This document shows positions 1 to 64,000 of a DNA stretch of 64,000 nt, piece by piece (the first letter of the stretch is position 1; each line of letters opens with the position of its first letter). Position numbers and translations under genes: made by a program. Under the pieces are notes generated by a model that ran no database searches, had not been told where the DNA came from, and saw only the letters and a list, made by a program, of their open reading frames with translations. Origin of the DNA: Brucella pseudintermedia (GTDB taxonomy: Bacteria > Pseudomonadota > Alphaproteobacteria > Rhizobiales > Rhizobiaceae); assembly GCF_008932435.1 (NCBI RefSeq), contig NZ_WBWE01000011.1, positions 1-64,000 on the forward strand, in the 5' to 3' direction.

Positions 1-85
1 TTTTACGAACGAAAGTTCCTGCCGGGCATGACCCAACCTCTTTGCAGCCGTCAGTGCGGTGTTGCATTCACCCCAATGACAAACG

Positions 86-115
86 AGGCCGGAACGAAGT
101 TTACCGTTCCGGCCT
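86..115. terminator. 12-bp stem hairpin
   Basis: Twelve-base perfect inverted repeat (GAGGCCGGAACG, 8-base loop, CGTTCCGGCCTC). It lies just upstream of a second hairpin at 125-147. It has no T-run on either side, so it is either part of a tandem terminator for a gene left of the window or a simple intergenic palindrome. Confidence 0.45.
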
Positions 116-124
116 CAAATGTAT

Positions 125-147
125 AAGCCCGGGAAAACCGGGCTTTT
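125..147. terminator. Rho-independent terminator, probably bidirectional
   Basis: AAGCCCGG, GAAAA loop, then CCGGGCTTTT. The T-run is on the plus strand. On the minus strand it sits 22 bases past the stop of the YqhA-type gene and can end that transcript, though with a weaker T-run. Confidence 0.6.
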
Positions 148-168
148 CAGGGAATTATTCCGTAAAGG

Positions 169-705
169 TCAGATATTGGGCTCGATCTTGCCCTTCCCCT
201 TGGCTCCGCCCTTGTCCTTGGCGGTGAGCCTGTCGATATAGGCGAGGAACAGCGCCGAGAACACGAATGCCAGATGGATGATGGTGAACCACATCAACTG
301 GGCTGACGTATAGCTGGTAGCGTTGAGGAATATCTGCAGCAGGTGGATCGACGAGATCGCAACGATGGTCGAGGCGACCTTGATCTTGAGCGAACCGGCA
401 TCGATGGTGCCAAGCCAGTGCACCTCGTCGCCTGCCTGATCGAAGCGGCTGACGAAATTCTCATAGCCCGAAATGATGACCATCACGACGAGGCTCGCAA
501 TCAGCGCGGCGTCGATAAGCCCGAGGACTTTCAGGATCGTGTCCGTATCGTTGAGCGCGGTGACTTTCGTGGCAAAATCGAACAGCTTGCCCACGAAGGA
601 TACGGCATAGATCGCCAGCGCGATGGCAAGGCCGAGATAGAAGACCACCAGCAGCCAGCGCGACGCCAGAATGATGTTTTCGATCAGGAGTTCAATTCGT
701 TTCAT
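169..705 (-). CDS. YqhA/UPF0114 family inner-membrane protein
   Basis: 178-residue protein of unknown function in the TIGR00645/UPF0114 (YqhA) family. Four hydrophobic segments are visible, at about residues 15-37, 62-83, 108-130 and 137-157. The N terminus is short and positive (MKRIELLIENIILASRW), typical of this family. The C-terminal tail is Lys/Gly rich and presumably cytoplasmic. Length matches the family (about 160-180). It stands alone, with a hairpin terminator downstream and the divergent LysR region on its other side. The family is conserved but no reaction or substrate is established, so none is claimed. Confidence 0.85.
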   Translation of the reverse strand: MKRIELLIENIILASRWLLVVFYLGLAIALAIYAVSFVGKLFDFATKVTALNDTDTILKVLGLIDAALIASLVVMVIISGYENFVSRFDQAGDEVHWLGTIDAGSLKIKVASTIVAISSIHLLQIFLNATSYTSAQLMWFTIIHLAFVFSALFLAYIDRLTAKDKGGAKGKGKIEPNI

Positions 706-821
706 CGATCCGTTACCAGATAATCATGCGGATACCCTCTTAAAAAACATCGCGCTTTTGACAAGCGCGCGAGATTGGGAATGATGTGCAAAAGTAGGAT
801 CGCGATGGCCTTCCTGCAATA

Positions 822-1718
822 TCAGCCTGCCTGTGTCGCCTGGAGCAATTCCAGCGCAAGCCTCCGCGCCGCGGCGGAAATGTCCGGATTGAAGATCAGC
901 CAGTAGCCCTTGTCGCTCGTCTGCGACACGTCGCAGGCATGAACAAGCTGTCCGCGCTGCACCGCGCCGTCGATCAGCCCCGCCCAGCCGAGCGCCACGC
1001 CCTGATCCGCAATCGCTGCCTCGATCACCAGATTATAGGTATTGAAGACCAGCCCGTAATTGCCGTCCTCAATGTCCTCGCCGATAGCATCGAGCCATGA
1101 CGGCCATGTGAACCAGCGGTCGCCCTGCAACGTATCGAGATGCAGGAGCGAGGCCGCGCCAAGCCGCTTTCCGCCCGGAAAGGGACCATGAGCGGCGAGA
1201 TAGGCCGGAGAACAGACCGGCACGACCTTTTCGCCGATGAAGGCTGTGGCATCCTTCGGGAAATCCTCGCGTCCGCCGAACAGGATCGAAATGTCCGCGT
1301 CACGCCGGTCGAGCGGCTGGAGCATCGATGACGCGGTGATGCGCACGTCCACTTCCGGATGTTTCGGGCGGAACTGCGCGACACGCGGCATCAGCCAGAA
1401 GGTAGCAAAGCCGTAGTCGGTCGCGATGCGCAGTCCCGGCGCACGCTGGCGGCGCTTGATCTGCTGCACCGCCTCATCGATTCCATCCAGACCGGTGCGC
1501 ACTGCATCGTAAAGAATGCGGCCCTCCGGCAAAATTTCGACGCCGCGGGCGCGCCGGGCGAACAGCGCGACGCCCAGACGCTCTTCAATGCGTTTTATCT
1601 GATAGCTCACCGCCGGTTGCGTCATGCCGAGTTCACGTGCTGCGAGGGTCAGATTTTCCAATCGTCCCACCGCTTCGAAAACGCCAAGGCTGCCAAGGTC
1701 CCAGGATGGAGAAACCAT
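822..1718 (-). CDS. LysR-family regulator of choline sulfate utilisation
   Basis: 298-residue LysR-type regulator. The winged helix-turn-helix covers about residues 1-65 (core LTLAARELGMTQPAVSYQIK) and the substrate-binding domain about 90-295. It is divergent from choX and betC with a 118-bp gap. LysR proteins in this position belong to the group described as choline-sulfate-utilisation transcription factors (GcvA-like). Expected role: sense choline-O-sulfate or choline and activate the divergent promoter. The family call is certain; the ligand is inferred from position. Confidence 0.85.
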   Translation of the reverse strand: MVSPSWDLGSLGVFEAVGRLENLTLAARELGMTQPAVSYQIKRIEERLGVALFARRARGVEILPEGRILYDAVRTGLDGIDEAVQQIKRRQRAPGLRIATDYGFATFWLMPRVAQFRPKHPEVDVRITASSMLQPLDRRDADISILFGGREDFPKDATAFIGEKVVPVCSPAYLAAHGPFPGGKRLGAASLLHLDTLQGDRWFTWPSWLDAIGEDIEDGNYGLVFNTYNLVIEAAIADQGVALGWAGLIDGAVQRGQLVHACDVSQTSDKGYWLIFNPDISAAARRLALELLQATQAG

Positions 1719-1836
1719 AAAACCGTTCTATAGCTCCGATAAAAAATGAATGGGTTTCTCCTTAGCCTAAATGATGTTTTCCTTAAAGCAGGAATGCGAG
1801 ACATAACCGATTTTAATTAATCAGAGGGGTCATCAC

Positions 1837-2781
1837 ATGCGCTACTTCAAGCTTGCAGCACTGGCGTTCACGGCGCTGGCGGGCCTTTCGGGAACGGCTT
1901 CCGCTGCCGATCCCGCGGCCTGCGAAACCATCCGCCTGTCCGATCCGGGCTGGACGGACATTACCTCCACCAACTCCATCGCCAGCGTCTTGCTGGAAGG
2001 CCTCGGCTACAAGCCGGACGTGAAGACCATGTCGGTGCCGATCGGCTATGAGGCGATCAAGACGGGCAATCTCGATGTCTTCCTTGGCAACTGGATGCCC
2101 GCGCAGCAGAAATTCCGCGACGATCTCGACAAGGCCAAGGCTGCCGAAGTCCTCGTGAAAAACCTTGAAGGGGCGAAGTTCACGCTGGCCGTGCCGGATT
2201 ATGTGGCGAGCGAAGGCGTGAAGGATTTCACCGATCTTGCCGCCCATGCCGACAAGTTCGGCAAGGAAATCTACGGCATCGAGCCGGGCGCGCCCGCCAA
2301 CCAGAATATCCAGAAGATCATCGAGGACCAGAAATTCAAGCTCGACGGCTGGAAGCTGGTGGAATCGAGCGAGCAGGCCATGCTCGCGCAGGTGGACCGC
2401 AAGAACAAGGACAAGGATTGGGTCGTGTTCCTCGCCTGGGCGCCGCATCCGATGAACACAAAGCTGAACATCGAATATCTGGCAGGCGGCGATGATTATT
2501 TCGGCCCGAATTTCGGCGGCGCGGAAGTCTACACGCTTGGCCGCACCGGATGGGCGGCGCAGTGCCCGAACGCCGCGACCTTCTTCAAGAACCTTGTCTT
2601 CACCGTCGACATCGAGAACGAGCTGATGGGCAAGATTCTCGACGGCGGCGCGGAGGGCCCCGCAGCGGCGAAGGAATGGCTGAAGGCCCATCCCGACCAG
2701 ATCGACAAGTGGCTTGCGGGCGTCACCACCTTCAAGGGCGAACCGGGCGCGCAAGCCGTCAAGGCAAGCCTCGGCCTCTGA
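1837..2781 (+). CDS. choX: ABC transporter choline-binding periplasmic protein ChoX
   Basis: 314-residue OpuAC-type (PF04069) periplasmic binding protein. Signal peptide at residues 1-23 (MRYFKLAALAFTALAGLSGTASA, seen as a basic start, hydrophobic core and A-S-A cleavage site). The mature part has the quaternary-amine binding-protein layout, including FLGNWMPAQ and a late Cys pair (C29 region and AAQCPN). A ribosome site (GAGGGG) precedes ATG 1837. It is followed 80 bp later by betC, so the pair should import and hydrolyse choline sulfate. No ChoW permease or ChoV ATPase lies beside it; these must be elsewhere. Confidence 0.88.
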   Translation: MRYFKLAALAFTALAGLSGTASAADPAACETIRLSDPGWTDITSTNSIASVLLEGLGYKPDVKTMSVPIGYEAIKTGNLDVFLGNWMPAQQKFRDDLDKAKAAEVLVKNLEGAKFTLAVPDYVASEGVKDFTDLAAHADKFGKEIYGIEPGAPANQNIQKIIEDQKFKLDGWKLVESSEQAMLAQVDRKNKDKDWVVFLAWAPHPMNTKLNIEYLAGGDDYFGPNFGGAEVYTLGRTGWAAQCPNAATFFKNLVFTVDIENELMGKILDGGAEGPAAAKEWLKAHPDQIDKWLAGVTTFKGEPGAQAVKASLGL

Positions 2782-2861
2782 TCCTGACAAGCAAGACGAG
2801 CAAGGCGGGCGTTTCGGCGCCCGCCCTTTCGCGTTTCCACCCCTGCCAACGGTTCCGCAAC

Positions 2862-4370
2862 ATGAAAAAGCCGAATATCCTCATCCTCATGGTCGACCAG
2901 CTGAACGGCACGTTCTTCCCAGACGGCCCGGCCGAATTTCTCCACGTTCCACATTTGAGAAAGCTGACCGGACGCTCCACCCGTTTTGCCAATTGCTACA
3001 CGGCGAGCCCGCTTTGCGCTCCCGCGCGCGCATCGTTCATGTCGGGCCAGTTGCCGTTCCGGACCGGCGTCTACGACAATGCGGCGGAGTTTTCGTCGGA
3101 AATCCCCACCTATGCGCATCACCTGCGCAATGCTGGCTACCAGACGGCGCTTTCCGGCAAGATGCATTTCGTCGGGCCAGACCAGCTTCACGGCTTTGAA
3201 CAGCGGCTCACCACCGACATCTACCCGGCGGATTTCGGCTGGACGCCGGATTATCGCAAGCCCGGCGAGCGCATCGACTGGTGGTATCACAATTTGGGGT
3301 CCATCACCGGAGCAGGTTCCGCCGAAATCACCAACCAGCTCGAATATGACGATGAGGTGGCCTATCAGGCCGAAGCGAAGCTCTATGATCTGGCGCGCGG
3401 TCACGACCAGCGGCCATGGTGCCTGACGGTCAGCTTCACCCATCCGCATGATCCCTATGTGGCGCGCAAGCGCTTCTTCGATCTCTATGCGGACATTCCC
3501 GAACTCGACCCGAAAATCGGGCCGTTGCCAGAAGGCGGGATCGACCCGCATACCGAGCGCCTGCTGCGGGCCTGCAAGGCGGAGGACTACGATCTCACCC
3601 GCGAACAGGTTCGCGCAGCGCGGCAGGCCTATTTCGCCAATATTTCCTATGTGGACGAGAAGATCGGCGCGCTGCTTGACGTGATCGAACGCTGCGGCAT
3701 GGCGGATGACACGATTGTCGTCTTCACCTCCGACCATGGCGACATGCTCGGCGAGCGCGGCCTCTGGTTCAAGATGAGCTTCTACGAGGGTTCCGCCCGC
3801 GTCCCGTTGATGATTGCCGCGCCGCAATTGAAGGCTGGCCGCGTCGATGCCCCCGTTTCGACGCTCGACGTTCTGCCGACGCTGGCAGACCTTGCTGGCA
3901 TCCATCTCAAGGGCATCATGCCATGGACCGACGGGGTTTCGCTGACGGGCGTTGCTTCGGGTTCCGCCGAACGCGGCGCGGTGCCGGTCGAATATGCCGC
4001 CGAAGGCACGGTCGCGCCGATGGTTTCGCTGCGCGATGGCGACTGGAAGCTCAACATCTGCCGCGCAGACCCGCCGCAACTGTTCAACCTTGCCGACGAT
4101 CCTGACGAGTTGCGCAATCTGGCGGAAGACCCGGCATTCAATGCGGTTCTGGATGCGCTGCTGGACAAGGCTGAAAAGCGCTGGAATCTGGACCGCTACG
4201 ATGCCGATGTCCGCGCCAGCCAGGCGCGCCGCCACGTCGTCTATCCGGCGCTGCGTAACGGCGCCTATTATCCATGGGATTACCAGCCGCTGCAAAAGGC
4301 GTCCGAGCGCTATATGCGCAACCATATGGACCTGAACGTGCTGGAAGAAAACCAGCGCTTTCCGCGCTGA
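2862..4370 (+). CDS. betC: Choline-sulfatase BetC
   Basis: 502-residue sulfatase that hydrolyses choline-O-sulfate to choline and sulfate in the cytoplasm, supplying choline for betaine synthesis. The start MKKPNILILMVDQLNG is the canonical sulfatase N terminus; the frame is open further upstream, but that part lies within choX. Signature C-A-P-A-R at residues 52-56 places the formylglycine-forming Cys at 52. Metal ligands D-Q near residue 12 and the VVFTSDHGDMLGE motif near 285 are present. Length fits BetC (about 500). A GC-rich bidirectional terminator follows the stop. Confidence 0.95.
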   Translation: MKKPNILILMVDQLNGTFFPDGPAEFLHVPHLRKLTGRSTRFANCYTASPLCAPARASFMSGQLPFRTGVYDNAAEFSSEIPTYAHHLRNAGYQTALSGKMHFVGPDQLHGFEQRLTTDIYPADFGWTPDYRKPGERIDWWYHNLGSITGAGSAEITNQLEYDDEVAYQAEAKLYDLARGHDQRPWCLTVSFTHPHDPYVARKRFFDLYADIPELDPKIGPLPEGGIDPHTERLLRACKAEDYDLTREQVRAARQAYFANISYVDEKIGALLDVIERCGMADDTIVVFTSDHGDMLGERGLWFKMSFYEGSARVPLMIAAPQLKAGRVDAPVSTLDVLPTLADLAGIHLKGIMPWTDGVSLTGVASGSAERGAVPVEYAAEGTVAPMVSLRDGDWKLNICRADPPQLFNLADDPDELRNLAEDPAFNAVLDALLDKAEKRWNLDRYDADVRASQARRHVVYPALRNGAYYPWDYQPLQKASERYMRNHMDLNVLEENQRFPR

Positions 4371-4376
4371 GTGAGA

Positions 4377-4400
4377 AAGCGGGGCCGCCCGGCCCCGCTT
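4377..4400. terminator. Bidirectional terminator between betC and the VOC gene
   Basis: Perfect 11-base stem AAGCGGGGCCG / CGGCCCCGCTT with a 2-base spacer, lying between two convergent genes (stops at 4370 and 4411). Confidence 0.7.
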
Positions 4401-4410
4401 GCTCAAACCC

Positions 4411-5271
4411 TTACTGTTCCGAGAACTCCAGAACCGTGCCGCTGGCATTTTCCGGCAGCACGGCGATGCCTGCCGGTGTCTTGGCGTAGGAAACGCCGTT
4501 GGCATCAAGCAGGCCGCGCACCTTGTCGAGCGATGCAACACGGATGCGCAGGGCGGCGAAAGCCTTGCCCGGCGTCTGGCCAAAATTCACTCCGGGATAG
4601 AGTGTGGCGGCTTTTTCCTGGCTCACGACCCATATGTCAGCCGAACGCGGGCCGGTCGAAACCTTCCAGCCGCCATCCTGTGCCTCGGCCTTTCCATCGG
4701 CGAACAGGCGGGCAAACCCCTTGGCGGCTGTTTCCGGACTGGATGAAATGGCAATGATCGCGGAAAGTCCATTCGCGCCATTTGCATGTTCGATCAGTTC
4801 CGGCAGCCAGACTGTCTCGCGGGTCTTGTGCTGGCACATGAACACCATGCCTTGCGGCACTTCGCGATCCGCGAAGGAAACGGTTTCAAAGGCCGCGACA
4901 CCCTCGCCGCCATTCGGCAGTTCCACGGGGCGCTGAAACGCGCCGACCTCTCCTGTCTCGATGCCGAGCGCGCCCAGTTCCGCCTTGGCGTCTCGCGCAT
5001 TGTCGATCCGGCAGGCAATGGCGTGCAGCCCCTCGCCCTGCGCCGCCAGCTTCTCGCGCTGGTGCAGATTGCCCGGCGTCTCGGCAACAATGCCCAGCAG
5101 CTCGAAATAATCCTCCGGAAACATGATCGTGTAATTGCCGGTGCCTTTTTCCTTGCTGTGCAGCCCGCGCGGGCTCAGCGTGAACCCGAAACGGCGATAT
5201 TGCGCGGCACTTTTTTCCAGGTCCCCGACCAGCAGAAAAATATGATCGACGCCCTTGACCGGATGAGACAT
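4411..5271 (-). CDS. VOC-family (glyoxalase-like) protein
   Basis: 286-residue protein with a vicinal-oxygen-chelate fold. The N-terminal half opens MSHPVKGVDHIFLLVGDL, a typical VOC beta-alpha start with the first metal-ligand His. The second half repeats the fold (about residues 150-286). Start chosen at 5271 because AAGGAAG sits 7 bases upstream; the open frame extends 32 codons further without a better site. It resembles glyoxalase-like proteins of PF13468. The substrate is unknown. It is convergent with betC and divergent from the peptide ABC operon. Confidence 0.75.
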   Translation of the reverse strand: MSHPVKGVDHIFLLVGDLEKSAAQYRRFGFTLSPRGLHSKEKGTGNYTIMFPEDYFELLGIVAETPGNLHQREKLAAQGEGLHAIACRIDNARDAKAELGALGIETGEVGAFQRPVELPNGGEGVAAFETVSFADREVPQGMVFMCQHKTRETVWLPELIEHANGANGLSAIIAISSSPETAAKGFARLFADGKAEAQDGGWKVSTGPRSADIWVVSQEKAATLYPGVNFGQTPGKAFAALRIRVASLDKVRGLLDANGVSYAKTPAGIAVLPENASGTVLEFSEQ

Positions 5272-5425
5272 GCAAGACTTCCTTTTCAATTTCATCGCCG
5301 CCGCCCGTTTACCCGTCATTTTCCGGGAAACCGGCCCGTCGCCGACCTTCATCGGAAAAATACACATTTATCGGCGCGAAACCGCTGATATATTTTTCTA
5401 ATTTTATGTCTCATATTAGTTTATC

Positions 5426-5453
5426 TTGACAATATCGCTGCGCATTCTAGCAT
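5426..5453 (+). promoter_or_regulatory. Candidate sigma-70 promoter of the peptide ABC operon
   Basis: A perfect -35 TTGACA at 5426-5431, 16 bases, then TAGCAT at 5448-5453, about 130 bases upstream of the binding-protein start, in an AT-rich stretch unlike the surrounding GC-rich sequence. Confidence 0.4.
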
Positions 5454-5584
5454 ACCAGTGCTTGTATAGAATAAAGACCTTCTGAAGCCGCTTTTCGAGC
5501 AATTTCAGGGGCTTGAACAATATTGGGACGTGCGGGAAAAGAGGCTTGAAAGCCCTCCCTCAACGTCCTTCAGGGGAACAGAGA

Positions 5585-7171
5585 ATGCATATCAGAAAAG
5601 CTGGCCTTGGCCTGTTTGTTGCGGCGTTTTCGCTTGCGGCGGCGTCTTCCCACGCCGAAGAAGTGAAGCGCGGCGGCACTGTCATTGTCCATATGAACAC
5701 CGAGCAGGGTGTGCTCAACCCTGCGCTGCGCGCCTCCACCGGCGTCTACCAGATCACCGGCCGCATCATGGAGCCGCTGATTGACCGCACCTATGAGGGC
5801 TACGTGCCGGTTCTGGCGACAAGCTGGTCATCTTCGGAAGACGGCAAGGCCATCACCTTCAAGTTGCGCGAGAATGTGCGCTGGCATGACGGCCAGCCCT
5901 TCACCTGCGATGACGTTTCGTACAGCGCGATGAACCTCTGGAAGAAGCTGCTCAACTATTCGACCACGCTTCAGGCCAATCTGGAAGCCGTCGACTGCAC
6001 CGATCCGCACACCGCCGTGTTCCGCTATTCCAAGCCGATGCCGCTGGAACTGCTCGTCGCCGCCATGCCCGACCTCGGCCATCCGGTGCCGAAGCATCTT
6101 TATGAAGGCACCGACATCCTCAAGAACAAGTATAACGCAGCGCCGGTTGGCACCGGGCCGTTCAAGTTCGTCGAATATGAGCGCGGCCAGCACATCATCG
6201 CCGAACGTAACGACGATTACTGGCGCGGCAAGGAATATCCTTATCTCGACCGCATCATCTGGCGCTTCATGCCGGACAAGGCCGCTGCCGCCGCAGCGCT
6301 TGAAGCCGGCGAAATGATGGAAACCGCCTTCAACGGCATTTCCATGTCGGACACTGAACGCCTTCAGAAGGATGGCCGCTTCGATACCGGCACCAAGGGT
6401 TTTGAAAACAACGTCGCTCACTCGACAATCGAGTTCAACCTGCGCAACCCGATCCTTGCCAATCTGAAGGTGCGTCAGGCGATCTACCACGCGCTCGACA
6501 TCGACTTCGCGATCAAGACGATCATGCGCGGCTACGCCAAGCCGGGTCGCGGCCCGATCCCGAGCGCCGGCGGCGCCAACTATACGGATCAGGTTCAGAC
6601 TTACCCGTATGATATTGAAAAGGCAAAGAAGCTGCTCGATGAAGCCGGCTATCCGGTCAAGGAAAACGGCATCCGCTTCAAGCTGCGCCATCGTCCGGCC
6701 CCGTGGGGTGAATATACGCAGCTCTGGGCTGAATATTATGCGCAGGCGATGAAGGAAGTCGGCATCGACGTCGAAATCCTGACCAACGACGCGCCGGGTT
6801 TCCTCAACGGCGTCTATCGCGACCACGACTTCGACACGGCAAGCGGCTGGCACCAGTTCCGCTCCGATCCGGCTGTCTCCACGACCGTCTGGCTGCGCTC
6901 CGGCGCTCCTGTCGGCACGGCATGGTCGAACCAGTTTGGCTACAAGTCTGACGAGATGGACAAGCTCATTGATCAGGCCGCTTCCGAGCTCGATCCGGCC
7001 AAGCGCGCCGATCTCTATCACCAGATCCAGCAGCTTGAGATGAAGGACCTGCCGGTCATCTTCGCCATCGAGCATCCATTCGTCGGCGTGACCAACAAGG
7101 TGTTGAAGAACCATCACAATACGCCGCGATGGGATTCTTCGAGCTGGTACGACCTCTGGATCGACCAATAA
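5585..7171 (+). CDS. Peptide/opine-type ABC transporter substrate-binding protein
   Basis: 528-residue SBP_bac_5 (PF00496) family protein. Start ATG 5585 follows CAGGGGAACAGAGA. Signal peptide at residues 1-24 ends S-H-A; the mature protein begins EEVKRGGTVIVHMNTEQG. Family hallmarks are present: WSSSEDGKAITFKLRENVRWHDG split over residues 80-103, and GTGPFKFVEY. First gene of a six-to-eight gene operon with permeases, a fused ATPase and three enzymes. The substrate is not fixed by sequence; downstream amidohydrolase genes suggest an amino-acid derivative or small peptide-like compound. Confidence 0.9.
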   Translation: MHIRKAGLGLFVAAFSLAAASSHAEEVKRGGTVIVHMNTEQGVLNPALRASTGVYQITGRIMEPLIDRTYEGYVPVLATSWSSSEDGKAITFKLRENVRWHDGQPFTCDDVSYSAMNLWKKLLNYSTTLQANLEAVDCTDPHTAVFRYSKPMPLELLVAAMPDLGHPVPKHLYEGTDILKNKYNAAPVGTGPFKFVEYERGQHIIAERNDDYWRGKEYPYLDRIIWRFMPDKAAAAAALEAGEMMETAFNGISMSDTERLQKDGRFDTGTKGFENNVAHSTIEFNLRNPILANLKVRQAIYHALDIDFAIKTIMRGYAKPGRGPIPSAGGANYTDQVQTYPYDIEKAKKLLDEAGYPVKENGIRFKLRHRPAPWGEYTQLWAEYYAQAMKEVGIDVEILTNDAPGFLNGVYRDHDFDTASGWHQFRSDPAVSTTVWLRSGAPVGTAWSNQFGYKSDEMDKLIDQAASELDPAKRADLYHQIQQLEMKDLPVIFAIEHPFVGVTNKVLKNHHNTPRWDSSSWYDLWIDQ

Positions 7172-7256
7172 GCCAGACACAGCCGCTGCCGGTCATCCGG
7201 CGGCGGCTCACTTCTTGCGTGAATGCTGAAATGAATATCTTGCTGGATAATCCGCA

Positions 7257-8240
7257 ATGCCCCTGCCCCCGATCCTGACTTTTGCGCTGCGGCGCATCCT
7301 GCAGGCGATACCCGTCATTCTCCTGATCATGATCGGGTCGTTCCTGCTGATCAAGCTTGCCCCCGGCGATACGGTGGACGCGCTTGTCGGCGACATGGGC
7401 GGCGCAGACCCGCAATTCGTCGCCAATCTGCGCACCGAATATGGCCTCGACCAGCCGGTCTGGGTGCAGTTGTGGATTTACATGACGAAGCTGGCGCAGT
7501 TCGATTTCGGCTGGTCCTATGTCTACGAGCAGCCGGTGCTGGACGTGCTGATGGCGCGCCTCGTGCCGACGCTGCTGCTGATGGTTTCCTCGCTTTCGGT
7601 GGCGTTCATTTTCGGCATCGCGCTCGGCGCTTTCGCGGCGCGGCGCGCCTATTCGCTGACCGACAATGCGATTTCCACGCTTGGCCTTGTCTTCTACGCC
7701 ATGCCGAGCTTCTTCCTCAGCCTCATTTTGATGTTCATCTTTTCGGTCAAGCTCGGCTGGCTGCCGGTCGGCGGCTACAAGACGCTTGGCGGGTTTTATA
7801 CCGGCTGGAAAAATGTCTGGGATATTGCCGTCCATCTCGTCATGCCGACGACGGCGCTTTCGCTCATCTATCTCGCCTTCTATATGCGCCTGATGCGCAC
7901 CAGCGTGCTGGAAGTGGCAGACCTCGATTATGTACGCACCGCGCGCGCCAAGGGCGCCAGCGGCGCAAGGCTGATGTTCCACCACATCATGCGCAACGCC
8001 TTCCTGCCGGTCGTCACGCTGCTCGGCCTGCAATTTTCCACCGTGCTTGGCGGCTCGGTCGTGATCGAGACGATCTTCTCGCTGCCCGGCCTCGGCCAGC
8101 TTGCCTACACTTCCGTGATCAAGCGCGATCTCAACACGCTGATGGGGATCATCTTCCTGTGCTCGGTACTGGTGGTGATCGTGAATTTCATCACCGATCT
8201 CATCTATGCGCGGCTTGATTCCAGGATCGAACTGTCATGA
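7257..8240 (+). CDS. ABC transporter permease, DppB/OppB type
   Basis: 327-residue inner-membrane permease with about six hydrophobic segments. The EAA cytoplasmic loop (VRTARAKGASGARLMFHHI) is near residues 222-240; it contacts the ATPase. The N terminus (FALRRILQAIPVILLIMIGS) is typical of DppB. It ends in a 4-base ATGA overlap with the next permease gene, indicating translational coupling. It forms the pore with the DppC-type partner. Confidence 0.92.
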   Translation: MPLPPILTFALRRILQAIPVILLIMIGSFLLIKLAPGDTVDALVGDMGGADPQFVANLRTEYGLDQPVWVQLWIYMTKLAQFDFGWSYVYEQPVLDVLMARLVPTLLLMVSSLSVAFIFGIALGAFAARRAYSLTDNAISTLGLVFYAMPSFFLSLILMFIFSVKLGWLPVGGYKTLGGFYTGWKNVWDIAVHLVMPTTALSLIYLAFYMRLMRTSVLEVADLDYVRTARAKGASGARLMFHHIMRNAFLPVVTLLGLQFSTVLGGSVVIETIFSLPGLGQLAYTSVIKRDLNTLMGIIFLCSVLVVIVNFITDLIYARLDSRIELS

Positions 8241-9112
8241 CTTCCCAGGACCTCTCCCTCACCCGCCCGCAGGTCTCGCGCACGAAAATTCTGTGGCAGC
8301 GCTTCAGCCGCAACCGCGCCGCAGTGCTGGGCCTCATCCTTTTCATTGCCGTGGTGCTGATCGCGCTTTTGGCCGATGTCATCACCCCCGGCGACCCGCT
8401 GCGCCGCGCTGGCGATCCGCTCGTCTGGCCGTTCCTCAATGCGGCAACGCCGCTCGGCACCGACCAGCTTGGTCGCGATATCATGGCGGGCATCTTCCAT
8501 GGCGCGCGCATCTCGCTTCTGATCGGGGTCGTCGCCACGCTGATCTCGATCGTCATCGGCATCATTATCGGCGCGCTTGCCGGATATTACGGCGGCTGGG
8601 TGGATGATGTGCTTATGCGCATCACCGAAGCCTTCCAGACCGTGCCAAGCTTCGTGCTGCTTCTGACATTGGTGGCGATCTTTGGCTCTTCCATCGAAAA
8701 CATCATCATCTGCATCGGCATTGTTTCATGGACTGCGCCTGCCCGCATGGTGCGTGCCGAGTTTCTGGCTCTGCGCAAGCGCGAATTCATCGACGCCGCG
8801 CGCAATCTGGGCGTCGGCAATGTCTCGATCATCTTCCGCGAGATCCTGCCGAATGCCCTGCCGCCGGTGATCGTCTTCGCATCCGTGGTGATGGCAACCT
8901 CTATCCTGATGGAAAGCGCGCTCGCCTTCCTCGGCCTTGGCGACCCGAACTATGCGAGCTGGGGCAACATGATCGGCCAGGGCCGCGCCGTGCTGCGCAC
9001 CGACTGGTTCTGCTCGGTCATTCCCGGCATCGCCATTCTGCTCACCGTCCTGTCCTTCAGCCTGCTCGGCGAGGGCCTGAACGACGCGCTTAATCCGAGG
9101 CAGAAGAAATAA
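8237..9112 (+). CDS. ABC transporter permease, DppC/OppC type
   Basis: 291-residue permease with an N-terminal cytoplasmic stretch, a first membrane segment at about residues 25-50 and a C-terminal permease domain. The LGTDQLGRDIMAGIFHGAR segment is the family signature near residue 75, and the EAA loop contains FIDAARNLGVGNVSIIFREI. Its stop overlaps the start of the ATPase gene (TAATG), so the three genes are tightly coupled. Confidence 0.92.
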   Translation: MTSQDLSLTRPQVSRTKILWQRFSRNRAAVLGLILFIAVVLIALLADVITPGDPLRRAGDPLVWPFLNAATPLGTDQLGRDIMAGIFHGARISLLIGVVATLISIVIGIIIGALAGYYGGWVDDVLMRITEAFQTVPSFVLLLTLVAIFGSSIENIIICIGIVSWTAPARMVRAEFLALRKREFIDAARNLGVGNVSIIFREILPNALPPVIVFASVVMATSILMESALAFLGLGDPNYASWGNMIGQGRAVLRTDWFCSVIPGIAILLTVLSFSLLGEGLNDALNPRQKK

Positions 9113-10749
9113 TGACCGCCGCACCCGTTCTTGAAATTAAAAACCTGCAAATCGCGCTGCCGAAAGGCGCCGACCGGCCTTATGCCTTGCAAGACCTTTC
9201 ACTCACCATCAATCCCGGCGAGATCGTCTGCCTCGTCGGTGAAAGCGGCTCCGGCAAGTCGCTTTCGGCAGGCGCTATCATGCGCCTTCTGCCGGAACCG
9301 CAAGTGCGCGTGACCAATGGCGTAATCCGCCTTGAAGGCACCGATCTTTATTCGCTCAGCGAAGCCGATATGAAGAAGCTGCGCGGCGACCGCATCGGCA
9401 TGATCTTTCAGGAGCCGATGACTGCGCTCAACCCGCAAAAGACGGTTGGCTGGCAGATCGATGAAGTGCTGCGCCTGCACACGAAGCTTGGCCGCAAGGA
9501 GCGCCGCGCCGCTGTGCTCGACATGCTGGCAGAGGTGAAAATCCCCGACCCGGAATCCGCCTATAACGCCTATCCGCACCAGATTTCCGGCGGGCAGCGC
9601 CAGCGTGTCATGATCGCCATGGCGCTGATCCTGAAACCGCGCCTCATCATCGCCGACGAACCGACCACCGCGCTCGACGTGACCACGCAGGCGCAAATCC
9701 TCAAGCTGATCCGCGACCTGCAACGCGAACACAATACCGGCATCCTGTTCATCACGCATGATTTTGGCGTGGTGGCGGAAATCGCCGACCGTGTGGCCGT
9801 GTTGCGGCTTGGCGAACTGGTCGAAGAGGGTCCGGCAGACACGGTGTTGAACCATCCGCAGCACCCTTACACAAGGGCGCTGATCGCCTCGGTTCCAGCC
9901 CTCACGCCGCCCGAACCGAAACCAGCGGGTGACGCGCAGCCGATCATCCTCAAGGCGAGCGCATTGCGCAAAACCTTCAAGGCGCGTGGCGGCTTGCTTA
10001 CCGGCAAACGCAGCGCCGTGCCCGCCGTGAAGGACCTTTCCTTCGAGCTGCGTCAGGGCGAAACGCTGGGCGTCGTTGGCGAAAGCGGCTCGGGCAAGAC
10101 GACCGTTTCGCGCATCGTGACGCGACTGCTGGAAGCCGATAGCGGCACAGTCGATGTGAATGGCCGCGATTTTCTGAGCGCCAGCCCGCGCCAAGTGCGC
10201 GCCATGCGCAAGGATATCCAGATGGTCTTTCAAGACCCTATGGCCTCGCTCAATCCGCGCCGTCGCGTCGTGGACCTGATCGCACAGGGGCCAATCGTCC
10301 ATGGCGTGCCGAAGGATGAGGCCCACGCGAAGGCACGTGAATTGCTGGAACTGGTCGAGCTTTCGCCTGCCGCCGCCGACCGTTTCCCGCATGAGTTCTC
10401 GGGCGGGCAGCGCCAGCGTATCGGCATCGCCCGCGCACTGGCGCTTGAGCCGCGCATCATCGTGGCCGACGAACCGGTCTCCGCGCTCGACGTTTCGGTG
10501 CAGGCGCAAGTGCTGCGGCTTCTGGCCGATTTGCGCGAAAGGCTGAACCTGTCGCTGCTTTTCGTAACGCACGATCTGCGCGTCGCAGCCCAGCTTTGCG
10601 ACCGCGTCATCGTCATGTCGAAGGGCGAGATCGCGGAAACGGGGCCAACGGCGCAAGTCTTCGCCAACCCGCAACATGAATATACACAGCGCCTGCTCGC
10701 CTCCATCCCCGGCAAGAGCTGGACGCCCCCCCGTTTTGAAAATGCGTGA
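9112..10749 (+). CDS. Fused dual ATP-binding protein (DppD-DppF type)
   Basis: 545-residue double ATPase, equal to DppD and DppF joined in one chain. First domain at about residues 1-260: Walker A GESGSGKS, signature ISGGQRQRV, Walker [13 protein letters not shown]. Second domain at about 280-540: Walker A GESGSGKT, signature FSGGQRQRI, Walker [13 protein letters not shown]. Both halves keep all catalytic motifs and the C-terminal oligopeptide-transporter extension. One gene therefore supplies both sites for the two permeases upstream. Confidence 0.93.
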
Positions 10750-10753
10750 AGCC

Positions 10754-12055
10754 ATGCAGAAGATAGAATTTCCACCCTCCATCTGGGCCGCAACCGCACC
10801 CGAACGCATACCCGCCCCCGCGCTCACGAAAGACGCGGAAGCCGATATTGTCATTGTCGGCGGCGGCTTTACCGGGCTTTCGGCGGCACTCCATCTGGCA
10901 AAGCGCGGCAAGCGCGTCATCCTGCTGGAAGGCAAAGCGGTCGGTTGGGGCGCATCTGGGCGCAATAATGGCCAGGTGATCCCGACCATGACCGCCGCCG
11001 AACCGGACGCCATTGCCAAACGTTATGGTGCTTCGGGCGAGCGTTTTGCCCGATTGATCGGCAACAGCGCCGACATATTGTTTTCCATCGTGCGCGATGA
11101 AAACATCGAGGCCGAGGCTGAGCAGAACGGCTGGTTCCAGCCTGCCCATTCGCCGGGTCGGGTGAAGCTGTCGCAAAGTCGCGTGGAAGCGTGGAAGCGC
11201 TTCGGCTTCCCGGCGGAGTTTCTCGACCGCACGGCAACATCGCAGCTATTGGGCAGCGATTTCTGGTATGGCGGCATGTTCAACCCGACCGGCGGTCATA
11301 TCAATCCGCTGGCTTTCGCGCGCGGGCTTGCCGCCGCTGCCGAACGCCACGGCGCGATCATCCACGAGCAAAGCCCGGTCATCTCCTATGCTCAAGCGGG
11401 CGACCATTGGGAAGTCAAGACCGCCAGCGCCACAGTGCGCGCCAAGGGCTTTCTGCTTGCCACCAACGCCTATACAGGCGAACTGCGCGAAGGGCTTGCC
11501 CCGCGCCTCGCCCGCACCATTGTGCCGGTGCTCTCATGGCAGATGGCAACCGCCCCCGTCAGCGACAATCTGCGCGCAACGATCTTGCCCGGCAGGCAAG
11601 CGGTTTCCGACACACGCGGCGACCTGCGCTTCTTCCGCTACGATGCCCGCAACCGGCTGATTACCGGCGGCGTGGTGATGGGCGATTTCAACGTGGCCGA
11701 GCGCGTCAGGCGCAAGACAGCGCGCAACATGGCGGAAGCCTTTCCAGCGCTGGGCGAACCGGAAATCACCCATGTGTGGAGCGGTTATATCGGCATGACA
11801 TGGGATCGTTTCCCGCGTGTCCATCAACTCAGCGCCAATGGCTGGGCTTGGATCGGCTGCAACGGTCGCGGCGTTGCGCTTGGCACATCGCTTGGCCGGG
11901 AATTTGCCCGCGCGCTCGACGGCGAGCCGGTGCAGGAACTTGCCCTTCCCGTCTCGGAACCGGCACCGCTGCCTTTCCACAAGGTCGCCCGAAAAATCGC
12001 ACCGTTCTATCTCGCATGGCTTCGGCGCAAGGATCTTACCGAGCCAAATCTCTAA
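10754..12055 (+). CDS. FAD-dependent oxidoreductase (DAO family, PuuB-like)
   Basis: 433-residue FAD enzyme of the D-amino-acid oxidase/glycine oxidase family. Rossmann motif IVIVGGGFTGLSAALHLAK is near residues 32-50, followed by GWGASGRNNGQ, a segment shared with gamma-glutamylputrescine oxidase-like proteins. The C terminus has GCNGRGVALGT for FAD binding. Start ATG 10754 was preferred, with GTGAAG just before it; ATG 10742, which overlaps the ATPase stop, would add four residues. In the operon it probably deaminates or oxidises an imported amine or amino acid derivative. The substrate is unknown. Confidence 0.8.
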   Translation: MQKIEFPPSIWAATAPERIPAPALTKDAEADIVIVGGGFTGLSAALHLAKRGKRVILLEGKAVGWGASGRNNGQVIPTMTAAEPDAIAKRYGASGERFARLIGNSADILFSIVRDENIEAEAEQNGWFQPAHSPGRVKLSQSRVEAWKRFGFPAEFLDRTATSQLLGSDFWYGGMFNPTGGHINPLAFARGLAAAAERHGAIIHEQSPVISYAQAGDHWEVKTASATVRAKGFLLATNAYTGELREGLAPRLARTIVPVLSWQMATAPVSDNLRATILPGRQAVSDTRGDLRFFRYDARNRLITGGVVMGDFNVAERVRRKTARNMAEAFPALGEPEITHVWSGYIGMTWDRFPRVHQLSANGWAWIGCNGRGVALGTSLGREFARALDGEPVQELALPVSEPAPLPFHKVARKIAPFYLAWLRRKDLTEPNL

Positions 12056-12092
12056 CGCATCTCATTGAATGTTCATGTGAAAGGTCAGGTCC

Positions 12093-12581
12093 ATGAATCA
12101 AATGTCAATTCTCGAACGCCGCCGCATCGAGGCGCTGGTTCTCAAGAATGTCTACGAAGTTATTCGCGAGCGCTCCGGCGAGGAGGAAGCGCAAGCCGCA
12201 ATCGGCGAAGCCGTCAGCCGCTCGGCCATCGAACAGGGCAAGAGCTTTGCCGACGAGCTTGGCCGCACCCCGACCATACAGGATTTTGCCGATATCCAGC
12301 CGCTGTGGACCAAGGAAAACGCGCTGGAAATCGACGTGATTTCGCAGGGCGAGGATCATTTCGATTTCAACGTGACGCGCTGCCGCTATTCGGAAATGTA
12401 CCGCGAGATGGGCCTTGGCCATATCGGCCACTTGCTGTCGTGCAATCGAGACGGCGACTTCTGCATCGGCTACAACCCCGACATGAAGCTGGAGCGCACG
12501 CAGACCATCATGAAGGGCGCAAGCCACTGCGATTTCCGCTACCGCCTCGAAACGAACGACAAGAAAGACGAGGAAGCCTGA
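12093..12581 (+). CDS. L-2-amino-thiazoline-4-carboxylic acid hydrolase family protein
   Basis: 162-residue protein of the ATC hydrolase family (PF14196). Recognisable features are the helical first half, the core TRCRYSEMYREMGLGHIGHL, and two Cys in LLSCNRDGDF and KGASHCDFRY near the C terminus. In Pseudomonas, ATC hydrolase opens the thiazoline ring to give a carbamoyl-cysteine that an amidohydrolase then cleaves. The gene is 37 bp after the FAD enzyme and 1 bp before an M20 amidohydrolase, matching that two-enzyme logic. The real substrate here is unproven; many family members are uncharacterised. Confidence 0.72.
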   Translation: MNQMSILERRRIEALVLKNVYEVIRERSGEEEAQAAIGEAVSRSAIEQGKSFADELGRTPTIQDFADIQPLWTKENALEIDVISQGEDHFDFNVTRCRYSEMYREMGLGHIGHLLSCNRDGDFCIGYNPDMKLERTQTIMKGASHCDFRYRLETNDKKDEEA

Positions 12582-12582
12582 C

Positions 12583-13755
12583 ATGCCGGTTGAAAACTGG
12601 ACTTCAAACCAGATTGAAGAACTGGTCGCATTCCGCCGCGACCTGCACCAGAACCCGGAACTGCTCTATGATGTCAGCCGCACCGCCGAAAAGGTGGCCG
12701 AGGCGTTGCGTGCTGCTGGCGTCGATGAAGTGGTGACCGGCATCGGGCGCACCGGCGTCGTCGGCGTCATTCGCGGCCAGTCCAACCGTTCGGGCCGGGC
12801 CATCGGCCTGCGCGCCGATATGGACGCCCTGCCGATCCTCGAGGAAACCGGCGCGGAATGGTCATCGAAAGTGCCGGGCAAGATGCATGCCTGCGGACAT
12901 GACGGCCATACGACCATGCTTCTGGGCGCTGCCCGCGAACTGGCGCAAAGCCGCGCTTTCGACGGCACGGTTATCGTGATCTTCCAGCCTGCCGAAGAAG
13001 GCGGCGCAGGCGCCAAGGCGATGATTGACGACGGTTTGTTCAAGCGCTGGCCGGTCAACGAAGTCTACGGCATGCACAACCGCCCGAACCTTGCCGTCGG
13101 GCATTTCACCATCAATTCCGGTCCGATCATGGGATCGGTCGATGTGCTGGACATCACCATTGAAGGCGTTGGCGGACATGCGGCCTCGCCGCACCATACC
13201 ATCGACCCCATTCCGGTAACGGCGGCGCTCATTCAGGCGATCCAGACACTGACGGCACGCACTATCGATCCGCTGGATTCCGCCGTGATTTCGATCACCA
13301 CCATTCAGGGCGGCGATGCGTTCAACGTTATTCCGCAGAAAATCCGCTTGACCGGCACGGTGCGCACGCTGCGCGAGGAAGTGCGCGACCATATCGAGGA
13401 GAAGCTCACCCGCGCCGTGCAGGGCATTGCCGATGCTTTCGGAGCCAAGGCGACGCTCGACTACCAGCGCAATTATCCGGTGACCGTCAATCATGAGCGG
13501 GAAACCGAGCTTGCGGCGATTGCCGCCGAAGCCGTTGCAGGCGCGGAGCGCGTCACGCGGGACATGCCCGCAACGCTTGGCGGCGAGGATTTTGCTTTCA
13601 TGCTCAATGAGGTTCCGGGCGCGATGATCAACATCGGCAACGGCCCGAGCGCCAATCTGCACCATCCGAAATATGACTTTAACGATGATGTGATCGCCTG
13701 GGGCTGCTCCTACTGGACAACCCTCGTGCGGCATCGCCTGCCAATCAGCAACTGA
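12583..13755 (+). CDS. M20-family amidohydrolase (hippurate hydrolase/N-carbamoylase type)
   Basis: 390-residue M20D metallohydrolase. Motifs seen: RADMDALPI near residue 80; HACGHDGHTTMLLGAA near 102-117, carrying the metal Cys/His and Asp; FQPAEEGGAGAKAMIDDG near 135 with the catalytic Glu; and the dimerisation domain about 185-295. Such enzymes remove acyl or carbamoyl groups from amino acids. It begins 2 bases after the ATC-hydrolase stop, so the two are almost certainly co-translated. Last gene of the operon; a strong terminator follows. Confidence 0.88.
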   Translation: MPVENWTSNQIEELVAFRRDLHQNPELLYDVSRTAEKVAEALRAAGVDEVVTGIGRTGVVGVIRGQSNRSGRAIGLRADMDALPILEETGAEWSSKVPGKMHACGHDGHTTMLLGAARELAQSRAFDGTVIVIFQPAEEGGAGAKAMIDDGLFKRWPVNEVYGMHNRPNLAVGHFTINSGPIMGSVDVLDITIEGVGGHAASPHHTIDPIPVTAALIQAIQTLTARTIDPLDSAVISITTIQGGDAFNVIPQKIRLTGTVRTLREEVRDHIEEKLTRAVQGIADAFGAKATLDYQRNYPVTVNHERETELAAIAAEAVAGAERVTRDMPATLGGEDFAFMLNEVPGAMINIGNGPSANLHHPKYDFNDDVIAWGCSYWTTLVRHRLPISN

Positions 13756-13794
13756 GCGAACCCCGCCTCTACCGGCGAAATTTGGGTTATGAAT

Positions 13795-13820
13795 GGGCGG
13801 TCCGCTGGACCGCCCTTTTT
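13795..13820 (+). terminator. Terminator of the peptide/amidohydrolase operon
   Basis: GGGCGGTCC, 3-base loop, GGACCGCCC followed by five T; 40 bases past the M20 stop. Confidence 0.85.
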
Positions 13821-14005
13821 CGTCTTTGCGCACAAAGCTGAGATATCAAGTCTAAAACCCCTAGTTTATCCAAGATATCCATAATATAAGGCGCTCCCGA
13901 TAAGCCATCGCGTCATTTCCGATGGGACGGACAACGCATCCCGGACATTGTGAAACGGCTTTCCATCTGGACACGTGTTTCGGCAAAAAGTTGGAACGGA
14001 AATCC

Positions 14006-15451
14006 ATGAATATCGAGTCTGCCTTAAGCGACAGCGCCAATATTTTTGACCTCGCGCCAATCTCCCTGTGGCTTGAGGACTATAGCGGCCTGCGCAGGCA
14101 GTTCGAGGAATGGCGCGCGCAGGGCGTTACCGATCTGGGGGCCTTTTTGCACGAAGATACGAGCCGGCTGCGAATCTGCACCAGCCATATCCGGGTGCTG
14201 AAGGTCAATCGCAAGACGCTTTCGCTTTTCGAGGCCGATAGCGTCGACCATCTGGTCACCAATCTGGAACGCGTGTTCCGCGACGACATGCTGGACCCGC
14301 ATATCGACGAGATGGTGCAGCTGTGGAATGGCGGCAATGCCTTTTCGAGCGATACCATCAACTATACGCTCAACGGCAAACGGCTCGACATTCAGTTGAA
14401 GGGTGTTGTGCTGCCTGGCTATGAGCACACCTGGGAGCGCGTCCTGCTTTCCATCGAGGACGTGACCGCGCGCGAAAATGCCCGTCGCGAGCAGGACCGC
14501 CACAAGCGTCATGCGCAGGGGCTTTTCGAGCATTCGCCGGTTTCCCTCTGGGTCGAGGATTTCAGCCGCATCAAGCAGTTGATGGATGATGTGCGCCAGC
14601 GCGGTATTGTCGATTTTCGCGTATTCACCGACGTGCATCCGGAATTCGTGCGCCAGTGCATGAGCGAAATCCGCGTGCTCGAAATCAATTCCGAAACGCT
14701 TGCCCTCTTTCTCGCGCCCGACAAGAAAACCCTGCTGCAAAACCTGCCGCATATCTTTAAGGATGAGATGGAAGTATCGTTCCGCGAGCAGCTGATCGAC
14801 TTGTGGAACGGCGTTCTGTTCCAGCGCCGCGAAGTGGTCAATTATGCGCTCGACGGCACCGAGCGGCATGTGTTGCTGCAATTCTCGGTCCTGCCGGGGC
14901 ATGAGCAGGACTGGTCGCTGGTGCAGGTCGCCCTCACCGACATCACTGCCCGCAAGAAGGCGGAAGCCTATCTGGAATATCTCGGCAAGCACGATGTGCT
15001 GACGAAGCTGCACAATCGCGCCTTTTATGTCGATGAGCTAAACCGGCTCGAGCGCAAGGGCCATACGCCGATTTCTATCATCATCATCGATCTCAATGGC
15101 CTCAAGGCCGCCAATGATCAATGGGGCCATGCCACGGGTGACGGATTGCTGCGGCGCCTGGGCGAAGTGCTGAATGAGGCTGTGAAGCAGCCGGGCCATG
15201 CGGCCCGCATCGGCGGTGACGAGTTCGCCGTCGTACTGCCCTATGTGGACGAGCGCGGCGCCGAAGCGATGGTCGAGGATATTCAGCGGCTGGTGGATAT
15301 CAACAACCAGTATTATTCGCAGCTCAAGCTCAATCTTTCCATCGGCACCGCCACGAGCCTACCCGGCGAAAAGCTGGAAACCGTCGCCAAGCGCGCCGAC
15401 CTGCTAATGTATGAAAACAAACGCCAGCAATATACGGGCCGCACGATCTAG
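14006..15451 (+). CDS. Diguanylate cyclase with two tandem PAS-like sensory domains
   Basis: 481-residue cytoplasmic protein predicted to make cyclic di-GMP. Two homologous sensory domains are visible: one starting APISLWLEDYSGL (about residues 17-165), one starting SPVSLWVEDFSRI (about 175-315). Each continues with a matching IRVLKVN/IRVLEIN segment. The GGDEF domain covers about 320-478, with intact RIGGDEFAVV at about 402. The usual inhibitory RxxD site just upstream is replaced by KQPG, so product feedback may be lost. No membrane segment. Start ATG 14006 follows GGAACGGA; the frame is open upstream. It shares a CTAG tail with the convergent yigZ-like gene. Confidence 0.85.
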   Translation: MNIESALSDSANIFDLAPISLWLEDYSGLRRQFEEWRAQGVTDLGAFLHEDTSRLRICTSHIRVLKVNRKTLSLFEADSVDHLVTNLERVFRDDMLDPHIDEMVQLWNGGNAFSSDTINYTLNGKRLDIQLKGVVLPGYEHTWERVLLSIEDVTARENARREQDRHKRHAQGLFEHSPVSLWVEDFSRIKQLMDDVRQRGIVDFRVFTDVHPEFVRQCMSEIRVLEINSETLALFLAPDKKTLLQNLPHIFKDEMEVSFREQLIDLWNGVLFQRREVVNYALDGTERHVLLQFSVLPGHEQDWSLVQVALTDITARKKAEAYLEYLGKHDVLTKLHNRAFYVDELNRLERKGHTPISIIIIDLNGLKAANDQWGHATGDGLLRRLGEVLNEAVKQPGHAARIGGDEFAVVLPYVDERGAEAMVEDIQRLVDINNQYYSQLKLNLSIGTATSLPGEKLETVAKRADLLMYENKRQQYTGRTI

Positions 15452-16035
15452 TCGTCGAACTTGATGACGGTCTTGCCGCGCGTCAGATCGGTCACGAGCC
15501 GCGCAATATCATCCTGCACGGCAATGGGCATCGCACCCGTTATCTCGACGCCGGTGCCGGTGAAGTTTTCCTGCGCAATAGCGAGATTTTCGACAGCGGT
15601 GAGACGCGCCTTTAAAAGCGCATGGTCGGAAAAATCGCAGGCGAAATGGAAGCCGACCAGCGGGATGACCTCGGTCTTTTCGGCCTGTCGCAGACAGGTC
15701 GCGGCAGTACCGCCATATGCGCGCATCAAGCCGCCGCTGCCAAGCAGGATGCCGCCGAACCAGCGCGTAACCACAACCACGATGTTGTCGAGCTGCTGGC
15801 CGTCGATGGCTTGCAGGATCGGCTTGCCCGCCGTGCCGCTCGGCTCGCCATCGTCGCTGAACCGATAGTTTTGCCCCATGCGCCACGCCCAGCAATTATG
15901 GTTGGCGGCAAGGTCCGAATGCTCGCTCAAGAAATCCTTCGCCGCCTGTTCGTTCGCAACCGGCGCGGCAATGGCCAGAAACCGGCTCTTCTTGATCTCC
16001 TGGCTGAAGGTTTCGACGCGGCTGATCGTGAACAT
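15448..16035 (-). CDS. YigZ/IMPACT family protein (UPF0029)
   Basis: 195-residue YigZ-family protein. The N-terminal IMPACT domain covers about residues 1-115, with FSQEIKKSRFLAIAAPV and the signature GEPSGTAGKPIL followed by VVVTRWFGGILLGSGGL. The C-terminal domain (DUF1949-like, ferredoxin fold) is about 130-190. Members bind nucleic acid or ribosomes; the exact function in bacteria is unsettled. Its stop codon and that of the upstream GGDEF gene occupy the same four-base palindrome CTAG on opposite strands. Confidence 0.9.
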   Translation of the reverse strand: MFTISRVETFSQEIKKSRFLAIAAPVANEQAAKDFLSEHSDLAANHNCWAWRMGQNYRFSDDGEPSGTAGKPILQAIDGQQLDNIVVVVTRWFGGILLGSGGLMRAYGGTAATCLRQAEKTEVIPLVGFHFACDFSDHALLKARLTAVENLAIAQENFTGTGVEITGAMPIAVQDDIARLVTDLTRGKTVIKFDD

Positions 16036-16168
16036 GGCAATCCCGAAAACAATAACGTTTGCGCCCTAACATTTTCCATTGAGGATGACGACCCCTTCCG
16101 ACTTTCTATCCGGGCGCTAAGATGCTGACGCATCACGCCGGGAAATGCTCAATCGCCGCACGGGCTTG

Positions 16169-16205
16169 ACCAAAACTCGATGAGCCAAACTCATTGAGTT
16201 TTGGT
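16169..16205. promoter_or_regulatory. 17-base inverted repeat upstream of codA
   Basis: Arms ACCAAAACTCGATGAGC and ACTCATTGAGTTTTGGT agree at 15 of 17 positions around a 3-base centre. It lies 105 bases before the codA start. Likely an operator for a dimeric regulator, or a stable RNA hairpin in the leader. Confidence 0.45.
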
Positions 16206-16256
16206 ATTTCCCGCCATTGCGCCCACCGATTATAGGGTATAAGGCAATTGAAAAAT

Positions 16257-16276
16257 GAGCCCTTCTTTTTGGGCTC
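16257..16276 (+). promoter_or_regulatory. Leader hairpin before codA
   Basis: GAGCCC, an 8-base T-rich loop, GGGCTC; 34 bases upstream of the codA start. No T-run follows, so it is not an obvious terminator. Confidence 0.25.
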
Positions 16277-16309
16277 GGTTCTTGCATACCCAGATGAAAG
16301 GTCCCGCCG

Positions 16310-17605
16310 ATGTTCGATTTGATCGTGAGAAACGCCAATCTCCCCGACGGTCGCGAAAAGCAGGACATTCTGGTCAAGGACGGCAAGATTGCCGATATTG
16401 TGCCCTCCACGGGCGAGCATCAGGCGGCACAGGAAATCGATGCAACCGACCGGCTCGTAACCCCGCCTTTCGTCGACCCGCATTTCCACATGGACGCGAC
16501 CCTGTCGCTCGGCCTGCCGCGCCTCAACCGCTCCGGCACGCTTCTGGAGGGCATCGCGCTGTGGGGTGAACTGAAGCCGATGCTGACCGTCGAAGCCATG
16601 GTCGAGCGCGCCCTGCGCTATTGCGATCTGGCCGTCAGCCAGGGCCTGCTGGCAATCCGCAGCCATGTCGATGTCAGCGACCCGCGCCTTCTCACCGCGG
16701 AAGCGATGATCGAAGTGCGCGAGAAGGTGAAGCCTTATATCGACCTGCAACTGGTCGCCTTCCCGCAGGACGGCTATTACCGTTCGCCGGGTGCGGTCGA
16801 TCTCGTCAACCGCTCGCTCGACATGGGTCTCGATGTCGTCGGCGGCATTCCGCATTTTGAACGCACCATGGCTGATGGCGCGGCCTCGCTGGAAGCGCTC
16901 TGCCGCATCGCCGCCGAGCGCGGCCTGCCGGTCGATATTCATTGCGACGAAAGCGACGACCCGATGTCGCGCCATGTCGAAACGCTGGCCGCCGAGACCA
17001 TGCGCTTCGGGCTACAAGGCCGCGTTTCCGGCTCGCATCTCACCTCCATGCACTCCATGGATAATTATTACGTCTCGAAACTCATTCCGCTGATCGCGGA
17101 AGCGAAGATGAACGCAATCCCCAACCCGCTCATCAACATCACGCTGCAAGGCCGCGCCGACACCTATCCGAAACGCCGCGGCATGACACGCGTGCCGGAA
17201 CTGATGGCGGCGGGCATCAATGTTGCTTTCGGCCACGACTGCGTGATGGACCCGTGGTATTCGATGGGTTCCGGCGACATGCTGGAAGTGGGACACATGG
17301 CAATCCATGTCGCGCAGATGACGTCCATCGAAGGCAAGCGGCAGGTTTTCGACGCGCTGACCGTCAACTCGGCCAAGGCGCTCGGCCTCGAAGGCTATGG
17401 TCTCGCCAAGGGCTGCAATGCGGACTTCGTGGTGTTGCAGGCACGCGACCCCATCGAAGCGCTGCGCCTCAAGGCAAACCGCCTCAAGGTCGTGAAGCGC
17501 GGCAAGGTGATCGCCGAAACCCCGCAGCGCGTCAGCACGCTCAATCTCGAAGGCCGTCCGGCATCGGTTGACGGGGCTGATTACGCGCCGATCGGCCAGC
17601 TTTAG
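16310..17605 (+). CDS. codA: Cytosine deaminase (amidohydrolase)
   Basis: 431-residue amidohydrolase closely resembling E. coli CodA over its length. Seen: the metal pair H58-x-H60 in VDPHFHMDATLS, RSHVDVSDPRLL, IDLQLVAFPQDG, VDIHCDESDDPMSR, SGSHLTSMHS, LINITLQGRADTYPKRRG and the metal Asp in FGHDCVMDPWYSMG. CodA deaminates cytosine (and related bases) to uracil for salvage. It precedes a BMP-type nucleoside/nucleobase ABC importer by 233 bp, consistent with uptake and deamination of the same substrate. Strict specificity for cytosine is inferred from similarity. Confidence 0.88.
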   Translation: MFDLIVRNANLPDGREKQDILVKDGKIADIVPSTGEHQAAQEIDATDRLVTPPFVDPHFHMDATLSLGLPRLNRSGTLLEGIALWGELKPMLTVEAMVERALRYCDLAVSQGLLAIRSHVDVSDPRLLTAEAMIEVREKVKPYIDLQLVAFPQDGYYRSPGAVDLVNRSLDMGLDVVGGIPHFERTMADGAASLEALCRIAAERGLPVDIHCDESDDPMSRHVETLAAETMRFGLQGRVSGSHLTSMHSMDNYYVSKLIPLIAEAKMNAIPNPLINITLQGRADTYPKRRGMTRVPELMAAGINVAFGHDCVMDPWYSMGSGDMLEVGHMAIHVAQMTSIEGKRQVFDALTVNSAKALGLEGYGLAKGCNADFVVLQARDPIEALRLKANRLKVVKRGKVIAETPQRVSTLNLEGRPASVDGADYAPIGQL

Positions 17606-17707
17606 AGCCGGTTTCTGTTTTTACTGAATCACCGGAACCGCTCTAACTATTTGTTTTGTCGCATTTTCCAACGCAAAACCGTTTCACAGTTTTGCTGGAA
17701 ATGCTCC
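17604..17707. repeat. Intergenic palindromic repeat (RIME-like mosaic)
   Basis: Starts at the codA stop codon. Outer pair AGAGC...GCTCT encloses a GGTTTC/GGAACC inner arm. A second arm pair follows (GGAGCATTT-type end, with GCAAAACCG against TTTTGC). The layout matches rhizobial intergenic mosaic elements. The copy number in this genome cannot be counted here, but a related unit occurs at 32142-32243. Confidence 0.5.
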
Positions 17708-17838
17708 AGAATCTTCTTGAATTCAAGGCGGTTTGGGCAATGATGGAAATCGTTGCTCATGACGTAAGCACGTCAAAACGAAGCAACCGGCTGCGCGCAC
17801 CCGCGCGCCGAAAACACACATGAGGGGTCCCTGACCAA

Positions 17839-18837
17839 ATGACCAAAATCATCAAGACATCGAACTTCACGCGCCGCGATTTTCTTGCAATGTCGGCAGC
17901 GCTTGGTGCAACGGCGATGACCAGCCGCGCCTTCGCCGCCGATGAAAAGCTGAAAGTCGCAGGCATCCACGCCTCGCCGGTGGAAAATGCCTGGAACTCA
18001 CGCCTTCATGCCGCCTTGCAACAGGCCAATGATGCTGGCCTGATCGACTATGTTTTTTCCGAAGGCGTTTCGGCGAGCGACTATCCCCGCGCCATGCGCG
18101 AATATGCCGAACAGGGCATCAAGCTGATCGTGGGCGAATCCTACGCTGTTGAACGCGAAGCGCGGCAGGTCGCGGGCGACTATCCGCAGACGGCTTTCGT
18201 CATGGGTTCCTCCGGCAAGCCGCAGGGCGACAATTTCGGCGTCTTCGGCACCTGGAATTTCGAAGCGGGCTATCTCACCGGAATGCTGGCGGGCGCGATG
18301 AGCAAGTCCGGCATCTTCGGCTCGGTCGGCGCGGTGCCGATCCCGGAAATCAACATGCTGATCAACGCCTTTCAGGATGGCGTGCGCGAAACGCGGCCAG
18401 ACGCGAAGTTCGTCGCCTCCTTCATGGGCACCTTCTTCGATCCGCCGAAGGCGCGCGAGGCCGGGCTTGCAGCGATCGATTCCGGCGCGGACATTCTGTT
18501 CGGCGAACGCATCGGCACGGCAGATGCCGCCAAGGAGCGCGGCATCAAGGCCATCGGTTCGCTAACCGACTATACGCCGCGTTATCCCGATACGGTTTTT
18601 GCCAATGCAATCTGGAACTTCGGGCCAATCCTTAACGCGGCAATCGCGGACGTGAAGGCTGGACAGCCCGCGGGCAAGGACTACACGCCTTTCAGCATGA
18701 TGAAGGAAGGCGGCAACGACATCATCTATGTCAAGGGCATCGCACCGGCAGAAGCGGAAGCGAAGATGGAAGCGCGCCGCAACGAGATCAAATCCGGTGC
18801 CTTTACGCTGAAGCTGAACGCCGAAGAGCCGAAATAA
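17839..18837 (+). CDS. BMP-family ABC transporter substrate-binding protein
   Basis: 332-residue basic-membrane-protein (PF02608) family lipoprotein-like binding protein for nucleosides or nucleobases. The N terminus is a Tat signal: FTRRDFLAMSAALGATAM with the twin Arg at about residues 12-13 and A-F-A cleavage near 33, so it is likely exported folded. The mature domain begins EKLKVAGIHASPVENAWN. Followed 69 bp later by the dual ATPase gene and two permeases. Confidence 0.9.
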   Translation: MTKIIKTSNFTRRDFLAMSAALGATAMTSRAFAADEKLKVAGIHASPVENAWNSRLHAALQQANDAGLIDYVFSEGVSASDYPRAMREYAEQGIKLIVGESYAVEREARQVAGDYPQTAFVMGSSGKPQGDNFGVFGTWNFEAGYLTGMLAGAMSKSGIFGSVGAVPIPEINMLINAFQDGVRETRPDAKFVASFMGTFFDPPKAREAGLAAIDSGADILFGERIGTADAAKERGIKAIGSLTDYTPRYPDTVFANAIWNFGPILNAAIADVKAGQPAGKDYTPFSMMKEGGNDIIYVKGIAPAEAEAKMEARRNEIKSGAFTLKLNAEEPK

Positions 18838-18906
18838 TCTTGCCTCCGCGCCGGTGCTTCAACGCTCGTTCCAGCACCGGCGCACCCTCCTGCACGGGCC
18901 TCTCCC

Positions 18907-20436
18907 ATGACCTCCACCGTCCTTGAACTGCAAAATATCACCAAGCGCTTTGGCCCGTTGACCGCCAATGACGATATTTCGCTCAAGCTCGAACGCGGTG
19001 AAATTCTCGCGTTTCTTGGCGAAAACGGTGCAGGCAAGACCACGCTGATGAACATCCTGTTCGGCCATTATGTGCCGGATGAAGGCCGCGTCTTCGTCAA
19101 GGGGGCGGAAATCCCGCAGGGCAAGCCGCGCGCGGCAATCGATGCGGGCGTGGGCATGGTGCACCAGCATTTCACGCTCGCGCCCAATCTCACCGTGCTT
19201 GAGAACATCATCACCGGCACGGAGAGCCTCTGGAAGCTCAAATCCGCGCACGGGCCTGCGCGCACCAAAATCGCCCAGATTGCAACGCGCTTCGGCTTGC
19301 AGGTCGATCCCGATGCGCGGCTGGGCGATCTGTCGGTGGGCGAGCAGCAGCGCGTCGAAATTCTGAAAGCGCTCTATAACAACGCCGACATACTGATCCT
19401 CGACGAGCCAACCGCCGTTTTGACCACGCAGGAAGCCGAAAGCCTGTTCGCGACGCTCAAGGAGATGGCGCGTCAGGGCCTGTCGCTGATCTTCATTTCG
19501 CACAAGCTGCATGAAGTCATGTCGGCAGCCGACCGCGTTGTCGTCCTGCGCGGCGGCAAGCTTGTCGCCGAACGCAAGGCATCCGAAACCTCGAAAGAAG
19601 AACTCGCCGAACTGATGGTCGGCCGTCGCGTTTCGCGCCCTGCACGCGCTGCGGCCACACCCGGCGAGACCTTGCTGGAAGCAAAGAATGTAACGGTCGT
19701 TGAAGATGGGGCCACCCGCCTTTCCGACCTCCATTTCCACGTTCGCGCCGGTGAAACGCTTGGCATCATCGGCGTGTCCGGCAACGGCCAGGCAGCGCTT
19801 GGGCGGCTCGTTTCCGGCCTCAGCCAACCGGCAAGCGGCGAGCTTGCAATGTTCGGGCAGACGGTCACGAAATTCGACCCTCGCCAGTTTGTGGCGGCTG
19901 GTGTTGGCCGCATCCCGGAAGACCGCAATGCCGAAGGCGCAATCGGCGATCTGACGCTGTGGGAAAATGCGGTGCTGGAACGCGTGCGCGATCCGCAGTT
20001 TTCCAACGGACTGCTGGTCAACCGCACGGCAGCGCGGGAATTCACCAACCGCATCATCAAGGATTTCGATGTGCGCGGCGGCACACCCGACAGCCGCATT
20101 CGCCTGCTTTCCGGCGGCAACATGCAAAAGCTAATTCTGGGCCGCAATCTGGAAACCGCTCCGCGCATCCTGATCGCCGCGCAGCCGACGCGCGGCCTCG
20201 ATGAAGGCGCGGTCGCGGCCATCCATGCCCGCATTCTGGAAGCGCGCGCCAAGGGCGCCGCCGTATTGCTGATCTCGGAAGATCTGGATGAAATCATTGG
20301 CTTGGCGGATCGGGTTCAAGCCATTGTTAAAGGCCGTCTTTCCCCGCCCATTGACGCGGAAGAAGCCAATGCGCAGCGATTGGGCCTGATGATGGCGGGC
20401 GAATGGCAGAATAATACCAACAAGGGGCTGAACTGA
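18907..20436 (+). CDS. Nucleoside/nucleobase ABC transporter ATP-binding protein (dual domain)
   Basis: 509-residue double ATPase of the sugar/nucleoside (YufO/NupO-like) class. The N-terminal domain is intact: Walker A GENGAGKT near residue 39, signature LSVGEQQRVE, Walker B ILILDEPTAVL. The C-terminal domain has a degenerate Walker A (GVSGNGQAALGR) but an intact signature LSGGNMQKL. This asymmetry is normal for the class, with one catalytic site. The stop overlaps the permease start (TGATG). Confidence 0.92.
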   Translation: MTSTVLELQNITKRFGPLTANDDISLKLERGEILAFLGENGAGKTTLMNILFGHYVPDEGRVFVKGAEIPQGKPRAAIDAGVGMVHQHFTLAPNLTVLENIITGTESLWKLKSAHGPARTKIAQIATRFGLQVDPDARLGDLSVGEQQRVEILKALYNNADILILDEPTAVLTTQEAESLFATLKEMARQGLSLIFISHKLHEVMSAADRVVVLRGGKLVAERKASETSKEELAELMVGRRVSRPARAAATPGETLLEAKNVTVVEDGATRLSDLHFHVRAGETLGIIGVSGNGQAALGRLVSGLSQPASGELAMFGQTVTKFDPRQFVAAGVGRIPEDRNAEGAIGDLTLWENAVLERVRDPQFSNGLLVNRTAAREFTNRIIKDFDVRGGTPDSRIRLLSGGNMQKLILGRNLETAPRILIAAQPTRGLDEGAVAAIHARILEARAKGAAVLLISEDLDEIIGLADRVQAIVKGRLSPPIDAEEANAQRLGLMMAGEWQNNTNKGLN

Positions 20437-21479
20437 TGCGTATCGAACGACGCGAAACACGGCCCATGGCTCTGGTGGCAACGGCACCGATCATCGCCGT
20501 CCTGACTGCCTTCGTGCTTGCCGGATTGCTGATCGCTGCCGCCGGTGCGCCGGTTCTGGAAGCCTTCCGGCAGATCGCCATTGGCGCTTTCGGCAACAAG
20601 CTTTCGATCACCGAAACGCTCACCCGCGCAACGCCCCTGATGCTGACCGGCCTTGCCGCCGCCGTCGCCTTCCGCTCAAAACTCTGGAATATCGGAGCCG
20701 AAGGCCAGTTCTATATGGGCGCGCTGGCGGTGGTCGCCTGCGGCACGCAGTTGCAGCTTCCAGCCGCCATCCTCATTCCGCTTCTGCTGATCGTCGGCGC
20801 GATTGCGGGCATGGTTTTTCTGCTGATCCCGCTCGGGCTTCGCCTGCGCTTTGGCGTCGATGAAGTGGTGACGACGCTGCTTTTGAATTTCGTCGCCGTG
20901 CTCATCGTTTCGATGATGATCGAGGGGCCGATGAAAGATCCGCTTGCCTTCGGCTGGCCGCAATCCGAACCCGTTCCCGATGCCGCCGTGCTGCCCAAGA
21001 TCATGTCCGGCATGCGGCTCCATATCGGCATCGTGATTGCCATCGCGCTGGCGATCATCATCGCCTATGTGCAGAAACGGACCGTATTCGGGCTTGAAAC
21101 CAAGGCTGCGGGGCTCAACCCTGCCGCTGCCCGCTTCGCCGGTGTGCCCTTGGCCAGAACGCTGATAAAGGTGGCCTGCATTTCCGGCGGTCTGGCCGGG
21201 CTTGCGGGCGCGATACAGGTGATGGGCGTGAAGGGCTATGTCACGACCGATCTTTCACCGGGCTTCGGCTATTCCGGCATCATTGTCGCGATGCTCGCCA
21301 ATCTGAACCCCATCGGCGCGATCTTCTCCGCGCTTTTTGCAGCCGCGATGTTTGTCGGCGCAGACGGCATGAGCCGCGCCATCGGCATCCCGAGCTTCAT
21401 CGCCGATGTTACCGTGGCTCTGTCGCTCCTGACCATGCTGGTTGCGCTGTTCTTCACACAATACAGGATCGCCCGATGA
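20436..21479 (+). CDS. ABC transporter permease (BmpB/NupP type)
   Basis: 347-residue BPD_transp_2 (PF02653) permease with about eight to ten hydrophobic segments. The hallmark LWNIGAEGQFYMGALA is near residues 84-99, and GLNPAAARFAGV lies in the cytoplasmic loop that contacts the ATPase. It overlaps the next permease gene by four bases (ATGA). Pairs with the second permease to form the channel. Confidence 0.92.
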   Translation: MRIERRETRPMALVATAPIIAVLTAFVLAGLLIAAAGAPVLEAFRQIAIGAFGNKLSITETLTRATPLMLTGLAAAVAFRSKLWNIGAEGQFYMGALAVVACGTQLQLPAAILIPLLLIVGAIAGMVFLLIPLGLRLRFGVDEVVTTLLLNFVAVLIVSMMIEGPMKDPLAFGWPQSEPVPDAAVLPKIMSGMRLHIGIVIAIALAIIIAYVQKRTVFGLETKAAGLNPAAARFAGVPLARTLIKVACISGGLAGLAGAIQVMGVKGYVTTDLSPGFGYSGIIVAMLANLNPIGAIFSALFAAAMFVGADGMSRAIGIPSFIADVTVALSLLTMLVALFFTQYRIAR

Positions 21480-22420
21480 ACGAGTTGATGGATATTCTAC
21501 TCTCCGCCGGTCTGTGGGTTTCGGTCCTGCGCATTGCAACGCCGCTGATTTTCGGCACGCTCGGCGCGCTTTATTGCGAACGCGCCGGTGTGCTCAATCT
21601 CGGCATCGAAGGCATCATGACCTTCGGCGCAATGATCGGCTGGCTGACCGTGTTCAACGGCGCGGACCTATGGACCGGCGTAGCGGTGGCGGCGGCTTCC
21701 GGCGCGCTGTTCGGCCTGCTTCATGCGGCCCTCACCGTGCCGCTCGGCCTGTCGCAGCACGTGGTGGGCCTTGGCATCACACTGTTTGCGTCAAGCCTTT
21801 CCTATTTCCTGTTCCGGCTTCTGGTGCCGCTGTCCTCGACACCGCCGTCCATCACGCCTTTCCAGCCGCTCAATCCGGGCTGGCTCACAGGCATACCTTT
21901 CATCGGGCAGGTGCTTGGCACGCAGACGGCGCTGACATGGATCGCCATTCCGCTGGCGCTTCTGCTCGGTTACGTGCTTTTCCGCACGCCGCTCGGCCTT
22001 GCAATCCGCATGACCGGCGAAAACCCGCATGCGGCGGAAGCGCAAGGCATCAACCCGATCCGGGTGCGCATTTTCACGATCATGTTCGGCAGCGCGCTGA
22101 TGGCTGTCGGCGGCGCGTTCCTGACGCTTTCGGCGTTCAATTCGTTCTTCCCCACCATGATGCAGGGACGCGGCTGGGTCTGTATCGCGCTTGTCGTCTT
22201 CGCCTCGTGGAAACCGGCACGCGCGCTTGTGGGCGCCCTGCTCTTCGCACTGTTCGATGCATTCCAGCTTCGCTTGCAGACGGTTTACGGCAAGGCCGTG
22301 CCCTACCAGCTTTTCCTCATGATCCCTTATATCATGTCGATTGTGGCGCTGATCATCATGGCGCGCCGCGCCCGTGTCCCACAGGCGCTGATGCAGCCCT
22401 ATCGCCGCGGCGAGCGGTAA
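21476..22420 (+). CDS. ABC transporter permease (NupQ type)
   Basis: 314-residue PF02653 permease. The signature GVLNLGIEGIMTFGAMIGW is near residues 39-57, and the coupling loop GENPHAAEAQGINPIRVRI near 181-199. It completes the five-gene codA/BMP importer cluster. A repeat and the typA terminator follow. Confidence 0.92.
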   Translation: MNELMDILLSAGLWVSVLRIATPLIFGTLGALYCERAGVLNLGIEGIMTFGAMIGWLTVFNGADLWTGVAVAAASGALFGLLHAALTVPLGLSQHVVGLGITLFASSLSYFLFRLLVPLSSTPPSITPFQPLNPGWLTGIPFIGQVLGTQTALTWIAIPLALLLGYVLFRTPLGLAIRMTGENPHAAEAQGINPIRVRIFTIMFGSALMAVGGAFLTLSAFNSFFPTMMQGRGWVCIALVVFASWKPARALVGALLFALFDAFQLRLQTVYGKAVPYQLFLMIPYIMSIVALIIMARRARVPQALMQPYRRGER

Positions 22421-22440
22421 GCGCTTCACGCAACGCCAGC

Positions 22441-22570
22441 CCCTCATCCTGAGGAGCCGCCGCAGGCGGCGTCTCGAAGGGCAAGGGGCGGCGATGCCGT
22501 GCGGCAGCGTCTCCCGATCTTTCGAGACGGCATCCTTCGCTCCGCGAAGGCCGCCTCCTCAAGATGAGGG
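22441..22570. repeat. 130-bp intergenic palindromic repeat
   Basis: Outer arms CCCTCATCCTGAGGAG (22441-22456) and CTCCTCAAGATGAGGG (22555-22570). Inside are GTCTCGAAGGG against TTTCGAGACGG and two small GC hairpins (GCCGCCGCAGGCGGC; CTTCGCTCCGCGAAGG). It resembles the abundant CCTCATCCTGAGGAGC family of intergenic repeats in Hyphomicrobiales. Confidence 0.6.
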
Positions 22571-22616
22571 AGACACGCGAACCGCAGCGCGATTGACACA
22601 GCAGAATCTCCAAGCA

Positions 22617-22646
22617 AAAACGGCGGCCTTTCGGACCGCCGTTTTC
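22617..22646 (-). terminator. Terminator of typA (bidirectional form)
   Basis: AAAACGGCGG, 9-base loop, CCGCCGTTTT, 17 bases past the typA stop. A-run and T-run on opposite sides make it usable in both directions. Confidence 0.75.
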
Positions 22647-22662
22647 TTTTATACTGTCGGGC

Positions 22663-24486
22663 TTATGCAGCGCTCGACTTGCTCTTTTCAAAGCGCTTGC
22701 GCTCATTCGGGTCGAGATAGAGCTTGCGAAGGCGGATCGACTTCGGCGTTACTTCCACCAGCTCGTCGTCCTGAATCCACGACAGGGCGCGTTCCAGCGT
22801 CATCTTGATCGGCGGGGTGAGCTTCACGGCTTCGTCCTTGCCTGCGGCGCGGATGTTGGTGAGCTTCTTGCCCTTCAAGACGTTGACTTCAAGATCGTTG
22901 TCGCGGCTGTGAATGCCGATCAGCATACCCTGATAGACCTTGACGCCAGCGTCGATGATCATCGGGCCGCGATCTTCCAGGTTGAACAGCGCATAGGCAA
23001 CCGCTTCGCCCTGATCATTGGAGATCAGAACGCCGTTGTTGCGGCCTGCGATTTCGCCCTTGTACGGCTGATAGTCGTGGAACAGGCGGTTCATGATCGC
23101 CGTGCCGCGCGTATCGGTCAGGAGTTCCGACTGATAGCCAATGAGGCCGCGGGTCGGAGCGTAGAAGACCAGACGCACGCGATTGCCGCCCGAAGGACGC
23201 AGTTCGACCATTTCGGCCTTGCGTTCGGACATCTTCTGCACGACCGTGCCGGAATACTCTTCATCAACGTCGATGACGACTTCTTCCACCGGCTCCAGCT
23301 TTTCGCCGTTCTCGCCGTCCTTCATGACGACGCGCGGACGTGAAACGCCAAGCTCGAAGCCCTCGCGGCGCATGTTTTCGATCAGAACCGCAAGCTGCAA
23401 TTCGCCGCGGCCGGAAACGAAGAACGAATCCTTTTCGGTCGATTCCTCGATCTTCAGGGCGACATTGCCTTCGGCTTCTTTCAGCAGGCGGTCGCGGATG
23501 ACGCGGCTCGTCACCTTGTCGCCTTCGGTGCCCGCATAGGGGCTGTCATTGACGATGAAGGACATTGTGACGGTCGGCGGATCGATCGGCTGCGCGGCGA
23601 GCGGCTCGCTTACCGAAGGATCACAGAACGTGTCGGCAACCGTGCCCTTGGAAAGGCCGGCAATAGCAACGATGTCGCCCGCCTGTGCTTCTTCAATCGG
23701 CTGACGCTCGATGCCGCGGAAAGCGAGGATCTTCGAGATACGGCCGTTTTCGAGCAGGGAACCGTCCTGCGCCAGAACCTTGACGGCCTGGTTCGGCTTG
23801 ATGGAGCCCGAATGGATGCGGCCGGTGATGATGCGGCCCAGGAACGGATCGGCTTCGAGGATCGTGCCGATCATGCGGAACGGACCTTCAGCAACCTTTG
23901 GGGCCGGAACATGCTTCAGCACGAGGTCGAACAAGGGCGCCAGACCTTCGTCCTTCGGACCTTCCGGGCTCAGCGCCATCCAGCCGTTGCGGCCCGAACC
24001 GTAGAGGATCGGAAAATCGAGCTGTTCATCGGTCGCGTCGAGATTGGCGAAGAGGTCGAACACTTCGTTGACGACTTCCTCATGACGGCCATCGGGACGG
24101 TCGATCTTGTTGATCGCAACGATGGGCTTGAGGCCGACCTTCAACGCCTTGCCGACGACGAACTTCGTCTGCGGCATCGGGCCTTCGGCAGCGTCGACGA
24201 GAACGATAGCGCCGTCCACCATCGAGAGGATACGCTCCACCTCACCGCCGAAGTCGGCGTGGCCCGGCGTGTCGACGATGTTGATGCGCGTATTTTTCCA
24301 GACAACCGAAGTGGCCTTGGCGAGAATTGTGATCCCGCGTTCCTTTTCGATGTCGTTGGAATCCATCATGCGTTCTGCGACGCGCTGGTTGTCGCGGAAC
24401 GAGCCCGACTGCTTCAGGAGTTCATCGACCAGAGTTGTTTTGCCATGATCGACGTGTGCGATAATAGCGATATTACGCAATTCCAT
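22663..24486 (-). CDS. typA: Ribosome-binding GTPase TypA/BipA
   Basis: 607-residue translational GTPase of full family length. G-domain motifs: [16 protein letters not shown] near residue 9, RGITILAK in switch [23 protein letters not shown]. Domain II follows at about 200-290; EF-G-like domains III and V and the TypA-specific C terminus to 607. It binds the 70S ribosome under stress and helps large-subunit assembly. Monocistronic, with a strong terminator downstream and a 190-bp gap to mgtE upstream. Confidence 0.95.
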
Positions 24487-24676
24487 ATGGAGATCACTTC
24501 TATATGAGTTGGGAGCCGCGCCAACAGACCCGCGCGGAAAAACAATGCGGCGCTCTTACAGGTTTTTTTGCATTTTAGAAAGGGGCAGCACGAAACTGCC
24601 CCTCAATTAACCCGAAAAACCCGGATTTCACTGCGTTTTTACACTGTCAATTTGACAGTTTTTTGTACTCTTCGGG

Positions 24677-26074
24677 TCACAACAGCGTGCCGGACAGAAT
24701 GATGATCGCAACACTGAAATAGATGACAAGACCCGTCACATCGACCAGCGTGGCGACGAAGGGCGCCGATGCGCTGGCCGGATCGAAGCCCAGCCTTTGC
24801 AGGATGAAGGGCAACATGGAGCCCGTCAGCGAGCCGAAAGTGACGATGGCCACCAGCGCCATGCCGACAGTGAGCGCCACCAGAATCCAGTGCTCGCCAT
24901 AATCGTAGATGCCAAGCGTCTGCCATGCGATGATACGCAGAATGCCGATGCAGCCAAGAAAACTGCCAAGCGCGAGGCCCGACGGAATTTCACGCAGCGC
25001 GACACGCCACCAGTCCTTCAGCCTGATCTCCTGCAAGGCAAGCGCGCGGATAATCAGCGACGTTGCCTGCGAACCGGAATTGCCGCCCGAAGACATGATG
25101 AGCGGTATGAAGAGCGTCAGCACCAGCGCCTTTTCCAGTTCCGCCTCGAAATGCTGCATGGCGCTTGCCGTCAGCATTTCGCCGAGGAACAGGATACCGA
25201 GCCAGCCGGCGCGCTTCTTCAGCATCTCGCCAAACCCGATGCGCATATAGGGCTTGTCCAGCGCCTCCATACCACCGAAACGGTAAGCATCCTCGCTGGC
25301 CTCTTCGGTCATGGCGTCCAGCACGTCATCAACGGTCACGATGCCAATGATGTGGCGACTCTCATCCACTACCGGCACAGCCAGAAGGTCATGCTTGCGG
25401 AAAAGCCGGGCGACTTCCTCGCGGCTTGCCAGCGGCGAAATCGTGATGGGCTCGTCATCGCGGGCTATGGACAAGATCGGCTCATCCGGCTGGCGGATGA
25501 TGAGACGGCGCAGGCTGACCACGCCCAGCAGGACGCGGCTGGCCGGATCGATGACATAGATGGCATAAACCGTTTCACGCGTGCGCTCGACCTTGCGGAT
25601 ATAATCCAGCGTCTGGCCGACATTCCAGTTGGACGGCACGGTGATGAATTCGATGGTCATGAGCGAGCCCGCCGTGTTCGGCGGATACCCCATCAGTTTC
25701 TTCAGCGCGACCTTGGTTTCAGGCGCAAGAATGGGAAACAGGCCTGCGCGGTCGTCGTCTTCCAGCTCCTGGAAAACGTCGGTGGCGCGGTCCGCCGACA
25801 TGCCGTCGAGCAAAAGACTTGCAAGGCCGGGCGGAAGCGTGGCGATGATCTCGCTGGCACGGTGCAGTTCCGGCTGATCGAGCAGGCGGATGGCATCTTC
25901 GTGCGAAAGCTGCGCGATGACGGCGACTGCATCATCGGCATCCAGTTCGTTAACGAGTTCCACTGCGTCGCCGGTACGCATGTCCGCAATGCGGCTTGCG
26001 ATGGCAGCAGCAGGGAGGTCGGCAACATTGAGCACTTCCGGGAAGAAGTTGTTGTCGGGCTTAAGGCCGGTCAT
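24677..26074 (-). CDS. mgtE: Magnesium transporter MgtE
   Basis: 465-residue Mg2+ channel. The order is standard: MgtE_N superhelical domain (about residues 25-130, EDDDRAGLFPILAPE), two CBS domains (about 145-265, ending VDDVLDAMTEEASEDAY), a linker helix and five membrane helices (about 285-465). The pore signature SSGGNSGSQATSLIIRALAL is near 338-357. Cytoplasmic domains sense Mg2+ and close the pore. No Mg-type riboswitch could be recognised upstream. Confidence 0.95.
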   Translation of the reverse strand: MTGLKPDNNFFPEVLNVADLPAAAIASRIADMRTGDAVELVNELDADDAVAVIAQLSHEDAIRLLDQPELHRASEIIATLPPGLASLLLDGMSADRATDVFQELEDDDRAGLFPILAPETKVALKKLMGYPPNTAGSLMTIEFITVPSNWNVGQTLDYIRKVERTRETVYAIYVIDPASRVLLGVVSLRRLIIRQPDEPILSIARDDEPITISPLASREEVARLFRKHDLLAVPVVDESRHIIGIVTVDDVLDAMTEEASEDAYRFGGMEALDKPYMRIGFGEMLKKRAGWLGILFLGEMLTASAMQHFEAELEKALVLTLFIPLIMSSGGNSGSQATSLIIRALALQEIRLKDWWRVALREIPSGLALGSFLGCIGILRIIAWQTLGIYDYGEHWILVALTVGMALVAIVTFGSLTGSMLPFILQRLGFDPASASAPFVATLVDVTGLVIYFSVAIIILSGTLL

Positions 26075-26399
26075 GGGGCTTGCCTTTCTATCGATCCGCC
26101 GTCAAAGGCAGACCGTGCAAGCCGACCGCGAGCGATCAGATCACGAACTGCCTTGACGGCTGAAACAATCGACTGTGACTGTCGCTTGGCATAAGAGAAT
26201 AAAACTCCGGTTGAAAATGCTGCCGCAGAAATTCGGCTGCGGGCGTGATGTGCGCTTGGTCGCCCATAAAGTCAAGCCCTGTCGGACGATGTGGAACGGT
26301 TTTTCCCGCAAGTTGGCTCCCACGGTTTCCCTCTTGCTTGGTTGCAAGGCGACGCCTAAATCTGATGCGTATCGATGCCATCTGAACCGGAGTTTCATC
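26075..26399. other. Intergenic region between mgtE and the M3 peptidase
   Basis: 325 bp between two divergent genes, holding both promoters by position. The frame in front of the M3 start stays open but has no ribosome site. Apart from a short GCCGCAG/CTGCGGG hairpin near 26222-26246, no conserved element or small gene was recognised. Confidence 0.4.
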
Positions 26400-28448
26400 A
26401 TGTCCGACAAGACCGCCCACAATCACGCGCTGACCGACTGGAGCGGACCGCTGGGCCTGCCGGATTTCACCGCGTTCGGGGACGACGATTTCGCTCCCGC
26501 CTTCGATGTGGCGCTGGCTGAGGACCTCGCCGAGGTCGAGGCCATCGCCGGGGCTACCGAAGAGGCGACCATCGAAAACACGCTCAAGGCCTTGCAACTG
26601 ACCGGCAAGGCGCTAGACCGCGTGTCAGCCGTGTTCTGGCTGCGCGCGGGCGCACATACCAACACCACGATCCAGGCGCTGGAGCGCGAGATCGCGCCGA
26701 AAATGTCGCGCCACTATTCGCGCATTATGATGGACCCCGCACTTTTCGCCCGCATCGACGCGCTTTATGAAAACCGCGACATGCTGGACCTCGACACCGA
26801 GACCAAGCGGGTTCTTGAAAAGACGTGGAAAGGTTTCGTCCGGTCGGGCGCGAAGCTCGATGAAGCAGGCAAGACGGAACTTGCAGGCATCAATGAAAAG
26901 CTCGCCGGACTTGGCGCCCGCTTCGGCCAGAACGTGCTGAAGGATGAATCGAGCTGGGCGCTGTTCATCGCCGATGAGGCTGACCTCGTCGGACTGCCGG
27001 ATTTCCTGAAGAACGCCATGCAAAGTGCTGCCGCCGAGCGCGGCAAGCCGGATGCGTGGGCCGTCACGCTGTCGCGCTCGATCATCGAGCCGTTCCTGTC
27101 ATTCTCGCAGAACCGCGCGCTCCGCGAACAGGCGTTCAACGCCTGGGCGAAGCGCGGTGAAAATGGCGGTGAAAGCGACAATCGTGAGATCGTGCGCGAA
27201 ATGGTGGAGCTGCGCGAGCGCAAGGCGCATCTGCTCGGCTACGCCAACTTTGCCGCCTACAAGCTTGACGATACCATGGCAAAGACGCCCAAGGCTGTCA
27301 TGGATCTGCTGGAACCCGTCTGGGACAAGGCCCGCGCCAAGGCTCGGGAGGAAGAGAGCGAACTGGAACGGCTCATTGCAGCCGATGGCGGCAATCACAA
27401 GGTCGCGCCGTGGGACTGGCGCTTCTATGCGGAAAAGCTGCGCGCAGAACGCTTTGCCTTCGATGAAGCGGAACTGAAACTTTATCTTCAGCTGGAAAAG
27501 ATCATCGACGCAGCTTTCGATGTGGCTAACCGCCTGTTCGGCATCCGCTTCGAGGAGAAGACGGGCATTGCCGCGTGGCACCCGGATGTGCGGGTGTTTC
27601 AGGTGTTCAACGCCGATGGCAGCGAACGCGGCCTGTTCCTTGGCGACTATTTCGCCCGGACAACGAAGCGCTCGGGCGCATGGATGAGTTCCCTGCAATC
27701 AAGTCACAAGCTTGATGGCGGGCAGAAGCCGATCATCTATAATGTGATGAATTTTGCAAAGCCGAAGGAGGGCGAACCTGCCCTGCTCTCGCTTGATGAC
27801 GCACGCACCTTGTTCCATGAATTCGGCCATGCGCTCCATGGCCTGTTGTCGGATGTGACCTGGCCTGCTGTCTCCGGCACTGCTGTTTCCCGCGATTTTG
27901 TGGAACTGCCCTCGCAGCTTTACGAACATTGGCTCACGGTCCCTGCGGTTCTTGAAAAATACGCCGTGCACTATCGCACCGGAGAAGCCATGCCCAAGGC
28001 GCTTCTCGACAAGGTGCTGGCTGCCCGCACCTTCAATGCGGGGTTCAACACAGTCGAGTTCACCTCATCGGCGCTCGTGGACATGGCATTCCACACCGGT
28101 ACGGAAAAGATCGCCGATCCGCTCGCCTTCGAGATAAAGACGCTGGAAAAGCTCTCTATGCCGGATGCGATCATCATGCGTCATCGCACGCCGCACTTCA
28201 CCCACGTCTTTTCCGGCGACGGTTATTCCGCCGGCTACTATTCCTATATGTGGTCGGAAGTACTGGATGCGGACGCCTTTTCAGCATTCGAGGAAACCGG
28301 CGACGCTTTCAATCCGGAATTGGCAGCGAAACTGAAGCAGCATATCTATGCCGCCGGCGGCAGCCGCGACCCGGAAGAGCTTTACAAGGCATTCCGCGGC
28401 AAGATGCCGACACCGGACGCCATGATTGAAAAGCGTGGACTGAACTGA
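26400..28448 (+). CDS. M3-family oligopeptidase (Dcp/PrlC-like)
   Basis: 682-residue zinc metallopeptidase of family M3, which degrades short peptides in the cytoplasm or periplasm. Zinc motif HEFGHALHG near residue 471, with the third ligand Glu in the following VELPSQLYEHW segment. The upstream DARTLFHEFGH and downstream PHFTHVFSGDGYSAGYYSYM motifs are typical. Start ATG 26400 is supported by GGAG 8 bases upstream. Length matches both Dcp and oligopeptidase A (about 680), and sequence alone does not decide between them. No signal peptide is visible. Confidence 0.9.
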   Translation: MSDKTAHNHALTDWSGPLGLPDFTAFGDDDFAPAFDVALAEDLAEVEAIAGATEEATIENTLKALQLTGKALDRVSAVFWLRAGAHTNTTIQALEREIAPKMSRHYSRIMMDPALFARIDALYENRDMLDLDTETKRVLEKTWKGFVRSGAKLDEAGKTELAGINEKLAGLGARFGQNVLKDESSWALFIADEADLVGLPDFLKNAMQSAAAERGKPDAWAVTLSRSIIEPFLSFSQNRALREQAFNAWAKRGENGGESDNREIVREMVELRERKAHLLGYANFAAYKLDDTMAKTPKAVMDLLEPVWDKARAKAREEESELERLIAADGGNHKVAPWDWRFYAEKLRAERFAFDEAELKLYLQLEKIIDAAFDVANRLFGIRFEEKTGIAAWHPDVRVFQVFNADGSERGLFLGDYFARTTKRSGAWMSSLQSSHKLDGGQKPIIYNVMNFAKPKEGEPALLSLDDARTLFHEFGHALHGLLSDVTWPAVSGTAVSRDFVELPSQLYEHWLTVPAVLEKYAVHYRTGEAMPKALLDKVLAARTFNAGFNTVEFTSSALVDMAFHTGTEKIADPLAFEIKTLEKLSMPDAIIMRHRTPHFTHVFSGDGYSAGYYSYMWSEVLDADAFSAFEETGDAFNPELAAKLKQHIYAAGGSRDPEELYKAFRGKMPTPDAMIEKRGLN

Positions 28449-28455
28449 TCGACTG

Positions 28456-28479
28456 AAAAGGCCGGGAAACCGGCCTTTT
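28456..28479. terminator. Bidirectional terminator after the M3 peptidase
   Basis: AAAAGGCCGG, GAAA loop, CCGGCCTTTT, lying between convergent stops and touching the VOC stop codon. Confidence 0.85.
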
Positions 28480-28829
28480 CACTTGTGGGTCAGAATATTC
28501 ACGAGCCGACCGTATGGATCGCGCGTGAAAAAACGGCGTACGCCCCATTCCTCATCCGCCGGACCGTATTCGACGGTAAATCCCAGCGTGATCGCGCGTT
28601 CCAGCACGGCGTCGACGTCATCGACCTCTATGGAAAGATCGGGCACCGGCGTACCCGATCCACCCTCGCTCATGATGCTCACCTGTACCCGTGCCTCAGC
28701 ATCGGTGACGTAGGTGACGATCCAGCCGAAATCCATCGCCACATCGAGGCCCAGCAAATCGCCATAGAAGCGCTTTGCCGCCGCCGGATCACCGGCGGCG
28801 ATATTGGCGACGATGCGGCGCACGGCCAT
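28479..28829 (-). CDS. VOC-family protein (glyoxalase/bleomycin-resistance fold)
   Basis: 116-residue single-domain VOC protein (MAVRRIVANIAAGDPAAAKR start; RDPYGRLVNIL end, typical of the last strand). Members are dioxygenases, lyases or resistance proteins, and nothing here fixes the activity. Its start codon overlaps the stop of the preceding small gene (TGATG), so it depends on translation of that gene. Confidence 0.8.
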   Translation of the reverse strand: MAVRRIVANIAAGDPAAAKRFYGDLLGLDVAMDFGWIVTYVTDAEARVQVSIMSEGGSGTPVPDLSIEVDDVDAVLERAITLGFTVEYGPADEEWGVRRFFTRDPYGRLVNILTHK

Positions 28830-29035
28830 CAGTATTCGCCGAGCTTGATGTCGGGCGTGTAGTCAACGCCGTCGACTTCCTTCACCACCGGCTGGCCGCA
28901 ATGCATGACGCCGGTGGCGGCGTTGAAGGCATAGGTCGGCGAGCCATAGAGCTGCCAGCCCTTGTTGAGCGCCGCCGTGACGCGATGGCAGAATGCGGAA
29001 TCGTCCGGGCCTGTAATGAAACGATATAACTTCAT
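28829..29035 (-). CDS. DUF1737 small protein
   Basis: 68-residue protein, MKLYRFITGPDDSAFCHRV then ALNKGWQLYGSPTYAF, the pattern of DUF1737 proteins (short alpha/beta fold of unknown role). Start at 29035 preferred because the family begins MKLYR; the open frame runs 52 codons further upstream into the next gene. Translationally coupled to the VOC gene below and 16 bp after the CitE-like gene. Confidence 0.75.
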   Translation of the reverse strand: MKLYRFITGPDDSAFCHRVTAALNKGWQLYGSPTYAFNAATGVMHCGQPVVKEVDGVDYTPDIKLGEY

Positions 29036-29051
29036 GCTGGTACTTCCCCTG

Positions 29052-29927
29052 TTATAACTTTGCGCCCGCCTTGGCGAGCAAACGCTCGGCCATTTCGAGA
29101 TGCAGTCTTTCGACCATTTGCCCGTCCAGCGAAACGACGCCCTTGTCGGCATTTTCAGGACGAGCGAAGATTTCAACGACGCTGCGGGCATGGGCTATTT
29201 CATCCTCGGTGGGCGAGAATGCACGATTGGCCGCTTCGATCTGGCCGGGATGAATGAGCGTCTTGCCATCGAAACCCATGGAAGCGCCCTGCGCGCATTC
29301 TGCCTCGAAGCCCACGCTGTCGCGAAAATCATTATAAACGCCATCGAGAACAGTGATCCCGCCAGCGCGCGCCGCAAGAATGATCTGCATCAGCCAGGGG
29401 ATGAGATAGGGGCGTCCCGGTTGCGGACGCACGCCCGTTTCCCGCGCAATATCATTCGGCCCGACGACAAAACAGGCAAGCCGCACCGCCGAACGGTGCC
29501 CGAGAACCGCGATTTCGTCGGCATTGAGAATGCCTCTTGCCGTCTCGATCATCGCCCAGACGCCAACTGCGGGATCGGCATCGTGACGATCAAGCCGGTT
29601 GGCTGCGTCAATTATATCCTGCGGACGTTCGACCTTGGGCAGGAGGATCGCATCCGCGCCCATCTTTGCCGCCGCCGCGACATCGTCCTTGCCCCATGGC
29701 GTTTCCGCCATGTTGACCCGAACGATGCGTTCGAAGCCGACCTTCGGATGGCTTGCGAAATGCGCCGACAGCGCATCGCGCGCCAAAACCTTTGCCTCGG
29801 GCGCGACGGAATCTTCCAGATCATAAATCACGCAATCCGCTGGCAGCGTCAGCGACTTCTCCAGAGCGCGGGCATTGGCGGCAGGGACGAACAGGACGGA
29901 ACGGCGAGGACGAACAATGGTTTTCAT
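29052..29927 (-). CDS. CitE-like HpcH/HpaI-family lyase
   Basis: 291-residue TIM-barrel CoA-ester lyase (citrate lyase beta-like; malyl-CoA or citramalyl-CoA lyase relatives). Seen: RRSVLFVPAANARALEKSL near the N terminus, YDLEDSVAPEAK with the Mg ligand Glu, the Arg in FERIVRVN, and GFDGKTLIHPGQIEAAN near residue 220. Start set at 29927 by the conserved MKTIVRPRRS N terminus. First gene of a three-gene minus-strand unit. Substrate not determined by sequence. Confidence 0.82.
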   Translation of the reverse strand: MKTIVRPRRSVLFVPAANARALEKSLTLPADCVIYDLEDSVAPEAKVLARDALSAHFASHPKVGFERIVRVNMAETPWGKDDVAAAAKMGADAILLPKVERPQDIIDAANRLDRHDADPAVGVWAMIETARGILNADEIAVLGHRSAVRLACFVVGPNDIARETGVRPQPGRPYLIPWLMQIILAARAGGITVLDGVYNDFRDSVGFEAECAQGASMGFDGKTLIHPGQIEAANRAFSPTEDEIAHARSVVEIFARPENADKGVVSLDGQMVERLHLEMAERLLAKAGAKL

Positions 29928-30166
29928 GTCCCGATTTGTGCACCGAACCGCCGGGCAGCGCAAGCACAGAGAGCGCTTGCGGAGCGGGCCTTGAAATCCT
30001 GCGTCGGCACGCCTATTTTCCGGCCTTCGGTTGAATGCACCTGCCGCCCGCAGCTTCCAAGGCACGGTAAAGCATTTTCAAATTTCGTTTTTGTTCCGGT
30101 GACGGCAGAAACGGCAATGCGGGCACCCGTTCATGAAAACGCCGCTCACAATCAGGAGCGAAAACA

Positions 30167-30631
30167 ATGACCACAGCTATCGTCGCTGGGACCAATAACG
30201 CTGACTTCAAGCATCAGGCCCGCCGTCTGCGGCAGGCGCTGAGCGAGGAAGGCATCACCATCAGCCATGGCAAGGCGCTTGACCTTGTGGCGCGCCAGTC
30301 CGGCACACGCGACTGGAACACGCTTGCCGCCAATGGCAGCAAGGCGGAAGCCGCCCCCATGCAGGAGGATACCGCGCCTTACCGCGTCGGCCAGCGCATC
30401 ACCGGCCTGTTTCACACCACGCCGTTCGATGCCCGCATCATCGCGGTTGAGGAAACGATCAAGCCGGAGTTGTGGCGCATCACGCTCCAGTTCGATCCGG
30501 CTATTGACGTGGCGGTTTCACCGAACCTTTCGATGCTGCGCAGGCGCGTCACGGCTGTTGTCGGCACCGACGGCAAATCCCGCCGGCTCACCGGCAGCGA
30601 GACCGGCGGCATTGCTCTCAATGTTGCATAA
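30167..30631 (+). CDS. Glyoxalase-superfamily-related protein (PF20066 type)
   Basis: 154-residue protein. The N-terminal segment (HQARRLRQALSEEGITISHG, then LDLVARQSGTRDWNTLAA) is the recurring motif of proteins annotated as glyoxalase superfamily (Glyoxalase_8). The C-terminal half (about 70-150) is a beta-rich domain without recognised catalytic residues. Divergent from the CitE-like gene. Function unknown. Confidence 0.65.
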   Translation: MTTAIVAGTNNADFKHQARRLRQALSEEGITISHGKALDLVARQSGTRDWNTLAANGSKAEAAPMQEDTAPYRVGQRITGLFHTTPFDARIIAVEETIKPELWRITLQFDPAIDVAVSPNLSMLRRRVTAVVGTDGKSRRLTGSETGGIALNVA

Positions 30632-30654
30632 TTGCTCAATATGCATCGCATACG

Positions 30655-30720
30655 CATGATCAGGAAAGCTTGACCTGGTTTCCGGACAGGATTATGCGCA
30701 TAACCCGAAAGTTGAACTGT
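30655..30720. repeat. Decayed intergenic repeat upstream of leuD
   Basis: GCATGATC-type arm followed by GGTTTCCGG and AGGATTATGCGCATAACC. This is the layout of the common rhizobial GCATGATC...GATCATGC intergenic repeat, but with many mismatches. Confidence 0.3.
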
Positions 30721-30869
30721 CAGGCGTGCTTGCAGGCGCGCCGGACAGTTTGCAAAACGGGTCGGGAGTTGCGACCTATTGGGCAGTTCCGGCCTCAAAC
30801 GTTGACTCTCGGTCAAGCTGATGTAAACCAGTTTGCAAATTGCAAATTCCCAACCGACAGGTTCAGGAC

Positions 30870-31475
30870 ATGGATAAGTTCACCAAGCTCACAGGCGTCG
30901 CTGCCCCCCTGCCGATCGTCAATATCGACACGGATATGATCATTCCGAAGGATTACCTGAAGACGATCAAGCGCACGGGTCTGAGCAAGGGACTTTTCGC
31001 CGAAATGCGCTTCAATGAAGACGGTACGGAGAACCCGGATTTTGTCCTGAACAAGCCCGGCTACCGCAACGCTCAGATTCTGGTTGCAGGCGACAATTTC
31101 GGCTGCGGTTCCTCGCGCGAACATGCGCCGTGGGCCTTGCTTGATTTCGGTATCCGCTGCGTCATCTCGACCTCGTTCGCCGACATCTTCTACAATAACT
31201 GCTTCAAGAACGGCATCCTGCCGATCAAGGTCACTCAGGAAGAGCTGGACAAGCTGATGGACGACGCTTCGCGCGGCGCCAATGCAACCCTCACCATCGA
31301 TCTCGAAGCCAAGGAAATTCACGGTCCCGATGGCGGCACGATTTCCTTCGATCTCGACGATTTCAAGCGCCATTGCCTGCTCAACGGTCTCGACGATATC
31401 GGCCTGACCATGGAAAAGGCTGGCAGCATCGACGCATTCGAGGCCAAGCGCGCCGAACTGCGTCCCTGGGCATAA
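30870..31475 (+). CDS. leuD: 3-isopropylmalate dehydratase small subunit
   Basis: 201-residue LeuD, the swivelling domain of isopropylmalate isomerase in leucine synthesis; it pairs with LeuC, which is not in this window. Motifs: [15 protein letters not shown] near residue 18, the substrate loop [17 protein letters not shown] near 76-92, and [18 protein letters not shown] near 107. Start ATG 30870 is the conserved [14 protein letters not shown]. leuB lies 8 kb away on the other strand, so the pathway genes are dispersed. Confidence 0.95.
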
Positions 31476-31574
31476 TGACGGCATGTACTATATATACTCG
31501 GCCAGAATGCCCGCCAGAATGCCCGGTCGCAGGTCTGGCGGCCTGCACAAGTGAATAGGACACGATTGGCTGAA

Positions 31575-31997
31575 ATGGCCCGAGAAGATCAAAGCGGCGA
31601 CTGGGCGGGACGTCTTTCGCCCTCGCTGGACGAAATTGAATCCATCGCGATTGAAGCTCTCGCGCATCTGCCGCAGGAGTTTCGCGCGCTGTGCGGCGAC
31701 ATCATTATCCAGATTGCCGACTTTCCTGACGATCAGATCATTGAGGACATGGGGCTAGAAACCCCATTCGACCTGCTTGGCCTTTTTGAAGGACGCGGCA
31801 TCGGCGAACGTTTCAGCCTGCAGACCGGCGAAGGCCCAAACCGTATCACGCTCTATCGTCGCGCGATCCTCGACTACTGGTCCGAACATGAAGAAGTGCT
31901 GGGCGATATCATCACCCATGTGCTGATTCATGAGATCGGCCACCATTTCGGCCTGTCGGACGACGATATGGAAAATATCGAGGCGCAGGCGGAATAA
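31575..31997 (+). CDS. Zincin-like metallopeptidase family protein (DUF1025)
   Basis: 140-residue protein of the PF06262 zincin-like family. Zinc motif HEIGHHFGLSDDDM near the C terminus gives two His and a third acidic ligand. The helical N-terminal half carries ALAHLPQEFRALCGDI. The start is uncertain: ATG 31575 is conservative, while TTG 31566 has AGGA at a good distance and GTG 31551 is possible. Proteolytic activity has not been shown for most members. 99 bp after leuD. Confidence 0.8.
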   Translation: MAREDQSGDWAGRLSPSLDEIESIAIEALAHLPQEFRALCGDIIIQIADFPDDQIIEDMGLETPFDLLGLFEGRGIGERFSLQTGEGPNRITLYRRAILDYWSEHEEVLGDIITHVLIHEIGHHFGLSDDDMENIEAQAE

Positions 31998-32141
31998 TCA
32001 TTTGCCTTTGTGGGGCGATTTAAAGCGCTCCGTCCTCAGAATTTGATCGCCATAAGCGCGGCGCAACGACTGAGCAAGATGTCTCGCTCTTCTGAGAGGT
32101 CTGTGGCAAAGCGATCTGCAAGCCTGTGATATGAGGCATCT

Positions 32142-32243
32142 AGAGCGCGTTTCGATCTGATTGGATCAGATCGGCGCTCTAAAGCTTTCTATTTTGAGCA
32201 TAATCTTATCGATCCTCGTTTCACTCCGGTCGGATTATGCTCT
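32142..32243. repeat. Intergenic mosaic repeat, second copy type
   Basis: First module AGAGCG...CGCTCT (32142-32180) encloses GATCTGATT/GGATCAGATC. The second module GAGCATAATC...GATTATGCTC (32196-32242) is a perfect 10-base pair of arms. Same two-module layout as the element at 17604-17707. Confidence 0.6.
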
Positions 32244-32353
32244 AATGTCGGGTTTATAAGATAGCGCGCCTCCATTCTTTCACACGTGGAGCGAAGGTCG
32301 CGAATATTCGGGTTCATCGAAATGGCTTCCTGCTGAAAATGGGAAAATATCAT

Positions 32354-32381
32354 AAAAAGGCGCCCTCATCGGACGCCTTTT
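32354..32381 (-). terminator. Terminator of ohr
   Basis: On the minus strand AAAAGGCGTCC, 5-base loop, GGGCGCCTTTTT; 10 bases past the ohr stop. Confidence 0.8.
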
Positions 32382-32391
32382 GAATGTTTTG

Positions 32392-32814
32392 TCAGGCCAC
32401 GCTCAAGCGAACATCGATATTGCCGCGCGTTGCGTGCGAGTAAGGGCAGACAATGTGAGCTGCCTGAACCAGCTCTTCTGCCTTGGCCTTCTCGACGCCC
32501 GGCAATGCCACTTGCAGCGCGACATCGAGGCCGAAGCCCGTTCCATCTTCCCGCGGACCGATACCGACCGTCGCGGTGACCGTGCTGTCGGCTGAAATGG
32601 AAACTTTTTCCTTTGCGGCAACAAACTTCAGCGCGCCGAGGAAGCAGGCCGCATAGCCGGAAGCGAAAAGCTGTTCGGGATTGGTGCCCTCGCCGCCCGA
32701 GCCGCCCAGTTCCTTCGGCGTGTCGAGAACGACGCTGAGCCGTCCGTCGGCGGTTTTGGCGCTACCGGTACGGCCGCCGGTTGCTGTGGACTGGGTGGTG
32801 TACAGAATTGGCAT
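32392..32814 (-). CDS. ohr: Organic hydroperoxide resistance protein Ohr
   Basis: 140-residue Ohr peroxidase, which reduces organic and lipid hydroperoxides in the cytoplasm with lipoylated partners. Two reactive Cys are seen: one in FASGYAACFLGAL near residue 60 and one in AAHIVCPYSHATRGN near 124. The start MPILYTTQSTATGGRTG is canonical. Divergent from ohrR with a 146-bp gap containing candidate operators. Confidence 0.96.
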   Translation of the reverse strand: MPILYTTQSTATGGRTGSAKTADGRLSVVLDTPKELGGSGGEGTNPEQLFASGYAACFLGALKFVAAKEKVSISADSTVTATVGIGPREDGTGFGLDVALQVALPGVEKAKAEELVQAAHIVCPYSHATRGNIDVRLSVA

Positions 32815-32864
32815 CTGGGTTTCTCCTTTGGATTGTCTTCGCAACCAAGCTTGCAGATTATTAA

Positions 32865-32876
32865 ATTGTGCGCAAT
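32865..32876. promoter_or_regulatory. Candidate OhrR operator 1
   Basis: ATTGTGCGCAAT, a near-perfect palindrome with one mismatched pair, 51 bases upstream of ohr, embedded in AT-rich sequence. Confidence 0.5.
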
Positions 32877-32912
32877 CTAATTTTGCAAAATAAAATATCA
32901 CAATTATATGAT

Positions 32913-32929
32913 GCACAATAGGATTGCGC
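32913..32929. promoter_or_regulatory. Candidate OhrR operator 2
   Basis: GCACAAT, 3 bases, ATTGCGC: an inverted pair of the same half-site (ATTGYGC) as operator 1, 32 bases upstream of ohrR. Confidence 0.5.
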
Positions 32930-32960
32930 TTGATGTATATGTTTCCAAAGGAGTTATCAG

Positions 32961-33416
32961 ATGAAGCGCGACGAACAGGAATCCAGTCTCGGTCTTTCCA
33001 ACATGGTCTGCTTTGCGATCTATTCGACCGCAAATGCGCTGACGCGCGCCTATCAGCCGATCCTCAACAAACTCGACCTCACCTATCCACAGTTTCTGGT
33101 GATGATCGTGCTGTGGGAACAAGACGACCGGACCGTCTCGGAGATCGGCGCAAAACTCAATCTGGATTCAGGAACCCTGACCCCGTTGCTGAAGCGACTT
33201 GAAGCTGCCGGGCGCATTGCACGGCGGCGCGATGCCCGCGACGAGCGGCAGGTGCGCATTACTTTGACCGACGAGGGCCGAGAGTTGCGCAAGGAGGCTG
33301 AGAACATCCCCGAGCAGGTGTTCTGCGCACTTGGTCAACCTATCGATGAATTACAGGATTTGCGCGCGCGCTTGCTCGATATACGCGGCAATCTCGCCAA
33401 CAGTCTCAACCGCTAA
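32961..33416 (+). CDS. ohrR: MarR-family peroxide-sensing repressor OhrR
   Basis: 151-residue MarR/OhrR repressor. The peroxide-sensing Cys is C17 in LSNMVCFAIYSTANAL. The winged helix covers about residues 50-105 (IGAKLNLDSGTLTPLLKRLE, then RRDARDERQVRITLT). Oxidation of C17 releases the divergent ohr promoter. Start ATG 32961 follows AAAGGAGTTATCAG. Confidence 0.95.
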   Translation: MKRDEQESSLGLSNMVCFAIYSTANALTRAYQPILNKLDLTYPQFLVMIVLWEQDDRTVSEIGAKLNLDSGTLTPLLKRLEAAGRIARRRDARDERQVRITLTDEGRELRKEAENIPEQVFCALGQPIDELQDLRARLLDIRGNLANSLNR

Positions 33417-33417
33417 C

Positions 33418-33442
33418 AAAAAAGCGCCGGAAAACCGGCGCT
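33418..33442 (-). terminator. Terminator of the small membrane-protein unit
   Basis: Stem AGCGCCGG / CCGGCGCT with a 4-base loop. The run of A before it is a U-run only on the minus strand, which marks it as the end of a leftward transcript, 26 bases past the 34-codon gene. This independently supports a minus-strand gene here. Confidence 0.75.
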
Positions 33443-33467
33443 CGGACTGCTGAAAAGACTATGCAGA

Positions 33468-33572
33468 TCAGCGATAATGGTCGTTATAATGCTTGTCGTA
33501 CCAAAGCCAGCCGAAAGCAGCGGCCGCAACGATCAACGGGAAAACATACCAGAAGAACACTTCAGAGGTCAT
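33468..33572 (-). CDS. 34-residue single-span membrane protein
   Basis: Short gene read directly from the sequence: MTSEVFFWYVFPLIVAAAAF then GWLWYDKHYNDHYR. One hydrophobic span (about residues 5-24) is followed by an aromatic and charged His/Tyr-rich tail. The start is preceded by GGAG at a good distance and overlaps the stop of the upstream small gene (ATGA). A minus-strand terminator follows. Size and layout resemble accessory subunits of membrane complexes, but no family was recognised and no function is claimed. Confidence 0.7.
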   Translation of the reverse strand: MTSEVFFWYVFPLIVAAAAFGWLWYDKHYNDHYR

Positions 33573-33932
33573 GGCTCCAATCTCCCTAGAACGCGCCTTG
33601 CCGCTAAATGTAAGCCAATCGCCGGCAAAATCCAAGCTGTGACGCCGAGAAAAGACACAAGCAGTCCGCTTCCCGGTGTGAAATTGAAGGTCTTGCCCAG
33701 AACTCCGACAGCGAGAAACGCCGTGGAAAGGCGATCAAGATTGTTCGCCAGCAGCTTGGTTCGTTCGTTATCACTACAGTTGCAAATTCGTCAGGCCGTG
33801 GCGAAAAGAGTGATTTTCGAGTACCGGAGCGCAGCGTACTTAAAGGTACGTGAGCACCGGAACGCAGACAAATTGCTCTTTGCAGCCCGGCATCACGAAG
33901 AATGCAACTGTAGTGTTATGTATCAAGCTCAT
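33569..33932 (-). pseudogene. Small membrane-protein gene split by a palindromic element
   Basis: Reading leftward, GGGAGGGCGAT precedes ATG at 33932, giving MSLIHN before the frame enters a 144-bp insert (33772-33915) flanked by TTAT on both sides. Deleting the insert and one TTAT restores 71 codons: MSLIHNERTKLLANNL, RLSTAFLAVGVLGKTF, two likely membrane spans, ending ARRVLGRLEP. The restored stop overlaps the ATG of the 34-residue gene. As it stands the frame ends inside the insert after 30 codons. The left part (33569-33767) keeps coding character. Unknown family. Confidence 0.8.
33772..33915. mobile_element. 144-bp palindromic insertion element (MITE-like, Bru-RS-like)
   Basis: Terminal 13 bases are perfect inverted repeats (CACTACAGTTGCA). 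The two halves remain alignable as an imperfect hairpin through the centre near 33841. It is flanked by a 4-bp direct repeat TTAT (33768-33771 and 33916-33919). It has no coding capacity of its own. Long palindromic elements of about 100-150 bp (Bru-RS1/RS2) are known in Brucella; identity with them is suspected, not shown. Confidence 0.75.
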
Positions 33933-33990
33933 ATCGCCCTCCCGATCACTTCTTATCCCGGAGCCTAATGGACCGCCATCCGCATCAAAC

Positions 33991-34017
33991 AAAAAGCGCC
34001 GGTTTCCCGACGCTTTT
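33991..34017 (-). terminator. Terminator of asd
   Basis: AAAAAGCG...CGCTTTT imperfect hairpin, 25 bases past the asd stop. A-run and T-run flank the stem. Confidence 0.65.
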
Positions 34018-34041
34018 CAATATCAGTGCTGGGAAGGCTGA

Positions 34042-35076
34042 TCAGGCGGCAAGCGCCTTCGGCTTGATGAGGCCGCGCGCAACCAGCAATTCAGCGATCT
34101 GGATCGTGTTGAGAGCAGCGCCCTTGCGCAGATTGTCGGAAACAACCCACATGGCAAGACCGTTTTCGACCGTGATATCCTCGCGGATGCGGCTGATATA
34201 AGTCGCGTCTTCACCAGCGGATTCATAAGGCGTGATGTAGCCGCCGTTTTCGTGCTTGTCGACAACCTGGCAGCCCGGGGCCTCGCGCAGGATTTCGCGT
34301 GCTTCTTCCGGCGTGATCGGGTTTTCGAACTCGATATTCACCGCTTCGGAATGGCCGATGAAAACCGGAACGCGAACCGCGGTAGCCGTTAGCTTGATCT
34401 TCGGATCGAGCATCTTCTTGGTTTCGGCCACCATCTTCCATTCTTCCTTGGTGTAGCCGTCTTCCATGAAGACATCGATATGCGGGATGACGTTGAACGC
34501 GATGCGCTTGGTAAACTTTTTCGCCGTAACCGGATCGGCTACGAAAACAGCGCGCGACTGCTCAAACAGTTCGTCCATGCCTTCCTTGCCCGCGCCCGAG
34601 ACCGACTGATAGGTCGCGACAACGACGCGCTTGATCTTGGCAACGTCGTGCAGCGGCTTCAAAGCCACCACGAGCTGAGCGGTCGAGCAGTTCGGATTGG
34701 CGATGATGTTCTTCTTGCGGAAACCCTCGACCGCGTCGGGGTTCACCTCGGGCACGATCAGCGGCACTTCCGCGTCATAACGCCAGGCCGAGGAATTATC
34801 GATGACGACGCAGCCCTGCTTGCCGATCTTCGGCGACCATTCCTTGGAAATTTCGCCGCCGGCAGACATCAGGCAGATATCCGTATCGGAAAAATCATAC
34901 GTATCGAGCGCCTTGACCTTCAGCGTCCGGTCGCCATAGGACACTTCAGTGCCCTGGCTGCGACGCGATGCAAGCGCGACCACTTCGTCCGCCGGAAAGC
35001 CGCGTTCCTCGAGGATATTGAGCATTTCGCGCCCGACATTTCCGGTGGCGCCGACAACTGCAACCTTGAAACCCAT
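34042..35076 (-). CDS. asd: Aspartate-semialdehyde dehydrogenase
   Basis: 344-residue Asd, which reduces aspartyl-phosphate for lysine, threonine, methionine and diaminopimelate synthesis. N-terminal NADP fold FKVAVVGATGNVGREML; catalytic Cys in IIANPNCSTAQLVVAL near residue 131; His in FIGHSEAVNIEFE. Start at 35076 has AGGAGACG directly upstream; the open frame extends further without support. Divergent from an MHS permease. Confidence 0.96.
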   Translation of the reverse strand: MGFKVAVVGATGNVGREMLNILEERGFPADEVVALASRRSQGTEVSYGDRTLKVKALDTYDFSDTDICLMSAGGEISKEWSPKIGKQGCVVIDNSSAWRYDAEVPLIVPEVNPDAVEGFRKKNIIANPNCSTAQLVVALKPLHDVAKIKRVVVATYQSVSGAGKEGMDELFEQSRAVFVADPVTAKKFTKRIAFNVIPHIDVFMEDGYTKEEWKMVAETKKMLDPKIKLTATAVRVPVFIGHSEAVNIEFENPITPEEAREILREAPGCQVVDKHENGGYITPYESAGEDATYISRIREDITVENGLAMWVVSDNLRKGAALNTIQIAELLVARGLIKPKALAA

Positions 35077-35613
35077 TTTTCGTCTCCTGTCCCTCTCCGC
35101 TTCCAGATTCGGAACCCCGCAGGCCACGCGGGACTTCCGCCCCCGGGCCAGACCCGGGGAGAGGGCGAGCAGGCCAAGGGAATCAGACCGTTTTCGTGGT
35201 CGTTTTGGTAATGGCCGTGAGTGTTTTGGAAATCGAAGGCATGCGCGCTGCCCCGGCAAGAATGCCGGCAGTTCCAAGAGAAACTGACGCTACGTTGACG
35301 CGATCCACGCGGGTTCTCCTTCGTTCGCCACTGCTTTTACGCGGTTTATGGATGGAGTCAATTCTCCACCCTCACGACGGGCACTTTTTTTGGCGCTTTG
35401 TTGCTTTCTTTCAGTATTTCAAGCCGCAAACTCTGTCTCATACTAAAGACTACTGCACGAATCCCCTTTTTCGGTTCATCATGCAAGTGTGAGGAGAGCG
35501 TCCGGACAGTTGAGAGGAACTGTTCCCGGCGCACCAGGCGAACTTCATTTTACCCGGTGAAGAAGTATCGTCTTACATTTGCCCGTATGGGCTCTGTTTG
35601 GGAGGACAGATTA
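35077..35613. other. Long divergent intergenic region between asd and the MHS permease
   Basis: 537 bp. It holds a GC-rich palindromic patch at 35130-35165 (CCCCGGGCCAGACCCGGGG), a possible 41-codon gene at 35183-35308, and a pyrimidine-rich, AT-rich stretch (35370-35480) that is the likely promoter area of the permease. No conserved RNA element was recognised. Confidence 0.4.
35183..35308 (-). CDS. Possible 41-residue small protein upstream of asd
   Basis: GTG start at 35308 with AAGGAGAAC at a normal distance. Product MDRVNVASVSLGTAGILAGA then ARMPSISKTLTAITKTT and a short tail. One weakly hydrophobic stretch and a Thr/Lys-rich end. It is 106 bp upstream of asd on the same strand. No recognised family; the only support is the ribosome site, so it may be chance. 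Confidence 0.3.
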   Translation of the reverse strand: MDRVNVASVSLGTAGILAGAARMPSISKTLTAITKTTTKTV

Positions 35614-37509
35614 ATGGCAGTCTCGTCAAGTGCCGAGGTCGGCACGCAGAAAATGACGAGCGAAGAACGCAAGGTGATCTTTGCGTCATCGCTTGGTACC
35701 GTCTTCGAATGGTACGACTTTTATCTCTACGGAACGCTTGCCGCCTTTATCGGCGCGGCATTCTTCAACGAATATCCTGAAGCAACCCGAAACATCTTCG
35801 TTCTGCTCGCCTTCGCGGCGGGCTTCCTCGTCCGTCCGTTCGGCGCTCTGGTTTTCGGGCGCATCGGCGATCTCGTCGGGCGCAAATACACCTTCCTCGT
35901 GACTATCGTCATCATGGGCGCGTCCACGTTCCTGGTGGGTATCCTGCCCGGCTCGGCCACGCTCGGCATTTTCGCGCCGATCATCCTGATTGTCCTGCGC
36001 ATGCTGCAGGGTCTTGCACTCGGCGGTGAATATGGCGGCGCGGCAACTTATGTTGCGGAACATGCTCCGAACAATCGTCGGGGCTTCTTCACGTCCTGGA
36101 TCCAGACGACGGCAACGCTCGGCCTGTTCCTGTCGCTGCTGGTGATCCTCGGCATTCAGGCTGTGATGAGCAAGGAAGCTTTCGCTGCCTGGGGCTGGCG
36201 CATTCCATTCCTCGTCTCCATCATCCTGCTTGGTATTTCCGTCTGGATTCGCATGCAGATGAGTGAGTCGCCGGCATTCAAGCGCATGAAGGAAGAAGGC
36301 AAGACTTCCAAGGCGCCGCTTTCCGAAGCATTTGGCCAATGGAAGAACGCCAAGATCGCACTCATCGCCCTTTTCGGCCTTACCGCTGGTCAGGCTGTGG
36401 TGTGGTATTGTGGTCAGTTCTACGCATTGTTCTTCCTGCAGAACGTTCTGAAGGTGGAAAACCAGTCGGCCAATATCATGGTGGCTATTGCCCTTCTGAT
36501 CGGCACCGGCTTCTTCGTTTTCTGGGGCTGGTTGTCGGACAAGATCGGGCGCAAGCCGATCATCATGGCAGGCCTGATTCTGGCGGCTTTGACCTACTTC
36601 CCGCTGTTCAAGGCGCTGACCAATGCCGCCAACCCGGCTCTGGCGCAGGCCGAACAGACCATCAAGGCAACCGTCACGGCAGCACCCGGCGATTGTAACT
36701 TCCAGTTCAACGCCACCGGCACGTCGAAGTTCACCACTTCCTGCGATGTCGCGACAAGCTTCCTCGCCAAAAGCTCGGTGCCTTATGAAATCGTGCAGAC
36801 GGCAGCAGCCGGAACGCCTGCAACCATCACGCTCGGTGACAGCACGATCACGTCTTACGACGCTGTTCAGGCTGGAGCCGACGCTGCGGCCAAGCAGTCG
36901 GCGCTGGCTCACGACGTGAACCTTGCCTTGCAGAAGGCCGGCTTCCCGCTCGTCCGCGATCCGGCGAAAGTACCGGACAGCAAGCTTGACGCATTTGTCG
37001 CCGCCAATCCGGAGCTTCAATTGAATGCCGAAGCCATCCGCGCGGGTGACAAGGCCATGGTTCCGGCCGCAGATCTGGTGAAGCAGAAGCTTCTCACCCA
37101 GACCGAAGCCGACGGCCTCGGCGTCAGCACCGAGCAGGCCGTCTACACCATTCCGAATGCCGGTGCATTCAAGATGGTCGCTGATCCTGCAGAAGTGAAC
37201 TGGGTCCTGACAATCGCCATCCTGACCATCCTCGTCATCTATGTGACGATGGTGTACGGCCCGATTGCCGCTATCCTCGTCGAGATGTTCCCGACCCGCA
37301 TCCGCTACACCGGCATGTCGTTGCCCTATCATATCGGCAATGGCTGGTTCGGCGGCCTGCTTCCGGCTGGCGTCTTCGCGCTCAGCGCCGCAAAGGGCGA
37401 CATCTATTACGGCCTCTGGTATCCGATCATCATCGCCTCCATCACCTTTGTGATCGGCATGATCTTCGTCAAGGAAACCAAGGGCGTCGACCTGCACAAG
37501 GTTGACTGA
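35614..37509 (+). CDS. MHS-family (MFS) permease with large soluble insert
   Basis: 631-residue metabolite:H+ symporter (ProP/ShiA-like). Start ATG 35614 follows GGGAGGACAG. The early signature SLGTVFEWYDFYLYGTLAAF (about residues 29-48) and GRIGDLVGRKY loop are typical. Eight membrane spans run to about residue 333. Then an insert of about 190 residues (335-525), rich in Ala/Thr with two Cys, precedes the last spans (528 onward, VYGPIAAILVEMFPTRIRYTG). Usual family length is 430-550, so the insert is notable. Substrate unknown; likely an organic acid or osmolyte. Confidence 0.85.
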   Translation: MAVSSSAEVGTQKMTSEERKVIFASSLGTVFEWYDFYLYGTLAAFIGAAFFNEYPEATRNIFVLLAFAAGFLVRPFGALVFGRIGDLVGRKYTFLVTIVIMGASTFLVGILPGSATLGIFAPIILIVLRMLQGLALGGEYGGAATYVAEHAPNNRRGFFTSWIQTTATLGLFLSLLVILGIQAVMSKEAFAAWGWRIPFLVSIILLGISVWIRMQMSESPAFKRMKEEGKTSKAPLSEAFGQWKNAKIALIALFGLTAGQAVVWYCGQFYALFFLQNVLKVENQSANIMVAIALLIGTGFFVFWGWLSDKIGRKPIIMAGLILAALTYFPLFKALTNAANPALAQAEQTIKATVTAAPGDCNFQFNATGTSKFTTSCDVATSFLAKSSVPYEIVQTAAAGTPATITLGDSTITSYDAVQAGADAAAKQSALAHDVNLALQKAGFPLVRDPAKVPDSKLDAFVAANPELQLNAEAIRAGDKAMVPAADLVKQKLLTQTEADGLGVSTEQAVYTIPNAGAFKMVADPAEVNWVLTIAILTILVIYVTMVYGPIAAILVEMFPTRIRYTGMSLPYHIGNGWFGGLLPAGVFALSAAKGDIYYGLWYPIIIASITFVIGMIFVKETKGVDLHKVD

Positions 37510-37528
37510 TCCTGCACACAACGATGCG

Positions 37529-37556
37529 AAACGCCGCTCCGAAAGGGCGGCGTTTT
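37529..37556. terminator. Terminator after the MHS permease
   Basis: AAACGCCGC...GCGGCGTTTT hairpin with a GAAA-type loop, between convergent genes (stops 37509 and 37580). Confidence 0.75.
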
Positions 37557-37579
37557 GCGTTTGGAAACGCTCCAACTTT

Positions 37580-38650
37580 TCAGCGATATTGCGCCTCGAT
37601 CTCGATCAGCTTCTGCTTGCGCCAGAGACCGCCGCCATAACCGGTCAGCGACCCATCCGCGCCAATCACGCGATGGCAGGGAATGATGATCGCGATCTGG
37701 TTCGCGCCATTGGCCCGCGCAACCGCACGCACGGCAAGCGGCTTGTCGATAGCTTGCGCAAGCTCGCTATAGCTGCGTGTGTCCCCTGCCCGGATGTCCT
37801 GAAGTGCACGCCAGACATCTTGCGTAAAAGCACTGCCGTGCAGCACCAGCGGGAGATCGAATGTCGGCGAATTGCCCTCAAAAAAGGCATTGAGCTGATG
37901 CTCGACGAGATCATGCATGTCGAAACGGCCGATCCCCAGATCACCGCGACAGGTGGTATAGAGCTTCTTAAGTTCAGCAGGCAGCGCCTTGCGATCCACA
38001 AATTCGAGAAGATGCAGGTTTCGAGCATCACAGATGGCGATCATCGTCCCCAGCGGCGTCCTGATCCAATCGGCGCGCAGCAAGCCGTCGCCCCGTAATT
38101 TGCCAGGCGGAAGCCCAAGAATGCGCGCAAAGGCGCTGCGGAAAGCTTCGGGAGATTCAAATCCCGCATCAATCTGCGCATCAATCACCCGCCCGCCATC
38201 GGCGAGCGCCTGAAATCCATGCCGCAGACGCTCCTGCCGCGCCATTTCCAGAAAGGTCATTCCGAAATGACGGCGGAAATTGCGGCGGACGGTTGATGGA
38301 TCGAACCCCATACGAATGACATCCTCTTCGCTCCAGCGGCGCTCCGGCTGCGCTTCAAGCGCTTCGAGAAGCCTTTTTATCGAAGGTTCAGCTTCGGCGG
38401 CGGGTTGCAACGGATGGCATCTTTTGCAGGGCCTGAACCCGTCGGCCATGCATTCGGCAACGGACGCAAAGAAGCGGCAGTTTTCCTGTTTGGGCTTGCG
38501 CGCCGGACAGGTCAGGCGGCAGAAAATCCCGGTCGAGATAACGCCGACATAGGCCCTGCCCTCATAAGCGGCATCGCGGGCGACAAGCGCATCGTAAAGT
38601 TTGTCTTGGTCAGGGAGCGTGAACAACATGCCGCTATTCTTATGCAGCAT
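37580..38650 (-). CDS. ada: Ada-type methylphosphotriester/O6-methylguanine repair protein and regulator
   Basis: 356-residue full-length Ada. Zinc/methyl-acceptor domain at about residues 20-85 with Cys ligands in GIFCRLTCPARKP and RPCKRCHP. AraC-type helix-turn-helix at about 95-185. Methyltransferase domain at about 195-356 with active-site PCHRV near 326. It repairs alkylated DNA and activates its own regulon once methylated. Start 38650 (MLHKNSGMLFTLP) or the internal ATG at 38629 are both possible; neither has a clear ribosome site. Confidence 0.92.
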   Translation of the reverse strand: MLHKNSGMLFTLPDQDKLYDALVARDAAYEGRAYVGVISTGIFCRLTCPARKPKQENCRFFASVAECMADGFRPCKRCHPLQPAAEAEPSIKRLLEALEAQPERRWSEEDVIRMGFDPSTVRRNFRRHFGMTFLEMARQERLRHGFQALADGGRVIDAQIDAGFESPEAFRSAFARILGLPPGKLRGDGLLRADWIRTPLGTMIAICDARNLHLLEFVDRKALPAELKKLYTTCRGDLGIGRFDMHDLVEHQLNAFFEGNSPTFDLPLVLHGSAFTQDVWRALQDIRAGDTRSYSELAQAIDKPLAVRAVARANGANQIAIIIPCHRVIGADGSLTGYGGGLWRKQKLIEIEAQYR

Positions 38651-38694
38651 GCCATGAATTTACAGCCTCAAATCGGGCACTTATTCAAAAAAGA

Positions 38695-38727
38695 AAAGCC
38701 CGCCATGCGGATAACATGACGGGCTTT
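38695..38727. terminator. Terminator downstream of leuB
   Basis: AAAGCCCGCCATG...CATGACGGGCTTT, one mismatch in a 13-base stem. The minus-strand T-run ends the leuB transcript, 23 bases past its stop. Confidence 0.7.
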
Positions 38728-38749
38728 CGTTCCTATGATTTTGTCGCGC

Positions 38750-39865
38750 TTATGCGGCGGAGAGCTTGGAGAACTTGTCGAGGATGGCGTCGCCCATTTC
38801 GACGGTGCCGACCTTGGACTTACCTTCCGACCAGATGTCGGCAGTGCGCAGACCGTCATCCAGCACCTGAGCAATTGCTGCTTCCAGACGATCCGCTTCG
38901 TCAACGAGATTGAACGAATAACGCAGGCACATGGCAAGCGAAGCAATCATAGCAATCGGGTTGGCAACACCCTTGCCGGCGATATCCGGAGCCGAACCAT
39001 GGACCGGTTCATAAAGCGCCTTGCGCTTGCCGGTCTTGGAATCGACCGCACCGAGCGAAGCCGACGGCAGCATGCCGAGCGAGCCGGTCAGCATGGCGGC
39101 AACGTCCGACAGCATGTCGCCGAACAGATTGTCGGTCACGATAACGTCGAACTGCTTCGGCCAGCGCACGAGCTGCATGCCGCCAGCATCGGCCAGCATA
39201 TGCTCCAGTTCCACGTCAGCGTGCTTTTCCTTGTGACGGGCGGTGACGACCTGGTTCCACAGGACGCCCGACTTCATCACATTGCGCTTTTCCATCGACG
39301 TGACCTTATTGCGGCGCGTGCGTGCCAGCTCGAAGGCAACATCCGCAATGCGTTCGATTTCGTAGGTGTCATAAACCTGCGTATCGATACCGCGCTTCTG
39401 GCCATTGCCCAGATCGATGATTTCCTTCGGCTCACCGAAATAGACGCCGCCGGTCAGCTCACGCAGGATGAGGATGTCGAGGCCTTCAATCACTTCCGGC
39501 TTAAGCGAGGAAGAATGAGCCAGCGCCGGGTAGCAGATCGCCGGACGCAGATTTGCATAAAGCTGCATGTCCTTGCGCAAACGCAGAAGACCGGCTTCCG
39601 GGCGCACTTCATAAGGCACGCTATCCCACTTCGGGCCGCCAACGGCACCGAAAAGCACGGCATCGGCAGCCAGTGCCTTCTCCATATCCGCGTCGGAAAT
39701 CGCCTGGCCATGCGCGTCATAGGCAGAACCGCCAACCAGACCCTCTTCGGTCTCGAAACCGAGATTGAGGCCCGAGTTGAGGAAAGCGATAATCTTGCGG
39801 ACTTCCGCCATCGCCTCTGGACCGATGCCGTCGCCGGGCAGGAGAAGGAGTTTTCTGGATGCCAT
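38750..39865 (-). CDS. leuB: 3-isopropylmalate dehydrogenase
   Basis: 371-residue LeuB, catalysing NAD-dependent oxidative decarboxylation of 3-isopropylmalate in leucine synthesis. Start [19 protein letters not shown]; substrate Arg residues in [14 protein letters not shown]; the catalytic [16 protein letters not shown] near residue 245; NAD-binding [18 protein letters not shown] near 284. Full length. Preceded by 284 bp to the next gene; no leader peptide was recognised. Confidence 0.96.
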
Positions 39866-40149
39866 ATTGCCAAGCCTCTGTTTTATTTCGCGTATTCAGC
39901 AAAACGGAAACCCGCTGTTTCCAGAATACTGCGTTGGGATTCACGACAATGGCGAACAGCACGGAACCGTTCGCCACCATCTTTATCAAGTTCCGCGAGG
40001 GTTATAGAGCTCCGTTGTCCGACAAGCAATAATGCGCATGGCTGAAACTTATGAAAAAGATAGTGGCTTGTGTGGAAATTATATAACAGCCACCCAGGCA
40101 GGCACCGCCCACCCCGAAGCTGACAGCAATCTGCGGAAAGGCTTGGCAG

Positions 40150-40344
40150 TCACTCGGTCAAACTGCGCGCTTCGGATGGCAGCATGATCGGAATGCCGCC
40201 CCGAACCGGATAGGCGAGCTTTGCCCTGTGCGAGATCAGCTCACTATGTTCCGCGTCGTATTCAAGCGGGCCCTTGGTTATCGGGCACACGAGAAGTTCC
40301 AGCAGGCGCACGTCGATATTGCCGCTTTCCGTCTTGTCGTCCAT
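40150..40344 (-). CDS. Trm112-family small protein (UPF0434)
   Basis: 64-residue Trm112-like protein: [17 protein letters not shown] near the N terminus, then [18 protein letters not shown]. The single CP pair without the full zinc Cys set is usual in bacteria. Eukaryotic Trm112 activates methyltransferases; the bacterial role is less clear. 17 bp after the LON-domain gene, so co-transcribed. Confidence 0.88.
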
Positions 40345-40361
40345 GTTCGTACTCCTGAAAT

Positions 40362-41057
40362 CTACTGTAGCCGCGATCCGAAATCGTCGTCCTTCACCTT
40401 GGCCAGCACCATCTCGGTAATGGCGATCAAAGTCGCGGCGCGCGTCTTCAAATCGGGAGCTTCCAAAAGCGCCTGTTTTTCAGCCGGACCGAAAGGAGAC
40501 ATGATGGAAAGCGCATTGACGAGGGTTTCGTTGTTTGCCCGCGCGATACTGTCCCAATCGGCTTCCAGATTGTGCGCTTCGAGATAATCACGGAACGCAC
40601 CCAGCAAGGACTCACGGTCAATCTCCGATGAATCCCGCGACTGCTCCAGATCGGCAAGGAACGGCATGATCCGGCATTGCCGATAAGGCTGGCGGCAATT
40701 GATCTCCTCGCGCACACGAAAACGGCAGATACCCTGCAAGGTGATCAGCAACCTGCCATCGCCGGTTTCGGCATAAGTGGTGATGCGGCCAAGGCAACCG
40801 ACACTGCTCAACTGGGGGCGAAGGCTTTCATCCAGTTCGTCGATCGGTTCGTCTTCCACGCCGTCGATTTTCGGCTGGATCATGCCGATGATGCGCTTGC
40901 CGGCCAGAGCATTTTCAACCATCGTCAGATAACGCGGTTCGAAAATGTTGAGCGGAAGCTGGCCACCGGGCAGAAGCAGCGCCCCCTTCAACGGGAAGAC
41001 CGGCACGGTCTCAGGAATATCAGCGCCCGTCCTGTAACGGGCATTGCCCACTTGCAT
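40362..41057 (-). CDS. LON substrate-binding-domain protein
   Basis: 231-residue protein containing only the N-terminal LON domain (PF02190): [20 protein letters not shown] near residue 18 and [16 protein letters not shown]. No ATPase or protease domain, so it may act as a substrate adaptor; unproven. Between the Trx-TPR gene (101 bp upstream) and trm112-like gene (17 bp downstream), all on the minus strand. Confidence 0.88.
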
Positions 41058-41158
41058 TGCAACCTCCTTTTAGGGCTCACGCGACGTGAGACCTAACAGT
41101 TGGAATCCGCATGGCGAGCAAAGCGCAATTTGTTCGCCATGCTCCCGATCGCTCGCGA

Positions 41159-42121
41159 TCAGGAAAACAGAAGCGACGACAGCTTGCGCCGCGCACTGAG
41201 CGTCGCCGGATCGGCATTGCCCCATGCCTCGAAGAACTGGAGCAACTGCTTGCGCGCACCGTCATCGTTCCACTCGCGGCTGGCCTTCATGATGAAAAGC
41301 AGCTCATTGGCCGCGTCTTCGCGCCGCCCCTGCGCGTTACGCACCTGCGCAAGGTCGAACCGGGCCTGATAATCCTTGGGATCGGCCTGGATTCGCTTTT
41401 CGAGCTCGATCGGATCACCGATGAGCTTGACCTGGTCAGCCAGCGCAAGACGCGCTTCCAGCGCGCGGACGGCAGGCGCATTCTGCTTGTCTGCCGGAAT
41501 CTGGGCCAGAATCTCCCGCGCCTTTTCCGCGTCGCCGGATTCCAGAAGGCAGGTCGCAAGGCCGACCACTGCATCGACATTATCCGGGACAGCTTGAAGG
41601 ATAGATGAGAAGATTTCCGACGCCTGAACAAAATCGCCCCCTTCAACCAGTTCGTTCGCCGCCGTGATCGCCTCGGCAATCGCAGTTTCGGCGTCGCTCG
41701 GTCCACCGACCTTGGCGATGAACTCCTTCACCTTCGATTCTGGGAGAGCCCCCATGAAACCGTCCACCGGCTGCCCGTTGACGAAGGCGATGACCGCAGG
41801 AATAGACTGAATGCCAAGCTGCCCGGCAATGGCCGGATGATCATCGATATTCATCTTGACCAGCTTGACGGCGCCGCCAGCCTCGCGAACCGCCTTTTCA
41901 ATAATCGGGGTCAGCTGCTTGCAGGGTCCGCACCAGGGCGCCCAGAAATCCACCAGAACCGGCTGCTTGCGAGATTCTGCAATGACATCCGCCTGAAAGC
42001 CTGCCGTCGTGGTGTCCTTGACAAGATTCGCGTCCCCGGCCGTGGCTGGCGACGCGCCGAAAGAGACATTCGCCGTCATCTGGCCGCCTGCACCCGCGTA
42101 AGGATTGTTTTGGCTGCTCAT
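41159..42121 (-). CDS. Thioredoxin-TPR co-chaperone (CnoX/YbbN-like)
   Basis: 320-residue protein. The thioredoxin domain covers about residues 30-140 with active site WAPWCGPCKQL (CGPC). The C-terminal TPR-like helical region runs about 150-320 (GLATCLLESGDAEKAREILA). This architecture matches CnoX, a holdase and redox co-chaperone; alphaproteobacterial forms often retain CGPC and reductase activity. Start 42121 (MSSQNNPYAG) has AAGGAA at a good distance. Confidence 0.9.
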   Translation of the reverse strand: MSSQNNPYAGAGGQMTANVSFGASPATAGDANLVKDTTTAGFQADVIAESRKQPVLVDFWAPWCGPCKQLTPIIEKAVREAGGAVKLVKMNIDDHPAIAGQLGIQSIPAVIAFVNGQPVDGFMGALPESKVKEFIAKVGGPSDAETAIAEAITAANELVEGGDFVQASEIFSSILQAVPDNVDAVVGLATCLLESGDAEKAREILAQIPADKQNAPAVRALEARLALADQVKLIGDPIELEKRIQADPKDYQARFDLAQVRNAQGRREDAANELLFIMKASREWNDDGARKQLLQFFEAWGNADPATLSARRKLSSLLFS

Positions 42122-42308
42122 AAGAAATTCCTTCGTATTTTCCGGCTGATGCAAAGGCCCGCATGCAAGCCGGCGTCGTCCATTCAGTTCGTAACTTCGA
42201 AAGCCAATTTCAAGACGGTCAAACAGCAGTTGCGCCGTAACTTAGCGCTTCTGCTTTCCACTTCAATCGCCAATCGCCCGTGGAAAAACCGCCGCTCTGA
42301 CGACCAGT

Positions 42309-42833
42309 CTATACCGAAGCATCCGCCTTGGCACGCTCGGAAACGGCTAGAATGCGCGGTTCGTGTCCTGTGGACTTTAGAAATGCGACAAGATCGTCGC
42401 GCCTGATGGAAGTCGTGGCTTCGTTGGTCAGCGGATGCCCGTTGATGACATCATGTTTCATGAGATCGGCGTCAAGAATGACCTGCACATTATGCCCGGT
42501 ATCGTTGACCGCGCCAAACACCGTGACGGAACCGGGAATCACACCCAGATACTCCATCAGCTTTTCCGGCTTGCCGAACGAAACACGGCTTGCCGCACCG
42601 ATCAATTGGTGGATCGATTTCAGATCGACCACCGCATCTTCCTCAACCGTCACGAGGAAGAAATTGTCTTTCTTGTCTTTCAGGAACAGGTTCTTGGTGT
42701 GACCGCCGGAAATTTCACCGCGCAGGTTTTGGGAGTCGGCGACCGTGAACAAGGGGGGATGTTCGACCGTATTCACTTCGATACCAAGTTTCTGAAGATA
42801 ATCGTGAAGCTCGCTCGGCGACAAAGGCATCAT
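42309..42833 (-). CDS. proX: Prolyl-tRNA editing protein (YbaK/ProX family)
   Basis: 174-residue trans-editing deacylase that removes wrong amino acids from tRNA-Pro. Family marks: start MMPLSPSELHDYLQKLGI, KNLFLKDKKDNFFLV, the Lys/Ser-rich core LIGAASRVSFGKPEKLMEYL, GVIPGSVTVFGAVND and ILDADLMKHDVINGHPLTN. Start 42833 is preceded by GGGGTGGA; the frame is open further upstream. The gene symbol is used for the editing enzyme, not the betaine-binding ProX. Confidence 0.88.
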   Translation of the reverse strand: MMPLSPSELHDYLQKLGIEVNTVEHPPLFTVADSQNLRGEISGGHTKNLFLKDKKDNFFLVTVEEDAVVDLKSIHQLIGAASRVSFGKPEKLMEYLGVIPGSVTVFGAVNDTGHNVQVILDADLMKHDVINGHPLTNEATTSIRRDDLVAFLKSTGHEPRILAVSERAKADASV

Positions 42834-43218
42834 TCCACCCCATTCTGTTCGGCACTGATACGTTGGGCATGTCGCAACGCTCCTCACGTTTCGGCGACAC
42901 GCAACAGCGCTTATAGACCATGGATAGAGGCTTAGAAACCACGCAAAACAAATTGGATTGCTTGTCCCAAAGCACGGCAGCCTGACTCGCGCATATGAGG
43001 CTCGATTCAGCCGAGCGCGCAGGTACGCGCGCCCTCGCCTCGACAAGAAACTACAGCTGAAACCATACGCTTCGCCTTAAAATAAGATTATATTACAGTC
43101 GGTTAGCTCAAATCTGGCAGCTAATTTCGTGGAAACTGTATTTTCCTGCAATTTCCCTGTTGCAATCTCGGAAGCGTTGGTTCATATACCGCCTGCCTGA
43201 CGGAAACGACTGGCGCGA
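42834..43218. other. Intergenic region before tRNA-Gly
   Basis: 385 bp, AT-rich near 43085-43200 and without a supported gene. A possible tRNA promoter is TTGCAA at 43160-43165 with TATACC at 43185-43190 (spacing 19, so weak). Confidence 0.35.
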
Positions 43219-43293
43219 GCGGGTGTAGCTCAGGGGTAGAGCACAACCTTGCCAAGGTTGGGGTCGAGGGTTCGAATCCCTTCGCCCGCTCCA
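43219..43293 (+). tRNA. tRNA-Gly (GCC)
   Basis: 75 bases with CCA encoded. Acceptor arm GCGGGTG pairs with CGCCCGC before the discriminator T. D-loop AGCTCAGGGGTAGAGC; anticodon stem ACCTT/AAGGT with loop TGCCA giving anticodon GCC; T-arm GAGGGTTCGAATCCCTT. All arms pair. It lies at the junction between conserved genes and an accessory stretch, a classic integration target. Confidence 0.97.
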
Positions 43294-43489
43294 GACTTTC
43301 CTAAGGAAAACAATGGCATAGCCACCGCCCTCGGGCGGCGGGAATGGAGACAAGGCTTTCCATTCGAGTCGTTGTCTCCACATTGTCTCCAGAAAAAAGC
43401 GGGTATTTGGATAGAGCTGGGTAGGCGCGGCGGCGGCGCCGATCGTGCAGCCGTTGAAGCATTCTTGTCTTAGTGTCGAATCACGACCT
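43294..43489. other. Sequence following tRNA-Gly
   Basis: 196 bp with no gene. It contains GGAGACAA (43346-43353) and its reverse TTGTCTCC twice (43372-43379 and 43383-43390), plus a CCGCCC/GGGCGG hairpin at 43324-43337. No integrase gene or direct copy of the tRNA 3' end was found in the window. Confidence 0.4.
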
Positions 43490-44400
43490 CACGCGGCGCG
43501 TCTCGCCGGCTTGTTTCTGAACCGCCGCCGATAACTTGCAGGGGAGATCGAGAAAGCCCGCGTGAAATGCTGGCGCAGGGAACCGTCGCCGCCATCTCCG
43601 CTACCTGATCGATCGAAAATGCGCTTGTCTCAAGGAGCCGCTACGCGGCGGCAAGGCGATGGTTGAGCAGCCATTGGGTAAAGGTGTTGCCGGTCTTCTT
43701 CTTCTTGAAGTGCCGGGTGAAGCTGCGCGGGCTCATGCCCGCGTGGCCGGCCCGCCGCTCCAGCGAGAGCGGCTCGTTCAGATGCGTGATGGCCCAGTTG
43801 ATCGTCGCGTCGAGTTGATCCGCGTCCGCCGTTGCCGGTAACGGCTCCCGATATACTGCGCCTGATCGACGTGGCGATGCGGTGCGACGACGAGACGCCG
43901 CGCGATCCGGCTGGCGATCTCCGCGCCATAGTCGTTGCGCACGGTGTGCAGGCACCAATCGATGGCGGCGGCGGTCCCAGCCGAGGTCAGGATATCGCCT
44001 CCGTCGATATAGAGCGCGTTGTGGTTCAACGCACCTGCGGATAGCGCTGCTCGAACTCGCTCGCCCACGCCTAATGGGTCGATGCCGTCCATTGAGCAAT
44101 CCGGCCTCGGCCAGCACGAAGGTTCCCAGACAAAGACCCTACGATCCATGCGCCGCGCGCATGGGCTGCTTTCAGCGGCTCCGTAAGCGCCTTTGAAGGT
44201 GTTTCGCGTGGATCGGGCCAAGCAGGCAGGATCACTGTGTCGGCTCATTGAGAAGGTTGAGATCGTGTTCCACATCGATGTTGAAGCCGGACATGGTGCG
44301 CACCGGCTCGTGATCTTCTTCGCCTATGGAGCGTTTGCCGCTGTTGTGCGACGGCAGGTCACCTCCGGCGCCTCAGTCCAGACATGGATGCGGCGCGGCA
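43490..44400 (-). pseudogene. Decayed GlxA-family (DJ-1/AraC) regulator
   Basis: Pieces of one GlxA-type regulator lie in order but in different minus-strand frames: TMSGFNIDVEHDLNLL, then TVILPAWPDPRETPSKALTE, GTFVLAEAGLLNGR, IDGGDILTSAGTAAAIDWCL with IARRLVVAPHRH, a helix-turn-helix part (GMSPRSFTRHF; QWLLNHRLAAA), and a C-terminal SLRQHFTRAF...YRRRF. At least four frame changes separate them (near 44250, 44110-44050, 43860 and 43610). The gene cannot make the full protein. Confidence 0.8.
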
Positions 44401-44439
44401 TTGAGGCCTCTTTCGCCGGACTTGCCGTGCAACTGGCAT

Positions 44440-45360
44440 TCACCCTGTGCTGATCGCGGTTTCAATCACGGACGGGGACCTGAACTGCGCGATCATGAAA
44501 TCCAGAAAGGCGCGGATTTTCGGAGCGAGGTGCTCTCGCGAGGGATAGACGGCGTAGAGCGTCGTTTCGACGGTGTTCCAATCCGTGAGTGCGGCTTGGA
44601 GAGATCCGCGCGCTAGGTCCTCCTCGACATAGGGGCGCGGCATCAGGCTGACCCCGAAGCCCTCGCGCAGCGCATCGCGCACAGCAAGGCTAGACGAGAC
44701 CGAGTATCGCGCATCGACGGCGATCCGCTCGGTGCGGTCGTCCTTGGAGAACTCCCAGATGTCCGCATGGCCGGAAAGGCTGAAACGCAGGTGATCCAGA
44801 GCGTTCAGATCCGAGGGAGTTTCGGGAAGGCCGTGTTTCTCGAAATAGGACGGAGCGGCGCACAACACATGCGGCATGACCGTCAGCTTTCGCGCGATCA
44901 GGCTGGAGTCTTCGAGGTTGTCCCTGCCGCGTATGGCAAGATCGAAGCCCTCGCGGATGATATCGATCCGCCTGTCATCGAGGTCCAAATCGAGCCGCAG
45001 ATCGGGATATTGTGACAGAAAGCCAGGAATGGCCCGCGAAAGTCGCGTCAGAGTGACGGTCATCGGCGCGCTGACCCGCAAGGTGCCGGCAGGCGCGGAC
45101 CGGATCGGCGAAAGTGCCTGATCGGCCTCGGCCAGGGCATCCAGTCCGCGGGTGACATGATCGAGATAAATTCGGCCTTCCTCGGTCAGAGCCATGCGCC
45201 GTGTGGTCCGGTTGATCAGCCGCGCGCCGACATGGGCCTCAAGCTCGGCGATATTCTTGCTGATTGCGGCGGGCGAAAGGCCGAGCCTGCGCCCGGCTTC
45301 GGCGAAGCTGTTCAACTCCGCGACATAGCGAAAAACGCGCAAGGCTGTGAAGCGATCCAT
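44440..45360 (-). CDS. LysR-family transcriptional regulator
   Basis: 306-residue LysR protein of the CrgA/PecT-like group. HTH at residues 1-60 (RFTALRVFRYVAELNSFAEA; GLSPAAISKNIAELEAHVG). Effector domain at about 90-300. Divergent from the nitroreductase/EamA pair with 105 bp between, so it probably controls that pair and itself. Ligand unknown. Confidence 0.88.
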   Translation of the reverse strand: MDRFTALRVFRYVAELNSFAEAGRRLGLSPAAISKNIAELEAHVGARLINRTTRRMALTEEGRIYLDHVTRGLDALAEADQALSPIRSAPAGTLRVSAPMTVTLTRLSRAIPGFLSQYPDLRLDLDLDDRRIDIIREGFDLAIRGRDNLEDSSLIARKLTVMPHVLCAAPSYFEKHGLPETPSDLNALDHLRFSLSGHADIWEFSKDDRTERIAVDARYSVSSSLAVRDALREGFGVSLMPRPYVEEDLARGSLQAALTDWNTVETTLYAVYPSREHLAPKIRAFLDFMIAQFRSPSVIETAISTG

Positions 45361-45465
45361 CTCATCATTCTCTGACAGTAAAGAGTATCTTGAAACTATC
45401 GTATATTATCACCAGCAGGTTGGCGAAATATCTGTTCCGGGGAACCCCACAGCCGGAACGATCTC

Positions 45466-46080
45466 ATGACCAATTCCACCATCTCGCTCATAGAACGGCG
45501 CGTATCTGCCAATCTCTTCGATCCTTCGCACAAGCTGGAGGACGCCGCGATCGAACGACTGGCGCGCCTCGCCACACGCGCGCCGACCGCCTACAACCTG
45601 CAAAACTGGCGATTCATCGCGGTTCGCACGGCGGAAGCGAAGGCACGTTTGCGCGCGCTGGCATGGAACCAGGCAAAGGTCGAGGATGCAGCCGTAACCT
45701 TCATCGTCTGCGGCGTGCTGCCCGATCCGGCGTCCCTACCCGAGAGGCTGAGCCCGGCTGTCGCGGCCGGATACATGCCGGCCGATATGCCCGCCACGTG
45801 GCGGGCCGCGGCCGGCGGACAATACGCCGACCCGCAGGCGGCGCGCGACGAGGCCGTGCGTTCAGCGACCCTGGGCGCCGCAACGCTGATACATGCGGCT
45901 GAAGCACTGGGCCTCGCCTCCGGCCCGATGACCGGATTCGAGCCGCAGGGCGTGGCGCGAGCGTTCGGCCTGGCGCGGGAGGAGGTGCCTGTGATGCTCG
46001 TCGCGGTCGGCCGCGCCGCGCCCGGCAACTGGCCGCAGAAACCCCGCCGCCCGCTCGCGGAGGTCCTGGAAATCTCATGA
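45466..46080 (+). CDS. Nitroreductase-family protein
   Basis: 204-residue flavin-dependent nitroreductase-family enzyme. FMN-contact RRVSANLFDPS near residue 11 and APTAYNLQNWRFIAV near 39-53 match the family; the C-terminal FMN segment includes LAVGRA-like VAVGRAAPGNWPQKPRRP. Electron acceptor not inferable. Stop overlaps the EamA gene start (ATGA). Confidence 0.88.
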   Translation: MTNSTISLIERRVSANLFDPSHKLEDAAIERLARLATRAPTAYNLQNWRFIAVRTAEAKARLRALAWNQAKVEDAAVTFIVCGVLPDPASLPERLSPAVAAGYMPADMPATWRAAAGGQYADPQAARDEAVRSATLGAATLIHAAEALGLASGPMTGFEPQGVARAFGLAREEVPVMLVAVGRAAPGNWPQKPRRPLAEVLEIS

Positions 46081-46979
46081 AAAACCGCACGTCCGATCTG
46101 CTGCTAACGGCGATTGCGCCCGTCACCTGGGGCAGCACCTACATCGTCACGACTGAGTTCCTGCCCAACTTCTCGCCGATGACTGTGGCGTTGCTGCGGG
46201 CCTTGCCCGCCGGTCTGTTGCTGCTACTGATCGTGCGACAGCTACCATCGGGAATCTGGTGGCTGCGCATCTTCATTCTCGGCGCCCTCAACTTCTCGAT
46301 CTTCTGGAGCATGTTGTTCATTGCCGCCTATCGTCTGCCGGGCGGGGTGGCGGCCACAGTCGGGGCGGTCCAACCGCTAATCGTCGTTTTCATTGCTGCT
46401 GCACTTTTGGGCAGCACGATCCGATTTATATCGGTTCTCGCCGCTGTCGTCGGACTCGCGGGTGTCGCGCTGCTTGTCCTGGCACCTAACGCGGCGCTGG
46501 ATTCGATTGGCGTCGCGGCGGGGCTTGCCGGGGCCGTGTCCATGGCCTTCGGAACCGTATTGACCCGCAAATGGCAGCCTCCGGTTTCGTTGCTCACATT
46601 CACCGCATGGCAACTGACTGCCGGCGGCATCCTTCTGGTCCCGACAGCCCTGTTGTTTGAGCCGACGATGCCGATGCCGACGGGAGCCAATCTGTTCGGC
46701 TTGCTATGGCTCGGGTTGATCGGTGCGGCCCTGACCTATGTTCTCTGGTTCCGGGGCATTTCGCGGATCGAGCCGGCGGTGGTTTCCCTGTTTGGGTTTC
46801 TCAGTCCAGCGACGGCCGTTCTGCTCGGATGGCTATTCCTGAATCAATCGCTGGCCCCGCTCCAAATCGTCGGCGTCGTGCTCGTAATTGGGAGCATCTG
46901 GCTCGGCCAACGCACTGGCCTCGCTTCCAAAATTTCTTCCAGAAAGGATGGTTCGGTGGCTGCAACGGTGAGACCTTGA
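46077..46979 (+). CDS. EamA/DMT-superfamily transporter
   Basis: 300-residue inner-membrane protein with ten hydrophobic spans in two EamA repeats (about residues 8-138 and 150-285). Typical pieces: TAIAPVTWGSTYIVTTEFLP and GFLSPATAVLLGWLFLNQSL. DMT exporters expel amino acids, drugs or metabolites. Co-translated with the nitroreductase, so it may export a product or a toxic nitro compound; this is inference. Confidence 0.9.
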   Translation: MKNRTSDLLLTAIAPVTWGSTYIVTTEFLPNFSPMTVALLRALPAGLLLLLIVRQLPSGIWWLRIFILGALNFSIFWSMLFIAAYRLPGGVAATVGAVQPLIVVFIAAALLGSTIRFISVLAAVVGLAGVALLVLAPNAALDSIGVAAGLAGAVSMAFGTVLTRKWQPPVSLLTFTAWQLTAGGILLVPTALLFEPTMPMPTGANLFGLLWLGLIGAALTYVLWFRGISRIEPAVVSLFGFLSPATAVLLGWLFLNQSLAPLQIVGVVLVIGSIWLGQRTGLASKISSRKDGSVAATVRP

Positions 46980-46986
46980 GATTCAT

Positions 46987-47088
46987 ATGTTGGCCGAAAA
47001 CCTCGGCCCGATCAATGCAGCGAACCTGAAGCGCGGCCGTGCCCAGATCGAAAGCAGCAAGGCCAAGGGTACACGGGAGGAGTTTTGA
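46987..47088 (+). pseudogene. Possible remnant of 33 codons after EamA
   Basis: MLAENLGPINAANLKRGRAQ then IESSKAKGTREEF and a stop. It has no ribosome site, and the charged C-terminal-like composition suggests the tail of a lost gene rather than a functional peptide. Family not recognised. Confidence 0.25.
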
Positions 47089-47187
47089 GCAAGGAGCGGC
47101 ATCGCCCTGAAAGAGCTATCACATGTCACATTTCCGGGACCATCGTTGTCACGTCTTTCGTAACCGCAGTTCGCGAAGGAGATGACG

Positions 47188-47526
47188 ATGGCCGAGAAGA
47201 CGACAGCGATGATTGACCCGCAAGCCGAGCGCCTGACGCTTATCAATGTCTATGAGGTTGATCCTGAAAAACAGGCCGAGTTGACGAAGGCGCTTACGGA
47301 AGTGACGGAAAGCACCATCCGACATCAGCCCGGCTTCATCTCGGTCAGCATTCACAGCAGCTTCGACGGCCAGAAAGTCGTCAACTATGCACAATGGGCG
47401 TCGAAGGAGCACTTCGAGGGTTTCATGAGGAGACCCGAGACGCAGGATCAGCTCAAGCGGTTCGCCGGACTTGCGAAGTCCGTCGCGCCCAGCCTCTACA
47501 GGGTCAACGCGGTTATCACGGAGTAA
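47188..47526 (+). CDS. Antibiotic biosynthesis monooxygenase-family protein
   Basis: 112-residue ABM (PF03992) dimeric alpha/beta-barrel protein: LTLINVYEVDPEKQAELTKA near the N terminus, HQPGFISVSIHSSFDGQKVV, YAQWASKEHFEGFM. Start ATG 47188 chosen because GAAGGA is 7 bases upstream; ATG 47182 is too close. 18 bp before an ECF41 sigma-factor gene, a neighbourhood where small oxidoreductases are common. Confidence 0.85.
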   Translation: MAEKTTAMIDPQAERLTLINVYEVDPEKQAELTKALTEVTESTIRHQPGFISVSIHSSFDGQKVVNYAQWASKEHFEGFMRRPETQDQLKRFAGLAKSVAPSLYRVNAVITE

Positions 47527-47544
47527 CATCAGGACGGTGGGGAA

Positions 47545-48417
47545 ATGAACGACATGCGACCGGAACCCTCTTTCGCCGATTTACGTCCACGCCTCGTCCG
47601 GCTGGCCTATCGGATGCTGGGATCGGTGGCGGATGCCGAGGATGTCGTTCAGGATGCCTGGGCGCGGTGGCTGGCGACCGACCGCGATGCGGTGCGCGAA
47701 CCGGCTGCCCTGCTGCGCACCATCGTCACGCGCCTTTGTCTCAATGCGTTGAAATCCGCCCGGCGCAGGCGCGAGACCTATATCGGACCATGGCTCCCCG
47801 AACCCATATTCGACGACGGGGAGCCGGACACCGGCGACGACATTACCCTTCCGCTAATGATCGCGCTGGAACGGCTGTCCCCGCTGGAACGCGCGGCATT
47901 TCTGCTCCACGACATTTTCGGCATGGGCTTCGATGACGTAGCCGGTGCGATCGGCCGCGAACCGGCGGCGTGCCGCAAGCTCGCCAGCCGGGCGCGAGAG
48001 CATATTCGGGCTGCCCGCCCGCGTTTCACGGTGACGAAGGAACATGGTCTGGAAATCGCCGCTGCGTTCTTCGCCGCTTCGCGCAATGGCGACATGGGCG
48101 CGCTGCGGTCGCTTTTGGCCGAAGACGTTACGGCCTCCACGGATGGCGGAGGCAAGGTTCCGGCCTCGCCCCGTCCGCTGATCGGCATCGCCGAGGTCAT
48201 GGCGCGGCACGTCCAGCTTGCGCAGGAGTTCAGTCAATCGCCGTCGCTTCTTATCCGCTATGCGGTTGTCGATGGGCTTCCCGGCTTCATCAGCATCGAG
48301 GGCCGCGGGATTGTTCAGACAACGGCCTTGCAGATCGAACAGGGAAAAATCGTCGCCATTTACGTCACCAGAAACCCGGACAAGCTCCGGCACTTGAGCG
48401 GCGTTTCCGTGCAGTAG
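47545..48417 (+). CDS. ECF41-type sigma factor with SnoaL-like C-terminal domain
   Basis: 290-residue sigma-70 factor of the SigJ/ECF41 class. Sigma-2 at about residues 10-75, linker motif WLPEP at 83-87, sigma-4 at about 105-165 (ERLSPLERAAFLLHDIFGM), then a SnoaL-like domain (about 170-290) with DGGGK near 200 and NPDKL at 277-281. In ECF41 factors the fused domain replaces a separate anti-sigma factor. Targets are usually the gene upstream, here the monooxygenase. Confidence 0.93.
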   Translation: MNDMRPEPSFADLRPRLVRLAYRMLGSVADAEDVVQDAWARWLATDRDAVREPAALLRTIVTRLCLNALKSARRRRETYIGPWLPEPIFDDGEPDTGDDITLPLMIALERLSPLERAAFLLHDIFGMGFDDVAGAIGREPAACRKLASRAREHIRAARPRFTVTKEHGLEIAAAFFAASRNGDMGALRSLLAEDVTASTDGGGKVPASPRPLIGIAEVMARHVQLAQEFSQSPSLLIRYAVVDGLPGFISIEGRGIVQTTALQIEQGKIVAIYVTRNPDKLRHLSGVSVQ

Positions 48418-48432
48418 AGGCCGCACACCGGC

Positions 48433-49338
48433 TCACGACACCCTTCCGCGCGCTGCGAGGAAATCGAGCAGCGCGCGGACACGGGAAGGCAACGGGCCGC
48501 CCTGGCCGACATAGACGGCGTGAAAGGCTTCCTTCTCCCCCGTATCGAGATCGCCGAGGACCGGGACAAGCCGGCCGGCGGCAATGTCCGCGCGCACTGT
48601 GAACGCCGCAATGCGGGCGAGGCCCACGCCGGCGAGTGCGAGGTGCCGCAAGCCTTCACCATCGCTGATCTGCACGCGGCTCGTGACGGGGACGACGATG
48701 GTTTCGCCGTGGTCGCGAAGCGGCCAACCGTTCACCTCCCGCGCATAGCCGAAACCCAGACGATTGTGCTGTTCAAGATCGGCGATGGTGCGTGGCTCGC
48801 CGCAGCGTTCCAGATAGGACGGCGCGGCAACGATGGTCAGCGCCGTCTCGCCCAGCTTGCGGGCGACGAGGCTGGAGCTTTTCAGCGGCCCGGCCCGAAC
48901 CGCAACATCGGTGCGCTCGGCCAGCAGATCGACCACCACATCGGTCTCGACGATATCCAGCGACACGCCCGGGTGCAGCATCAGGAAGTCCGGCAATATG
49001 GGTGCCAGGATGTGATTGAAGTAGGAGGCGCTGGTGTTGAGGCGAACACGGCCCACCGCCTGTTCACCGCTTCCCGCTGCGCGCTCCGCATCCTCGATAT
49101 CGGCCAGGATGCGCGTTGCCCGCTCGTAGAAAGCGCAGCCCTCCGGCGTGAGCTGGAGCTGGCGGGTGGAGCGATTGACAAGCCGCGCGCCCAGCCGCGC
49201 TTCGAGCCGCGCAATCAGCTTGCTGACAGCCGAGGGCGTCATGTTCGCGGCCCGCGCGGCGGGCGAGAAGCCGCCGAGTTCCACGACACGCACGAAGACT
49301 TCCATCTCGCCGGAGCGGTTCTGGTGCGGGCTGCCCAT
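48433..49338 (-). CDS. LysR-family transcriptional regulator
   Basis: 301-residue LysR regulator. HTH at about residues 8-68 (GGFSPAARAANMTPSAVSKL). Effector domain at about 98-295 with the usual AAPSYLERCGEP segment. It lies 3 bp after the GNAT gene and is convergent with the sigma-factor gene (15 bp). Probably controls the GNAT or the divergent MFS gene; ligand unknown. Confidence 0.88.
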   Translation of the reverse strand: MGSPHQNRSGEMEVFVRVVELGGFSPAARAANMTPSAVSKLIARLEARLGARLVNRSTRQLQLTPEGCAFYERATRILADIEDAERAAGSGEQAVGRVRLNTSASYFNHILAPILPDFLMLHPGVSLDIVETDVVVDLLAERTDVAVRAGPLKSSSLVARKLGETALTIVAAPSYLERCGEPRTIADLEQHNRLGFGYAREVNGWPLRDHGETIVVPVTSRVQISDGEGLRHLALAGVGLARIAAFTVRADIAAGRLVPVLGDLDTGEKEAFHAVYVGQGGPLPSRVRALLDFLAARGRVS

Positions 49339-49341
49339 GCC

Positions 49342-49830
49342 CTACCAGTGCCTTTCGAGCACTTCGCCCGGCAGGCCATCGAAATCCTTGAATTCCTTCG
49401 ACACAAAGCCGTTGTTGGTCAGGATTTTCCTCGACGGGATGTTGGCCGGGTCGATGATCGCGAACAGGCTGCGCAGCGCGGGTTGCCGTTCCGCCCGCGC
49501 CACCAGAAGGGTGGCGATCCGGCTGGCGATTCCCTTGCCCCAGTATTCCGGCGCGAGGATGTAGCCGAGTTCAGCCTGGTTCGCCTCCGCGGTCTCCACC
49601 GCCAGCTTGCCCAGGCCGATGAAGCGCCCGTCTTGCGCATCGAGGACGCGGAAGTGGCCCAAGTCCGGGTGAAGGGCGTTCTCGGCCAGCATCTTGTCGT
49701 AGTCGCGGCGCGCCTCGTCGGCCGGGATGGCCCGCTCCGTAATCATCGCCATGACCTCGGGGTTGCTGACCAGACGGAAATAGTCAGCGAAGTCGTGGCT
49801 GCCGAATTTCTCTAGCGTGATGTCCATCAA
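49342..49830 (-). CDS. GNAT-family N-acetyltransferase (RimJ/RimL-like)
   Basis: 162-residue acetyltransferase of the GNAT_3 type: SHDFADYFRLVSNPEVMAMI at the start, GYILAPEYWGKGIASRIATL as the acetyl-CoA binding segment near residue 88-107, and IIDPANIPSRKILTNNGFV. Likely acetylates a small molecule or protein N terminus; substrate unknown. Operon with the following LysR gene. Confidence 0.88.
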   Translation of the reverse strand: MMDITLEKFGSHDFADYFRLVSNPEVMAMITERAIPADEARRDYDKMLAENALHPDLGHFRVLDAQDGRFIGLGKLAVETAEANQAELGYILAPEYWGKGIASRIATLLVARAERQPALRSLFAIIDPANIPSRKILTNNGFVSKEFKDFDGLPGEVLERHW

Positions 49831-49934
49831 GCATCCGTTGAACCGAATTCACAAGTGATGTTCCTGACGGCATCCTACTTCATCCACGGCAGAACGTCTA
49901 TCTCTCGGGCAAGGAAACATCACCGGATCGATTT

Positions 49935-51116
49935 ATGCCCGTCGCGCTCTACGCCCTGACGGCCGGAGCCTTCGGCATCGGCGTCACCGAATTCGTCATT
50001 ATGGGCCTTCTCTTGGAGGTAAGCCGTGAATTGAACGTCACCATCGCTGCCGCAGGACTGCTGATCTCCGGCTATGCGCTCGGCGTCACCATCGGCGCGC
50101 CGGTTCTGACTGCGCTCACCGCCCGCTGGCCGCGCAAGCATGTGCTGGTCGGACTGATGGTGATCTTCGTGATCGGCAACGCTGCCTGCGCGCTTGCGCC
50201 GACCTATGGCTGGCTGATGGCGGCGCGCGTGCTGACCGCGCTGACCCACGGCACCTTCTTCGGCGTCGGGGCCGTCGTGGCGACGGGGCTCGTCGCTGAC
50301 GACAAGCGCGCATCGGCCATTTCCATCATGTTTACCGGCCTGACGGTCGCAACCGTGCTCGGTGTGCCTTTCGGCACATGGCTCGGCCAACACTACGGCT
50401 GGCGCGCGACCTTCTGGGCGGTGACGCTGGTCGGACTGGTCGCCTTGTTCGTTCTGGCCTTGCTGGTGCCGCAGGACTGGAGCAAGCCTGAAGCCTCTGA
50501 CTGGCGGGCCGACCTGCGCGCCATCGCGCGCCGTCCCGTCCTGCTCGGCCTGGTGACCACGGTGCTCGGCTATGCCGGCGTCTTCGCCGTCTTTACCTAT
50601 ATTGCGCCGCTCCTGACACAGATCAGTGGGTTCGAAGACGGCGCGGTTTCACCGATCCTGCTGGTTTTCGGGGGCGGCCTCGTCGCGGGCAATCTGCTGG
50701 GTGGAAGGCTGGCCGATCGCAACTTGACTCGCGCCATTCTCGGCACGCTGGCCGCGCTTACCGTCGCGCTCGCTCTGATGACCTTCGCGTTCGACAACCA
50801 GATTGCGGCCATCGTCTTCACCGGCCTGCTCGGCGCCACCGGCTTCGCCACCGTCGCGCCCTTGCAGATGTGGGTGCTGTCCAAGGCCGAGGGCGCGGGC
50901 CAGAGCCTTGCCTCCAGCTTCAACATCGGCGCCTTCAATCTCGGCAACGCCATCGGCGCATGGGCGGGCGGTATGGTCATCGACCATGGGCCCGGTCTCG
51001 CCCTCGTCCCAATGACGGCTGCGCTGTTTCCGCTTCTCGCCATCGCCACTGCGCTTGTCGCCGTCCGGTCAAGCCGGCACATGGCATCGGCGGCGGCGCA
51101 TGGTTCTGTCTCATGA
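49935..51116 (+). CDS. MFS efflux transporter (AraJ/YdhP-like)
   Basis: 393-residue 12-span major facilitator. Start VALYALTAGAFGIGVTEFVI with a short N terminus, loop TARWPRKHVLVG, and GTFFGVGAVVATGLV with an antiporter-type segment. Divergent from GNAT/LysR (104 bp). The stop overlaps the ribosome site of the VOC gene (start 51128), so the two are co-translated. Probably exports a drug-like compound. Confidence 0.88.
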   Translation: MPVALYALTAGAFGIGVTEFVIMGLLLEVSRELNVTIAAAGLLISGYALGVTIGAPVLTALTARWPRKHVLVGLMVIFVIGNAACALAPTYGWLMAARVLTALTHGTFFGVGAVVATGLVADDKRASAISIMFTGLTVATVLGVPFGTWLGQHYGWRATFWAVTLVGLVALFVLALLVPQDWSKPEASDWRADLRAIARRPVLLGLVTTVLGYAGVFAVFTYIAPLLTQISGFEDGAVSPILLVFGGGLVAGNLLGGRLADRNLTRAILGTLAALTVALALMTFAFDNQIAAIVFTGLLGATGFATVAPLQMWVLSKAEGAGQSLASSFNIGAFNLGNAIGAWAGGMVIDHGPGLALVPMTAALFPLLAIATALVAVRSSRHMASAAAHGSVS

Positions 51117-51127
51117 GGGAGGCGATC

Positions 51128-51550
51128 ATGAATCTCGATCACGTCACGATTCGCACTCGCAACATCGAAGCCACACGCGACTTCTTCGTGAATGTCTTTG
51201 GCATGTCGCCGGGCGAGCGCCCTGAGCTGATCCGCCGAATTCCCGGCTGCTGGCTATACAGCGACGGACAGCCGCTCGTTCACATCATCGGCTCTTTGGG
51301 GAACGGCGCCGACCATGCCGCCGAGGCCATAGACCACATCGGCTTTCGGCTCACCGGATATGCCGCGTTCCGGGCGAAGCTCGAGCGTCTCGGCATTCCC
51401 TACAGCACGATGGACCTCGACGACATTCAGGAGCGCCGTCTGTTTTTCCGCGCGCCCGGCGGCCCGCTGATCGAAGCCGTCTTTGCCGAACCCGTCCCAA
51501 CCGGCTCTGCCGGTGGCGCGCGGCAACCTCCCCTGTCGACCGCCCCGTAA
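51128..51550 (+). CDS. VOC-family protein
   Basis: 140-residue VOC protein: MNLDHVTIRTRNIEATRDFF (first His ligand at 5), LYSDGQPLVHIIG, AIDHIGFRLTGYAAFRAKL with the second His, and FFRAPGGPLIEAVFA with the last Glu. All four usual metal positions are present. Start 51128 follows GAGGGAGG. Paired with an MFS pump, it may modify or bind the exported compound. Confidence 0.85.
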   Translation: MNLDHVTIRTRNIEATRDFFVNVFGMSPGERPELIRRIPGCWLYSDGQPLVHIIGSLGNGADHAAEAIDHIGFRLTGYAAFRAKLERLGIPYSTMDLDDIQERRLFFRAPGGPLIEAVFAEPVPTGSAGGARQPPLSTAP

Positions 51551-51603
51551 CCCTCTCACCGCGGCAATGCCGCGATCTCACGCAGCCCGAACATCAGGAC
51601 CGA

Positions 51604-52893
51604 ATGACAATGCCCATGAGTTTACCAACAGGAGCTGACCGCAAAAGGCCGATCCGGTCAGCCTTCCTCGCCGCCGCCTTTGCGCTCGCCGCGACCCTCT
51701 CCGCTCCTTCCATGGCACTTGCCGAGGACCAGAACTGGGTCGGCACCTGGATGGCGAGCCCACAGCCAATCTGGGGGGTGGATTTCCCATTTCCAACCAA
51801 GATCCCCGCATCCGTGAAGGACCAGACCTTCCGGCAGATCGTCCGCGTCAGCCTCGGCGGCTCGCGTGTGCGACTGGTGTTCTCCAATGCCTATGGCAGC
51901 CAGCCGATGCAGATCGGGGGAGCCAGCGTCGGGATTGCCGGGAATGACATTGCCGTTGAGCCCGGCACGCTCCGCAAGATCACTTTCGGCGGAAAGGATG
52001 CCATCGTCGTGCCGCCTGGCGCTCCGGCCGTCAGCGATCCGCTGGACATGTCCGTCGATCCGCATGGCAAACTCGTGGTCTCCCTCTACCTGCCCGAGGA
52101 AACGCCGCTGACCACGTTCCATTGGGATGGCCGCCAGACGGCATGGTTCGGCAAGGGAGACCAGACCCAGGCCAAAAACTTCACCGCCACGTCCGCAACA
52201 GATGCCCGCGTGATCCTCAGCGACGTTCTGGTCGATACCCCGAATGAGGGTGCGGTCGTCGTCATCGGCGACTCGATCACCGACGGAAACGGGGCGACGG
52301 TCGATGCCGATACCCGCTGGCCGGATTTCCTCGCAAAGCGCCTCGCGCCACAGCGGATCGCAGTGCTGAACGCCGGCATCTCAGGCGGTCGTCTGCTTCA
52401 GGACAAGATGGGCGTGAACGTCGCCGCACGTCTGGAACGGGACGTGCTCTCGCAGCCGAATGTGAAGGCGGCGATCGTCCTCATCGGCATCAACGACATC
52501 TCCTGGCCGGGAACCGATTTCGCGCCGGATCAGAAGCGCCCGACCGCGGAAGACATGATTGCTGGCTATCAGCAGCTCATCGCGCTGGCGGAGACGAACA
52601 ACGTCCGGCTCATCGGGGCAACCTTGCCGCCGTTTGAAGGCGCGCTCAGCGGAACGCCGCTCGGGAATTACTACAACCCCGAGAAGGACGCGCTGCGCCA
52701 GGGAATCAATCGCTGGATCCGAGAGAGCGGCGCCTTCGACGCCATCGTCGATTTCGACGCGGTGCTGCGCGATCCCGACCAACCGGCGCGGATCAACCCA
52801 GCGTTCGACTCCGGCGACCACCTTCATCCCGGTGACGAGGGCAATCGGGCGATGGCCGACGCCATCGATCTCGATGCGCTGCTCGGGCGCTGA
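51604..52893 (+). CDS. Secreted SGNH/GDSL-family hydrolase
   Basis: 429-residue exported esterase-like enzyme. Signal peptide to about residue 41 (hydrophobic FLAAAFALAATLSAPSM, A-L-A). The N-terminal beta-sandwich covers about 45-215. The SGNH domain has block I VVVIGDSITDG near residue 220, block III with IVLIGINDIS (GxND), and block V DSGDHLHPGDEG with the catalytic Asp/His. Such two-part proteins act on acyl or acetyl groups of carbohydrates. Followed 32 bp later by an aldo-keto reductase. Confidence 0.88.
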   Translation: MTMPMSLPTGADRKRPIRSAFLAAAFALAATLSAPSMALAEDQNWVGTWMASPQPIWGVDFPFPTKIPASVKDQTFRQIVRVSLGGSRVRLVFSNAYGSQPMQIGGASVGIAGNDIAVEPGTLRKITFGGKDAIVVPPGAPAVSDPLDMSVDPHGKLVVSLYLPEETPLTTFHWDGRQTAWFGKGDQTQAKNFTATSATDARVILSDVLVDTPNEGAVVVIGDSITDGNGATVDADTRWPDFLAKRLAPQRIAVLNAGISGGRLLQDKMGVNVAARLERDVLSQPNVKAAIVLIGINDISWPGTDFAPDQKRPTAEDMIAGYQQLIALAETNNVRLIGATLPPFEGALSGTPLGNYYNPEKDALRQGINRWIRESGAFDAIVDFDAVLRDPDQPARINPAFDSGDHLHPGDEGNRAMADAIDLDALLGR

Positions 52894-52924
52894 CCCATCC
52901 TCCCCATAACGAAAGGAACATCCC

Positions 52925-53962
52925 ATGGAATATCGCACTCTCGGCAAATCCGGTCTCAAGGTGCCGGTCCTGAGCTTCGGCGCCGGCACCTTCGGCGGCT
53001 CCGGCCCGCTCTTCAGCAACTGGGGCAACTCGGACGCCACGGAAGCCCGCCGACTAATCGACGTCTGCCTGGAAGCCGGCGTCAACCTGTTCGACACCGC
53101 GGATGTCTACTCGGACGGCGCGTCGGAGGAAGTGCTCGGCGAGGCCATTAAGGGCCGTCGTGACAGCGTTCTGATCTCCACCAAGGCGAGCCTGCCGATG
53201 GGCGACGGGCCGAACGATGCCGGTTCGTCCCGCTTCCAGTTGGTCCGTGCGGTGGACAATGCGCTACGCCGTCTCCAGACGGATCATATCGACATCTTCC
53301 AGCTTCACGCCTTCGATGCGTTCACGCCAGTCGAGGAAGTGCTTTCGACGCTCGATACGCTCGTGCGGTCTGGCAAGGTCCGCTATGTCGGCGTCTCCAA
53401 TTTCTCCGGCTGGCAGATCATGAAATCGCTGGCCGTCGCCGACCGCTATGGCTGGCCGCGCTACGTCGTCAATCAGGTCTATTACTCGCTCGTCGGGCGC
53501 GACTACGAATGGGACCTGATGCCGCTGGGGCAGGATCAGGGTCTTGGCGCGATGGTCTGGAGCCCACTCGGCTGGGGCCGTCTCACCGGAAAAATCCGCC
53601 GCGGCGCACCGCTCCCCGAAGGCAGCCGCCTGCACGAGACCGCCAGCTTCGGCCCGCCGGTGGACGACGAATATCTATATCGCGTGGTCGATGCGCTCGA
53701 CGCCGTGGCGGAGGAAACCGCCAAGACGGTCCCGCAGGTCGCATTGAACTGGCTCCTGCACCGCCCGACCGTCTCCACGGTCATCGTCGGCGCGCGCAAC
53801 GAGGACCAGCTTCGCCAAAACCTTGGGGCGGTTGGCTGGAATCTGACGCCCGAACAGGTTGCAAAGCTGGACGAGGCCAGCACTGTGACCGCGCCCTATC
53901 CCCACTCGCCTTATCGGCGGCAAGAGGGTTTCGCTCGCCTCAACCCGCCGATGGCGGGCTAG
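52925..53962 (+). CDS. Aldo/keto reductase
   Basis: 345-residue NADPH-dependent aldo-keto reductase (AKR, YajO/Kv-beta-like). Catalytic tetrad seen: Asp and Tyr in NLFDTADVYSDGASEE, Lys in VLISTKASLPMG, His in DIFQLHAFD. The NADPH segment STVIVGARNEDQL is near the C terminus. Start has GAAAGGAACATCCC upstream. Operon with the SGNH hydrolase. Confidence 0.92.
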   Translation: MEYRTLGKSGLKVPVLSFGAGTFGGSGPLFSNWGNSDATEARRLIDVCLEAGVNLFDTADVYSDGASEEVLGEAIKGRRDSVLISTKASLPMGDGPNDAGSSRFQLVRAVDNALRRLQTDHIDIFQLHAFDAFTPVEEVLSTLDTLVRSGKVRYVGVSNFSGWQIMKSLAVADRYGWPRYVVNQVYYSLVGRDYEWDLMPLGQDQGLGAMVWSPLGWGRLTGKIRRGAPLPEGSRLHETASFGPPVDDEYLYRVVDALDAVAEETAKTVPQVALNWLLHRPTVSTVIVGARNEDQLRQNLGAVGWNLTPEQVAKLDEASTVTAPYPHSPYRRQEGFARLNPPMAG

Positions 53963-53965
53963 CGG

Positions 53966-54090
53966 CTATCCATGGCTCCGGCTGACCATTGCAACGATGA
54001 TCTCGTAGAGTTCGGCTTGCGCCTGCTCGGACGTGATCTCGCCTGTCGCGGCGGCATGGGACAAGGCATCTGCCGCACCGAGCATCGCCC
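53966..54090 (-). pseudogene. C-terminal fragment of a TetR-family regulator
   Basis: Minus-strand frame ending at 53966: AADALSHAAATGEITSEQAQ then AELYEIIVAMVSRSHG and stop. This looks like the ligand-domain end of a TetR repressor. It is cut at about 54090, where an MFS fragment begins on the other strand. Confidence 0.55.
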
Positions 54091-54254
54091 TCCCCATCAA
54101 CGTCCCCGTGGTACTCGCCTTCCTGATCGCAGCGCCAATCCTGTTGCGCGAGGTCCGCTCCTCGACCTACGGCCGGATCGACCTGCCGAGCCTTCTGCTG
54201 TCGTTCGTCGGCATCCTGCTGTTTACATGGTCGCTGAAAGAATGCCGATCCTGA
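54091..54254 (+). pseudogene. Internal fragment of an EmrB/QacA-type MFS transporter
   Basis: Plus-strand PINVPVVLAFLIAAPILLRE, then a short stretch including YGRIDLPSLLLSFVG and a stop. This is the central INVP...LRE...GRIDLPG region of a 14-span MFS exporter, with both ends missing. Beside the TetR fragment it marks a lost regulator/efflux pair. Confidence 0.6.
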
Positions 54255-54406
54255 CGCGACCGACTTCCGCGGGATCATCGTTCTTGTTAAAAAGAAGGCG
54301 TAGAACGATAGGCCAATACCTTTGCTTATTTGCGTGATCTTCTCTTCACAAATAGCGACAACTTTTATCCTGAGATTCTCCCTCAGCGTACTTTCCTCAG
54401 CCATCG

Positions 54407-55048
54407 TTACCGCGACAATGCTCCCACACGATCAAGTGCAGTCCCGAATCCTTGCAGCGAGATCGAGAATGGTGCGGCCGCGCCGCCATCGGCAGTCGCC
54501 TTGACCTTGAGGGCTGCACCAGCACGTAACGCCACCAGTGTTGGAGCATCAAATGTGACGTTGACGACGCAGCCTGCGGGCAGACAGGTGCGGAAGCGCA
54601 CAGGCTGCATGGCCGGCTTCTCGTCGATCTGGAACGTGACGCCGGAATCGAGCGCCAGGCCGAACGGCAGGATGAGTGTGCCGGAGACGGTGTTGCCGCT
54701 GGGCGCGTTCAATTCAATCGCCAGCACACGCTGGCCGTTCTGCTGGGCCTGAACCTGTGACAGCGCGCAACGCTTCGCCGCGCCTTGCGCGACGCAGGTG
54801 ACACGCCAGTCCTTATAGGTCTCGTTTAGCGAGGAAGCTCCGCCGGGAAGGCTGGACGCCGCGCCGCCGGTCTGCGCCTGTGCGACCTCGAAACGCTGTG
54901 GCGCGGGATCGTTGAAACCACTTTTTGCAGATACGGTCTGCGTCGGATTCGAGACCGCAATGCCCGGCGCGACATAAAGCGCCGCACCCGCACCAAGCAG
55001 GACGGTTGCGACCGTGGAGAGACCAAAAACACGTTTCTTGCTCATCAT
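54407..55048 (-). CDS. Invasion-associated locus B (IalB) family protein
   Basis: 213-residue IalB-family (PF06776) protein. N-terminal signal/anchor at about residues 8-28. The IalB core starts ETYKDWRVTCVAQGAAKRCA. Two Cys pairs (TC...RC and RTCLPAGC) are likely disulfides in the periplasm or on the surface. IalB is linked to host-cell entry in Bartonella; here the role is unknown. Last gene of the autotransporter operon; it overlaps the SapC gene by four bases. Confidence 0.88.
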   Translation of the reverse strand: MMSKKRVFGLSTVATVLLGAGAALYVAPGIAVSNPTQTVSAKSGFNDPAPQRFEVAQAQTGGAASSLPGGASSLNETYKDWRVTCVAQGAAKRCALSQVQAQQNGQRVLAIELNAPSGNTVSGTLILPFGLALDSGVTFQIDEKPAMQPVRFRTCLPAGCVVNVTFDAPTLVALRAGAALKVKATADGGAAAPFSISLQGFGTALDRVGALSR

Positions 55049-55854
55049 ACGAGCGCCTTTCGTTCGTTCGCGCGCTGCGCATTGAGGTCGAGGAGGTTCT
55101 GGAAGCTTCGCTGCGAAGCCAGATGCAGCGTCACCAGATCGAGCCAGCCCTTTGCGTGCCAGTCGGCGACGGTTTTGGCGGGCAGCGCCCGAAACGCCTG
55201 CTCATCGACGGACTGGAAGCCGTTGATCTGATGCTGCGAGCCATCGGGAAGCTGGAATTGCGCGTGATGGAGCGCGAGCAGCTTTGCTTCCACCAGCGCG
55301 CGGCCGAACGCGACCGTGGCGGTGTGATCGGCGTGATAGGCATTGCAAAAGGCCATGGCCGACCGGGCTGTCGCGCTTGCCTCACCATCGGCGTGAAACA
55401 GCCGCTCCGCATCGTGGTGCGCGGCAGCACATGCGACGAAGCGATCGCTACTCCGATCGATGCCTAGAAATTGCCGGGTCCCGTCCTGGGACTCGGTAGC
55501 GATGAAGGGGTAACGACGGACATAGGCCGGGACGTAGGCGCCGGGATGCCAGTTCCCATCATGCGCGACGAAGAGATTGTCGTCACGGCGAACCCCGACC
55601 AATGCAATTGGCGGAGCATTCTCTTCCATGGCGAAGACGATCGGGTAGTGCCGCATGGCGACGGCGAACTCGCCTACGCAGAGTGGAATGGCGACTGCAT
55701 TGCGCGTAAAGCCGAAATTCGCCGCGGCCGTAATGCCAACATCGCCATGTTCCTCGAAGCGAAGAACCACGGGGTCCTTGTAGAAGAGCGGAAGGCGGCC
55801 CTTCCCGGAAGACACATTCTTGTCTGCAGTCAAAATATTGCCTACCCGGCGCAT
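55045..55854 (-). CDS. SapC-family protein
   Basis: 269-residue SapC (PF07277) protein, starting MRRVGNILTADKNVSSGKGR; family hallmarks PLCVGEFAVAMRHYPIVFA and VPAYVRRYPFIA. A start 20 codons upstream (55914) is possible and would overlap the globin stop. SapC was first linked to the S-layer export locus of Campylobacter; its biochemical role is unresolved. Between globin and ialB in a minus-strand operon. Confidence 0.85.
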   Translation of the reverse strand: MRRVGNILTADKNVSSGKGRLPLFYKDPVVLRFEEHGDVGITAAANFGFTRNAVAIPLCVGEFAVAMRHYPIVFAMEENAPPIALVGVRRDDNLFVAHDGNWHPGAYVPAYVRRYPFIATESQDGTRQFLGIDRSSDRFVACAAAHHDAERLFHADGEASATARSAMAFCNAYHADHTATVAFGRALVEAKLLALHHAQFQLPDGSQHQINGFQSVDEQAFRALPAKTVADWHAKGWLDLVTLHLASQRSFQNLLDLNAQRANERKALV

Positions 55855-55913
55855 CGCGCCTTTTATGTTAAACTTTCGTCTGCAGCTCGCGCTCGGAGCC
55901 TCGGCTGTCGGCA

Positions 55914-56318
55914 TTACGCCACCACCATTGGCCTTAACCGGGTAGTTCCCCAGAGCGCGCGCATCCAGGCCCGTTCCACTTCGTTCGTGAAACTGTCGGT
56001 GAGACTGCGCCGCAACGTCCAGATCAACGTTTCTGCAAGCGCTTCGTAATGCGCCTCGATCAACCGGAATACTTTGTTGGACTGCGCGAGAATTCTCACC
56101 GTTGCCGCAATCGCCCCGGTATGCCGTATATGGCCAGAGACATAGCCAAGCAGATGCACGAGGCGGCGGTCCTCTGGCTCGGTGTCCATGAAGAAGAGAC
56201 GGTAGACCTCGGGATAGGAGTCGAGCAGGCGCCTGTGAAACAAGTCCTCAGCCTTCTGGCTGATCGGACCGAGGCCATCAAGGCTCGACTGGATGAGGGA
56301 AATGGTGCGCTCCTCCAT
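55914..56318 (-). CDS. Single-domain globin
   Basis: 134-residue globin-fold protein not obvious from length alone. The start MEERTISLIQSSLDGLGPIS matches bacterial flavohaemoglobin-type globins; helix B-C ends YRLFF with the CD1 Phe at about 43; proximal His at 90 in IEAHYEALAETLIWTL; C-terminal FTNEVERAWMRALWG. No reductase domain follows, so it would be a single-domain globin for O2, NO or redox sensing. Ten bp after the small membrane-protein gene and next to SapC. Confidence 0.75.
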   Translation of the reverse strand: MEERTISLIQSSLDGLGPISQKAEDLFHRRLLDSYPEVYRLFFMDTEPEDRRLVHLLGYVSGHIRHTGAIAATVRILAQSNKVFRLIEAHYEALAETLIWTLRRSLTDSFTNEVERAWMRALWGTTRLRPMVVA

Positions 56319-56327
56319 GAGCTCACC

Positions 56328-56675
56328 TCAGAACCGGCCGACTTTGGAAGATGAAGAGCTGGCGAGGCTCGGGTCGGACAGCTCGTCGTCAAACGCGAAA
56401 GGTGGGCATCGATTGGCTTCCTGCACACCGCGTCCATTCGAGATCTGCTGCTCGAGACGGTTCAATCGCGTGCTGAGCGAGGCGTAGGCTCCAAGCAGCA
56501 CAGTAAGGAGCCCCACGCCACAGAGGGCGTCGAGAACGAGAATATGGACTGGCCGACCGATATAGACGCCTGCGATGAACCACACCGCAGCGAAAGCGAC
56601 GACCAAGAAAAAGGACACCATAGCAAGATCGTCTTGCTCATCATCGTTGCGTCGCGCATCAGATAATTTTGCCAT
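56328..56675 (-). CDS. Small two-span membrane protein
   Basis: 115-residue protein of unknown family. Two hydrophobic segments (about residues 20-42 and 50-70) are followed by a short coiled segment LSTRLNRLEQQI and a Ser-rich acidic tail. Start at 56675 (MAKLSDARRN) has GGAGGGGAG upstream. It sits between the autotransporter and globin genes on the same strand. Confidence 0.65.
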   Translation of the reverse strand: MAKLSDARRNDDEQDDLAMVSFFLVVAFAAVWFIAGVYIGRPVHILVLDALCGVGLLTVLLGAYASLSTRLNRLEQQISNGRGVQEANRCPPFAFDDELSDPSLASSSSSKVGRF

Positions 56676-56710
56676 GGAACACACTCCCCTCCAGGCAATC
56701 CGAATAGTTG

Positions 56711-56734
56711 GGTGACGCCGATTCAGGCGTCACC
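56711..56734 (-). terminator. Hairpin between autotransporter and downstream genes
   Basis: Nine-base perfect stem GGTGACGCC / GGCGTCACC with a 6-base loop and no T-run. It is more likely an mRNA-stability or partial-termination element than a full terminator. Confidence 0.4.
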
Positions 56735-56749
56735 AACAGGGTTAGGAAT

Positions 56750-59700
56750 TCAGAACTTCGCGCTGAAGCTGGCCTTGAAGGACTGATCGACGATACCGGA
56801 GCCGAACTGGCCGCCATAAGCGACGCCGAGCACGGTGTTCGGCGTCAGCGCGAAGTCGAGACCGGCTTCGACGACAGCAGCATTCCGCGCGACTGGCACC
56901 CCTGCGATGGTGAAGGCATTGCCGCCGCCAGCGAAGCGCAGGACGGAATTTGGCGTTACATCGTCGAAGGCATGACGCCAGCCGAGCATGCCCTTGGCCG
57001 TGACCGAGCCACCGTTGAGGTCAAGAGTGGTCGAGCCGCGCAGGCCGAGCGTCGTGAAGGTGGTGTCCGTGCTGGACGAGCCGCTGGTAAGCGCCGCCGC
57101 ACCGCCTGTCTCGCGGAAACCGTCCGTATGCAGGTTGACATAGGCGAGGTTCGCGAAGGGCTCGAAACGGGCAGCACCCACCGAGAAGCCATAGGCAAGC
57201 TCACCGAAGACCTGCGCCGTGCCGGCGTTATAGTCGCCCTTCAGGCTTTCGCTGAAGCCGGGGAAGGCAACGCTGCGGCTGGTCGAGATATCGTGCCAGG
57301 TGTAGGCCGCACCGGACCGGAAGGCGAGATCGCCCCAGGCCGAGCCGCCATAAAGGCCGACATGGTAGTTGTCGCTCGATCCGGAAGAATGGCGATCCTT
57401 GGCGTTGAAGCTCGTATGGCTGTAACCGGCGACCGCGCCGAAGCGCCAGGTGTCGAACACCGGGGCGTCCGCACCGACGAAGAAACCGCCGGTCGAGCGG
57501 TTGAGGCGCGCGGCGTTGCCGTCACCTGATGTGTGCCCCCACGAACCGAAGCCCTGTCCCCAGACTGCGAAGCCATCGGTGTTGGCGGCAACCGGCTGTG
57601 GTACGCCCTTTTCGTAGGTGACGGCGGCGCCCGATGCGCCAACACCATCAAAGGCCGCGCGAAGGCGATCATTGACTGCGTTACGAACGAAACGGCTGTC
57701 TTCGATCAATGCTGTCTTAGCCGAAGCGTGGATCTCGCCCGAAAGCTGGTCGAAGGCATAGCGCGCCTGTTCGGCCGAAAGATTGAGCACGGCATCATAG
57801 ACGGCATTGCCGGCTTCAAGGCTCTCCACGCCACCGCCAGCTGCGATCTGGTTGCGCGTTTGGCCCACATTCTCGAACGTGGTGCCGTTGCGCGTCATCG
57901 TCAGATAGACGTTGTTGTCGTCATAGCTGAGCGAGGGATCGAGGAAAGCCAGATTGGAGGTCACGCCTTCATCGAAGGTGCCGGTGACACCGCCATCCGC
58001 CGTCAGGATCGTGTATTGCGTCGAGGCCGCATAGTTTCCCGTGCCGGCAATAACGCTGACGGAACCACCTCGAAGATTTACTCCGCCGGAGACATCGACA
58101 AGATCCGCCAAACCGTCTCGATTGACCTCGACCTGGTAGATCGAGCCCTCCCACATAGCCAAGTCACCATTGATCGTCAGTGTGCCGATACCGTTTCCAG
58201 GTGCCAGGATCGCACCAGACTCGATAGAAACAAAACCCCCTATCGTGCCGCTGCCGGCCAGTACGGTTCCGCTCTCCATCTGGAGAATAGCGGCGTCACC
58301 GCCGAGCTTCCCATCGACCATGAGCCCGCCGCTGCTGACGTACGTTCCGCCGGTGAAGTCGGAACTGTCTCCCGTCAGGCGAAGGAAGTTCCCATCGCCA
58401 ACTGCGACCTCAAATTTACCGCGTCCGGAAACCTCGCCCCTATAGGTGCCGCTGCCGTTTTGCTCGAAGCGCATGGAGGCAATATGTTCGATGTGGACAT
58501 TGCCACCAAAAAGATCGCTTCGGGAAACCAGCCTGCCATCATCAATCGTCCAGTCGAGAGCGCTGCGTCCGGACAGGGTCAGCATACCCGAGCCCAGCTT
58601 TTGCATGGTGCCCCGGCCGTAGATATCGCCCGCGAACAGGCCGTCGTCGTTTTGATCGAACACGACATGGCCATTGTTGGCGATGTCATTCCTGATGCTC
58701 TGCGTGTTGCCGACCAGCGTGCCGTTCCGCACGATGGTGTCGCCGCGATAGCTGTTGTTGCCGGTGAGAACGAGGGTGCCCAGATCGTCCTTGACGAGGG
58801 CGCCATCGCCACGCAATTCGGAGGCGATCGTTGCCACATAGTCAGCGCCCATCTGCGAGCCATCACCGACACGGATCGTGGTCTGCGCTTCGGTCAGCGT
58901 AATGGCGTCGCCCTCGACACGGTAACCGTCGATGGCAAACTGCATGCCGGTGACGGAAATATCGCCACTGGAGCCGTACACCGTGACGGTTCCCGGCTCG
59001 CCCTGGAAGACGGCGAAGCGTCCGCCCCAGTCGTGATTGGCATCGCCGTTCGTTGTCGTCCAGTTGGTCGAGCCGTTCCGCCACTCCCCGTATCCGCCGT
59101 TAATCACGCCATCCGCAGTGGTGTTGTGGCCATCCCAGAACAGGGTGCTGGGACGCGGGTCGGGACCGGGGCCGGGAGTGCCGCCGACAACGACGTTCAC
59201 CTGCTTTTCAATGGCGGTCTGAATCTCGATATCGCCAATGCCATACTGACTGCCATCGGGCACGCCGATGACCTCCATCCCGTTATCGGTCAGATTGCCG
59301 CCATAGTTGAAGAGACGGTAGACGCCTTGACCGAAATCTCCCGTACCATCTGCGATGGTGAGCCGCCCGTCGAGCGTGAGATCGCCCTCCACCTCGAAAA
59401 ATGCCGTCGTGCTCGGTGCACCGACCAGAATTTCGACGTCGGAATTTTCGTTGAGCGTCAGGCTACCCATTGTCAGCGTGCGGTCGTGCTGGCCATAGAG
59501 TCGCCCGCCATCGGCGATCTCGACGTCGCCGCCGATGCGGCCCGAACCGGTGACGGTGCCGCCAAATTCCACCGCTACATTGCCGCTATAGTTGCCGTCG
59601 AAGGAGAGACCGCCTTCGTTCACGATGGCGCCGGGCGCGTCGAGGCTTTCTCCAGTCAGGCTGACCGTGCCACGGCCCATCTTGGTGATGGTGTGATTGT

Positions 59701-61162
59701 GGCCGCTGATGACACCGGCCAGGGTGCTCATTGTGGAAGTGCCGAACCCGTCGTACTCGAGAATGATGCGGTCTTCCAAGCGCATATTCTGGGCGATCGT
59801 CAGGGCGCTCCCAAGATCCAGAATGCTGTGACTCTCGGCAGGACGTTTGAAGATCACGTTCGAGCCGATACCGAAAGCCCAGTCTTTACTTACGGCTACC
59901 GTTCCACCTTCGATGATGGTATCGCCGGAACGGGTGCTGTTCTCTGACAAACTTAGATAGCCCGAACCCACCTTGCGCAGCACGCCGCCACCGCTGGATT
60001 CTCCGGCGATGGACACGTCACCGTTGAAGGCGCCAACGGTCAGCGTCGAGCCTGTATTGATGGACAGAGTTCCGCCGCCGTTGATGACCAGGCTGTCGAA
60101 GGTCTCGCTCTGGGCCACCCGCAACATGGCGCCGAGATTGACTGTGACATTCCCGGTATCGGCAATCGCATCGCCGCTATTGACCACCAGCGTACCCGCC
60201 TGGACCATGGTGTCGCCGGTATAGTCATTCTGCCCGGTCAGAATCAGCGTCCCCTCACCATCTTTCGTGAGAGAGCCGGAACCGGAGATCGACCCGGACA
60301 GCGTGGCGAAATCACCGTCATAAACGTTGAGCCCTACGCCCGCCGATCCGGACAGGATGATGTCGTTCTGAAGCGGCGTGAACTGGTTCATGAAGACCAG
60401 ATCCACAATTGGCCTGGCCGCGCCGCTCGCCGTGAATTCAATGGCGCCGCTGCCGAAAGCATTGGCGTTTCCGACTTCAACTGTCCCGCCGGCAATCTCG
60501 GTGCCGCCGGAATAATCGTTTTCGTGGAAAAGCCTGAAAAGGCCGTCGCCGGTCTTGCGCAGCGCAAGCACACCACCGCCGCTATCACTGAAGGTGCCGT
60601 AAGCAGTTCCTTCGGAGACCGAAATGGTCGCTGTGGTATTAGCGACACTGTTCACTACGCCGACATGGGCATCACTGACCAGAGAATAGATATGCTGATC
60701 CTGACCAGCCATATCCAGCCATCCGCCCCGAAGTGAAACATAGCTTCCCTCCTGACTGAAAAAGTCTCTGCCAACGTCGTTGCCGAACTGAAGGGTGCCG
60801 CCGCGCACCTCGATAGAGCCGCGGATATCGGACTCCGGCGGTTGCCCGGAAATCGAGGTGGGCGCGAATATCACCGTACCGTTGTCGGCCTGGGAATCGC
60901 CAATCGTGAGGAACGTATTGCGTCCGTAGCCGAGATTACCGGTCCAGGTGGCAACACTCCCCTCCACCGTAGAGATTGTTGTGTGAGAGCTATCCGGCAT
61001 GGTGACGTCGTCATTATAGGTGCCGGTGCTCGTATAGCGCAGCGCCTGCTGGGCCTGCGCAGCCGTCAGCGGCAACAGAACACTCATCAGCGCGGTTGCG
61101 CAGAGAAGGCGGCTTTTACGGGTGAATGCAACGGAACGCGCTGCGCGGATGGTGGTTACCAT
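56750..61162 (-). CDS. Type V autotransporter adhesin with PATR repeats
   Basis: 1470-residue autotransporter. Extended signal peptide with basic start (MVTTIRAARSVAFTRKSRLL) and A-Q-A cleavage near residue 38. The passenger is a beta-helix with at least six autotransporter-associated repeats of the form L-x-K-x-G-x-G-x-L-x-L-x-G-x-N-x-Y-x-G-x-T (for example LTKDGEGTLILTGQNDYTGD). The C-terminal beta-barrel covers about 1190-1470 and ends SFKASFSAKF with the terminal Phe needed for BAM recognition. Likely a surface adhesin. Confidence 0.93.
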   Translation of the reverse strand: MVTTIRAARSVAFTRKSRLLCATALMSVLLPLTAAQAQQALRYTSTGTYNDDVTMPDSSHTTISTVEGSVATWTGNLGYGRNTFLTIGDSQADNGTVIFAPTSISGQPPESDIRGSIEVRGGTLQFGNDVGRDFFSQEGSYVSLRGGWLDMAGQDQHIYSLVSDAHVGVVNSVANTTATISVSEGTAYGTFSDSGGGVLALRKTGDGLFRLFHENDYSGGTEIAGGTVEVGNANAFGSGAIEFTASGAARPIVDLVFMNQFTPLQNDIILSGSAGVGLNVYDGDFATLSGSISGSGSLTKDGEGTLILTGQNDYTGDTMVQAGTLVVNSGDAIADTGNVTVNLGAMLRVAQSETFDSLVINGGGTLSINTGSTLTVGAFNGDVSIAGESSGGGVLRKVGSGYLSLSENSTRSGDTIIEGGTVAVSKDWAFGIGSNVIFKRPAESHSILDLGSALTIAQNMRLEDRIILEYDGFGTSTMSTLAGVISGHNHTITKMGRGTVSLTGESLDAPGAIVNEGGLSFDGNYSGNVAVEFGGTVTGSGRIGGDVEIADGGRLYGQHDRTLTMGSLTLNENSDVEILVGAPSTTAFFEVEGDLTLDGRLTIADGTGDFGQGVYRLFNYGGNLTDNGMEVIGVPDGSQYGIGDIEIQTAIEKQVNVVVGGTPGPGPDPRPSTLFWDGHNTTADGVINGGYGEWRNGSTNWTTTNGDANHDWGGRFAVFQGEPGTVTVYGSSGDISVTGMQFAIDGYRVEGDAITLTEAQTTIRVGDGSQMGADYVATIASELRGDGALVKDDLGTLVLTGNNSYRGDTIVRNGTLVGNTQSIRNDIANNGHVVFDQNDDGLFAGDIYGRGTMQKLGSGMLTLSGRSALDWTIDDGRLVSRSDLFGGNVHIEHIASMRFEQNGSGTYRGEVSGRGKFEVAVGDGNFLRLTGDSSDFTGGTYVSSGGLMVDGKLGGDAAILQMESGTVLAGSGTIGGFVSIESGAILAPGNGIGTLTINGDLAMWEGSIYQVEVNRDGLADLVDVSGGVNLRGGSVSVIAGTGNYAASTQYTILTADGGVTGTFDEGVTSNLAFLDPSLSYDDNNVYLTMTRNGTTFENVGQTRNQIAAGGGVESLEAGNAVYDAVLNLSAEQARYAFDQLSGEIHASAKTALIEDSRFVRNAVNDRLRAAFDGVGASGAAVTYEKGVPQPVAANTDGFAVWGQGFGSWGHTSGDGNAARLNRSTGGFFVGADAPVFDTWRFGAVAGYSHTSFNAKDRHSSGSSDNYHVGLYGGSAWGDLAFRSGAAYTWHDISTSRSVAFPGFSESLKGDYNAGTAQVFGELAYGFSVGAARFEPFANLAYVNLHTDGFRETGGAAALTSGSSSTDTTFTTLGLRGSTTLDLNGGSVTAKGMLGWRHAFDDVTPNSVLRFAGGGNAFTIAGVPVARNAAVVEAGLDFALTPNTVLGVAYGGQFGSGIVDQSFKASFSAKF

Positions 61163-61340
61163 GGTGCTACTCTCAAGCTTTTGGAAATTTCATGCGGCTC
61201 GGATCGGTTGAGGAGCGATGCGGCACGGCATGCAGGGAATTACTTGCCCGAATTCAGCAATGACCATCGATTCGACCGCCCTTTTGGACGGCGACTTCAC
61301 CCTCAACCGCGTTCTCGTGACCGACATTGCCCCTAAACCT

Positions 61341-61359
61341 CCGTTCAAATGTTGAACGG
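61341..61359. promoter_or_regulatory. Perfect inverted repeat upstream of the autotransporter
   Basis: CCGTTCAA, 3 bases, TTGAACGG; about 180 bases before the autotransporter start. The size and spacing fit a dimeric repressor or activator site. Confidence 0.45.
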
Positions 61360-61380
61360 CTTAGCAAGCCGATCTTCCGG

Positions 61381-61430
61381 CCGCCCCATATGTTCGCAGG
61401 GGGCAGAAAAAATTATTGTTTCGCAGGGGG
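61381..61430. promoter_or_regulatory. Tandem TGTTCGCAGGGGG motif
   Basis: Two copies: TGTTCGCAGGGGG (61391-61403) and TGTTTCGCAGGGGG (61417-61430), separated by an A-rich stretch, so they are on the same face of the helix or nearly so. The first is embedded in CCGCCCCATATG...GGGGGCAG. A third relative lies at 62829-62854. Confidence 0.45.
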
Positions 61431-61452
61431 AATGGTATTTTCGGAAACAAAG

Positions 61453-61478
61453 ACGGCGGAAGAACTTGCTTCCGCCGT
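61453..61478 (-). terminator. Hairpin downstream of the ABM-like gene
   Basis: ACGGCGGAAG, 6-base loop, CTTCCGCCGT. On the minus strand it follows the alternative stop of the ABM-like gene by 73 bases and is followed by CTTTGTTT. Confidence 0.5.
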
Positions 61479-61550
61479 TATGAGTGTTTCAAGGTGGGCC
61501 CGTTGAACCGGACACTATTGTTGGAGAGCTTATTTTCTTCGGGAACCCGG

Positions 61551-61849
61551 TTATCGTGGCGCGTGAAGCTCCTGAACGACTTCCGCATGATGCATCAGGT
61601 TGAACGCAGGACCTGCGATTGCCATGGCGCAGACCGGTTCTCGAAAAAACGTTGAAACCAGCCCAGAGCGTGCTCCCTCGTTTCCCGTTCCACGAGACCG
61701 ATCCAGGTATTGGCCTTCAACTCGCAACAGGTCTTGCGCGACAGAAAGCCGGGCGCATCCGCCAGAAACCCGTTCAACCGCAGCACCATTTTCGCCTCTT
61801 CAAACGGGGCTTCCGGCCTGAAGCGGTAGATTGGAATTTCAAAAGCCAC
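61551..61849 (-). pseudogene. ABM/dimeric-barrel-like gene with a probable frameshift
   Basis: The frame from 61849 starts MAFEIPIYRFRPEAPFEEAK, then VLRLNGFLADAPGFLSRKTC and IGLVERETREHALGWFQRFF, a dimeric alpha/beta-barrel pattern. In this frame it stops at 61595 after RSAPWQSQVLRST. Shifting at the A6 run (61644-61649, T6 on the coding strand) gives a better ending, REPVCAMAIAGPAFNLMHH then AEVVQELHAPR and stop at 61551. A one-base slip in the homopolymer is the simplest reading. It may be a sequencing error. Confidence 0.5.
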
Positions 61850-61880
61850 GGAGATTTCTCCTCGTGATTGTCGTTTGCTG

Positions 61881-62378
61881 CTATTGCGTTTTTGAAAGCC
61901 GCTTCAACCGGTCGGCGTATGGCGCGGCCACATTGCGATACGGCGCTCCTTTCTCGCGAATGACGTCGAAATTTCCCATCTGGGCGCGGAGCATTTCGGT
62001 TGCCGCCTTCTTTTGCTCCGGCGTCATCTTGCCGAGTTCGCCGAGCTTGTCCGCGAATTCCTCCATCAACTGCTCAAGCTCGGCCTGCGGGATCGAAGCG
62101 ATGAAGCCGGTCATGGTCTGATCAAAGGCCGCTTTCCACCTTGTCTCACTGAAACCGGCTGCCGGGATCAATTGGGAAGATTCGTCATCGATCTCGAACC
62201 ATTCCTGCGCAGCGTCCTCATCATAGAACACGGTTTTTCCGGTTTCGGACGAAAGGCGCTCAAGAATGGCAACGACGGCCTCAGCCTCGCGCTTTTCGAG
62301 CGCGGCGGCGCTGGTGGCGGAAAGGCCGAGGGCGATCGCGGCGGCAACGGCCGACTTATGAAACAGGTTGCCGGTCAT
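61881..62378 (-). CDS. Secreted DUF2059-like protein
   Basis: 165-residue exported protein. Signal peptide at about residues 1-26 (FHKSAVAAAIALGLSATSAAA, preceded by MTGNL). The mature part is helical and acidic (EAEAVVAILERLSSETGKTV; LEQLMEEFADKLGELGKMT). The start ATG 62378 overlaps the stop of the lipoprotein gene (TGATG). No catalytic motif recognised; DUF2059 resemblance is weak. Confidence 0.65.
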   Translation of the reverse strand: MTGNLFHKSAVAAAIALGLSATSAAALEKREAEAVVAILERLSSETGKTVFYDEDAAQEWFEIDDESSQLIPAAGFSETRWKAAFDQTMTGFIASIPQAELEQLMEEFADKLGELGKMTPEQKKAATEMLRAQMGNFDVIREKGAPYRNVAAPYADRLKRLSKTQ

Positions 62379-62719
62379 CAGTAGCAATCCTGCATGCTGA
62401 CACGGGTGTTGCTGGCCTGGCTCTGGGCGATCATGCTGCCGCCGGTCGATGCTACCTGGCCGGCGATCGCGCCGCCACGTCCGGCGAAGCCGCCGAGGCC
62501 GCCCACCATTCCGAGCGCGTTGCCCAGCATCGCCGCATTGGTTTGCCCTCGCACGGCTTCTTCGCAGGCATCGCGCTTCTGCGACGCGACTTTCTGCTGT
62601 CCAACCGCCCGCGCGGACGTTTTACTACCAGCGGTTGTTTCACTCGTTGCACCACCTGTTGTCTGGCTGCAACCAGACAGGACAAGCGCCACCGCGCTCA
62701 CTATCGCAATTTGTCTCAT
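62378..62719 (-). CDS. Small putative lipoprotein
   Basis: 113-residue protein. Lipoprotein signal MRQIAIVSAVALVLSGC gives a lipobox LSGC with lipidated Cys at 17. The Ser/Thr-rich linker is followed by a glycine-rich segment (GMVGGLGGFAGRGGAIAGQ) that may insert in membrane, and by two more Cys (RDACEEA and MQDCY). An upstream ATG at 62728 is possible. Coupled to the secreted protein gene downstream. Unknown family. Confidence 0.65.
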   Translation of the reverse strand: MRQIAIVSAVALVLSGCSQTTGGATSETTAGSKTSARAVGQQKVASQKRDACEEAVRGQTNAAMLGNALGMVGGLGGFAGRGGAIAGQVASTGGSMIAQSQASNTRVSMQDCY

Positions 62720-62828
62720 GGTTTCCATAACTTCGTGAACGGCACTTGGCTGAACACCCTCTTTCGGAGCGCGTCACTTTGGCCGTCGGTTGAGTTTCCG
62801 GATTGCTCTTAGGACGAAAAATCAGGAG

Positions 62829-62854
62829 CCGCCCCATCTGTTCATAGGGGGCGG
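62829..62854. promoter_or_regulatory. GC-rich palindromic motif between divergent genes
   Basis: CCGCCCC, 12 bases containing TGTTCATA, GGGGCGG: hairpin-like arms of 7 bases. The core matches the motif at 61391 (TGTTC, two bases, AGGGGG). It lies about 110 bp before the lipoprotein start and 78 bp before the molybdopterin-domain gene. Confidence 0.45.
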
Positions 62855-62931
62855 AAGTTTTTTCTAAGGATAAAACATCATCGATGGTAACTTCTCGGGG
62901 CTGCAACCTACTCGGGGGGAATAGACTACTG

Positions 62932-63471
62932 ATGCAACAATCCCGACACTTTCGCTGCCTTGGAATCATACTCCGAGGCGTGGGCATCTTGCTTGCCATT
63001 CTCATCATGGCTCCGGCGGTTTTTGCGAGCAACCTGGCCGCCCCGACCGGGCCGGTGCTCCTCACCGTCACAGGCGAATTCGCAAGAACCAACCACGAGA
63101 ACAGCGCGCGCTTCGACGCGGCCATGCTCGCCGCCCTGCCGCAGCACCGGATTGAAACATCGACCCCGTGGACGGACGGCAAGAACGTCTTCGAAGGCGT
63201 GCTGTTGTCAGACCTGTTCGAATTCCTCGGCGTAAAGGACGCGCAAACGCTTCGTACCGTAGCCCTGAACGAGTACGCGATCACCTCCCCGTTCTCCGAA
63301 GCCATCGAACATGGCGCGTTGCTGGCCATGCGCATGGACGGCAAGGCGTTGACGCGGCGCGACAAGGGGCCAATCTGGATCGTCTATCCGCGCGACGGCA
63401 ACCCGCGGATCCAGGATGAACGCCACGATGCCCGCTGGGTCTGGCAGCTCACCAGAATTGAGGTCCAATGA
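62932..63471 (+). CDS. Periplasmic molybdopterin-oxidoreductase-domain protein
   Basis: 179-residue protein of the oxidoreductase molybdopterin-binding (SUOX/YedY-like) fold in its shortest form. N-terminal signal or anchor at about residues 12-34. Core LLTVTGEFARTNHENSARFD near the start, then STPWTDGKNVFEGVLLSDLF (the substrate-side strand) and GPIWIVYPRDGNPRIQDERH. The usual cofactor Cys is not visible, so it may bind ligand without catalysis. Start 62932 follows GGGGGGAA at 11 bases; ATG 62884 is possible. Its stop overlaps the sensor gene start. Confidence 0.7.
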   Translation: MQQSRHFRCLGIILRGVGILLAILIMAPAVFASNLAAPTGPVLLTVTGEFARTNHENSARFDAAMLAALPQHRIETSTPWTDGKNVFEGVLLSDLFEFLGVKDAQTLRTVALNEYAITSPFSEAIEHGALLAMRMDGKALTRRDKGPIWIVYPRDGNPRIQDERHDARWVWQLTRIEVQ

Positions 63472-64000
63472 GCATCGCGGCAAAGAAGCGGACGGTGTCG
63501 GGCATAACGGGTGTGATCGTGACCGCCTGCGCCCTGCTGCTGGTCTTCGCATTGCACCGCCTGATTCAAACCGAAGCCGAGCTGGCTACCGGATCCGGTG
63601 AGAGTCTGCTTTACGCACTGTTCCAGGCTCACGACGAGGAGCAGCGCCTGATACTGGATTCCTATGACTGGAACAACGGCGGAAGGCAGACCGCGCAGGC
63701 AGAAAAGCTTCAGCTTCAGATGGACCTTGCGATCAGCCGCCTGGATGTTGTCTCCCATGGGACACTTGGCCGGGCTTTGTCGGAGGCTGGGGAGGATGGC
63801 GTCATTGCGTCCACCCGCACCAATTTGCTGGCATTCGATCAATCCTTGCAGGCCGCCATCCTGAACCGGAGCCCGATTGCGCAGCCGCTGCTGGAAGAAT
63901 TGCGGGCTGATGCAGGTAGGCTCAAGGCTGCGGCGACGCGCGTATTTCTCGGGGAGCAAGACAATATCGGCAAGCAGCGGGACCGCTACTCATCTGTGCT
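63468..64000 (+). CDS. Membrane sensor protein, cut by the window edge
   Basis: Start ATG 63468 overlaps the preceding stop (ATGA). At least 177 residues: a membrane span at about 12-32 (ITGVIVTACALLLVFALHRL), then a helical extracytoplasmic domain without Cys (FQAHDEEQRLILDSYDWNNG; LEELRADAGRLKAAATRVF). This is the sensor part typical of GGDEF/EAL proteins or histidine kinases; the output domain lies beyond 64000. Coupling suggests it reads the upstream molybdopterin-domain protein. Confidence 0.75.
   Translation, partial: MSIAAKKRTVSGITGVIVTACALLLVFALHRLIQTEAELATGSGESLLYALFQAHDEEQRLILDSYDWNNGGRQTAQAEKLQLQMDLAISRLDVVSHGTLGRALSEAGEDGVIASTRTNLLAFDQSLQAAILNRSPIAQPLLEELRADAGRLKAAATRVFLGEQDNIGKQRDRYSSV

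What the first reader, a model, noticed from the sequence alone, without database searches (positions are those of the whole stretch)
33569..33932. Palindromic element inserted into a small membrane-protein gene, with a clean target duplication
The 144-bp element at 33772-33915 has 13-base perfect terminal inverted repeats and is flanked by TTAT on both sides. Removing it with one TTAT gives a continuous 71-codon frame with a strong ribosome site (GGGAGGG) and a stop that overlaps the next gene start. Three independent features (frame, ribosome site, coupling) are restored at once, which is hard to explain by chance. It dates the element as mobile in this lineage and identifies an otherwise invisible gene.
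Basis: seen in the sequence. Interest (0 to 1): 0.8.

Follow-up and report, generated by a model that had tools for sequence, protein, structure and literature searches.

The report
Mobile hairpin interrupting a small gene
A 144-letter, gene-less jumping hairpin really has landed inside a small gene, and its relatives show that the same hairpin body travels with different end sequences, as if it can ride on more than one transposon enzyme.

Summary
Confirmed. Window 33772-33915 is a non-autonomous inverted-repeat element (MITE) flanked by TTAT twice. Five same-genus genomes carry the locus without it: in the alignment each lacks exactly the element plus 4 bp and has an uninterrupted 71-codon gene. 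Other copies lie at 58 independent sites with a 4-bp duplication at a YTAR-like target (16 of 58 exact, 3.6 expected). The insert truncates the window's gene.

The less ordinary part is the anatomy. The whole element folds as one hairpin (z about -10). Its middle 106 bp are 92% identical to a second family in the same genomes, whose outer 19 bp at each end differ (8 of 19 identical) and whose duplication is 3 bp, TNA (9 of 28, 2.7 expected). One body thus carries at least two end types, probably served by two transposases. The body is found elsewhere in Alphaproteobacteria (24 of 289 genomes, 12 of them strongly), with compensatory changes and conserved unpaired positions. No transposase with this element's ends was found in the part searched. 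The role of the body is unknown; Bru-RS repeats of Brucella are the nearest named kin, not compared by sequence.

The parts
33772..33915 (+). 144-bp non-autonomous inverted-repeat element (family A)
   Evidence: perfect 13-bp ends; one hairpin; absent from 5 relatives; further copies in the genus
33772..33790 (+). left end module, about 19 bp, family-A specific
   Evidence: 8 of 19 identical to family B, against 97 of 106 in the body
33897..33915 (-). right end module, about 19 bp, family-A specific
   Evidence: 8 of 19 identical to family B
33791..33896 (+). 106-bp hairpin body shared with elements that have other ends
   Evidence: covariance-model hit 33789-33897, 124 bits (the window is one of the sequences the model was built from)
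33829..33856 (+). apical part of the body with the conserved signature GCGSAGYGTAC-loop-GTACRTGAGCA
   Evidence: alignment A2 and conservation by zone
33768..33771 (.). left copy of the target-site duplication TTAT
   Evidence: 4-bp duplication supported over 58 insertions
33916..33919 (.). right copy of the target-site duplication TTAT
   Evidence: single copy at the site in G016, G144 and G146
33920..33932 (-). 5' piece of the interrupted small gene (ATG at 33930-33932)
   Evidence: translation of this side alone; intact homologues in relatives
33569..33767 (-). 3' piece of the interrupted small gene
   Evidence: tblastn match of residues 5-70 to 33575-33772; piece read alone
33468..33572 (-). 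downstream 34-codon gene whose start overlaps the stop of the interrupted gene
   Evidence: 6 of 35 genus genomes

Best explanation
The element is a MITE: a short DNA transposon with no gene of its own, moved in trans by a transposase that recognises its ends and makes a 4-bp staggered cut at YTAR-like sites (duplication shown, transposase inferred). It lies in the first codons of a 71-codon gene and has broken it (shown). It probably arrived after the split from the nearest sampled relative (inferred). The element has two layers. The ends, about 19 bp each, go with one duplication length and so with one transposase. The body is a 106-bp hairpin that another family carries behind different ends (shown by comparison). 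Most likely mechanism for the layering (inferred, not tested): long palindromes are copied arm to arm by template switching and lose their tips by slippage, so a change of end in one arm is mirrored in the other, and a body can pass from one end type to another. The ends are inferred to be of IS5 type.
For: Natural empty sites in 5 relatives. Uninterrupted gene there. 4-bp duplication: exact left=right in 16 of 58 independent insertions, shuffled mean 3.62, maximum 10; positions -4/+1 and -1/+4 agree in 36 and 45 of 58, against about 22 by shuffling; the inner TA is too constant to inform. Copies with both ends came from 19 of 35 genus genomes (rows); exact YTAR+end in 14 of 35. Body 97 of 106 identical between families A and B, ends 8 of 19 each. 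Family B duplication 3 bp: 9 of 28, shuffled mean 2.74, p=0.0003. Six orthologous sites hold different lengths: 110 against 142-143 bp at four, 110 against 199 at one, 53 against 143 at one; 100-bp flanks 83-98% identical, except one right flank at 70%. An IS5-family (PF13340) locus in G136 has one end matching family B over 15 nt.
Against: No transposase-bearing element with family-A ends was found: none among 30 loci fetched of 94 PF13340 matches in 15 of 35 genomes, nor around the solitary ends inspected; other transposase families were not searched. Two longer end pairs in G119 (604 bp in L144, 1261 bp in L146) showed no transposase-like frame by eye. So the driver is unidentified, and IS5 rests on target type and end look-alikes. 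Only 16 of 58 duplications are still exact. For family B only one end of one IS was seen, and that locus is followed by what looks like a second insertion. The 19-bp boundary was set by eye. The arm-copying step was not tested.
Confidence: 0.9

Rival explanations
1. The relatives lost the element by exact deletion, so the window shows the ancestral state.
For: Changes of length inside these hairpins are common.
Against: The nearest genome by identity, G147 (93%), and four more distant ones all lack exactly the element plus 4 bp, so several separate exact losses would be needed unless the window branches outside all five (no tree was built). The window's 3' piece is still open over 66 residues, as expected of a recent break. 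The shorter copies seen have lost tips and kept their ends.
Confidence: 0.02
2. It is a Bru-RS element as described in Brucella, that is, already known in every respect.
For: Same genus in the wide sense; palindromic; the body length of 106 bp is close to the 103 and 106 bp given for Bru-RS1 and Bru-RS2 (passage of PMC10800456).
Against: Full length here is 144 bp with 19-bp ends and a 4-bp duplication. No Bru-RS sequence was at hand for comparison. Three smaller genomes of the genus (G128, G135, G150; species unknown) have no body match.
Confidence: 0.3
3. The shared body is a functional RNA or protein-binding hairpin, and the transposon ends are secondary.
For: 19 of 28 pairs show at least one double change. 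Identity over 23 genomes of other genera is 0.92 at the apex and 0.88 at its unpaired positions, against 0.55 in the outer arm and 0.49 in the tip loop. G-U cells exceed A-C cells, 23 to 10, in pairs predicted on both strands.
Against: Sequences were retrieved by similarity to this body, so its conservation is partly ascertainment. Palindrome correction can mimic covariation. No Rfam family matches. The 110-bp copies lack part of the apex and the 53-bp copies lack the body, yet keep their ends. Expression and function were not tested.
Confidence: 0.35
4. The element targets stop codons and rebuilds them, and so is benign.
For: 30 of 58 insertions sit on the stop of a frame of at least 60 codons.
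Against: The same test on YTAR sites of the window gives 41 of 89, so there is no clear excess; among the 30 YTAR sites outside ORFs of 150 codons or more it gives 10. The window's own insertion is not at a stop.
Confidence: 0.05

Closest known systems
Bacterial MITEs (definition passages of PMC4133298)
   Same: small, multicopy, no gene, terminal inverted repeats, target duplication
   Different: here the body stays the same while ends and duplication length change between families; the passages describe ends often like those of intact ISs, cores that may hold promoters or host-protein sites, and, for TIMEs, one end type around different cores
Bru-RS1 and Bru-RS2 of Brucella (passages of PMC10800456, PMC2267715, PMC2266754 and PMC3163539; the 1994 original was not read)
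   Same: palindromic repeats of the same genus in the wide sense; body length close to 103-106 bp
   Different: longer here, 144 bp with distinct ends; sequence homology not tested
IS5-family insertion sequences with PF13340
   Same: several in these genomes have ends next to CTAG; one end of a G136 locus matches family B over 15 nt
   Different: no IS with CACTACAG ends was found in the part searched; the element has no transposase
RIME (Rhizobium intergenic mosaic elements; search listing only, the likeness is recalled)
   Same: repeats of Rhizobiales; a similar-looking hairpin, by recall, sits in or beside the tip of L122, L165 and L166
   Different: no sequence comparison was made

Membership tests
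MITE | short, without a transposase gene | tested here: met
   144 bp; the frames that cross it run on from outside it or are short; no domain search was made on them
MITE | terminal inverted repeats | tested here: met
   13 bp perfect; 42 exact YTAR+end matches in 35 genomes against 0 in the reversed control
MITE | target-site duplication and natural empty site | tested here: met
MITE | many copies at unrelated sites | tested here: met
   58 independent sites; in the window's own genome only two full-length copies
MITE | ends shared with a full IS able to move it | tested here: inconclusive
   none for CACTACAG ends among 30 of 94 PF13340 loci and the inspected solitary ends; other transposase families not searched
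IS5-family derived | partner transposase of the IS5 family with the same ends | tested here: inconclusive
   one end for family B; none for family A
IS5-family derived | 4-bp YTAR-like duplication (recalled as typical of an IS5 subgroup) | tested here: met
Bru-RS1/RS2 | sequence homology to the published repeats | not testable with these tools
Bru-RS1/RS2 | length 103-106 bp | tested here: not met
   whole element 144 bp; only the body, 106 bp, would fit
Known Rfam RNA family | match above the gathering score | tested here: not met
   window; 9 loci with the body, E up to 0.5: only tRNA and weak SorX hits, all in L011, away from the body
Rickettsia palindromic elements (recalled) | inserted in frame so that the host gene stays open | tested here: not met
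   the frame ends inside the element

The most novel reading that the evidence does not exclude
An apical hairpin of about 85 nt, with a strongly conserved unpaired signature, is a real functional module of Alphaproteobacteria. It has repeatedly been fitted with the ends of different transposases, so that selection holds the body rather than the ends: a selfish or regulatory hairpin that changes its vehicle, the reverse of what is expected of a MITE.
Probability: 0.35. Interest if true: 0.75.

Novelty: new variant of a known kind. Interest (0 to 1): 0.5.

Why it matters
The insertion is a clean, natural gene disruption by a gene-less element, with the empty site kept in five relatives. The wider point is that one hairpin body carries at least two different sets of ends and two duplication lengths within one genus. 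That makes a testable question of how non-autonomous elements change transposase, and flags a widespread alphaproteobacterial hairpin for which no Rfam match was found.

Tried and rejected
Stop-codon targeting: 30 of 58 insertions, but 41 of 89 YTAR sites of the window pass the same test; not supported. A 2-, 3- or 5-bp duplication for family A: exact matches 2, 0 and 0 of 58; rejected. Autonomous partner for family A: 30 of 94 PF13340 loci in 15 genomes and solitary ends in G000, G016, G119, G147 and a few others; none seen, other transposase families not searched. Family names for the interrupted gene and its neighbour: none above cut-off (one COX8 match below cut-off). Rfam: none for the element. 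Literature: the listings showed no paper describing this element or the body; they cover open-licence PubMed Central only, and the Halling and Bricker 1994 paper was not read. Strand-specific RNA from G-U against A-C counts is only suggestive (23 to 10, related sequences).

Rows dropped: one search examined 78 loci plus the window, dropped 5 without both ends and collapsed 16 shared insertions to leave 58; a few kept rows have a poorly placed right end (for example L171, L174). The loci were chosen mostly from the best listed hits, whose list was itself cut, not from all hits. One search examined 74 loci; 37 lacked family-B ends and the other 37 collapsed to 28. The consensus comparison used 11 family-A and 11 family-B rows picked. 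The pairs were picked starting from short copies found in G119, after an end search of only four genomes; two other orthologous pairs there had equal or nearly equal lengths (143/143 and 141/144).

Full report
What was claimed.

Check of the observation. The sequence is as described. The whole 144 nt fold as a single hairpin of -74.7 kcal/mol on the + strand and -66.9 on the - strand, with z-scores of -10 and -8 against dinucleotide shuffles. Rfam has no match there.

The empty site exists in nature. Searches with 33417-34050 found five same-genus genomes, of 35 searched, with the left flank and no element: G147 (93% over the left flank), G126, G016, G144 and G146. The right flank also matches by BLAST in G147, G126 and G016. 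In the multiple alignment all five have one gap of 148 columns against the window, the element plus 4 bp; in G144 and G146 the right side of that gap is only the short start of the gene. G016, G144 and G146 keep TTAT in single copy; G147 and G126 have changed letters there. All five have an uninterrupted homologue of the small gene. A protein search finds it in 8 of 35 genomes including the window: the five, plus distant homologues in G135 (54% identity) and G128 (43%), none interrupted. In the window only residues 5-70 match in one piece. The next gene, 34 codons, is found in 6 of 35. Neither protein has a Pfam or NCBIfam family above cut-off. In the window the 5' piece ends at a stop within the element and the 3' piece follows an in-frame stop in the element, so the gene is disrupted.

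Who the organism is. Named records with an exact 26-base left end belong mainly to Brucella and Ochrobactrum species, for example B. haematophila, B. daejeonensis, B. grignonensis, B. oryzae, B. thiophenivorans, B. tritici and O. teleogrylli, plus Rhizobium sp. CFBP 8762, unnamed Rhizobiales isolates and a metagenome bin (35 stretches). Matching contig lengths suggest that G119 is B. haematophila and G016 B. daejeonensis (inference).

The element family. Sixty copies were fetched with flanks from the listed hits, with more. Of 78 loci plus the window, 74 had both ends and 58 independent insertions remained; the 74 come from 19 of 35 genus genomes and one other. Left and right 4-mers are identical in 16 of 58 (shuffled mean 3.62, maximum 10). 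The -4/+1 and -1/+4 positions agree in 36 and 45 of 58 against about 22 expected. Lengths 2, 3 and 5 give 2, 0 and 0 exact. The target is mostly YTAR. The exact pattern YTAR+CACTACAGTTGCA occurs 42 times in 14 of 35 genomes, with no reversed control match; the window's own TTAT does not fit YTAR and so is not among them. The wider BLAST hit count, 32 of 35 genomes, includes matches to the body alone. In the window's own genome BLAST finds only two full-length copies, this one and a 154-bp one on contig 43.

Stop codons. Thirty of 58 insertions sit on the stop of a long frame, but so do 41 of 89 YTAR sites of the window. No clear excess, so this looks like a property of YTAR, not targeting.

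Two sets of ends on one body. Many other matches covered only the middle of the element. Aligned with flanks, a second family in the same genomes has ends of the type GAGCCTG/GTGTCTG and full length 140-144 bp. Consensus comparison, 11 rows each: left 19 positions 8 identical, body 97 of 106, right 19 positions 8 identical; the boundary was set by eye. The second family has a 3-bp TNA duplication: 9 of 28 exact, shuffled mean 2.74, p=0.0003. An IS5-family locus (PF13340) in G136 begins with the same GAGCCTGTTCCAAAA as the right end of family B; its far end was not seen, since the frames after it look like a second, IS3-type insertion (recalled type, not domain-searched). Further end types appear around the body in other genera. 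Thirty-one plasmid records, all of other genera, match within positions 13-126 of the element in their best place, and in none does one place cover 80% of it.

Tips come and go. At six orthologous sites the element differs in length: 110 against 142-143 bp at four, 110 against 199 at one, 53 against 143 at one; 100-bp flanks are 83-98% identical except one right flank at 70%. The shorter copy is in G119 each time, but the pairs were found by starting from G119's short copies. Copies of 110 bp also occur in G140 and G141, judged by the spacing of their ends, and a 53-bp copy with a perfect CTAA duplication sits in G137. In L122, L165 and L166 a different hairpin occupies or adjoins the tip.

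How far the body reaches. A covariance model from 58 bodies (its E-values are rough) matches 32 of 35 genus genomes, 24 of 289 drawn from the class and 28 of 299 drawn from the phylum. Of the 24, 12 have a best hit of 70 bits or more and 12 only 33-50 bits. Of the 28, 15 lie in the class with best hits of 78 bits or more; the 13 outside it reach at most 44 bits, so weak hits inside the class may be no better than those outside. Nineteen of 28 pairs have at least one double change. Over 23 genomes (22 genera, all outside the window's), mean identity is 0.55 in the outer arm, 0.77 in the middle stem, 0.92 at the apex, 0.88 at unpaired apical positions and 0.49 in the tip loop. Retrieval by similarity biases these numbers. 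The + strand folds better in consensus (-35.8 against -21.4), and G-U exceeds A-C 23 to 10 in pairs common to both strands: a hint of an RNA role, no more.

Reading. Shown: an insertion with duplication that broke a gene; a family with copies at many sites in the genus; a body shared across end types with different duplication lengths. Inferred: that the insertion is recent, movement in trans by IS5-type transposases, and exchange of ends through hairpin-templated copying. Unknown: the driver of family A and the role of the body.

Place among known things. It meets the definition of a MITE (passages of PMC4133298), except that no partner IS was found in the part searched. Bru-RS repeats are the nearest named kin in this genus (passages), but their sequence could not be compared.

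Noticed in passing
L122, L165, L166 (tips): A different hairpin with arms like GCATAATCC...GGGATTATGC, RIME-like by recall, occupies or adjoins the tip of family-A elements, including the second full-length copy of the window's own genome (contig 43).
   Followed up: partly
L140, L141, L142, L145, L149, L143 (all in G119): At six orthologous sites G119 carries a shorter copy (110 or 53 bp) than a relative, as if hairpin tips were repeatedly lost in that lineage; the pairs were found starting from G119, so the bias is not measured.
   Followed up: partly
L226 from about 1360: An IS5-family locus with a family-B end appears to be split by a second, IS3-like insertion (type recalled, not domain-searched).
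   Followed up: partly
L131 about 384-515: A family-B element sits directly beside what looks like the right end of another copy, suggesting insertion next to an older one.
   Followed up: no
window 33419-33442 and 33991-34014: Two similar 24-nt hairpins (79% alike), possibly terminators, bracket the locus.
   Followed up: no
window 43219-43290: A tRNA gene found by the Rfam scan.
   Followed up: no
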